The notes below the pieces were generated by a model. That model worked only from the letters and a program-made list of their open reading frames with translations, was not told the origin of the DNA and made no database searches. A program made the translations under genes and the position numbers. Below are positions 1 through 32,847 of a stretch of 32,847 nucleotides of DNA, piece after piece. The first letter of the stretch is position 1. Each line of letters opens with the position of its first letter. The DNA is from Candidatus Cloacimonadales bacterium (GTDB lineage: Bacteria > Cloacimonadota > Cloacimonadia > Cloacimonadales > TCS61): assembly GCA_030656075.1 (NCBI GenBank), contig JAUSOT010000280.1:1-32847 (forward strand). The letters are read 5' to 3'.

Positions 1-1
1 G

Positions 2-523
2 AAAACATCCGAAAAAGATGAGATCATGGCAGATTTCCAAAATAAGAAAATCGACATCCTGGTTTCCACCACAGTGATCGAAGTTGGTATCGATGTACCA
101 AATGCTACCGTGATGATCATCCAACATGCCGAAAGATTCGGACTCAGCCAGCTGCATCAATTGCGGGGTCGGGTCGGCCGCGGTGCCGATAAATCGTACT
201 GTTATTTGATCGTTTACCCGCCGATCAGCCCGGACGGACGGGAAAGGCTGCAAACCATGGTGGAAACAAACGACGGATTTATCATTGCCGAAAAGGATCT
301 GGAAATTCGCGGTCCGGGAGATTTTTTTGGAACGGCACAATCCGGTCTGCCGCTTTTCAAACATGCTAATATTGTGCGGGATCAGGAGCTTCTGACTCAG
401 GCAAGAGTTTTGGCAACGGACATTATTACAGAAGATTTCAAGTTAAATTTGGAAAAGAACAACGTGCTTTCCGAAGTTTATTTTTCCGATTATCAACAGA
501 AAGAGAAGTTGTTTGATTATTGA
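2..523 (+). CDS. recG: ATP-dependent DNA helicase RecG, C-terminal part (5' truncated by window edge)
   Basis: RecG is a double-stranded DNA translocase that remodels stalled replication forks and Holliday junctions. The frame is open from base 2, so the gene begins outside the window; the Met at base 26 is internal, not a start. Visible are helicase motif V (STTVIEVGIDVPNA) and motif VI (QLRGRVGRG), then the RecG-specific tail with DGFIIAEKDLEIRGPGDFFGT and a C-terminal helical region. The spacing between these and the residues after the RGPG element fit RecG better than Mfd, PriA or UvrB. About 174 residues of a protein that is usually near 700 residues are present. The next gene is more than 260 bases away on the same strand and probably belongs to another transcription unit. 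Confidence 0.95.
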   Translation, partial: KTSEKDEIMADFQNKKIDILVSTTVIEVGIDVPNATVMIIQHAERFGLSQLHQLRGRVGRGADKSYCYLIVYPPISPDGRERLQTMVETNDGFIIAEKDLEIRGPGDFFGTAQSGLPLFKHANIVRDQELLTQARVLATDIITEDFKLNLEKNNVLSEVYFSDYQQKEKLFDY

Positions 524-558
524 TTTCGCCCATCCTGCTCTTAAGGAAATGAATTTTC

Positions 559-640
559 TTTTCTCCTTCTCCTCGATAGGAGACGGCTGGTTTACCCCGT
601 GAAATTCAGCTTGCTGAATATTTCATTGGGGGATGGGGTG
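559..640. repeat. Intergenic CT-rich hairpin repeat (family 'CTCC...ACCCC')
   Basis: Between recG and the dehydrogenase there is a CT-rich stretch with a small hairpin (TCTCC/GGAGA around 571-592) followed by ACCCCGTGAA, a perfect 7-bp hairpin (ATTCAGC, loop TT, GCTGAAT at 604-619) and GGATGGGGT. Its layout resembles the elements at 20081-20214 and 22904-23016, which are also CT-rich with stacked hairpins. It has no reading frame of note. I interpret it as a dispersed non-coding repeat. Confidence 0.55.
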
Positions 641-657
641 GAAAATTTGAAAATAAT

Positions 658-747
658 TGTCTCTCTGAGGAAAACTTCGTGCTTTTCTCACGAAGAGTCC
701 GTTGAGATCCTTCGTTTTAAAAATGAGAAAGAATTCCTCAGGATGAC
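658..747. repeat. MITE-like repeat with TTGTC..CTGAGG inverted ends, copy A
   Basis: The left end TTGTCTCTCTGAGGAA and the right end TTCCTCAGGATGACGAA are imperfect reverse complements. Inside are a short CTTCGTG...CACGAAG palindrome and a GAGATCCTTCG box. Related ends occur at 15303-15366 and 21958-22083, and right halves at 17651-17693 and 17881-17924. The element ends about 40 bases before the dehydrogenase start and could influence its leader, but no function can be read from it. Confidence 0.6.
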
Positions 748-787
748 GAAAGAGTTATAAAAAATAATGAATAAAGGTCTGGTTAAA

Positions 788-1882
788 ATGAAAAAATTCG
801 CAGTCGATGATGTTTACAATTTGATATTTGATGTGTTTTTAGTTTTGGGTATTCCTGCCGATGAGGTAAAAATCTGTGCTGATGTGCTGATCGAATCTGA
901 TCTGCGGGGCATCGAATCTCATGGTGTGGGAAGATTGAAAATGTATTATGACCGCATCAGAGACGGTATCATCAATCCAATTACAAAGATTACTAAAATC
1001 CGTGATCACGCGGCAATCGCTACCTGGGATGGCAATAATGGCATGGGTCAGGTGGTTTCATTTCATGCTATGAACGAAGCAATCCAAAAAGCAAAAAAAT
1101 ATGGATTGGGAAGTGTCGCTGTGCGCAATTCCAACCATTACGGCATTGCCGGATATTTTACTAAAATGGCTTCCGACCAAAATATGATCGGACTCACGGT
1201 CACCAATGCCCGGCCTTCCATGGCGCCTACCAATGGTGTGGAACCGATGTTGGGAACCAATCCCATCGCTTTTAGCGCTCCTTCCGATTGTGAATTTGAT
1301 TTTTTGTTTGATGGAGCAACTTCCATAATTCAACGTGGTAAAATTGAAGTGAAAGCTCGTGAAAATGCAGAAGTACCGAAGAATTGGGTGATCGACAATA
1401 AAGCTGAATACATGACTGATCCGCAGCAAATCCTGAAGAATCTGGTTTCTCAAACAGCTTCTTTTTTGCCAATTGGTGGAATGGAAGAAATTAGTGGTGG
1501 ACACAAAGGTTATGGCTTGGCAACAATTGTTGAGATTCTATCTGCCTCTTTACAGACCGGTAGTTTCATGCATCAGCTCAGCGGCTCGGAAGGTGGAAAA
1601 AAAGTTCCTTACAAATTAGGACATTTCTTCCTGGCTATGGATATCAGTGCTTTCACAGATCTAAATAATTTTAAACACACCACCGGCGAAATTATGCGTC
1701 AATTGCAGAATTCTGCCAAAGCTCCCGGAAAAGACCGAGTTTATGTGGCTGGTGAAAAAGAATATCTTAAAGGTGTTCAGATCAGGAAAAATGGAATTCC
1801 TATTAATGATGCACTTCTGAAAAACATCAACATCATGATCGATGAATTAAGATTGGAAAAGCAGAAAAAGGTGTTTAGGTAG
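788..1882 (+). CDS. Malate/L-lactate dehydrogenase, Ldh_2 (YlbC/MdhII-type) family, NAD(P)-dependent
   Basis: This family (PF02615) is unrelated to classical LDH/MDH and oxidises 2-hydroxy acids such as malate, lactate, sulfolactate or ureidoglycolate with NAD(P). Family landmarks in order: DLRGIESHGVGRL near the N-terminus with the conserved SHG histidine, the RNSNHYGIAGYF box, MLGTNPIAFSAP, and GGHKGYGLA with the conserved lysine. About 364 residues is close to the usual 340-360. I chose the ATG at 788 because AAAGG lies 10 nt upstream and MKKFAVDDV aligns with normal family N-termini; an in-frame ATG at 767 adds seven residues and has weaker support. The substrate cannot be decided from the sequence or from the neighbours. 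A palindromic repeat begins one base after the stop. Confidence 0.88.
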   Translation: MKKFAVDDVYNLIFDVFLVLGIPADEVKICADVLIESDLRGIESHGVGRLKMYYDRIRDGIINPITKITKIRDHAAIATWDGNNGMGQVVSFHAMNEAIQKAKKYGLGSVAVRNSNHYGIAGYFTKMASDQNMIGLTVTNARPSMAPTNGVEPMLGTNPIAFSAPSDCEFDFLFDGATSIIQRGKIEVKARENAEVPKNWVIDNKAEYMTDPQQILKNLVSQTASFLPIGGMEEISGGHKGYGLATIVEILSASLQTGSFMHQLSGSEGGKKVPYKLGHFFLAMDISAFTDLNNFKHTTGEIMRQLQNSAKAPGKDRVYVAGEKEYLKGVQIRKNGIPINDALLKNINIMIDELRLEKQKKVFR

Positions 1883-1883
1883 T

Positions 1884-1975
1884 ACCCTGAAAAAGTCTCT
1901 TTCAAAAATTCTTGCAGTTGACTCTTTCAGGGTTGGAATAAATGAAGATTTGAAAGAAACCTTGAAAGTGCTTAA
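1884..1975. repeat. Stop-codon-adjacent palindromic repeat (family 'CTGAAAA..TTTCAG'), copy 1
   Basis: ACCCTGAAAAAGTC and GACTCTTTCAGGGT form an almost perfect 14-bp inverted repeat, and the element ends in GAAACCTTGAAAGTGCTTA. A second copy with the same plan lies at 25139-25226, again directly after a gene, and a related piece lies at the rlmH stop (10799-10827). The stem could act as a transcript 3' end, but no T-run follows it directly. Confidence 0.6.
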
Positions 1976-2130
1976 CAAGTTGAAGTTTTGAATGAAGCCT
2001 TTTTAAAATTAATTCTTCGTGTTCATTAGTGTTCTTTGCGGCTTGTTTGTTTTCATTTATTGCATTCAATTCGAGTCTGATGTTCATTTCATTTTTTTTG
2101 CATTTACCTAAAACTATTCTGTAAAACCAC
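1976..2130. other. Non-coding stretch upstream of mreB
   Basis: No credible gene lies here. At 2011-2046 it carries CTTCGTGTTCATTAGTGTTC followed by TTTGCGG. Its complement has the form CCGCAAAGAACAC...GAACACGAAG, a word type I recognise from intergenic repeats in related environmental genomes (recollection, not a search). A related CCGCAAAGGACGC word is found inside the coding region at 17316-17344. The remainder is T-rich and leads into the mreB promoter region. Confidence 0.4.
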
Positions 2131-2159
2131 TTGACAGATGAAACCGCAGGAAAAATAAG
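2131..2159 (+). promoter_or_regulatory. Candidate sigma-70-type promoter of the mre operon
   Basis: A perfect TTGACA at 2131-2136 is followed after 17 bases by AATAAG (2154-2159), a 4/6 match to TATAAT. The expected transcript start near 2166 leaves a short leader before the mreB ribosome site AGGAGGG (2190-2196). The -10 match is weak, so the exact spacing is uncertain. A long-ORF call that starts translation at TTG 2131 is using this -35 box as a start codon. Confidence 0.45.
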
Positions 2160-2199
2160 TTTAAGCAAAATTAAGTGGTATCTGGTCCCAGGAGGGTGT

Positions 2200-3237
2200 A
2201 TGTTTTTTGATAGATTTTCAAGTTTTTTTTCTAACGATATTGCAATCGATCTTGGCACAGCAAATACTCTGGTTTACAGAAAAGGAATCGGTATAGTTAT
2301 CGATGAGCCCAGTGTTGTTGCTATTTCTACCTATAATAAGAAGATTATTGCAATAGGAACTGATGCCAAAGAAATGCTGGGAAAAAATCCCGACGGAGTA
2401 AAAATCATCAAACCTCTCAAGGATGGTGTGATCGCAGATTTCCAAGTTACGGAGTTAATGCTGAGAAACCTGATTTTGAGGGCCCAGAAGAAAAGATTGT
2501 TGATCAAACCAAGAGTATTGGTGTGCGTTCCTTCCGGCATAACAGAAGTGGAAAAACGAGCTGTTCGCGACAGCGCTCTACACGCCGGTGCCCGGGAAGT
2601 TCATCTTGTTTCCGAACCGATCGCTGCAGCCTTGGGAGCAGATCTACCGATCCATAGACCTCAGGGAAACCTGGTGATGGATATTGGTGGAGGCACAACT
2701 GAAATTGCTATAATATCACTTTCTCAAATTGTAGTTCACATTTCCATCCGGGTGGGCGGTGATAAAATGGACGAAGCAATCGTGAGCTATTTACGTAAAC
2801 GAAATAATATTTTTGTCGGCATTCAAACTGCCGAGAAGATAAAGAAAGAAATCGGTTCAGCCTATCCGTTGGAAAAAGAGCTGAAAATGGAAGTCCGCGG
2901 CAGAGACATCATCACCGGATATCCCATAACTGTGGAAGTTACTTCCGAAGAGATCAGAGAAGCTCTGGCCGAAACCGTTACCTCCATGATCGATGCAGTG
3001 AAGCGCCTTTTTGAAAAAACCGCTCCCGAACTGGCAGCAGATATTGCGGAACGCGGCGTTATACTTACCGGCGGCGGAGCGCAATTGAAAGGTCTTGATA
3101 AAAAAATCCAGGACACTGTCGATCTGCCGGTGCATGTGATGCCGGATTCGCTGCTCTGCGTTTTGAAAGGATGCGGAATGATTTTGGATAATCTGGAAGA
3201 TTATAAAGAAGTGCTCATCAGGAAAATCGAAGATTAA
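2200..3237 (+). CDS. mreB: Rod-shape-determining actin homologue MreB
   Basis: MreB is a bacterial actin that forms membrane-bound ATP filaments and directs lateral cell-wall synthesis by the elongasome. The 345 residues carry the actin-fold nucleotide motifs: phosphate-1 IDLGTANTLVY (about residues 16-26), EPSVVAI, phosphate-2 DIGGGTTEIA, GGDKMDEAI, and the adenosine motif LTGGGAQLKGLD near the C-terminus. The N-terminal MFFDRFSSFF is amphipathic and suited to membrane contact. The ATG at 2200 is chosen because AGGAGG ends four bases before it and the protein then has standard MreB length; upstream in-frame codons run through promoter-like DNA. It is the first gene of the mreBC-[ligase-like]-mreD-mrdA-rodA cluster, with mreC starting three bases after its stop. 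Confidence 0.97.
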   Translation: MFFDRFSSFFSNDIAIDLGTANTLVYRKGIGIVIDEPSVVAISTYNKKIIAIGTDAKEMLGKNPDGVKIIKPLKDGVIADFQVTELMLRNLILRAQKKRLLIKPRVLVCVPSGITEVEKRAVRDSALHAGAREVHLVSEPIAAALGADLPIHRPQGNLVMDIGGGTTEIAIISLSQIVVHISIRVGGDKMDEAIVSYLRKRNNIFVGIQTAEKIKKEIGSAYPLEKELKMEVRGRDIITGYPITVEVTSEEIREALAETVTSMIDAVKRLFEKTAPELAADIAERGVILTGGGAQLKGLDKKIQDTVDLPVHVMPDSLLCVLKGCGMILDNLEDYKEVLIRKIED

Positions 3238-3240
3238 GAA

Positions 3241-4023
3241 GTGAGAAAGAATTTTTTATTTTTCATCTATCTCATTCTTTCATTATTCTTAATCGCTGGC
3301 GGAACCGAAGCAAGATATAAAAAAGCTGATTTCCTGAATAAATTTGCCTTTTTTCCATTTATCAGTTCAATTGAAAAAATTAATTCTCTCCTTGATATTA
3401 AAGAGAAGAACAAACTTCTCACAGAACAACTTGCCATTCAAACCAATAAAATTGTCGATTTGGAAAACTGTCTTGACCGGGTTAAAAGTACCAGTCTTCA
3501 ATATGAAACTGAAAATTTTAATTTTGTGATTGCTGATATCATCGGTTTCACCGGTGTTTTCCAGGAAAGAAATCTTATCATTAATAAAGGCATTATAGAT
3601 AAAGTTTCGATCAATTCCCCGGTTATTTCCAATATCGGCATTGTGGGAAAGATCGTTTCGAATTCTCTGAATTATTCTGTGATATTACCATTGAATCATT
3701 CCAATTTTAAACTGGGCGTGATGAGTAAACGTTCTCATTTGCAGGGAATTATGGAATCGGATGCTTATGGAAATTCTTTTATGAACCTGATCAAATTAGG
3801 CTCTGATATTGCCGTTGGAGATACTATCGTCACTTCCAATATATCCACCATCTTCCCCAGAGGTTATCCGGTGGGCGTGATAACCAGGTTGAGGGAAGCT
3901 CCCGATCAGGTTTATATGTATGCCAATCTGCAGACTTTTATCGATCCTGCCAGCCTGGACCAGGTAATTGTTCTCGATTATAAAAAGGAAATAGATTATG
4001 AATCAGAAATCAGAGGTAATTGA
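3241..4023 (+). CDS. mreC: Rod-shape-determining protein MreC
   Basis: MreC is a bitopic inner-membrane protein that links MreB filaments to PBP2 and RodA in the periplasm. The 260 residues show one N-terminal membrane anchor (about 4-22), a coiled-coil-like stretch (about 45-85, rich in K/E/N/L) and the double beta-barrel region with family motifs such as NKGIIDKVSINSPVISN, GIVGKIV, GDTIVTSNIS, and FPRGYPVGVIT. The GTG start at 3241 is three bases after the mreB stop and has only a weak ribosome site, so translation is probably coupled to mreB. Its last 26 bases overlap the start of the next gene. Confidence 0.93.
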   Translation: MRKNFLFFIYLILSLFLIAGGTEARYKKADFLNKFAFFPFISSIEKINSLLDIKEKNKLLTEQLAIQTNKIVDLENCLDRVKSTSLQYETENFNFVIADIIGFTGVFQERNLIINKGIIDKVSINSPVISNIGIVGKIVSNSLNYSVILPLNHSNFKLGVMSKRSHLQGIMESDAYGNSFMNLIKLGSDIAVGDTIVTSNISTIFPRGYPVGVITRLREAPDQVYMYANLQTFIDPASLDQVIVLDYKKEIDYESEIRGN

Positions 4024-4681
4024 AATAAATAAACGCCAATATCTTCGCATTCCCATCAAGACAAAAATCCTGACTCCGGAAGATGATATGTTGGAAATCG
4101 TGCGGGAAAGCACCGGAAATATAATCGAAGCCGGAGACATCATTTCCATCAGCGAAAGCCCTCTGGCAATAACCCAGGGTAGAGCAATTCCGGTAGCAGA
4201 CATCAAGATCGGATTTCTGGCGAATATCCTGTGGAGATTTGTGTCCAAAGTAAAATACGGCATAGGATTGCGTGCTCCCACCAGTATGCAATGTGCTATT
4301 GATGAAGTAGGAGCCGGCAGAATTTTATTCGCTGCTGTAGTCGGCGGACTGGCTCGTTTGGCCGGCAGACGGGGAAAAGGAGATTTTTATCGTCTGGCAG
4401 GAAAGCAGGCAGCTCTTATAGATGCAGCTCATACATCACCCGTTCCACCCTATGAAAGCTGTGTGATCAAAGGTCCGAAAGATCCGGAAAAAGTAGCGCA
4501 GAAAATCAAAGATAATCTCGGTTTTGAATGTGCGGTCATGGACATCAATGACATTGGCGGCTGCTGGATGATCGGCGGCAGCGACGGAATAGATAAAGCT
4601 TTCATGGAAAAAGTGATGAAAGACAATCCTCAGGGACAAGGTGACGAATTAACTCCGATTTGTCTAATCAGAGAACAATAA
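3998..4681 (+). CDS. Coenzyme F420-0:gamma-glutamyl ligase (CofE/FbiB N-domain) family protein
   Basis: The 227 residues resemble PF01996 proteins. CofE adds gamma-linked glutamates to coenzyme F420 using GTP. The N-terminal half has the family pattern IPIKTKILTPEDDMLEIV, GDIISISESPLAITQGRAIP (GD...EGR-like nucleotide/metal region), and the C-terminus ends in NPQGQGDELTPICLI, like PF01996 members in bacteria not known to make F420. It is slightly shorter than canonical CofE (about 250). The ATG at 3998 has AAGGA nine bases upstream and overlaps mreC by 26 bases; mreD follows after 20 bases, so it is co-transcribed with elongasome genes. No other F420 gene (cofC, cofD, fbiC) is visible. The substrate is unknown. 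An amide-ligase role on a wall or envelope precursor is speculation. Confidence 0.75.
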   Translation: MNQKSEVIEINKRQYLRIPIKTKILTPEDDMLEIVRESTGNIIEAGDIISISESPLAITQGRAIPVADIKIGFLANILWRFVSKVKYGIGLRAPTSMQCAIDEVGAGRILFAAVVGGLARLAGRRGKGDFYRLAGKQAALIDAAHTSPVPPYESCVIKGPKDPEKVAQKIKDNLGFECAVMDINDIGGCWMIGGSDGIDKAFMEKVMKDNPQGQGDELTPICLIREQ

Positions 4682-4701
4682 AATGGCTGAATTAAGGTGA
4701 A

Positions 4702-5187
4702 ATGAAAACAATCAAACTGATATTTTGGGGGATTCTGCTGCTTTATGCCCAGATTTTGCTGGCTGAAAAATTCTCTCTTCTGGGTATCATTCCAAATTTT
4801 CTGATTGCGTACATAATTTACGTTAATATAAAAACCGGTTTAATAACTTCTCTTTCAATTTCATTTTTTTTAGGATTGCTCTTCGATCTGGTACAACCCA
4901 ATTTACTTGGTTTGCATTCACTTTCGTTTATCACCATCAGCCTGTTGATCCAAAATTTTCATCCCAGCATAAATAAAAAGCGTTTCATTGTAGTTTTGTT
5001 CAGTATTCTTTTTGTGAATTTCATCTATTATTTATTATTCGTTTTATATCATTTCATTTCCCTGCAAAAGCTGCCGGGTTTTTTCCTGCTCTTCTTATTC
5101 GCCGTAGCCTATAATACTTTCATTTCAATAATCTCAATTTATTTCTTTACTATAATGAGCAAATTGAAGTTGACGATCGATGTCTGA
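4702..5187 (+). CDS. mreD: Rod-shape-determining protein MreD
   Basis: MreD is a small polytopic membrane protein of the elongasome. The 161 residues are almost wholly hydrophobic, with about five predicted membrane helices, and include the family-like segment SISFFLGLLFDLVQPNLLG, matching the usual G-hhxDh...P-hG pattern. Sequence conservation in MreD is low, so the call rests also on position between mreC and mrdA. AAGGTGA lies just upstream of the ATG. The 3' end overlaps mrdA by 8 bases, which suggests coupled translation. Confidence 0.85.
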   Translation: MKTIKLIFWGILLLYAQILLAEKFSLLGIIPNFLIAYIIYVNIKTGLITSLSISFFLGLLFDLVQPNLLGLHSLSFITISLLIQNFHPSINKKRFIVVLFSILFVNFIYYLLFVLYHFISLQKLPGFFLLFLFAVAYNTFISIISIYFFTIMSKLKLTIDV

Positions 5188-6928
5188 TAGTAATCCCCTA
5201 AAAATTATTACCTATTTAATCTCAGGATTTTTCCTTATCCTGTTAGCCGCACTTTTCAAACTGCAAATCCTGGAAGGAAAGAAATACGATCAAATTGCTG
5301 AGAATAATATTGTCCGGATCAAAGTAACTTTTCCAATCCGGGGTGAAATCTACGACCATAAATTTCGACCTATCGCTACCAATAAACCATCATTTAATCT
5401 CTATATCACACCCGGTAGAATCAGGAATAAAGAAACTGTCATCAATTTTGTCAGCGGCGATTTTAACATGGATCGGGAAGAGATCAGAAAGGTGATCCAT
5501 GAAAACAGGTTTCGTCTGCACCAGGATATTCTTCTCATCCAAAACATTCCGTATGAAAAAATGATCCGGACTTCCGAGTTTTTGAATTATTATCCTTCGC
5601 TGGATTTCAAAACCGAAGCTATTCGGGAATATGCTTTTCCCAATCATTTCACCGGACATTTGGGTAGGATAAACGAAAAAGAATATCTGGAAAAGAAAGA
5701 TCTGGGTTATACGATAAACAGCTATCTCGGCAAGAATGGATTGGAGCAATCTTACGAAACAATTTTACGCGGCAAAAACGGCTACAACGTTATCCAGGTG
5801 GATGCCAGCGGAAAATATCTGCAATTTTTTAAACATAACCTGGATAAACCGGCTCAAAACGGCGCTGATCTAATTTTATCCATCGATAATGATCTGCAAA
5901 ATTATGTCGTGGATATTTTACCCCCCAAAGAACGCAGCGCCGTAGTGGTGATGGATACCGAAACCGGTGAGATTCTGGCTTATGTGAGCAAACCGGATTT
6001 TGACCTGAATATTTTCAGCAGCAATATTTCTCAGGAAGATTGGAATAAAATTTCCAATGACGAATCGAAGCCAATGCTGGATCGTGTAATTCATGGAACG
6101 TATCCGCCGGGATCGGTTTACAAGCCGATTCTTGCTACCTTAGGTCTGGAGTCGGGAACGATTTTGCCCGAGACTAAATTGGCTGATTGTACTGGTGGCT
6201 TATTAATCGGCGACCGCTTCTTTAAATGCTGGTGGGAAAAAGGTCACGGTAGGCTGAACGTTACCGAAGCAATCAAAGTTTCCTGCGATGTCTTTTTCTA
6301 TGATCTTTCGACCAAGTTGTCACTGGCTCAGATGGGAGACTTTACAAAACTGAATATGCTGACGGTGAAGACCGGCATCGATCTGCCGGGAGAACGTTCC
6401 GGGTTCTTTCCGACTCGTGAATGGTATGTGGAAACTTACGGCAAATATACCTCCATTATCGGGCAAAAAGTGAATCTGGCGATCGGGCAAGGAGAAATAT
6501 TGACGACTCCCCTGCAGATTTGCGCTTATTTTGCTGCTTTAGCCAACGATGGAGTTTGGAAAAGACCGCATCTTTTAAAAAAATCAATTTCAAAAAACGC
6601 AAATCAGCCCTATGAAATTTATGAACAGAAATTACCTGTTTCAGATGAAAACATGAAGCTCATCCAACATGCTCTCTGGAAAGCGGTGAATGAACGATAT
6701 GGCACAGGAACAGCAGCCAGTGTGGGTGGTGTCGATGTTTGCGGCAAAACCGGTTCTGCTGAAAATCACATGGGAGATGAAACGCATTCCTGGTTTGCCG
6801 GCTATGCAATCGGTAGAAATTATAAAATTTCATTGGTAGTTTTTCTGGAAAATGCCGGCCATGGTGGAAGTATTTCCGCTCCCCTAGCAGGTAAAATTAT
6901 TCAATTTTATAACGGATTGGAAAAATGA
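5180..6928 (+). CDS. mrdA: Penicillin-binding protein 2 (elongation-specific D,D-transpeptidase)
   Basis: PBP2 is the monofunctional class B transpeptidase that crosslinks new peptidoglycan with RodA. The 582 residues contain an N-terminal membrane anchor (about 10-28), a dimerisation domain beginning FPIRGEIYDHKFRPIATN, and the penicillin-binding domain. Active-site motifs are all present: SVYK with Ser312 and Lys315, SCD at 368-370 (SxD, normal for PBP2), and KTG at 523-525 in CGKTGSAEN. Length is close to the usual 600-630. The start overlaps mreD by 8 bases and the stop overlaps the rodA start as ATGA, so the three are translationally linked. Confidence 0.96.
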   Translation: MSDSNPLKIITYLISGFFLILLAALFKLQILEGKKYDQIAENNIVRIKVTFPIRGEIYDHKFRPIATNKPSFNLYITPGRIRNKETVINFVSGDFNMDREEIRKVIHENRFRLHQDILLIQNIPYEKMIRTSEFLNYYPSLDFKTEAIREYAFPNHFTGHLGRINEKEYLEKKDLGYTINSYLGKNGLEQSYETILRGKNGYNVIQVDASGKYLQFFKHNLDKPAQNGADLILSIDNDLQNYVVDILPPKERSAVVVMDTETGEILAYVSKPDFDLNIFSSNISQEDWNKISNDESKPMLDRVIHGTYPPGSVYKPILATLGLESGTILPETKLADCTGGLLIGDRFFKCWWEKGHGRLNVTEAIKVSCDVFFYDLSTKLSLAQMGDFTKLNMLTVKTGIDLPGERSGFFPTREWYVETYGKYTSIIGQKVNLAIGQGEILTTPLQICAYFAALANDGVWKRPHLLKKSISKNANQPYEIYEQKLPVSDENMKLIQHALWKAVNERYGTGTAASVGGVDVCGKTGSAENHMGDETHSWFAGYAIGRNYKISLVVFLENAGHGGSISAPLAGKIIQFYNGLEK

Positions 6929-8133
6929 GAAATTTTGACTGGTTTATCTTCATACTGCTGCTTTGTTTGATCTTGTTCGGCGTTATTGCAATTTACTCGG
7001 CTTCTGCAAATAAAATCGGTGATGATCTCGAAGTAGAAAATTATTACATTAAACAAATCTTCTGGGTTTTCATTTCCCTGATCCTGCTTTACCTGATCTT
7101 CAAAACACCATACAATTTAATTGAAATACTGGTTGTCCCGGCTTATTTTCTGACAATTATTTTATTGGTTCTTGTTCTATTTCTACCGGAGATCAAAGGA
7201 GCTCATCGTTGGATACCACTAGGTTTAATGAATTTTCAGCCTTCCGAATTGGCCAAACTGATAGTGATCCTGATGATTTCCAAAGTGATCTCGGGGCAGC
7301 ATCTTTCCGGAACTCAGATTCTCACCCGTTCTATCCTGGTTGTCATTTTACCGGTTATTCTCATTTTGTTGGAACCTGATCTTGGCACCGCCCTGACTTT
7401 GGTTCTCAGTCTGTTTGCCATCCTAGTTGTTTCTGATCTTCCTTCTTTGTATTTAATTATTATGCTTGGTCTGCTGTTCAGTATTGTCACTTCTTTTTCG
7501 ATTATTGCTTTTTTGATATTCATTTTAATTTTTATTTATCTGTTGTTCAGAATTAATCTTTCCAAAATCGTTATTGCCTTCGCTGTCACAGTTAATACGT
7601 TTTTCTTCATCATCACACCAATAATCTGGAACAGCCTGAAAGATTATCAACAAAACCGGATACTTTCTTTCCTCAATCCGATGCGTGATCCATTCGGTGT
7701 CGGCTATCAAATCATCCAATCAAAAATTGCGATCGGTTCCGGTGGTTTGCTGGGAAAAGGGTTTCTGAGCGGCACTCAAAAAAACATGAATTTCCTGCCC
7801 GAACACCACACCGATTTCATCTTTTCTGTGATTGGTGAAGAATTTGGTTTTTTTGGTTGCACAATTCTTTTGCTTTTTTATTTTTTGTTTCTGTACAGGA
7901 TAGCGAGAAAGATATCCAGCTTGAAACGTAAAGAGTTCAGGTATGCATCGGTGGGGATTTTAGCTTACCTGTCGTTTCAGATCTTTGTAAATATTGGAAT
8001 GACTATCGGGATCGTTCCCACCACGGGAATTCCATTGCCATTTGCCAGTTACGGCGGATCAAATCTGTTGATCAATGTGCTGGCAGTGGGATTGATATTG
8101 AAGTTCATTAATGAAAGAAGTATTTTTAATTAG
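6925..8133 (+). CDS. rodA: Peptidoglycan glycosyltransferase RodA (SEDS family)
   Basis: RodA polymerises lipid II into glycan strands during elongation and works as a pair with PBP2. The 402 residues form about ten membrane helices and carry the SEDS hallmarks: HRWIPLGLMNFQPSELAKL after the third or fourth helix, LLEPDLGTALTL with the catalytic aspartate, the extracellular loop LPEHHTDFIFSVIGEEFG, and the C-terminal GIVPTTGIPLPFASYGGS. The first ATG overlaps the mrdA stop by four bases (ATGA). FtsW is the alternative SEDS member, but the position next to PBP2 and MreBCD argues for RodA. Confidence 0.96.
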   Translation: MRNFDWFIFILLLCLILFGVIAIYSASANKIGDDLEVENYYIKQIFWVFISLILLYLIFKTPYNLIEILVVPAYFLTIILLVLVLFLPEIKGAHRWIPLGLMNFQPSELAKLIVILMISKVISGQHLSGTQILTRSILVVILPVILILLEPDLGTALTLVLSLFAILVVSDLPSLYLIIMLGLLFSIVTSFSIIAFLIFILIFIYLLFRINLSKIVIAFAVTVNTFFFIITPIIWNSLKDYQQNRILSFLNPMRDPFGVGYQIIQSKIAIGSGGLLGKGFLSGTQKNMNFLPEHHTDFIFSVIGEEFGFFGCTILLLFYFLFLYRIARKISSLKRKEFRYASVGILAYLSFQIFVNIGMTIGIVPTTGIPLPFASYGGSNLLINVLAVGLILKFINERSIFN

Positions 8134-8141
8134 GGGATGAA

Positions 8142-8717
8142 ATGATAAAATTGATAATTGCGGTTACTCTGGTCGTTACCGGTTGCTTCTTCGGTTCTAT
8201 TATTGATTTTTCTGAGCAGGATATTAAAGGAAAAGAAAATGTAATTTTCAATTCCAGCTTTGAAGAAGGCGAATTTGCTGCTGATCCCATTCCCCTCGGT
8301 TGGATTATTTTAAACGATATGCAAAGCTGTGTTTCCAGCGATTTAGAAAATTTCAATTCCGTCCAGAGAAGCCTGCTTATCAGTCATCCTCATAAAAAGA
8401 TCAACCTGGTTTCGGAATCGTTTCCTCTCGATCCTGATGGAATATATTTTTCGCGTTGTTTTTTAAAGACAAATTATCAATCGAATCAGGCTGTCGAAAT
8501 TCTTTTTGTTGCTTTTGATTCCAAAGGTAAACAGGTGAACAAATACAAAACCAAAGCTTATCCGCAGGAAAACTGGACAAAAGTGGTGATGACCGCCAGT
8601 TTCTTCAAACCAAATGCCCGCTTCGGCAGGATAATAATTTCCTTCCCGGCCAGGCCCGATAAGGTCTTCTGGCTGGATGATGTGGAAAGCTATAATATGT
8701 ACAACATTCAAAAATAA
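8142..8717 (+). CDS. Predicted lipoprotein with carbohydrate-binding-module-like beta-sandwich
   Basis: The 191 residues start with a short signal sequence ending in the lipobox VTGC (Cys about residue 15), so the mature protein is probably lipid-anchored. The body has the pattern FNSSFEEGEF...PLGWI...SLLISH...WTKVVMTASF...FWLDDVE, typical of CBM4/9- or CBM6-like jelly-roll domains, in which NxSFE..., a GW motif and a final WhDDV strand recur. Sugar-binding residues cannot be confirmed. The ribosome site GGGGATGAA precedes the ATG, eight bases after rodA, so it looks like the last gene of the mre operon and could bind peptidoglycan or surface glycans; that role is inference from position. Confidence 0.7.
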   Translation: MIKLIIAVTLVVTGCFFGSIIDFSEQDIKGKENVIFNSSFEEGEFAADPIPLGWIILNDMQSCVSSDLENFNSVQRSLLISHPHKKINLVSESFPLDPDGIYFSRCFLKTNYQSNQAVEILFVAFDSKGKQVNKYKTKAYPQENWTKVVMTASFFKPNARFGRIIISFPARPDKVFWLDDVESYNMYNIQK

Positions 8718-8758
8718 ATATGGTTTTTAAAAAAAGAATACAATAATATGGAGGTAGA

Positions 8759-9025
8759 ATGGGTAAAGAGAAGTATGTTTATGATCGAAAAAAATTCTGT
8801 GTACCGGTGACCAAAGCTGAACCGTTAAACTCAATTCAATTCATCATCGAGGATTTCATTAATAAGGGTGTCACTTTTTGCATCGATGGCGAAGATGAAA
8901 CCTGGGAAATCTGGCGATATGTGGAAGAGAGCGACAGCGATAAGATCAAAAAGAACGGTACACCGGAAAATCCAAAATACCTTTATGTGGAAGGAGAAAA
9001 GTTGGACGAATTCGTTTCGGCATAA
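8759..9025 (+). CDS. Small acidic protein of unknown function (88 aa)
   Basis: I do not recognise this family. A strong ribosome site (TGGAGG) precedes the ATG, the codon use looks like that of its neighbours, and a clear terminator follows, so it is very likely a real gene. The product is soluble, without signal peptide or membrane segment, and has two cysteines, a central segment CIDGEDETWEIWRYVEE and a charged tail. It may form a small alpha/beta fold. It lies 41 bases after the lipoprotein gene and could be read from the mre transcript or from its own promoter. Confidence 0.75.
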   Translation: MGKEKYVYDRKKFCVPVTKAEPLNSIQFIIEDFINKGVTFCIDGEDETWEIWRYVEESDSDKIKKNGTPENPKYLYVEGEKLDEFVSA

Positions 9026-9048
9026 GTTTTTTATCTTTTTCTAAAACT

Positions 9049-9078
9049 AAAAAAGCACCTTTTCAGAGGTGCTTTTTT
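9049..9078. terminator. Bidirectional rho-independent terminator
   Basis: AAAAAAGCACCT (9049-9060) and AGGTGCTTTTTT (9067-9078) form a perfect stem with a six-base loop, with A and T tracts on the two sides. It lies between the converging 88-aa gene (plus) and trxB (minus) and can serve both. Confidence 0.9.
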
Positions 9079-9094
9079 ATTTATTTCTTTTTTT

Positions 9095-10045
9095 TTATGC
9101 CTGTTTAGGAAAATTCTCTTTATTTTCTTCGATCCATTTTTCTGCCGAAAAGGCGGCAGTTGCGCCATCCGAACTGGCAGTGACAACCTGTCTGAGAACT
9201 TTGTGTGTCACATCTCCGGCAGCGTAAACACCCGGAATATCCGTATGCATCGTATTGTCTGTTTCGATGAATCCCTGTTCGTCAAATTCTACTCTGGATT
9301 CCAGAAGTTCACTATTCGGAATGATGCCGACATAAATGAACAATCCATGCACCGGCAGCTCGGAAATTTTTTCTGTTTTCTTGTTATAGAGCATCAATTT
9401 CTCAATGAAATCACCACCTTCGATGGCTTGCACAACCGAATCTAAAATAAATTCGATCTTTTCATTTTTGAAAGCTCGTTCCTGCACGATCTTAACAGCT
9501 CGTAATTTGCTTCTGCGATGAATGATATAAACTTTCCGGGCAAATTTGGTCAGGAAGATCGCTTCCTCGATCGCTGAATCTCCACCGCCGACAACTGCCA
9601 CTATTTTATTGCGGTATAAAGCTCCGTCGCAAGTGGCGCAATAGGAAACTCCCCGGCCGGTAAATTTTTCTTCGCCGGGAACTGCTAATTTTCGAGGATG
9701 AGCGCCCGTGGCTAAAATAACAGATTTTACTCTGTATAATCCATTGGAAGTTTCCACTACTTTACATAAACCTTCCGTTCCGATGGCTTTCACTTCTTCC
9801 AACTTGATTTCGGCGTTGAATTTTTCTGCTTGTTTCTGCATTTTTTCGGCAATATCAAAACCAGACATATTCTCTTCAAAGCCGGGATAATTTTCCACAT
9901 CGGCTGTTACGACTATTTGCCCGCCAATCAAAGCTTTTTCAAAAATAACTGTTTTCAAACCGCCTCTGGCAGCATAAATTGCCGCACTTAATCCTGCCGG
10001 ACCTCCCCCCACTATGGCAATATCATATTCTGTGTTCAGATCCAT
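9095..10045 (-). CDS. trxB: Thioredoxin reductase
   Basis: This low-molecular-weight FAD enzyme passes electrons from NADPH to thioredoxin. The 316 residues show the FAD dinucleotide motif [19 protein letters not shown] at the N-terminus, the redox pair CATC with Cys136 and Cys139, the NADPH-binding [10 protein letters not shown] just after it with HRRSKLRA, and the C-terminal FAD motif GVYAAGDV. Length is normal. GGAGG lies just upstream of the ATG. Converging with the 88-aa gene, it ends at the shared terminator. cdd lies 89 bases upstream on the same strand. No thioredoxin gene is in the window. Confidence 0.96.
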
Positions 10046-10134
10046 CTATCCTCCGGATTTTATCTATTAATCTATTTTATTTTTACTTGCAGGCAAGTTT
10101 GATTTCCATCGCATAATATAACAGAAAAATTGCG

Positions 10135-10518
10135 TTATTTTTTTTCCAACTTGAAACTGAGCGGCAGCAGCTTCCCAATATCTGTATGTATTTCTTCATT
10201 TTTGGAAATGATCGTAATCTTCAGATCGGAACTGAATTCGGCCAGAACCTGACGGCAGGCACCGCAGGGTGTAGGCAGTTTTTCAGAATCGACGTAAATC
10301 ATGATCTCTTCAAAATCCGTTTCTCCTTCCGAAACCGCTTTGAAAACTGCTGTTCTTTCGGCACAGTTCGTAAGACCGTAAGATGAATTTTCCACATTGC
10401 AACCGGTGAAGATCTTACCTGATTTGGTGAGAAGTGCAGCCCCGACTTTGTAGTTGGAATAAGGCACATAAGCTTTTTTTGCAGCTTCCATTGCTGCTTG
10501 TTTTAATTTATCTTTCAT
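10135..10518 (-). CDS. cdd: Cytidine deaminase
   Basis: Cdd converts cytidine and deoxycytidine to uridine and deoxyuridine in pyrimidine salvage. The 127 residues form the short homotetrameric type. The zinc site is complete: NCAERTA with Cys52 and catalytic Glu54, and TPCGACRQVLAEF with Cys85 and Cys88. The substrate-binding FTGCNVENSSYG is also present. I start at the ATG at 10518, which has GAGGAAAAG upstream. A longer frame from a TTG at 10542 would place the ribosome site inside the protein and adds eight unconserved residues. Confidence 0.95.
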   Translation of the reverse strand: MKDKLKQAAMEAAKKAYVPYSNYKVGAALLTKSGKIFTGCNVENSSYGLTNCAERTAVFKAVSEGETDFEEIMIYVDSEKLPTPCGACRQVLAEFSSDLKITIISKNEEIHTDIGKLLPLSFKLEKK

Positions 10519-10798
10519 TTTTCTTTTCCTCAATTGATGCAAGTCGAAAAATTATTGGAATTACTGTCCAGAATTAATTAACCTTGCGAGGGCTTCTTTC
10601 ACTTATCATCTACCAAAACCTTTTCAACGCTTCTTACAGAGAAATTCTTCCCGTTAAGATTTGGAAAGCAGTCCCATCTTCCTTCCGAATCTTCTTCATA
10701 AGAAAAGCAAGAAGATAAGCTTCGAAAGGGTGGCTTAAGTCTCTGAAATTGCATATTTCTAATTACCAACCTTAAAATTATTAATATGAAAGAATATG
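10519..10798. other. Non-coding region between rlmH and cdd
   Basis: About 280 bases without a credible reading frame. It contains an AACCTTGCGAGGG word near 10582, similar to the start of the palindromic repeats near 26621 and 26774, then C/T-rich sequence with several GAATCTTCTTC / AAGAAGA-like words that look like worn-down repeat material. I could not identify a clear cdd promoter. Confidence 0.4.
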
Positions 10799-10827
10799 TG
10801 AAAGAAACGATTTCAAGGTTTCTTTCA
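10799..10827 (-). repeat. Hairpin overlapping the rlmH stop codon
   Basis: TGAAAGAAAC (10799-10808) and GTTTCTTTCA (10818-10827) are perfect 10-bp inverted arms around a 9-base loop. Read on the minus strand, the stem begins with the TGA stop of rlmH. The minus-strand text TGAAAGAAACCTTGAAA also occurs in the repeat downstream of the dehydrogenase (1951-1967), so this is probably the same repeat family. It may help end or stabilise the rlmH transcript. Confidence 0.55.
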
Positions 10828-11289
10828 ATAATGATATTTCTTTCCTTCCAAAATCGTGAAAGCCCGATACAGTTGCTCCGACAGAATTAATCTGATCATC
10901 TGATGAGTAAAAGTAAATTCGGAAAAGCTCAAGCTCAAGTTAGCTTTTTGTAAGATTTTTTGTGAAAGTCCGTAAACTCCTCCGATGATGAAGACAATAT
11001 CGCCTTTTCCTTTTTGTTGCTCGATCAACCGGGCAAATTCTATCGATTTGAATTGATTGCCGTTTTCATCCAAAGCGATGATAAAATCCCGCTCATTCAA
11101 ATACTTTTCCAGGATCGCAGCTTCTTTTTCTTTCACGATTTCAAGCGAATTAGTCTTTGTCAGATGCACATCCGGTAAAATTACAAATTCTGTTTGGGTA
11201 TATTTTGAAAGCCGTTTCAGATATTCCTGCAAACCTGCTTCGATGAATCCCTGTTTTGATTTTCCTAAAGCTAAAATTTTGATTTTCAT
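10825..11289 (-). CDS. rlmH: 23S rRNA (pseudouridine1915-N3)-methyltransferase RlmH
   Basis: RlmH is a SPOUT-class, SAM-dependent enzyme that methylates pseudouridine 1915 in helix 69 of 23S rRNA on assembled ribosomes. The 154 residues match the usual length of about 155 and keep the knot motifs: VFIIGGVYGLS (SAM loop), SLSFSEFTFTHQMIRLIL, EQLYRAFTILEGKKYHY at the extreme C-terminus with the conserved YH. Its stop codon lies within a perfect hairpin. ptb-like lies 47 bases upstream on the same strand, so the two may share a transcript. Confidence 0.95.
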   Translation of the reverse strand: MKIKILALGKSKQGFIEAGLQEYLKRLSKYTQTEFVILPDVHLTKTNSLEIVKEKEAAILEKYLNERDFIIALDENGNQFKSIEFARLIEQQKGKGDIVFIIGGVYGLSQKILQKANLSLSFSEFTFTHQMIRLILSEQLYRAFTILEGKKYHY

Positions 11290-11336
11290 GGATGAACAAT
11301 AAACTTATATAGACCCATTTAAAAAATTATTATCCA

Positions 11337-12236
11337 CTACAAAACACTCATCACGCCCAGAACCATGGATAGTTTTTTCGTTTCGGTACAATCAGCGCGG
11401 GAAGCGATCAAGATCGGTACTTTGGCGCCCATCACAATATGAGCTACGCGAAACTTGCAGTAGTAAGTCAAAGCTTTACCGAGAATATTCCCCGCTTCGA
11501 TATTGGACACGATCAGTACATCTGCTTTTCCTGCCACTTCAGATTCGTAGCCTTTTATCCTGGCAGCTTCTTCACTGATCGCCAGATCAAAAGCCAGAGG
11601 TCCATCCACGATGCAGTTCTCAATTTCTCCAATTCGGTTCAATCGGGTAATTTCTGCCGCATCGATCGTACTCTGCATTTTTTTATTAACCACTTCCACA
11701 GCAGCTAACATTGCTACCTTCGGCAGATCGCAACCCAATCCGCGTGCTACTCTCACAGAGTTGCGAACGATAGAAATTTTATCTTCCAGGGTCGGATAAA
11801 GATTTATGCCTCCGTCACTGAGCAGGATCAGTCGTTCCGGGTGTTCATACACCAAAACGTCACTGAGAATTTCTCCGGTTTGCAAGCCGTTTTCTTTATC
11901 CAGCACTGCTTTCAACAAAGTGGCTGTATCGCATTTTCCTTTAGCCAGAATATCGGCTTTTCCTGCTCTCACAGCTTTCACGGCTTCTCTGGCTGCCAAC
12001 TGTAAATCCGTTCCGGTATCGATAATCTCAAACGCATCGGCGAAGGCCGGTGCATTCTGCTTTAAAAGATCGAGAATATAGGCTTTATCACCAATCAATA
12101 AACTGTCGGCAATATTTTCTCTGTAGGCTTCAACTGCTGCTTCCAGAGCAGAATAGGCATGAGCTGCTGCTATTGCCACAGTTTTATTCTGGTGTTTTTT
12201 TACTTTTTGCAAAAGAGCATCAAAATTTTTTATCAT
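11337..12236 (-). CDS. ptb: Phosphate butyryltransferase / phosphate acetyltransferase family
   Basis: These enzymes exchange CoA and phosphate on acyl groups, giving acyl phosphate for substrate-level ATP formation with a partner kinase. The 299 residues are typical of Ptb (about 300), shorter than Pta. Family motifs: GDKAYILDLL, LAKGKCDTATLLKAVL, ILLSDGGINLYPTLEDK, VDGPLAFDLAISEEAA, and SNIEAGNILGKALTYY near the C-terminus. Pta cannot be excluded on sequence alone. No butyrate or acetate kinase gene adjoins it here, so the partner must lie elsewhere. GGAGAG is six bases before the ATG. It is transcribed divergently from the M23 peptidase gene. Confidence 0.88.
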   Translation of the reverse strand: MIKNFDALLQKVKKHQNKTVAIAAAHAYSALEAAVEAYRENIADSLLIGDKAYILDLLKQNAPAFADAFEIIDTGTDLQLAAREAVKAVRAGKADILAKGKCDTATLLKAVLDKENGLQTGEILSDVLVYEHPERLILLSDGGINLYPTLEDKISIVRNSVRVARGLGCDLPKVAMLAAVEVVNKKMQSTIDAAEITRLNRIGEIENCIVDGPLAFDLAISEEAARIKGYESEVAGKADVLIVSNIEAGNILGKALTYYCKFRVAHIVMGAKVPILIASRADCTETKKLSMVLGVMSVL

Positions 12237-12386
12237 CTCCTTCTCTCCGTAATCATAATTTTCAAAGTGTTATGTGCTTTCAATTCAGATTATGGTCAAG
12301 TACTTTATTCCAATTCACAGTTAAATATGAGCAAAAATCCTGTCAGGCCCAAGACTATTTAAAGAAATGCCTGCGTTTTAAATAGC

Positions 12387-12392
12387 TTGACA
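12387..12392 (+). promoter_or_regulatory. Possible -35 box upstream of the M23 peptidase gene
   Basis: A perfect TTGACA stands 50 bases before the ATG in the divergent intergenic region. The sequence at the expected -10 distance (around 12409-12416, TTTGTTTG) is a poor match, so only the -35 part is supported. Confidence 0.25.
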
Positions 12393-12441
12393 TTAAGTTT
12401 ACCTGTTTTTTGTTTGATGCCATTAAGATTAAGGGATGTGT

Positions 12442-13380
12442 ATGGCAGTTTCAAAAAGGTGGCATATAGCTTTATCATCGACGGAATCGTCCCGTCCGAT
12501 AAACATCAGCATACCTAAAAAACTGGGTGTTTTTCTCTTATCTTTGTCTGTTGCAATCGCTATTTTCTTTTCGGCAGCGATCGTCTATATTGGGATTAAT
12601 TACGTCAAAATTGCCGAAGCAGATGCTGTCCTGCAGGAAAATATACTTTTACGTGATCGGCTATATACACTTTCCACCGAAATGGATTCCATGATGACCA
12701 AGTTGAAATTGATCGAAGATTGGGAAGATATGATCCGTTCGGAGGAAAATTTCAAATCCATCAATAAAGATATCCGCGAGATGGGGGTGGGTGGTTTACC
12801 CAAGATCGATTCCACTTTCATTTACATCAATGAAGAGCTCGGCATGGAATACAATCTGACAATGAACAAGTTTTCTCATCTGAAATCCAAGATCGATTTT
12901 GACTTCGATTCGCACGCTAAGCTTCTGGACCAGGTTGAGTTAAAGGAACAACTTTATCTCAATACTCCTTCCATTTATCCTGCTTATGGCAGAATTTCCG
13001 ATCCTTATGGTTGGCGGATCCATCCCATCACTGGAAAACGCAGTTTTCACTATGGCTTAGATTTTGGAAATTTAAAAGGCAGCCCCATCTATGCTACGGC
13101 AGACGGTGTTGTTCAAAAAGTGAGTAAACATAAATATCTCGGAAAATTTTTAACTCTATCGCATAACTTCGGCTATCAGACGAAATACGGCCATTTGGAT
13201 AAGATTCTGGTAAAAGAAGGGGACACTGTCAAACGAGGTCAGATCATTGCCGAAATGGGAAATTCAGGCAGATCTACAGGCTCCCATTTACATTATGAAG
13301 TGGTTCGATACAGCAAACATAGAAATCCGTACGATTACCTGAACAAACTGGAAGATGATATCATTCTCGGCAAAAAATAG
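12442..13380 (+). CDS. Membrane-anchored M23 family metallopeptidase (peptidoglycan endopeptidase)
   Basis: M23 (LytM/EnvC-type) enzymes cut peptide crosslinks of peptidoglycan or, if inactive, activate amidases. The 312 residues have a short cytoplasmic lead, one membrane helix (about 31-53), a helical coiled-coil-like stretch (about 55-170) and a C-terminal M23 domain beginning SDPYGWRIHPITG. Zinc ligands are intact: FHYGLDF (His203, Asp207) and HLHYEV (His282, His284), with KYGHLD before them, so it should be active. I prefer the ATG at 12442 because AAGGG is six bases upstream; an ATG at 12436 adds two residues. The layout resembles M23 proteins controlled by FtsEX, and an FtsEX-like pair is encoded about 5 kb downstream; a link is inference only. 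Confidence 0.9.
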   Translation: MAVSKRWHIALSSTESSRPINISIPKKLGVFLLSLSVAIAIFFSAAIVYIGINYVKIAEADAVLQENILLRDRLYTLSTEMDSMMTKLKLIEDWEDMIRSEENFKSINKDIREMGVGGLPKIDSTFIYINEELGMEYNLTMNKFSHLKSKIDFDFDSHAKLLDQVELKEQLYLNTPSIYPAYGRISDPYGWRIHPITGKRSFHYGLDFGNLKGSPIYATADGVVQKVSKHKYLGKFLTLSHNFGYQTKYGHLDKILVKEGDTVKRGQIIAEMGNSGRSTGSHLHYEVVRYSKHRNPYDYLNKLEDDIILGKK

Positions 13381-13445
13381 TTCGGGAAATCTTCGCTTGA
13401 TCAGAAAAATAAAATACATGACTTTTTACGATTTGGAACTGATAA

Positions 13446-13649
13446 ATGAATGAAAAATTAAATTTTGAAGAAGCCTTGAAAAGATTGGAAGATATCGTCC
13501 AATCCCTGGAAGCAGGCGTGGATGAACTGGATAAAGTTGTAAACCTCTTTGAGGAAGGTTCTCAGTTGGCAAAATATTGCAGTGACCGCTTGGAAAAAGT
13601 TGAAAACAGAATCGAAGACCTTTCCAAAAAAATACAGAACGCCGATTAA
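13446..13649 (+). CDS. xseB: Exodeoxyribonuclease VII small subunit
   Basis: XseB binds the large subunit XseA to form ExoVII, a single-strand DNA exonuclease. The 67 residues are a helical hairpin with the family pattern NFEEALKRLEDIVQSLEAG followed by ELDKVVNLFEEGSQLAKYC and a K/E-rich tail. Length is typical (60-80). No xseA is present in this window. ispA begins 15 bases after the stop, the common xseB-ispA order in bacteria, which supports both calls. Confidence 0.93.
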   Translation: MNEKLNFEEALKRLEDIVQSLEAGVDELDKVVNLFEEGSQLAKYCSDRLEKVENRIEDLSKKIQNAD

Positions 13650-13664
13650 TTTTTATGAGGATTT

Positions 13665-14558
13665 ATGAGCATAAATAAAATGCTATTGAAAAAAGACCTG
13701 AAAGAAAAACGAGAATTGGTCAATATTGAAGTTGATCGTTTTTTGCCGCGCAAAGATGAATATCCCAAACAGATCCACAAAGCAATGCGGCACACCCTGT
13801 TTGCCGGCGGTAAAAGACTGCGTCCTTATCTGCTGGTGAATACTTACCTGCTCTTTAGAAATGATGTAAAGAAAACTTTCCTGGTTGCCGGAGCTGTCGA
13901 AATGCTGCACAGCTACACACTCATTCACGACGACCTGCCGGAAATCGATAACGACGACTACCGCCGCGGTAAAAAAGCCTGCCATGTTGTCTATGGCCCG
14001 GATATTGCCCTGCTGGCCGGAGATGCGCTTCTGGTGAATGCTTTTGAAGCGATAACTACCACCGATCTTGATGACAAACTGAAGATAACCCTGATCGAGG
14101 AATTGGCCAAAGAAGCTGGAGATAAAGGTCTTATCGCCGGGCAGATGGTGGACATCCTGAGTGAAGGAAAGAAAGTAAACAAAGCCACCCTGGAATATAT
14201 TCACAAAAACAAAACAGCCCGTCTGATCAACTTGCCGATCAGATTCGGCTGCTACCTGGCAGAAGCTCCCGAAGAAGACATTAAGCGATTGGAAAAATTC
14301 GGCAATAAACTGGGACTGGCTTTCCAGATCATCGACGACATCCTGGATATCGAAGGCGATCAGGAAATATTGGGAAAAACTATCGGCAAAGACAAAAAAG
14401 CACATAAAGCCACATTCCCTTCCGTCTATGGTTTGGAAGAATCCAGAAGAATGGCCGAAAAACTGATCGAGGAAGCCAAAGCGCTGCTGAAACCATACAA
14501 GGAAAGAGCCAATATTCTTTTGCTGTTGTGCGATTTTGTGCTCACCAGGACTTTCTGA
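13665..14558 (+). CDS. ispA: Polyprenyl synthetase, farnesyl/geranylgeranyl diphosphate synthase type
   Basis: This enzyme condenses isopentenyl diphosphate with allylic diphosphates to make C15 or C20 chains for undecaprenyl and quinone synthesis. The 297 residues carry GGKRLRPYL, the first aspartate-rich motif DDLPEID (89-95) followed by NDDYRRGK, GQMVDI, and the second motif DDILD (224-228), then GKTIGKDKKAHKATFPS. Length fits IspA. Product length cannot be read with certainty. AGGAT precedes the ATG. It ends just before a non-coding repeat. Confidence 0.94.
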   Translation: MSINKMLLKKDLKEKRELVNIEVDRFLPRKDEYPKQIHKAMRHTLFAGGKRLRPYLLVNTYLLFRNDVKKTFLVAGAVEMLHSYTLIHDDLPEIDNDDYRRGKKACHVVYGPDIALLAGDALLVNAFEAITTTDLDDKLKITLIEELAKEAGDKGLIAGQMVDILSEGKKVNKATLEYIHKNKTARLINLPIRFGCYLAEAPEEDIKRLEKFGNKLGLAFQIIDDILDIEGDQEILGKTIGKDKKAHKATFPSVYGLEESRRMAEKLIEEAKALLKPYKERANILLLLCDFVLTRTF

Positions 14559-14575
14559 AAAAATGAATAATCCTA

Positions 14576-14686
14576 ATTGTCTTTGCGAAGTGTCTCACGT
14601 AGGAATTCTGCTGAAGCAATCTATACTGTGAACCATTTGAGATTGCTTCGAATGCAACAGCAAGAAAAAAAACTCGCAAAGACTAA
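14576..14686. repeat. Intergenic repeat with TTGTCTTTGCGA inverted ends
   Basis: The left end TTGTCTTTGCGA and right end TCGCAAAGACTA match as an 11/12 inverted repeat. Inside, GAAGCAATCT and AGATTGCTTC are also inverted. This fits the widespread TCATTGCGAG..GAAGCAATCTC type of intergenic repeat. A 60-codon frame spans it but is only repeat sequence. Confidence 0.6.
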
Positions 14687-14752
14687 ATTTACTGCTTTTA
14701 CTAATGAAACACTTTATTATGCAGAATTCAATAACAATAAAAACCTGACATC

Positions 14753-15190
14753 ATGCTAAAAATTAATTTTATAAAACTTGCTGATAGCGCCCTGCCGCCG
14801 CAGAAAATGAGTGAACATGCTGCCGGTTACGATCTCTATTCCTGTCACGAAGAAGACATTATTTTGAAAAGTGGCGAAGTGATGCTGATTCCCACCGGAC
14901 TGGCAATTTCTTTACCGGTTGGCTTTGAAGCACAAATTCGGCCCCGCAGCGGTTTGGCGATCAAACATCAGTTGGGTGTGCTCAATTCTCCCGGCACTAT
15001 CGATGCTGATTATCGCGGTGAGATCAAGATCATTCTATTCAATTTTGGAAAGCAGGATTTCGTCATCAAACCCCAAACCCGCATCGCTCAAATGGTGATT
15101 GCCAAACATGAAACTGTTGATTTTGTGCTGACGGAAGAATTGGACGAAACTGATCGTGGAGAAGGCGGCTTCGGGCATACGGAACATTAA
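14753..15190 (+). CDS. dut: Deoxyuridine 5'-triphosphate nucleotidohydrolase (dUTPase)
   Basis: Dut hydrolyses dUTP to dUMP and pyrophosphate, keeping uracil out of DNA and supplying dTMP synthesis. The 145 residues form the trimeric type with all five motifs: AAGYDLYS, PRSGLAI, the substrate loop SPGTIDADYRGEI with the catalytic aspartate, RIAQMVI, and the C-terminal RGEGGFGHT that closes over the active site. Length is standard. There is no strong ribosome site before the ATG, which lies 66 bases after the preceding repeat. Confidence 0.96.
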   Translation: MLKINFIKLADSALPPQKMSEHAAGYDLYSCHEEDIILKSGEVMLIPTGLAISLPVGFEAQIRPRSGLAIKHQLGVLNSPGTIDADYRGEIKIILFNFGKQDFVIKPQTRIAQMVIAKHETVDFVLTEELDETDRGEGGFGHTEH

Positions 15191-15302
15191 GAGAAGCCAC
15201 GGAGACACAGAGAAAAGCAGAAAAACTTTGCGAATTATGCTTCGGCTTTTACATGAAATCGATAGCTGAAATTCTTGCATGGAATAAACTGTGTAAGGTT
15301 AT
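15191..15302. other. Non-coding spacer with CCACGGAGACACAGAG word
   Basis: Directly after the dut stop is GCCACGGAGACACAGAGAAA (15196-15215), a purine-rich word I associate with dispersed intergenic repeats in environmental genomes (recollection, not a search). Nothing else recognisable follows before the repeat at 15303. Confidence 0.3.
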
Positions 15303-15366
15303 TTGTCATTCTCGAGAAATCGGGAATCTGTAAATGAAGATCCCCAGTCAAGCTGAGGATGACAAT
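15303..15366. repeat. MITE-like repeat with TTGTC..CTGAGG inverted ends, copy B
   Basis: TTGTCATTCTCGAG at the left and CTGAGGATGACAA at the right are imperfect inverted ends, around a 64-base element with a GATCCCCAGTC box. The right end overlaps an in-frame ATG at 15359, which is therefore an unlikely start for the beta-helix gene. Confidence 0.65.
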
Positions 15367-15376
15367 AAGGAAGAAA

Positions 15377-17584
15377 ATGATTAAAAGCATATTGTTCTTT
15401 TTAGCTTTTGTTAGTCTTTCTCTGTCCCGCCGTAGAAATATTCTTCTTTCTTCTCTTTTCGTAGCCGGATTCCTTTTTCCCTTTCTCCTTTATTCCATCG
15501 AAGTTGGCGGTCACCTCACTGAAGATACAACCTGGAGTCCGAACAATAATCCCTATCTGGTTGTTCACGATGTTTTTGTGGATGAAGGAGTAACACTAAA
15601 TATTCTTCCGGGAACAGTTGTCAAATTCAATTCCACAATTTTAGTTGATGAGAACGATTTTTCTAATTTTATTTATTACAATGGAACAAATATAGCAAAA
15701 ATGCTATTAGTTGACGGCAAATTAATTGCCGAGGGAACCGAGGAAGAACCGATAACGTTTACCCGGGGCCAGGACTCATTATACTATCATTGGGGAGTGA
15801 TCTATCTAACTGAGTTTGCTGACAGATGTGTTTTTAAATATTGTAATATCGAATATGCGGCTCGCATGATGATCTTGGTTGGTATCTTACCTGTGGGTGC
15901 AATAAGTATTTTTAATGAAGAAACCATTATAGAAAATTGTAACTTTATTGATAATTTCTGTGGAGTATTTGTTGAATTTTTCCCACAAAAAGTAATTATC
16001 AAAAATAATTATTTTTTTAATATTGAAAATATATATTCGACTGTTGTGGGATATGCTGATGGCGGTATAAGAATTTCGGCTGGTGTTACAAATGTATCCG
16101 ATATAGTACTTATAGCGGGAAACAGATTTAATGAAACAGATATTTCGTATAGTAATTTGGACATAAATAATGCACCTGTTTATACAGTTTTTAATCAGTT
16201 TAATGAAGGCGGCATAAATGCAGGTATGGAATCCGAAACACCATCGTATTTTTATTATAATAATTTTATAGATTGTCCAGATGGTATAAACGGAGTTTGC
16301 CAAGTCGATTCAATTTATATCAAGAACAACCGGTTCATCGGTGGCTATGATGGAATCAGTATAAATCATGCTTTTGTGGAGATAAGTGATAATTATTTTG
16401 AAGGATGTGATATGGATACTGGATTAGAATCTTCTGGAAAGGTTTATAATAATATTGCAAATACAGGTAGAATAAGAACACCTGGTTATTTAGAAGCATA
16501 TAATAATATATCCTTTGATTCAAGCCAATTGGGGATTGGAGCTACATTTAGAAATGTTTCTTTCAATAACTGCTCATCCATAAATAATGAATACGCTTTT
16601 GGTGGTGCTTTTTGGGGTATTTATAACAATTGTATTTTTACTGGTAATAATAATATCACTCAATATGGTGTTTCAGGCAATCCCGTTTTCCGCAACTGTA
16701 TTATAGATTTCGAATTACCTCCAGAATGCATTAATGGTGGAGGAAACATTATTGTAGATTCATTGCAAGCTCAGTCCATCTTTGAAGATATTCAAAACGG
16801 AGATTTCCATTTGGCACCGGGCAGCATTGCCGTCGATGCCGGATTCGATACGTTGGGATATTATTATCCCTTCGATATGGATTATAATCATAGAGTCTGG
16901 GATGGAGATAACAATGGAACAGCCATAATCGACATCGGACCTTATGAATTCGGATCGCCTTCATTTGGCGGAATTCATGGTATCACTTACGATCCAACAA
17001 ATGGAGAACCAGTGGATTATGTTCTAATAAAAATTAATAACGAACCTGGGGAATTTACCTTTTCCGATAGTGTTGGCAGCTACGAATACAAACTTCCGGC
17101 AGGTATTTACGATGTTTATGCCGAACGTGTTTTCTACGATGATGCGGTAGAGTACCAAATCGAAGTGTTAGACGGGCAATTCACCCAACTCGATATTCCA
17201 ATGACTCAGCCGGTCGGAGTGGAAGAACACGAAATTCCTCACAACTCACTTCTCATCTCTCACCTCTCGAATTATCCAAATCCGTTCAATCCATCAACGA
17301 CGATTTCTTTTTCTTTAACCGCAAAGGACGCACAAGACGCAAAGATTGAAATCTATAATTTAAGAGGTCAGAAGGTGAAGACTTTTTCAAATCTCCAAAT
17401 CTCCAAATCACCAAATCTCCAAATCACCAAATCTCCCAATCACCAAATCACCCAATCATCCAATCACCAGGTTGTCTGGAATGGCAAGGACAGCAGTAAT
17501 AAATCTGTAGCTTCGGGAATCTATTTCGTGCGATTGAAAGCTGGTGAAGTCGAAGCCAGCCAAAAAATGCTCCTGTTGAAATAG
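15377..17584 (+). CDS. Secreted parallel beta-helix protein with FlgD-like/type IX-style C-terminal sorting domain
   Basis: About 735 residues. The N-terminus has two hydrophobic stretches separated by SRRRN and serves as the export signal. From about residue 35, VGGHLTEDTTWSPNNNPYLV and VTLNILPGTVVKF start a right-handed parallel beta-helix, with many N-rich turns (NNYF, NNRF, DNYF) as in pectate-lyase-like folds. A carboxypeptidase-regulatory-like beta-sandwich follows (FGGIHGITYDPTNGEPV...). The last about 100 residues are a sorting domain: SNYPNPFNPSTTISFSL, IEIYNLRGQKVKTF, VVWNGKD, SGIYFVRL. An 8-bp tandem array is translated inside this domain. I start at the ATG at 15377 (AAGGAAG upstream), since the ATG at 15359 lies in a repeat. 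Ligand or enzyme activity is unknown. Confidence 0.8.
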   Translation: MIKSILFFLAFVSLSLSRRRNILLSSLFVAGFLFPFLLYSIEVGGHLTEDTTWSPNNNPYLVVHDVFVDEGVTLNILPGTVVKFNSTILVDENDFSNFIYYNGTNIAKMLLVDGKLIAEGTEEEPITFTRGQDSLYYHWGVIYLTEFADRCVFKYCNIEYAARMMILVGILPVGAISIFNEETIIENCNFIDNFCGVFVEFFPQKVIIKNNYFFNIENIYSTVVGYADGGIRISAGVTNVSDIVLIAGNRFNETDISYSNLDINNAPVYTVFNQFNEGGINAGMESETPSYFYYNNFIDCPDGINGVCQVDSIYIKNNRFIGGYDGISINHAFVEISDNYFEGCDMDTGLESSGKVYNNIANTGRIRTPGYLEAYNNISFDSSQLGIGATFRNVSFNNCSSINNEYAFGGAFWGIYNNCIFTGNNNITQYGVSGNPVFRNCIIDFELPPECINGGGNIIVDSLQAQSIFEDIQNGDFHLAPGSIAVDAGFDTLGYYYPFDMDYNHRVWDGDNNGTAIIDIGPYEFGSPSFGGIHGITYDPTNGEPVDYVLIKINNEPGEFTFSDSVGSYEYKLPAGIYDVYAERVFYDDAVEYQIEVLDGQFTQLDIPMTQPVGVEEHEIPHNSLLISHLSNYPNPFNPSTTISFSLTAKDAQDAKIEIYNLRGQKVKTFSNLQISKSPNLQITKSPNHQITQSSNHQVVWNGKDSSNKSVASGIYFVRLKAGEVEASQKMLLLK
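17316..17344 (+). repeat. CCGCAAAGGACGC-type repeat word inside coding sequence
   Basis: AACCGCAAAGGACGC followed by ACAAGACGCAAAG lies in the reading frame of the sorting domain and encodes TAKDAQDAK. It resembles the intergenic word at 2011-2046 (opposite strand, CCGCAAAGAACAC). It appears to be repeat DNA absorbed into a loop between two beta strands. Confidence 0.4.
17389..17468 (+). repeat. Ten-unit, 8-bp tandem array within the sorting domain gene
   Basis: Ten consecutive octamers, AAATCTCC or close variants (AAATCACC, CAATCACC, CAATCATC), fill 80 bases. As three units equal eight codons, the array encodes an 8-residue periodic loop (NLQISKSP, NLQITKSP, NHQITQSS) inserted where the two related proteins at the right end have a short ETQPGGN turn. 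Confidence 0.9.
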
Positions 17585-17650
17585 TCCTTCGGAATTTCAC
17601 AGGACAAGTGCTGCTGAAATGACTGTAAGTAAAGCTGAAAGAAAATCCAT

Positions 17651-17693
17651 GAGATTCTTCGTAAGTAAAGCTATAAGAGACCTCAGAAAGACA
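17651..17693 (+). repeat. Half-element GAGATTCTTC..CTCAGAAAGACA, copy 1
   Basis: The 10-base left word and 12-base right word are the same as at 17881-17924, with a different middle of similar length. They match the right half of the larger element ending at 22083. Confidence 0.6.
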
Positions 17694-17880
17694 TACTTAT
17701 TTCTTTATGGGGCTTCTACAATTTTAAAAGAGCGCCTTTTGTGAAATATCTGAATGTTCGGCTACTTCAGCAAACTTCTGATTGTCCGCAGGTCATCAGA
17801 ATGTTAAGATGCTGTAATATGAACCATCTACATTCCGAAGAATCCCGAAATCATTCGGGACACATTCGGAAGTTAATTAA

Positions 17881-17924
17881 GAGATTCTTCGTCGAATACC
17901 AGGAAGAATTTCTCAGAAAGACAA
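17881..17924 (+). repeat. Half-element GAGATTCTTC..CTCAGAAAGACA, copy 2
   Basis: Same left and right words as 17651-17693, 230 bases downstream in the same orientation. It stands just before the methyltransferase gene. Confidence 0.6.
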
Positions 17925-17979
17925 TAAAATAAACACATTATGAAATTCTTTTGTGCTTATTGTGGCAAATTTAGGCTAG

Positions 17980-18618
17980 ATGAAACCCGTCATTCTTCCC
18001 TTCGGTAAAACCATTTATCAGACCGATCACGGTCAATCCATCACATCTGATACAGCTTTTGTGGTGGAAACAATTCTCGAACAAATTCAAGAAGAAAATC
18101 TTTCGGTTCTGGAACTCGGCAGCGGCAACGGCATCATCAGCATCATGCTGGCGCATTATCGTCCGAACTGGCAGATCAGCGGCCTCGAAATCCAGAAAGA
18201 ATTAATGATCCTTTCCAAAAGAAATGCTGAACTTGCCGAAGTAAAAATTGATTTCCAGGAAGCCGATCTGAAGAATTTCCAATCTTCTTTCCGCTTTGAT
18301 CTGATCATTTCCAATCCGCCCTATTTTCCTGTTAACCAGGGCAAGATCAGTCCGATCCCGGAAAGAGCTATTTCCCGGCATGAAATTTCCTGTAAAATGA
18401 TCGATATTTTCCAGACTGTGAAAAGAAATCTGAAACCGGATGGCAAAGCTTTCCTGCTCTACCCGGAAGAACGCCTGGCTGAAGCTGAGAAAAACGTAAA
18501 AAAGGTTGACCTGAAATTAGCTTCAAAATTTATAATGCCTGCAGTAAAAAGCAGGAAAAAAATAGTTTTGAAGCTAGAAAAAGCTGAGGAATATATTATT
18601 GGAGTTGATGAATGCTGA
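17980..18618 (+). CDS. SAM-dependent methyltransferase, TrmN6 (tRNA1(Val) adenine-N6)-like
   Basis: The 212 residues form a class I Rossmann methyltransferase. Near the N-terminus HGQSITSDTAFVVETI fits the family's Q..Y.F..DA.LL segment, then the SAM loop ELGSGNGI (45-52), an acidic motif II (SGLEIQ), and the amino-methylating NPPY at 112-115, which marks N6-adenine, N5-glutamine or similar targets. The later SRHEI matches the ARHE box of TrmN6/YfiC, so tRNA adenine-37 of valine tRNA is the best guess; rRNA or protein targets remain possible. Its 3' end overlaps the next gene by 7 bases, so it is the head of a three-gene unit with an FtsEX-like pair. Confidence 0.82.
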   Translation: MKPVILPFGKTIYQTDHGQSITSDTAFVVETILEQIQEENLSVLELGSGNGIISIMLAHYRPNWQISGLEIQKELMILSKRNAELAEVKIDFQEADLKNFQSSFRFDLIISNPPYFPVNQGKISPIPERAISRHEISCKMIDIFQTVKRNLKPDGKAFLLYPEERLAEAEKNVKKVDLKLASKFIMPAVKSRKKIVLKLEKAEEYIIGVDEC

Positions 18619-19229
18619 AGATTGAGAACTTTGCCCTCACAGTTGGGCAGATGCGGTTGATGGTGATCGAAGAACTATTGGTCGCCAACGGTAAGAAAGT
18701 GCTGATCTTTGGTGAAAACGAAGCAGGAAAAACCCTTTTTTTACAAGCTATCCACAGCGAACATTCTAAATTTGCCGGCACTATCCACATCCAGGAAAAA
18801 CCGGTTTCTTATTTCAAGAAGAGAAAAAACACCATTCTGCTGGGAAATGAAATGCATCTGCTTCCCAATGATACGCTCTGGAACAACATTGTTCTTCCCT
18901 TTGAGAAACTTTCCAAGCAGCAGAAGATCAGAATATTTGAAATGCTGAAAGCCGTGGAACTGAGTCCCAGGATTGGTACGAAAGTGAAAAACCTGTCTCA
19001 TTCTGCCTGTAAATTTATCGAACTTATTCGCGCTGTTGTTCAACAACCTTATCTCATTTTGTTGGATGATTTTGATCATTTCTTTGATGCTAAAAAATAT
19101 CTGAAAGCCATGGATATTTGCCAGTTCGCCATCAGCAGCGGAACTTCCATCATTGCCACCTCCAAAAACAGGCTCGAACATTTCGATGATTATTATATGG
19201 TTCACGAACGCAAAGTGGTGAAAGTATGA
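18612..19229 (+). CDS. Degenerate FtsE-like ABC ATP-binding protein
   Basis: The 205 residues have the length and order of FtsE, the ATPase that works with FtsX to control wall hydrolases at division. Walker A is intact (GENEAGKT, Lys40). The other motifs have drifted: the Q-loop reads LLGNEMHLLP with Asn79 instead of Gln, the signature is LSHSACKFIE rather than LSGGQ (128-137), Walker B is LILLDDFD with Asp instead of the catalytic Glu (152-153), and the H-loop is ATSK with Ser184 instead of His. It may bind ATP but hydrolysis looks doubtful. No frameshift is seen and codon use is normal, so it seems functional. It overlaps the methyltransferase gene and is followed by an FtsX-like gene. Other small ABC proteins of the LolD/MacB kind are alternatives. 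Confidence 0.75.
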   Translation: MLKIENFALTVGQMRLMVIEELLVANGKKVLIFGENEAGKTLFLQAIHSEHSKFAGTIHIQEKPVSYFKKRKNTILLGNEMHLLPNDTLWNNIVLPFEKLSKQQKIRIFEMLKAVELSPRIGTKVKNLSHSACKFIELIRAVVQQPYLILLDDFDHFFDAKKYLKAMDICQFAISSGTSIIATSKNRLEHFDDYYMVHERKVVKV

Positions 19230-19264
19230 AGCGAAAGCATCTTCTGAGGAAACTGGAAATATGA
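19226..19264 (+). CDS. Possible 12-residue mini-cistron bridging the ABC and FtsX-like genes
   Basis: ATG 19226 overlaps the ABC stop as ATGA, and its own TGA (19262-19264) overlaps the FtsX-like ATG as ATGA. It encodes MKRKHLLRKLEI, strongly basic. It could be a coupling peptide, or the remnant of a basic cytoplasmic arm of FtsX separated by a frameshift. Chance is also possible for such a short frame. Confidence 0.3.
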   Translation: MKRKHLLRKLEI

Positions 19265-20040
19265 AGAAAGGTATCTTCTTTCAAATCGTCATTATCACCA
19301 TAATTTTACTGGTTTGGAATGTAATTCATCTTGGATACAAATATCAGAAAAATCTCCTCGAAGAACAGCTTGCCGGAATTCCCATGATACTGATCAGCCA
19401 GAACGTCGGTTCTTTGTATTCTCTGCGTTCCGAAATCGACAGCCTTGAAATTATCAAAGAAATTATTGTCGAATCGGATTCCGTGATCGCCAGGAACCTG
19501 ATGAGCCATTACCAGATCGAAGAAGCCGAATCTCTATTGGGCGACTTTCACCTTCCCAGCATTATGAAGATCTTTTTTACAGGAAAGGAATTTTCCAGTA
19601 CAGCTAAACTGAATTTGGAAGATCACATCATTTCCAACTATCCGCAGATCGTTATAAACTATGATAATAATTTCTGGGTGAAATCTGACAGAAAAATTCT
19701 GCTGCTGGCCAAAAGTTATTATTACGGGAACGGCTTTCTGGCTCTTTTTTTGATCGTAACAATTATATTCCTGCGGCTTTTTTATGAATCGAAACATCAC
19801 GAATATTGGCGGATATACCGCAATTCCGGCGGTAAAAGAAAGAAACGCCGCCAGCAGTTTTTCAGCAATTCTCTGCTGATCTGTCTGCTTCCAATTATTT
19901 TAAATTGTGCGGCATATTTTGCCTTACAATACTACAATTATCTTCCCATGGAAATCGATCTCCGCTTCTTTGCCGCTGAATTCGGCATTGTTGTCTTTTC
20001 GGTGCTGCTTTCCAGGTTATTTTTAGGAAAGAATCTCTAA
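19261..20040 (+). CDS. FtsX-like permease-fold membrane protein
   Basis: FtsX transmits FtsE ATPase cycles to periplasmic wall hydrolases. The 259 residues have the FtsX layout: one N-terminal helix (about 5-23), a periplasmic domain of about 120 residues containing SLLGDFHLPSIMKIFF, then three helices (about 158-178, 203-225 and 234-254) separated by a very basic cytoplasmic loop GGKRKKRRQQ. Sequence similarity to model FtsX is faint, so the call relies on topology, length and the adjacent FtsE-like gene. GAGGAAACTGG lies upstream of the ATG. The basic stretch sits where FtsX and MacB coupling helices contact the ATPase. Confidence 0.7.
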   Translation: MKKGIFFQIVIITIILLVWNVIHLGYKYQKNLLEEQLAGIPMILISQNVGSLYSLRSEIDSLEIIKEIIVESDSVIARNLMSHYQIEEAESLLGDFHLPSIMKIFFTGKEFSSTAKLNLEDHIISNYPQIVINYDNNFWVKSDRKILLLAKSYYYGNGFLALFLIVTIIFLRLFYESKHHEYWRIYRNSGGKRKKRRQQFFSNSLLICLLPIILNCAAYFALQYYNYLPMEIDLRFFAAEFGIVVFSVLLSRLFLGKNL

Positions 20041-20080
20041 TAAAAAGAGCGTGATTATCAAAATGCAAAAGAATTTATTC

Positions 20081-20214
20081 TTAACCCCCTGTATCCCCCT
20101 TGACAGGGGGGAAACTAAGGAAGAATAGAATCCTTGATTCCAAATTTCTCCCCTGTGAAGGGGAGATAGTCTGCACTTATTTTTCGAAAATTAGTGCAGA
20201 ACAGAGGGGTTTGA
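20081..20214. repeat. CCCCCT-type intergenic repeat with three stacked hairpins
   Basis: Ends TTAACCCCCTGT and ACAGAGGGGTT are near-inverted. Inside are hairpins CCCCCT/AGGGGG (about 20094-20110), CTCCCCT/AGGGGAG (about 20148-20165) and CTGCACT/AGTGCAG (about 20171-20199). The element fills most of the gap before pgsA. It is non-coding and resembles those at 559-640 and 22904-23016. Confidence 0.65.
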
Positions 20215-20235
20215 AGAAAAGGATATTTTAATAAT

Positions 20236-20814
20236 ATGAAAAAATATGTGCCAAATTTCTTAACCTTATTCCGGATATCGCTGGTTCCTTTCTTTATCTG
20301 GTTTGCCTTCTTCGCCGGATTTCAAGGCCATTTCCTGGTTGCCACCATCATCTTTATCCTGGCCAGTATCACCGATTACTACGACGGCATGCTCGCCAGA
20401 AGATTTAAAGTGGTCACCGATTTTGGGAAACTGATGGATCCGCTGGCAGACAAGATCCTGATCATTGCTGCTTTGATAGTTCTTTGCACATCCAGCATCA
20501 AATTGATCGATCTCAGCGTCGTGATCATCATCATTTTGCGGGAAATAATTATATCTTTGATTCGATATAACTATGCAAAAAAAGGCATTATCATTCCTGC
20601 CAACAACTGGGGAAAACTGAAAACCGTGCTGCAACTTACAGGTATAATTTCTGCGCTTGTTTATTATTCGGTTTTCCAGCAGTTGCTCATTTACTACAAA
20701 GGCTATTTTGATGTCGCTTTTCATTTCTATTTCTGGCTGGTGGCTCTGGTTACGATCTATTCCGGGCTCAGTTTTGGTCACAATTTAAGGCAGCTAAAAA
20801 AGGAAAATAAATGA
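20236..20814 (+). CDS. pgsA: CDP-diacylglycerol-glycerol-3-phosphate 3-phosphatidyltransferase
   Basis: PgsA makes phosphatidylglycerol phosphate from CDP-diacylglycerol at the inner membrane. The 192 residues have several membrane helices and a perfect CDP-alcohol phosphotransferase motif: Asp47, Asp50-Gly51, Ala54-Arg55, Gly64, Asp68 and Asp72 (DYYDGMLARRF...GKLMDPLADK). The N-terminal NFLTLFRISLVPFFIW is typical for PgsA. Its stop overlaps the next ATG (ATGA), so the lipoprotein gene is coupled to it. Confidence 0.93.
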   Translation: MKKYVPNFLTLFRISLVPFFIWFAFFAGFQGHFLVATIIFILASITDYYDGMLARRFKVVTDFGKLMDPLADKILIIAALIVLCTSSIKLIDLSVVIIIILREIIISLIRYNYAKKGIIIPANNWGKLKTVLQLTGIISALVYYSVFQQLLIYYKGYFDVAFHFYFWLVALVTIYSGLSFGHNLRQLKKENK

Positions 20815-21854
20815 AGACCTTTTTGCGAATTTTACTTCTCATTCCTCTTCTTTTCATCGGTTGTTCAAAGGAAAAAGATAACAACTCGCAGCACACGGTG
20901 GACATCCATAAACCGATGTCCTGGGGGCAGAAACAAGATATCTACGTTTTTGCCGATGACAATGTCTGGAAATATGCCGAACATTACATTCGCAATACTT
21001 TGGAACGTTTTCAATTTACTACTGAAAATGAAACATATTTCACTGTGAAACGCACTCCCATGGACAAAATGGAGCAATTCTACAAATTTAATAATTTGCT
21101 TTTCCTGGCAGATTTGAGCTCGGATGCACCGGTGGCAAAGTTTGTGAAACAGATCATGGGTGCTCAGGTTGAGCAGGAAATTGCTGCCAATTCAGTGGGA
21201 GTTTATCCGCAGAATAACGTCTGGGCCAGAGATCAATTCGTGCTCTTCCTGGTAGCAGATAACGAAAGAGATCTTTTAAATTTGAACATTGATATGTCCA
21301 ACAAAACATTTGAATTATTCAAGAATATTTTGTATGACCGCATCAAAATGCAAGTGTATAAATCGCCGACTTATTCTTCCGCAACCTTTGATAATTTCTC
21401 CTGGAATTTGGAGTTGCCCAAAAGTTATGCGGTTTATAAACAGGATGCCGCGAATCATTTCATTTCCTTCCTGGCCAGGCTGCGCAATAAACCGGACAGA
21501 TATATTTCCGTTTATTCCGAGAAGATGGAAAGCAATGAAGTTGATGAAGATTGGCTGAAGAAAATCCGGGCGGAACTTGCCTGGAAATATTATGATGAAG
21601 ATGAATTCTTTGACAAAGATATCAGTTTTGAACGATATGAACTCAATGGATTTAAAGGCTGGGAATTATCCGGCAGATGGCAGAATAAAAAATATGCCGT
21701 CGGCGGAGCTTTCCGGAGCTTCGCTTTTTGGGATGAAGCCGGCAAGACAGCCTACCTGATCGATAATTCGATCTATTTCCCGGAAGGTTATAAGCTGGAC
21801 GGTTTGATCGAAATGGAAGTGATCAGCAGAACGTTTTCTGTGAAACAACTTTAG
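20811..21854 (+). CDS. DUF4837-family lipoprotein
   Basis: The 347 residues begin with a lipoprotein signal (lipobox IGC, Cys about residue 18). The body fits the DUF4837 layout known from Bacteroidetes: an early DIYVFADDNVWKY strand, an acidic central part, a YAVYKQDAANHFISFLARL segment, and a C-terminal AYLIDNSIYFPEGYKLDGL followed by EVISRTF. The function of the family is unknown. Export to the periplasm or outer membrane is expected. The ATGA overlap with pgsA implies co-translation. Confidence 0.75.
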   Translation: MKTFLRILLLIPLLFIGCSKEKDNNSQHTVDIHKPMSWGQKQDIYVFADDNVWKYAEHYIRNTLERFQFTTENETYFTVKRTPMDKMEQFYKFNNLLFLADLSSDAPVAKFVKQIMGAQVEQEIAANSVGVYPQNNVWARDQFVLFLVADNERDLLNLNIDMSNKTFELFKNILYDRIKMQVYKSPTYSSATFDNFSWNLELPKSYAVYKQDAANHFISFLARLRNKPDRYISVYSEKMESNEVDEDWLKKIRAELAWKYYDEDEFFDKDISFERYELNGFKGWELSGRWQNKKYAVGGAFRSFAFWDEAGKTAYLIDNSIYFPEGYKLDGLIEMEVISRTFSVKQL

Positions 21855-21957
21855 AAAGAAATAGAGTGTTTCGCCTCTCCCTAGCCAGCCCAAAGTAGAG
21901 TGTGAAAGAAAAGGTGATCGTTCCCCGAAAGAATAGAAGGAAAATATTTAAAATAAA

Positions 21958-22083
21958 TTGTCTTCCTGAGGAGTCTTATAGCTTTGCTTCCGAAGGATCT
22001 CTTGAATGATCTTACAGCTTTTCTTCTGGTTTGGAGCAGAGATTCTTCCTGAGAACGACGTGAATGAAACGTCAGAAAGACAA
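21958..22083. repeat. MITE-like repeat with TTGTCTTCCTGA inverted ends, copy D
   Basis: TTGTCTTCCTGA at the left and TCAGAAAGACAA at the right are an 11/12 inverted repeat bounding 126 bases. The right part from 22039 starts GAGATTCTTC and ends TCAGAAAGACA, the same half-element as at 17651 and 17881. It fills most of the gap before the barrel gene. It encodes nothing credible. Confidence 0.7.
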
Positions 22084-22105
22084 AATAAATTTATAAGGAG
22101 TAAAG

Positions 22106-22852
22106 ATGAAAAAGTCAGCTGTTTTTGCAATATTGATTTTGATTTGTAGTTATGCCTTTTCCTATGAATTGAATACGTTGATAGATTCTCCCACTGCCGG
22201 CATCCTGCAAAAGGGAGAAGCTGAAATCTCCGCCAAACTTTATAAAGATAATGGCTTGGTTCTTGGTACAAAAGTAGGATTATTTCCCCGTTTCATGATC
22301 GGTGTGAATTATGGCGCCGAAGAAATCGTCGGAAATAAAAATCCCCGCTGGCACGAAAGAGTTGAATTCAACTGCAAAATCCGTTTTCTGGATGAAACTG
22401 CTCAGCTTCCTGCCGCGGTGATCGGCTACGATTCGCAGGGACATGGAAAATATCACCCGGAAGATAAACGTTACGACATCAAATCGAAAGGTGCATACCT
22501 GGCAGCCAGTAAAAATTATTTCTTCCTGGGAAATCTGGGATTTCATCTCGGAGCAAATTACAGCCTGGAAAATAAAGACAAAGATGCAGGTATAAATCTT
22601 TTTGCCGGAGCTGATAAATCGCTGGGAGACATGATCGTTCTCTGTGCTGAATATGACACCGCCTGGAACGACAACAAGGGAACTGACGAAAATGTAGAAA
22701 TGCTCGGTGTAGGTTTTTTAAATGCTTCGCTGAATATACATTTCACCGATTATCTCGTTCTGAAAATTTCCTTCTACGATCTTTTGCAAAACAGACAAGA
22801 CACGGAAGGCTGTGACAGAACTTTAACGTTATTGTATTTTATGACGTTTTGA
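22106..22852 (+). CDS. Predicted outer-membrane beta-barrel protein (YjbH-like)
   Basis: The 248 residues begin with a cleavable signal peptide (to about FSYE at residue 19-21). The mature part is built of alternating strands with aromatic ends: INYGAEEIVGNKNPRW-like text, AAVIGYDSQGHGKY, GFHLGANYSLE and a final strand ending LLYFMTF with a terminal phenylalanine, as expected for BAM-assembled barrels. The phrase PAAVIGYDSQGHG recalls YjbH/GfcD-type exopolysaccharide barrel proteins, but this is much shorter, so I give the relation only as possible. A good AAGGAG ribosome site precedes the ATG. Confidence 0.65.
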   Translation: MKKSAVFAILILICSYAFSYELNTLIDSPTAGILQKGEAEISAKLYKDNGLVLGTKVGLFPRFMIGVNYGAEEIVGNKNPRWHERVEFNCKIRFLDETAQLPAAVIGYDSQGHGKYHPEDKRYDIKSKGAYLAASKNYFFLGNLGFHLGANYSLENKDKDAGINLFAGADKSLGDMIVLCAEYDTAWNDNKGTDENVEMLGVGFLNASLNIHFTDYLVLKISFYDLLQNRQDTEGCDRTLTLLYFMTF

Positions 22853-22903
22853 TTTGTAGTTATTGATAAGTTTTGTTTATAAAATAGTGATTTTGTGAAA
22901 ATG

Positions 22904-23016
22904 AACAGCCCCTCCCTACCCTCCCCAAAGGAGAGGGTTAATCGTTAATGAACTCTCCCCTTCTCCCTTGGAGAAGGTGGTCTGACCACTCTGGAGTGGT
23001 TCAGATCGGATGAGGC
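22904..23016. repeat. CCCTCC-type intergenic repeat with three hairpins
   Basis: Contains ACCCTC/GAGGGT (22918-22938), CTTCTCC/GGAGAAG (22960-22976) and ACCACT/AGTGGT (22985-23000) hairpins and the words AACTCTCCCC and CGGATGAGG. Non-coding. It belongs with the elements at 559-640 and 20081-20214. Confidence 0.6.
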
Positions 23017-23058
23017 AATAAATCATGAAATTTGAAAAAGGATTAATAATATAGTTTT

Positions 23059-24948
23059 ATGAAACATATCTATTGGGCTGCCCTATTAGCAATTCTAACC
23101 GGTTGCAGTGTAAATACTTTGAATAAACCGAAAATCCCGGAAAGTCAGCCGAACATCATTTCTACCAGCTATTATACCATGGGAGAAACAGCCTATCAGA
23201 ACAATGATTTTGATGCTGCGATAAAGCTTTTCAAGCGCGCAGCTCTGGCCGATCCCGGCGCTCTTCACATCAAAGAACGACTGTTGGAAACATTGGCGAT
23301 CAGCTCCTACTACAAACAGGAATATCAACAGGAACTTATCGAGCTGGGCGAGAAATATTACGGGAAAGGAATTTATTCGGTTAAGATGCTGCTGATTTTG
23401 GCAGACGCTTTTCGCATGACAGAAAATTTTGAGAAAGCAAATTTGTATTATCAGATAGTTGTGGATACCGACCCCACTCTGAAAAACCTGACGCTATTTT
23501 ACATTTTTCAAAAAGAATATTATCCGCCGGCCGATAAAAAGCTATTGGATAAAGCAGCAAAACTTCCTTGGAAAAGCAGAGATGAAGTTATTATGCTGGG
23601 TAGTTTGCTCGGAGAACTCGATCCTGACCGCGGTACAGAAATTCTGCTGAAAGCTTATGAACGATGGGATGATGAACCAAGTCTCAAACCACTGCTTACT
23701 GCTTTTGAAAAAGCCGGAAAACAGGATAAAATCCTGGAAGAAATCCAGCAGCGAGTTGATGAGGATAAGTATATTTCGGAAGGAATCGTCACTTTCATGA
23801 TCGGCAAATATTTTGCTTTGCACCAGTATGAAAAAGTCATTCAAAATAAAGAAGTCTGCTACGAAGTGGGAAGCGAAGAAATCCTGAAATATCTTTTTTT
23901 CTCGGCGATCAGTTTGAATGAATATGAGCTCGGAATTGAAGCCGGACTGACAATTGAACAATTCGATAATATACCAGCTGAACTGAAACCGTCATTTTAT
24001 TCCTACCTGGCCAAGCTGTACATCGATACCGACAATCATGAAAAATCGGTAGAATATTTGGTTAAATGCCATGATATTTCGGTTATCCGCAGCTTGATGT
24101 TTCAATATGATATTGAGAATAATACCGTTCAAAGAGAAAAGTTATTTTCCCTTTTAAATGATTACAGCACAGTTTCAGGAGAAACGGATGCAGTTAATTA
24201 TCTCTTTTCTATTCTTTACACCCAGTTAGAAAATAAAGAGCAGGCTATCAAATATATTGAACTGGTTTCCAAAGATTACCTGATCAATAATAAGCTGGCT
24301 TTTCCGGCAGCGACAATTTACCTGCAAAATACTCTCGATATCGAAAAAGCCAGAGAACTCATCGAATTGGCTCCCGATCCTGATTATACTTCCAACGAGA
24401 TCATTTCCAGTTTGCTCTACAACACCGGGCATGATTCGCTCGCTTTCGAACTTTGTCTGCTGGAATTTTCTGAAAATCCTGAACCAAATGTTTCCACTTA
24501 TCTGCGATATTCGATCCTGGCTGATAAACTGGATTCTCGCCAGAATATGATTAAAATCCTTAAAAACGGTATGGACGATTATCCCGAAAACGTTGACTTG
24601 ATGAATGCCCTGGGCTATATGATCGCCAAATATGAAATGACCGAAAATTATGATTTAGCTCATCAGCTTTTGGAAAAAGCCGTCAAACTTGCTCCTGATA
24701 GTGAGATGATCTGGGATAGTCTTGCCTGGTTATATTTTAAAGACGGTGATACACAAAAGGCCATGACTGCGATGAATATTCCTCTTTCCAAAGAAATTCA
24801 AAACAGTGAAATCGCTTATCATCTTGGTGCAATTTATCTGAATTTAGGGCAAAACAAATTAGCAAGAAAATATCTTGAGCTGGCAATTCAAATTAATGAT
24901 GATGAAGATGCGGTGAAAGCTTCACAGAAATTATTAGAAAAATTTTAG
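23059..24948 (+). CDS. TPR-repeat lipoprotein
   Basis: The 629 residues start with a lipoprotein signal ending in LTGC (Cys about 16). The rest is helical with many tetratricopeptide-like repeats: AYQNNDFDAAIKLFKRAALADPG near the N-terminus, and near the C-terminus AHQLLEKAVKLAPDSEMIWD and YHLGAIYLNLGQNKLARKYLE are clear TPRs; the middle is divergent. Such proteins act as scaffolds in the periplasm or on the outer membrane, for example in assembly or secretion. No enzymatic domain is visible. The small membrane protein gene follows 10 bases after it. Confidence 0.85.
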   Translation: MKHIYWAALLAILTGCSVNTLNKPKIPESQPNIISTSYYTMGETAYQNNDFDAAIKLFKRAALADPGALHIKERLLETLAISSYYKQEYQQELIELGEKYYGKGIYSVKMLLILADAFRMTENFEKANLYYQIVVDTDPTLKNLTLFYIFQKEYYPPADKKLLDKAAKLPWKSRDEVIMLGSLLGELDPDRGTEILLKAYERWDDEPSLKPLLTAFEKAGKQDKILEEIQQRVDEDKYISEGIVTFMIGKYFALHQYEKVIQNKEVCYEVGSEEILKYLFFSAISLNEYELGIEAGLTIEQFDNIPAELKPSFYSYLAKLYIDTDNHEKSVEYLVKCHDISVIRSLMFQYDIENNTVQREKLFSLLNDYSTVSGETDAVNYLFSILYTQLENKEQAIKYIELVSKDYLINNKLAFPAATIYLQNTLDIEKARELIELAPDPDYTSNEIISSLLYNTGHDSLAFELCLLEFSENPEPNVSTYLRYSILADKLDSRQNMIKILKNGMDDYPENVDLMNALGYMIAKYEMTENYDLAHQLLEKAVKLAPDSEMIWDSLAWLYFKDGDTQKAMTAMNIPLSKEIQNSEIAYHLGAIYLNLGQNKLARKYLELAIQINDDEDAVKASQKLLEKF

Positions 24949-24958
24949 GAGAAATAAA

Positions 24959-25138
24959 ATGAGATTCGTATTTAATAAAACCAATTCAACTTTACTGATC
25001 ATTGCCATTCTGGCAACTATCGCTGGCTATATCGTTATGGGAACGGGCGACAAAACCATCTCCCCCATCATCCTGATTATTGCCTATGTGGTGCTCTTCC
25101 CGGCTGCCATCATGGCAGGAACAAAGAAGAAAGATTAA
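24959..25138 (+). CDS. Small two-helix membrane protein (59 aa), DUF3098-like
   Basis: ATG at 24959 with TAGGAG eight bases upstream opens a 59-codon frame: MRFVFNKTNSTLLIIAIL, a turn with GYIVMGTGDKTISP, a second hydrophobic helix, then the basic tail GTKKKD. Two membrane helices joined by a short polar loop and the F.K.N...L..GYI.M pattern resemble DUF3098 proteins of Bacteroidetes, though I cannot confirm membership. Spacing suggests it is co-transcribed with the TPR lipoprotein gene. A palindromic repeat begins on the base after its stop. Confidence 0.72.
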   Translation: MRFVFNKTNSTLLIIAILATIAGYIVMGTGDKTISPIILIIAYVVLFPAAIMAGTKKKD

Positions 25139-25226
25139 ACTCTGAAAAGGTCTCTTCCAGGGTTTCTCAGCAGTTGATACTTTCAGAGCTATAGAAGATC
25201 GGGATCATCAAACCTTGAAAGTGCTA
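25139..25226. repeat. Stop-codon-adjacent palindromic repeat, copy 2
   Basis: ACTCTGAAAAGGTCTC and the later ACTTTCAGAG form the inverted part, followed by AAACCTTGAAAGTGCTAAG. Order and spacing match the copy at 1884-1975. Confidence 0.6.
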
Positions 25227-25257
25227 AGTGAGAAGAAATTGGAGACAGAAGATTGTA

Positions 25258-25292
25258 ACCTTCCGAACGGTTTTATCCTCTGGAACGGTTGA
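25258..25292. repeat. Short AACCTTCCGAACGGTT repeat
   Basis: AACCTTCCGAACGGTT is followed closely by CTGGAACGGTT, giving a partly palindromic unit. It lies between the stop-adjacent repeat and the TA-flanking repeat. Confidence 0.4.
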
Positions 25293-25304
25293 AAAAATGA
25301 AAAT

Positions 25305-25344
25305 GCAGGAATTGACTCATTGCAAAGCTTGAGTTAAGAACTGC
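25305..25344. repeat. Direct repeat left of the toxin-antitoxin pair
   Basis: A 40-base unit starting GCAGGAATTGACTCATTGC and ending GAGTTAAGAACTGC. It matches 26050-26089 at 38 of 40 bases, same orientation. The unit is itself an imperfect palindrome (15-base arms with about 11 pairs, 10-base loop). Confidence 0.85.
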
Positions 25345-25363
25345 AAACAAAAGAAAAAAGTAT

Positions 25364-25391
25364 TTGACTTCATTCTCTTTCGTATTACATT
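25364..25391 (+). promoter_or_regulatory. Candidate promoter of the toxin-antitoxin pair
   Basis: TTGACT (25364-25369), a 16-base spacer and TACATT (25386-25391) give a plausible sigma-70 promoter, 20 bases before the antitoxin ATG. TA operons are usually repressed by the RHH antitoxin at such a promoter, but I see no clear operator palindrome. Confidence 0.4.
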
Positions 25392-25410
25392 GTCTTACAT
25401 GGAGGTGGTT

Positions 25411-25629
25411 ATGAATCAAGCTATAACTATAAGAATTCCTCAAGAGATGAGAAAAGACTTGGAGGAATTTAGTAAATCTGTAGATAAACCAGTTAGTGAA
25501 ATCGTGAGAGAATCACTAAAAAAATCACTGACAATTTATCGCTTTAGAAAATTGCGAAACATGGTCTTACCATTCGCAGAAGCTCAAGGAATTCTTACCG
25601 ACGAAGATGTATTTGAAATGATGAAATGA
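25411..25629 (+). CDS. Ribbon-helix-helix antitoxin (CopG/VapB-like)
   Basis: The 72 residues begin with the RHH strand NQAITIRIPQEMRKDLEEF and helices KPVSEIVRESLKKSL, the pattern of CopG-family DNA-binding antitoxins. The C-terminal part (FRKLRNMVLPFAEAQGILTD) would wrap the toxin. GGAGGTGG directly before the ATG at 25411 decides the start; a TTG at 25390 is part of the promoter. Its stop overlaps the PIN gene as ATGA. Base use is more AT-rich than that of the genes on either side, consistent with transfer. Confidence 0.85.
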   Translation: MNQAITIRIPQEMRKDLEEFSKSVDKPVSEIVRESLKKSLTIYRFRKLRNMVLPFAEAQGILTDEDVFEMMK

Positions 25630-26039
25630 AAATTTTATTCGACACAAATGTTTTAGTTGCTGCCTTTGCTACTCGTGGAATTTGTAATTCGCTTTTTGAG
25701 CATACGCTTGAGAATTGTGATATTGTAATTAGTGAATTTATTCTTGATGAATTGAAACGAACGCTAATTGAGAAGTTCAAAATTGCAGAAGATAAAACTA
25801 TTGAAATCATAAACTTTTTAAAATCATCATGTGAAATTTCTGAACACAAAGAATTCGAAAACCAAATTAGCCGTGATCCCAATGATGATCCTATTCTTGG
25901 AATTATTGATAAAACAAATATCGACTTTCTTGTAACTGGTGATAACGATTTGTTAATATTGAAAACATATAAAAATATTCCGATAATATCTCCAAGAGAA
26001 TTGTGGGAAGAATTTAGGAAATTGAAGATTGAAGTTTAA
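25626..26039 (+). CDS. PIN-domain toxin (TIGR00305/COG1569 type)
   Basis: PIN toxins are Mg-dependent ribonucleases that cut tRNA, rRNA or mRNA when freed from the antitoxin. The 137 residues carry the acidic site: Asp6 in LFDTNVLVAAF, Glu42 in ILDELKRTL, Asp87/88 in DPNDDPILG, and Asp106/108 in LVTGDNDLL, followed by IISPRELWE. This arrangement is that of the putative-toxin PIN family rather than classic VapC. Translation is coupled to the antitoxin (ATGA). The pair is AT-rich and lies between two 40-base direct repeats. Confidence 0.9.
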   Translation: MKILFDTNVLVAAFATRGICNSLFEHTLENCDIVISEFILDELKRTLIEKFKIAEDKTIEIINFLKSSCEISEHKEFENQISRDPNDDPILGIIDKTNIDFLVTGDNDLLILKTYKNIPIISPRELWEEFRKLKIEV

Positions 26040-26049
26040 AAATTTATTA

Positions 26050-26089
26050 GCAGGAATTGACTCATTGCGAAGTTTGAGTTAAGAACTGC
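26050..26089. repeat. Direct repeat right of the toxin-antitoxin pair
   Basis: Second copy of the 40-base unit at 25305-25344, differing at two positions (G for A, T for C in the centre). It begins 11 bases after the PIN stop. Confidence 0.85.
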
Positions 26090-26118
26090 CAAAGAAAATT
26101 GGTGAAGTGAGAAATAAT

Positions 26119-26622
26119 ATGAAACACAAAGTACGAAAAAAACACCAGAACAGCAAACTCTGTTTCGTCTGCGGGCTGAAGAACAATTTCGGCATCAAAG
26201 CCGGCTTTTATGAATTAGAAAACAATGAACTTGTTGCCACTTTCACTCCCTGCGAAATGCATCAGAGCTACCCCGGTAGATTGCACGGCGGCATTGCCAG
26301 CGCCATTCTGGATGAAACGATCGGCCGCGCCATCATGATCGAGCATGACGAGATTTGGGGCGTTACCGTAGAGTTGAATGTTAAATTCAAAAAGCCTGTT
26401 CCCTACGATGTGGAATTGAAAGTTGTGGGCAGAATAACCGAGCAGAACAAGCGCTTCTTTTTCGGCACCGGAGAGTTGATTCTACCGGATGGTTCGGTTG
26501 CAGTTACAGCCACAGGCAAATACATAAAACTACCAATTGAGAAGATTGCCGATTTCGATCATAAAGAACAGGAATGGCGTGTAATATCTATGGAAAGTGA
26601 TCCTGAGGAAATTGAAATATAA
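26119..26622 (+). CDS. PaaI/YiiD-like hotdog-fold thioesterase
   Basis: Hotdog thioesterases hydrolyse acyl-CoA or aryl-CoA. About 167 residues. The N-terminus has SKLCFVCGLKN, a CxxCG segment seen in a subgroup of this family. The central helix LHGGIASAILDETIGRA bears the HGG..DE active-site pattern, and strands VTVELNVKFKKPVP and FFFGTGELI complete one hotdog domain. The last about 20 residues (EEIEI end) run into a palindromic repeat that also supplies the stop codon. The ATG at 26119 is preferred; a GTG at 26107 would add four residues and has no better ribosome site. The substrate is unknown. Confidence 0.85.
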   Translation: MKHKVRKKHQNSKLCFVCGLKNNFGIKAGFYELENNELVATFTPCEMHQSYPGRLHGGIASAILDETIGRAIMIEHDEIWGVTVELNVKFKKPVPYDVELKVVGRITEQNKRFFFGTGELILPDGSVAVTATGKYIKLPIEKIADFDHKEQEWRVISMESDPEEIEI

Positions 26623-26677
26623 AACCTTGCGAAGGTTTTCGAACATCTTGCTTTTTTCTGACTTTCGCAATGGTTTA
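26611..26677. repeat. CCTTGCGAAGG palindromic repeat, copy 1
   Basis: ATTGAAATATAAAACCTTGC and the following GAAGGTTTTCGAACATCTTG recur at 26764-26806, differing by one base over 43. AAACCTT/AAGGTTT is a perfect hairpin with loop GCG, and a wider pairing runs to CTTTCGCAATGGTTT. The copy begins in the thioesterase coding end and contains its TAA. Confidence 0.8.
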
Positions 26678-26705
26678 ACCCAGCAGAAGAAAATTTATTA
26701 TTAGA

Positions 26706-26752
26706 TTGAAACAGAGTTTCAAAAGACAGTACATTCCAAACGGAGTTTGGAA
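26706..26752. repeat. Two adjacent short hairpin repeats
   Basis: TTGAAAC/GTTTCAA with loop AGA (26706-26722) and TTCCAAAC/GTTTGGAA with loop GGA (26734-26752). Both are perfect. They resemble the TTCCAAACTCCGTTTGGAA type of dispersed repeat. Non-coding. Confidence 0.6.
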
Positions 26753-26763
26753 CGAGAGTGAAA

Positions 26764-26826
26764 ATTGAAACATAAAACCTTGCGAAGGTTTTCGAACATC
26801 TTGCTTGTACCGAACTTCGCAAGGTT
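26764..26826. repeat. CCTTGCGAAGG palindromic repeat, copy 2
   Basis: Starts with the 43-base unit shared with 26611-26653 and ends CTTCGCAAGGTT, the perfect 12-base reverse complement of AACCTTGCGAAG at its left end. It is the cleaner of the two copies. Confidence 0.8.
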
Positions 26827-26864
26827 AGATTCTAAAATCCAAAATTTAATCTCCAAACTCTCTC

Positions 26865-26870
26865 TTGACA
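26865..26870 (+). promoter_or_regulatory. Possible -35 box upstream of the DUF58 gene
   Basis: A perfect TTGACA 50 bases before the ATG. The sequence at -10 distance (GTCATCTT) is a poor match, so only weak support. Confidence 0.25.
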
Positions 26871-26920
26871 CTCTCACCTATTTTCTGTCATCTTCCCACC
26901 AATAAAATTAAGGAAAATAG

Positions 26921-27817
26921 ATGCCAGAAAATAAGCAAAAATATCTTTCCGATGAGTTCATCGCTCAGCTCGATAAATTCAATCTGCGAGCGCGGCTCAT
27001 CGTGGAAGGGTTCATCACCGGATTGCACAAATCTCCCTATCATGGTTTCAGCGTAGAATTCTCCGATCACCGGCAATACAATCCCGGCGATGCAATCCGC
27101 AATGTGGACTGGAAAGTGTATGCCAAAACCAACCGCTACTACATCAAACGCTATGAAGAGGAAACTAACCTGAAAAGCTACATCATTGTCGATCACAGCG
27201 CTTCTATGGGCTTTTCTTCGGGAAAGATTTCCAAGCTGGAATTCGCTAAAGCTTTTGCCTCTGCCTTGGCTTATCTAATGATCTCGCAACAAGATGCTGT
27301 CGGATTGCTTTCCTACACTAACAAGATCACGAATTACGTTCCACCCCGCTCTATGAGATCATATCTTTCGGTGCTTTTCAAAGAGCTCTACAACCTGCAA
27401 CCTCAAGACACTACCAACACGGTGGAAATCCTGCATTCTCTGGCAGATCGCATCAAGAAACGCGGCTTGATAATCCTGATCTCGGATATGATCGATGATC
27501 CTGAAAAAATCTTACAGGGATTGCAGCATTTTCGTCATCAGAAACACGAAGTGATACTTTTTCATATTCAGGATGCTCAGGAATTGAACTTTGATTTCAA
27601 GAACGAAACCGAATTCATCGATTCGGAAACCGGCGAGAAGATAACCGTCAATCCCTGGCAAATAAAAAAGGATTATCAAAAAGCCTATCAGGAAAACTCG
27701 GAATTTCTGAAGCGTAAATGCCACGAATCCTTCATCGAATACAATCCTATCACCACTGAAACTCCTTTCGATGAGATTCTGCTGAATTATTTGATTAAAA
27801 GATCGAAATTGATGTAG
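26921..27817 (+). CDS. DUF58 domain protein with von Willebrand A-like fold
   Basis: DUF58 proteins usually work beside a MoxR AAA+ ATPase in assembly or activation of envelope complexes; their own activity is unknown. The 298 residues contain the DUF58 signature SDHRQYNPGDAIRNVDWKVY (49-68) followed by KRYEEETNL, then a vWA-type metal site DHSAS (Asp91, Ser93, Ser95), and ILISDMIDDPEK in the later Rossmann strand. Length is normal for the short cytosolic form. AAGGAAAATAG precedes the ATG. No MoxR gene is in this window; the neighbours are unrelated, so the partner may be elsewhere. Confidence 0.9.
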   Translation: MPENKQKYLSDEFIAQLDKFNLRARLIVEGFITGLHKSPYHGFSVEFSDHRQYNPGDAIRNVDWKVYAKTNRYYIKRYEEETNLKSYIIVDHSASMGFSSGKISKLEFAKAFASALAYLMISQQDAVGLLSYTNKITNYVPPRSMRSYLSVLFKELYNLQPQDTTNTVEILHSLADRIKKRGLIILISDMIDDPEKILQGLQHFRHQKHEVILFHIQDAQELNFDFKNETEFIDSETGEKITVNPWQIKKDYQKAYQENSEFLKRKCHESFIEYNPITTETPFDEILLNYLIKRSKLM

Positions 27818-27883
27818 GGAACAATGGCCAACTTGATCGTTATAACGAACAGGATTAGCTATATTATAGTAGAAATAATAGTC

Positions 27884-27916
27884 TTTATAAATTTCAATTT
27901 TATGTAAATTTATAAA
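27884..27916. terminator. AT-rich hairpin between converging genes
   Basis: TTTATAAATTT (27884-27894) and AAATTTATAAA (27906-27916) are perfect 11-bp inverted arms around an 11-base loop, ending at the stop codon of the minus-strand orphan and about 65 bases after the DUF58 stop. With no G-C pairs it would be a weak terminator; a repeat remnant is possible. Confidence 0.4.
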
Positions 27917-28531
27917 CTACATACTTATATATTTACCCTCAGAATTGTAATAGTAAACTACCTTCCAATATGGCTTATCATCAATCGACATAATAAGAAC
28001 TTCAGAAGGATTTAACATTAAAACATCTGATTCAATAAAAGAATTTATTGCTTCTATAGTGAATGGATTTTTTCCAATCAGATCCAATTGAAAAATTCTT
28101 AATGCAATTTTAATATTTATCTTTTCCTCATTTGTTATATATGGAAAAATAATATGAATTCCCCTTTCGATGATGTTGCCTCGATTATCATTCTTTTTCG
28201 GCGCTAAGAGCTTTATTTTTTCTTTAAGATTTTTATACAAATCTGTTCCCATTTCACTAAAAAAACCTGAAGCAAAATGAAAAAGTGCAAAGGTAATCGC
28301 TATATCGACTATACTTGGCCACTCAGAAAGTGGTCTCTCTATCAACTCAATCACATCTATTTGCACATCATCTACCGATAATTTAGCAATATCTTCACTA
28401 TCTTTCTGAATATCAGAAATGTTTTTTTTGCGATCTAAATAATGAGCATAATAACTAAACAAAATATCCGGCTCGCGTTTGTCATCAAGACTTGTAAGCA
28501 TTTTGGCATCATTAATTTTTTTGCGAATCAT
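27917..28531 (-). CDS. Orphan protein of unknown function with one membrane-like segment (204 aa)
   Basis: I do not recognise it. A strong ribosome site (GGGAGGAAATT) precedes the ATG, so it is probably expressed. Residues 1-70 are polar and acidic, 74-95 form a hydrophobic segment (IVDIAITFALFHFASGFFSE), followed by MGTDLYKNLKEKIKLL, then a mixed C-terminal half with IIFPYITNEEKINIKIAL and a final aromatic strand WKVVYYYNSEGKY. The gene is clearly more AT-rich than its neighbours and is bracketed by inverted repeats (27884-27916 and 28550-28580), which suggests recent acquisition. The segment 'FFSxMGxDLYxxLK' reminds me of membrane-proximal helices in some bacterial conflict proteins, but that is only an impression. 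Confidence 0.7.
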   Translation of the reverse strand: MIRKKINDAKMLTSLDDKREPDILFSYYAHYLDRKKNISDIQKDSEDIAKLSVDDVQIDVIELIERPLSEWPSIVDIAITFALFHFASGFFSEMGTDLYKNLKEKIKLLAPKKNDNRGNIIERGIHIIFPYITNEEKINIKIALRIFQLDLIGKNPFTIEAINSFIESDVLMLNPSEVLIMSIDDKPYWKVVYYYNSEGKYISM

Positions 28532-28549
28532 AATTTCCTCCCAATAGTC

Positions 28550-28580
28550 AACCTTCTATGTAGATATATCACAGAAGGTT
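28550..28580. promoter_or_regulatory. Inverted repeat upstream of the orphan gene
   Basis: AACCTTCT (28550-28557) and AGAAGGTT (28573-28580) are perfect 8-bp arms with a 15-base spacer, 19 bases before the orphan's ATG on the minus strand and after the stop of the kelch gene. It could be an operator for the orphan, a weak transcript end for the kelch gene, or a relative of the AACCTT..AAGGTT repeats. Confidence 0.35.
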
Positions 28581-28618
28581 TTGAATTGTTTTTCATCAAC
28601 CTGGCAGATCGATCTACA

Positions 28619-29914
28619 TTACTTCAATAAAATGCACTTCCGAATACCGATGTTCTTTCTGTTCGCCAGCATTTGTACAAAGTAAATCCCGGATGATTGT
28701 TGTTTATCGTTATCATCTCTGCCATTCCAGACAACGGTATGATTTCCACCTGGCTGTGTTTCTTCAACCAGAATATTCACCAGTTGCCCTTTTACATTAT
28801 AAACCGAAATCTGAATTTCAGCCTTATCTGCCAGATAATACCCGATGGCAGTTTGAGGGTTGAACGGATTGGGATAAATATTGATATCCATTTGTTGGAT
28901 AATAATAGGATCAGTTCCCAGGAGTTCTATATCGGATGTGTAAATCCAGGTATCGTTATTTAAAAGTCCTTCGTAAGAGCCTCCAAAAAGAATAAGCTCC
29001 TGATAATCCGACTTCTCAATATTGTAAGGAATTTTTGCTGATCCGGCAGCAGCTACTTCGGGTCCTGTGGCTAACTGGACAAACTGGTGTGTGGTAATGT
29101 CCCACTGATAACTGTTCCCTGTTGTGCCTGAACCGGTCAGCCCGCCAAAAATAAATACTTCTGAGTCAAACTGCGTAATACCAGCATAAGCAAACGGATT
29201 GGGATAATTGCCTTGCGGGCTTTGAGTTGACCAGCTATTATTCCCGGTAAAGAATTTATATATCGCATTGTCTAATAGATCATTGCGAAAACCGCCCATT
29301 ATATAAAGACTGCCATCATGTTCTACTGCGATATGTCCATATATGCCACTTCCCGGAATACTTGGGTATTGTTCCCATTGATTATTAGAGAAATTGTAAG
29401 CCCATAAATCTGACAGAGCATCGCCATTATTGTCTTGTCCGCCAAAAAGCCATACCATATTGCCCATTAGCGTGGCGCTGTGGTCGTATCTTGCTACGGG
29501 TTGTTGTCCTGCCGGAGTGATCTGCGTCCACTCTTTGGTTTGCGGATAGTACTCCCACACATCATTCAAAGCACCACCGCTTCCCATCCCGAAAAATACA
29601 TACATCCTGCCGTTGTACGCTATTGCTTTATGCCCCGAACGGGCAGGCGGAGGAGTGTTTACCGGTTCTTCTACATCCCATTTCACATTTTCGGTATCGT
29701 ATACTGATAAACTATTGAGAATAGATTTACTGTCATCCTGACCTCCAAACAAATACACTAAACTGTCAATGGTAACCGTGCTGTGTCCTTCTCTTGCCGA
29801 AGGAATGTCGCCGGTTGGGAAGATTTGTTCCCAGGTGTCCTGTGCAAATAATGTGTATTGGCACAATATAAACAGGGCAACTAAAAATGTTGTGAGTGTA
29901 ATTTTCTTTTTCAT
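28619..29914 (-). CDS. Secreted kelch-repeat beta-propeller protein with C-terminal sorting domain
   Basis: The 431 residues start with a signal peptide (cleavage likely after LFAQ near residue 25). About six kelch repeats follow, each with a VYLFGGQD- or MYVFFGMG-like double-glycine strand, an upstream ARxGH or ARYDH and a downstream W (for example PSAREGHSTVTIDSLVYLFG, PPARSGHKAIAYNGRMYVFF). Kelch propellers usually bind partners or sugars; galactose-oxidase active-site residues are not evident. The last about 85 residues are a FlgD-like/type IX-style domain: YPNPFNPQTAIGYYL, ISVYNVKGQLVNIL, VVWNGRD, SGIYFVQML. AAGGAGG precedes the ATG. Its sorting domain is nearly the same as that of the upstream 822-residue protein. 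Confidence 0.88.
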   Translation of the reverse strand: MKKKITLTTFLVALFILCQYTLFAQDTWEQIFPTGDIPSAREGHSTVTIDSLVYLFGGQDDSKSILNSLSVYDTENVKWDVEEPVNTPPPARSGHKAIAYNGRMYVFFGMGSGGALNDVWEYYPQTKEWTQITPAGQQPVARYDHSATLMGNMVWLFGGQDNNGDALSDLWAYNFSNNQWEQYPSIPGSGIYGHIAVEHDGSLYIMGGFRNDLLDNAIYKFFTGNNSWSTQSPQGNYPNPFAYAGITQFDSEVFIFGGLTGSGTTGNSYQWDITTHQFVQLATGPEVAAAGSAKIPYNIEKSDYQELILFGGSYEGLLNNDTWIYTSDIELLGTDPIIIQQMDINIYPNPFNPQTAIGYYLADKAEIQISVYNVKGQLVNILVEETQPGGNHTVVWNGRDDNDKQQSSGIYFVQMLANRKNIGIRKCILLK

Positions 29915-29947
29915 AATTAACCTCCTTGGTTTTTAACTATATACAGC

Positions 29948-29977
29948 TTAATAATTTATTTATATATTTAATGTCAA
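29948..29977 (-). promoter_or_regulatory. Candidate promoter of the kelch gene
   Basis: On the minus strand TTGACA (29977-29972), an 18-base AT-rich spacer and TATTAA (29953-29948), then a short leader to AAGGAGG and the ATG at 29914. The -10 is a 4/6 match. It lies after the terminator of the upstream gene, so the kelch gene probably has its own transcript. Confidence 0.45.
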
Positions 29978-30004
29978 GTGATTCATCTTTTGCATTTTTT
30001 CCCT

Positions 30005-30038
30005 TTAAAAACCTTCCAGGAGAACAATACCTGGAAGG
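30005..30038 (-). terminator. Rho-independent terminator of the 822-residue protein gene
   Basis: Read on the minus strand: CCTTCCAGG (30038-30030), loop of nine bases, CCTGGAAGG (30020-30012), then TTTTTAAAGGG and further T's. Perfect 9-bp stem with a T-run, about 90 bases after the stop. Confidence 0.8.
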
Positions 30039-30127
30039 CTTAAATTATTTAAATCGACCTTCAGCGGCATCTAATGTTCCCTCGCTTTGAGCAAAGCGGT
30101 AAAGAGAGGGAGAGCAGGGTGAGTTCA

Positions 30128-32596
30128 TCACTTCAATAAAATACACTTCCGGATACCGATGTTCTTCCGGTTTGCCAGCATCTGCACAAAATATATTCCC
30201 GATGATTGCTGCTTATTGTTAGTATCTTTTCCATTCCAGACTACAGTATGATTTCCACCAACTTGAGTTTCTTCCACCATAATATCGACCAGTTGTCCTT
30301 TCACATTATAAACAGAGATGTCCACCTCAGCTTCATCTGCCAGAAAGTAACTGATAGCAGTTTGAGGATTGAATGGATTGGGATGAATACTCTGCAAAGC
30401 GGTTTTAATCAGCGGAATGTTATTATTTGCTCCGGTTGCCTTTTCCACAATATTGGAAAAGATCGTATCAGAGACAATGCCGTTTGAATAAAGAGCTTTT
30501 AACGCATATTGATAGATCGATATCGGCAGAGAAATCCACTCTGTATCTACGAAAAATGTATCAATTACAGATGTAGAAATCGTCGTCCAACTGGATGGAT
30601 CATTACTATTTAATTCATAGAATCTATAAACTTCGCAGCCTTCAAATTCTCTGTTGAATGAGTTCTGTGGATTCCAGGTCAGCGTTACTTCGGTTCCGGT
30701 CAGATTTTGTTCTGCGTATAGATCGGAGGGTGGTAAAGCTGTTTCGTTCATAACGATCGTCCCGAGATCGAGATCAATCGAACCAACGGATACTGCCTGC
30801 CAAATGGTATCGTAACCATAGCGGGAAATCGCCAGAGTGTAATTTTCATTGGCATAAACAGCTGGGAACACAAAATCCCCATTAGCTTCGGTAACGGTTT
30901 GATAATCAAATTCACCGAAGAAATAGATGTCTGCATTTTCCAGCCCGATCTCCGGTTCGTCACTGCCAACCACCTGACCTGAAACTTCAACTTTGGGCAG
31001 CGGATTCAGATTAAAGTCGAGTACAGTTGTTTGATCTGCAACAATGATGCCGGTTTGCGTTTGTGATTCATAACCGTTTTTACTGGCGATCACATTATAC
31101 GTTCCTTGAATTATATTTCCAAAACGATAAAAACCGGAGCCGTTCGTGACGGTATATGAATATATCTGCTGAACAGTTACACCGGCAGTAGTCAGCAGAT
31201 TTCCCTGATCGTCATGAACATTGCCTTCCAAAACACCGAGACCGGTAATTTCCATATAGAAAATTGTATTGGGAAAGCGGCTGAATATAAATCCCTGGTC
31301 CGCGGGAGGTGATGTTGGTGAGAGTGAATTGGGACTGCCCAGGGCACGAGTTCTGTCGTTATGAGGTGTGTTGATTGTTTCCATAAAGGCATCATTAATA
31401 CTATAATCATTTCCATCATACTGATGAAAATTCAAAACACAGAGATTACCGCCATTATAAGTATAGGTGTTATCGAAGGGAATGACAAGCGTGCCGTAGC
31501 CCGGTGCAATATCCACAGTTCCATTATAAACTTCATTCATGGTACTTCCCGATATCCAATTGCTCAACAGGGAACTTTGAGTAACTTCATCGATAAATAC
31601 CCGGATAGGAGTGTTCACCACATTCGAGATGAAATGCTTTGGATAACCTATAGCATGGATAATTCCGGTATAGGTAATTTCTCCCGGAAAATAAATCGTT
31701 TCAGCCAGACTGTAATGCATGTGCATTTTAAAGGGATACCAGTTTGTTTCCTCGTTTTCGCTTCCCACATAAATCTGAGCTAAACCAATCTCATAAATAT
31801 TTGCATTCCAGTTGTCTGATATATTATTGGATAGGTCTTCGTCTCCGGTCAGCTCAACTTCTGCATAGAGGAAAGTGCTGGCATTTGGTTCATTTGGCGG
31901 AATGATCCAAACGAGTTGATGAGTATATTCCGCTTCGGAAACAAGAGGATCATTCACGGCTAATTCATCCAGCAATTCACCGCCTTCCCGGAATAATCTC
32001 ACAATGTAATTATCCTGAGTGCTGCTGCCATAATTTTTGATCACTACATTATAAATATTGGAACTTCCCTGATAGACGGTTGAAGGTCCCTGGATTGATT
32101 TTGCTGCCAGGTCATCGGTAAAAGTTGTTGTTTGCGGAAAGGTGATATTATCGATCCAACCTGCATCCAAGCCGGAAGCTGTTAATTGATTCTTTTCATA
32201 TTTCCAGGCAAAAGTGTGATATCCGGGAGACACATTATAAGTAAGCTGTGTCCAGTCCACGCTGCCGCTAATTCCTATTATTTCAACATCATCTACATAA
32301 AATTTCAGAGAATCAGCATACTGCTGGCTACTCACTTTCCAGTAGAAACTTATGTCACTGTTGGCAACCACTTCCATGGAAATATAAAGGTTGGAGTATT
32401 GACTGTTTGCAATCACTCCGGACTTGACACTATAAACGCCTTCAAAAGAATCATCAAAGGTTATGAACCAATCTTCCGAACCGCTGAAATGCCAGTTATG
32501 GGAAAGGAAATTTCCATTTTCAAATCCCTCAAAATTCTGAGCAAATCCCATAGAAATTCCCAGCAGCAGTAGAAATGTAAAAACTAATTTCTTCAT
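30128..32596 (-). CDS. Secreted multidomain protein: jelly-roll, two carboxypeptidase-regulatory-like domains, FN3-like and C-terminal sorting domain
   Basis: The 822 residues start with a signal peptide ending GFAQ (about residue 20). Residues about 21-155 form a jelly-roll (FEGFENGNF...WHFSGSEDWF...SLKFYVDDVEI...AGWIDNITFP) as in MAM/choice-of-anchor domains. A CARDB-like strand region (VYQGSSNIYNVVIKNYGSS) and a large middle domain follow. Two carboxypeptidase-regulatory-like folds (GNVHDDQGNLLTTAGVTVQQ; SGQVVGSDEPEIGLENADIY) precede an FN3-like domain (PPSDLYAEQNLTGTEVTLTW). The end is a sorting domain with HPNPFNPQTAISYFL and SGIYFVQML. No protease or other catalytic site is visible. GGAG precedes the ATG. 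It is probably a surface adhesin or structural protein. Confidence 0.85.
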   Translation of the reverse strand: MKKLVFTFLLLLGISMGFAQNFEGFENGNFLSHNWHFSGSEDWFITFDDSFEGVYSVKSGVIANSQYSNLYISMEVVANSDISFYWKVSSQQYADSLKFYVDDVEIIGISGSVDWTQLTYNVSPGYHTFAWKYEKNQLTASGLDAGWIDNITFPQTTTFTDDLAAKSIQGPSTVYQGSSNIYNVVIKNYGSSTQDNYIVRLFREGGELLDELAVNDPLVSEAEYTHQLVWIIPPNEPNASTFLYAEVELTGDEDLSNNISDNWNANIYEIGLAQIYVGSENEETNWYPFKMHMHYSLAETIYFPGEITYTGIIHAIGYPKHFISNVVNTPIRVFIDEVTQSSLLSNWISGSTMNEVYNGTVDIAPGYGTLVIPFDNTYTYNGGNLCVLNFHQYDGNDYSINDAFMETINTPHNDRTRALGSPNSLSPTSPPADQGFIFSRFPNTIFYMEITGLGVLEGNVHDDQGNLLTTAGVTVQQIYSYTVTNGSGFYRFGNIIQGTYNVIASKNGYESQTQTGIIVADQTTVLDFNLNPLPKVEVSGQVVGSDEPEIGLENADIYFFGEFDYQTVTEANGDFVFPAVYANENYTLAISRYGYDTIWQAVSVGSIDLDLGTIVMNETALPPSDLYAEQNLTGTEVTLTWNPQNSFNREFEGCEVYRFYELNSNDPSSWTTISTSVIDTFFVDTEWISLPISIYQYALKALYSNGIVSDTIFSNIVEKATGANNNIPLIKTALQSIHPNPFNPQTAISYFLADEAEVDISVYNVKGQLVDIMVEETQVGGNHTVVWNGKDTNNKQQSSGIYFVQMLANRKNIGIRKCILLK

Positions 32597-32616
32597 AATA
32601 TCTCCAACTTTTTCTG

Positions 32617-32640
32617 TGCGACGACGTAACCGTCGTCGTA
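32617..32640. repeat. ACGACG..CGTCGT palindrome in the leader of the 822-residue protein gene
   Basis: CGACGACG (32619-32626), loop TAAC, CGTCGTCG (32631-32638): a perfect 8-bp stem about 20 bases upstream of the start codon on the minus strand. Its GC-rich content differs from its surroundings. It may be repeat DNA or a leader structure near the ribosome site. Confidence 0.5.
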
Positions 32641-32703
32641 CATTATTCTATTATTTATTCCTGAACGAAAATGCAAATTGCAGACCAATCTTGTAAAGCA
32701 ATA

Positions 32704-32734
32704 AAAAAAGCCGCCATGTTTCGGCGGCTTTTTT
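32704..32734. terminator. Bidirectional rho-independent terminator
   Basis: AAAAAAGCCGCC (32704-32715) and GGCGGCTTTTTT (32723-32734) form a perfect 12-bp stem with a 7-base loop and A/T tracts both sides. It would end a minus-strand gene lying to the right of the window, insulating the 822-residue protein gene from it. Confidence 0.88.
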
Positions 32735-32847
32735 ATTTGGTAATTTTGCTTATTTACATTAGTGCCAAATGTCCCCTGAGACTGTTACAAATAAATTCGA
32801 AAGAAGAGAAAACAGAAAATGAGTTTTCCCTTCCTTCGATTTCTTCG
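32735..32847. other. Window-edge sequence, no definite gene
   Basis: Two minus-strand frames are open from the right edge, to a TAA at 32754-32756 and to a TAA at 32759-32761. Either could be the last 30 or so codons of a gene whose transcript ends at 32704-32734. Neither short peptide is recognisable. The text GTGCCAAATGTCCCCTGAGA could equally be repeat DNA. Confidence 0.3.

Follow-up and report, generated by a model that had tools for sequence, protein, structure and literature searches.

A CofE-fold protein encoded in the mre operon of Candidatus Cloacimonadota: a putative amide-forming ligase with a possible role at the cell wall

Why should a homologue of the F420-0:gamma-glutamyl ligase (CofE) be encoded inside the elongasome operon of a bacterium? 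The question is raised by the window, a stretch of 32,847 nucleotides from a Candidatus Cloacimonadales genome, in which Pfam and NCBIfam profiles define the order mreB-mreC-cofEL-mreD-PBP2-rodA, where cofEL denotes the gene of the PF01996 family (Table 1). The cut-offs that PBP2, RodA, and MreD of the window pass are those of NCBIfam equivalogs. The mreB reading frame opens at a TTG at position 2131, and homology begins near the ATG at position 2200. In its own genome, cofEL is the only PF01996 gene. A sequence-only reading of the window had already placed a PF01996-like gene here, and the overlap with mreC and the spacing to mreD that it gave proved exact.

Table 1. Features of the window locus, and conserved neighbours of cofEL in genomes outside the mre and dcw contexts
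Feature	Location	Strand	Remarks
mreB	2200..3237	+	PF06723, E 1.9e-137
mreC	3241..4023	+	PF04085, E 8.8e-31; overlaps cofEL by 26 bases
Likely ribosome-binding site of cofEL, AAGGAA	3985..3990	+	Inside the mreC 3' end; by eye
cofEL, PF01996/CofE-fold protein, putative amide-forming ligase	3998..4681	+	227 aa, ATG start; Pfam 37.8 bits
mreD	4702..5187	+	PF04093 and TIGR03426 above cut-off; 20 bases after cofEL
PBP2 (mrdA)	5180..6928	+	TIGR03423, 522.8 bits, cut-off 455
rodA	6925..8133	+	TIGR02210, 358.6 bits, cut-off 336.7
V-ATPase subunit A	G141, G288 (L133, L146)		Immediately follows cofEL, which lies within the V-type ATPase operon
argD-argF	G253, G387		Neighbour of cofEL
scpB and pseudouridine synthase	G154, G536		Neighbour of cofEL
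ispDF	G237, G374		Neighbour of cofEL
Lipid A-type acyltransferase and Kdo transferase	G239, G376		Neighbour of cofEL
folP	G160, G305		Near cofEL, which is fused to TPR-like repeats

We found cofEL in 97 of 125 Cloacimonadota genomes, and in 61 of the 71 good genomes. Apart from the window, 49 loci were inspected; 48 have the mreC-cofEL-mreD order, and a contig end interrupts the remaining one. The sequence-only reading had named two findings that would speak against it, an order confined to this one assembly and a full F420 pathway with this gene as the sole CofE; the order turned out to be phylum-wide, and these counts rule out a chance arrangement or a single-assembly artefact. Within the mre operon, only MreB is more strongly conserved than cofEL, which has a median identity to the window protein of 71%, compared with 84% for MreB, 51% for RodA, 49% for PBP2, 47% for MreC, and 42% for MreD. 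Fifty-nine residues are invariant in an alignment of 30 cofEL members. Such strong constraint argues for a working protein rather than a passenger.

The PF01996 (F420_ligase) match of cofEL, with an E-value of 1.9e-9, lies above the gathering cut-off of 25 bits, and hhalign profile-profile comparison with CofE gave a probability of 97.1% (E 6.4e-11). We modeled the structure with AlphaFold2 from the 30-member alignment at a mean pLDDT of 89.1. The only significant fold matches to this model in the PDB are the CofE structures 2PHN, 7ULD, and 2G9I (E 9.7e-8 to 3e-6), the nearest being 2PHN (E 9.7e-8, probability 1.00, TM 0.58). Weak matches to cytidine deaminases came up in PDB searches with the single sequence or the Cloacimonadota profile, a likeness to which the fold search gave no support. 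Besides the fold, cofEL shares with CofE and the FbiB N-terminal domain (2PHN, 7ULD) the equivalents of Asp109, Asp150, and Asn152, which align with Asp142, Asp182, and Asn184 of cofEL, as well as an N-terminal GDxIxISES...QGR segment and a C-terminal GQxxE..P segment with CofE. Asp109 and Asp150 are reported to be metal ligands of CofE in the paper on 2PHN. Asp142, Asp182, and Asn184 are invariant in 22 cofEL members from many phyla; judged from these alignments, the metal-site aspartates are kept in cofEL. The residue numbering of CofE was fitted to the residues named in the literature (PMC10861534).

Despite the common fold, cofEL differs from CofE in several respects. It is only about 15% identical and scores 16 bits with the CofE equivalog profile TIGR01916, far below the cut-off of 180.65, and it lacks both the C-terminal tail and about 25 more residues preceding the tail. 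CofE places Arg234 against the ring of F420 in a stacking contact (PMC10861534). This arginine lies 84 residues past Asp150, whereas cofEL ends 45 residues past the equivalent Asp182, so that a loss of F420 binding in cofEL is well supported. The search for F420 partner genes covered CofD (PF01933), which was found in none of 123 Cloacimonadota genomes, while the positive controls were found. Because CofD is absent, Cloacimonadota should not make F420. Hence, the earlier remark that no other F420 genes lie nearby extends, for CofD, to the whole phylum, a full pathway with cofEL as its sole CofE is not what these genomes encode, and the occurrence of CofE-family members in organisms without F420, which the sequence-only reading had mentioned, is borne out by a CofE fold in a phylum lacking CofD. 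Membership in PF01996 would be in line with cofEL serving as the CofE of an F420 pathway; however, the TIGR01916 score, the absence of CofD, and the lost tail leave this role almost no probability and rule it out as far as genomes allow.

The same family occurs outside Cloacimonadota, and a gene restricted to this phylum is ruled out by domain-level profile searches, in which about 21 of some 260 sampled out-of-phylum genomes carry cofEL. PBP2 and RodA profile searches of the out-of-phylum cofEL loci brought to light a second wall operon, the dcw cluster of a complete genome with 70% GC (G251), in the order mraZ-rsmH-ftsL-ftsI-murE-murF-cofEL-mraY-murD-ftsW-murG-murC-murB-ddl. MurE, MurF, MraY, and MurD were identified above NCBIfam cut-offs and the outer dcw genes by eye, and ATGA and GTGA overlaps form gene junctions in the cluster. 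In the phylum of this genome, 133 of 148 genomes contain cofEL. All 20 loci fetched from three of its families (f140, f235, and f237) show murF-cofEL-mraY followed by murD; in two of them the contig stops within mraY. This order was seen in none of 10 loci from other families of the second phylum, where the proteins are longer and most of them have a distinct hydrophobic segment at the N-terminus. Linkage to peptidoglycan genes is therefore conserved in more than one phylum, with mre in Cloacimonadota and dcw in the second phylum, on separate clades.

A maximum-likelihood tree of 62 members recovered an mre-linked clade with a support of 91/94 and a dcw-linked clade with 100/100, separated by a branch with 99/84. 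Because the two clades are separate, peptidoglycan operons were probably entered twice, independently; the alternative would be an ancestral wall link with many losses. The second phylum also bears on the naming of the family. All seven genomes checked there contain a full CofE, 36–43% identical to the Archaeoglobus enzyme, together with cofEL. Since both proteins coexist in these genomes, CofE and cofEL have separate jobs, and the label of an F420 enzyme on cofEL would mislead in this phylum too.

Wall operons are not the sole home of cofEL, as the V-ATPase, argF, scpB, and other contexts demonstrate (Table 1). In each pair, NCBIfam annotation covered one genome, save for the partners of the folP and acyltransferase neighbours, and the second genome was read by eye. 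Of the conserved contexts, about eight in all, two belong to peptidoglycan operons and a third to an envelope operon. Our emphasis on the two wall operons was chosen after seeing the contexts, and their share, counted after the fact, is suggestive. Two further architectures were observed. At 12 loci, a hydrophobic N-terminal segment and a domain of about 150 residues precede the ligase domain, forming a membrane-anchored version, and at four loci TPR-like repeats precede it. Pfam identified neither extension in the two examples scanned.

Within Cloacimonadota, the linkage to mre is not obligate. Five good genomes (G011, G019, G024, G031, and G055) carry an intact mre operon with mreC, mreD, and PBP2 consecutive and next to mreB and, in most cases, rodA, and cofEL is absent from them both at the mre operon and elsewhere. 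In one genus, cofEL of one genome (G034) lies away from mre, as read at both places, and two further genomes have cofEL and mreC on different contigs. The G034 copy groups with its own family in the tree, which indicates that it moved rather than being newly acquired. In another genome, the operon is split and cofEL remains with mreD. The occurrence of intact mre operons without cofEL, together with this relocation, implies that the elongasome can do without cofEL; a wall ligase kept wherever the elongasome is kept would not be missing from five good genomes with intact mre. As a separate observation, five genomes (G028, G035, G038, G062, and G063) are without convincing MreB or MreC and may represent coccoid lineages or assembly gaps; G028 gave a sub-threshold MreC match only. 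Four of them (G028, G035, G038, and G062) are good genomes in which convincing MreB and MreC and also cofEL are absent, where assembly gaps are possible.

What, then, might cofEL do? We see slightly less than an even chance that it is an amide ligase which needs a nucleotide and a metal and has a peptidoglycan precursor as its substrate. A CofE-fold protein that no longer works on F420 would remain an amide-forming ligase depending on a nucleotide and a divalent metal. Its chemistry would follow that of CofE (PMC10861534): a carboxylate of the substrate would be converted to an acyl phosphate, which the amino group of an amino acid would then attack. The most likely target would be a carboxylate group in a peptidoglycan precursor at the cytoplasmic face, such as UDP-MurNAc-peptide, lipid I, or lipid II, and the precursor might be modified in step with elongation. 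Catalysis, nucleotide, amino acid, and wall substrate are what we infer here, the wall substrate at the cytoplasmic face being suggested by the two wall operons and the membrane-anchored relatives; the anchored versions in other lineages would fit a membrane-bound substrate. The operon position can also reflect co-expression alone. The sequence-only reading had supposed that cofEL adds glutamate or another amino acid to a wall precursor, lipid carrier, or envelope protein. An envelope role gains from the independent murF-cofEL-mraY arrangement on a separate branch, while the five intact mre operons without cofEL, the relocation, and the unrelated operons speak against an obligate one. The more specific proposal, in which a CofE-fold ligase joins an amino acid to the stem-peptide carboxylate of a cytoplasmic or lipid-linked precursor and was recruited independently into the mre and murF-mraY operons, we consider less likely than not.

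In the chief competing explanation, the CofE-fold ligase would act on a soluble metabolite or cofactor, have no special link to the wall, and reside in housekeeping operons only for steady expression. The varied housekeeping contexts across phyla (mre, dcw, V-ATPase, arg, and scpB) agree with such an enzyme, as does the loss or movement of cofEL without damage to the mre operon. Tight coupling to peptidoglycan genes in two apparently independent placements, which many genera have retained, and the existence of membrane-anchored versions would be less expected of it, and we regard it as plausible while leaning against it. The TPR fusions and the membrane-anchored forms found elsewhere suggest protein-protein contacts, from which one could also imagine a non-catalytic cofEL that binds a nucleotide or metabolite and regulates elongation. 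However, neither the metal-site aspartates nor many of the polar residues vary between Cloacimonadota and distant phyla, making such a non-catalytic protein improbable.

Another precedent comes from Chlamydia, where CT611 (FolC2), a CofE homologue (COG1478), complements an E. coli folC mutant and replaces FolC (PMC1971073). Like cofEL, it is a member of the CofE family in bacteria without F420; CT611, however, lies with folate genes and stands in for a missing FolC, whereas Cloacimonadota have FolC and encode cofEL with mre. Polyglutamylation of folate by cofEL, for which the common family and a TPR-fused relative adjoining folP and a folK-folC fusion in two genomes (G160 and G305) would speak, appears improbable to us. 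FolC was found above the cut-off in 106 of 123 Cloacimonadota genomes, leaving no gap to fill, and folate genes were not found beside cofEL in the Cloacimonadota loci inspected. The fragmented genome of the window itself gave a partial FolC match of 159 bits, just below the cut-off. Since FolC is present, a simple FolC replacement is unlikely. We also noticed reading frames of about 800–930 residues in Cloacimonadota (e.g., G099:C116 and G100:C154) with weak FolC matches of the Mur-ligase type, perhaps resembling cyanophycin synthetase.

MurT/GatD carries out the amidation of lipid II. If a stem-peptide carboxylate were the target of cofEL, no system would be closer in function than MurT/GatD, but it has the unrelated Mur-ligase fold. 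MurT_C is absent from all 123 Cloacimonadota genomes, which says little because its absence is expected for a lineage of the Gram-negative type. In a search of the open-access literature, we found no paper that connects homologues of CofE with mre or dcw genes; a paper of 2026 on Cloacimonadota treats poly-gamma-glutamate, and F420 and the mre genes are absent from it by term search (PMC13082233). Should cofEL indeed act on wall precursors, uncultured phyla would modify them with an enzyme fold hitherto associated with the synthesis of cofactors, the step would be visible in their stem-peptide chemistry, and cofEL would found an undescribed class of peptidoglycan-modifying enzyme. Even with another substrate, cofEL represents a strongly conserved branch of ligases, named in family libraries as an F420 enzyme, across a phylum lacking CofD. 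The mre and dcw placements provide a concrete list of substrates for first tests.

Two other regions of the window may be mentioned. Upstream of mreB, positions 767–1882 encode a dehydrogenase of the Ldh_2 family, whose best NCBIfam match, L-sulfolactate dehydrogenase, stays below the cut-off. At positions 18612–20040, an ABC ATPase is encoded next to a membrane protein, and by eye the two resemble FtsE/FtsX.
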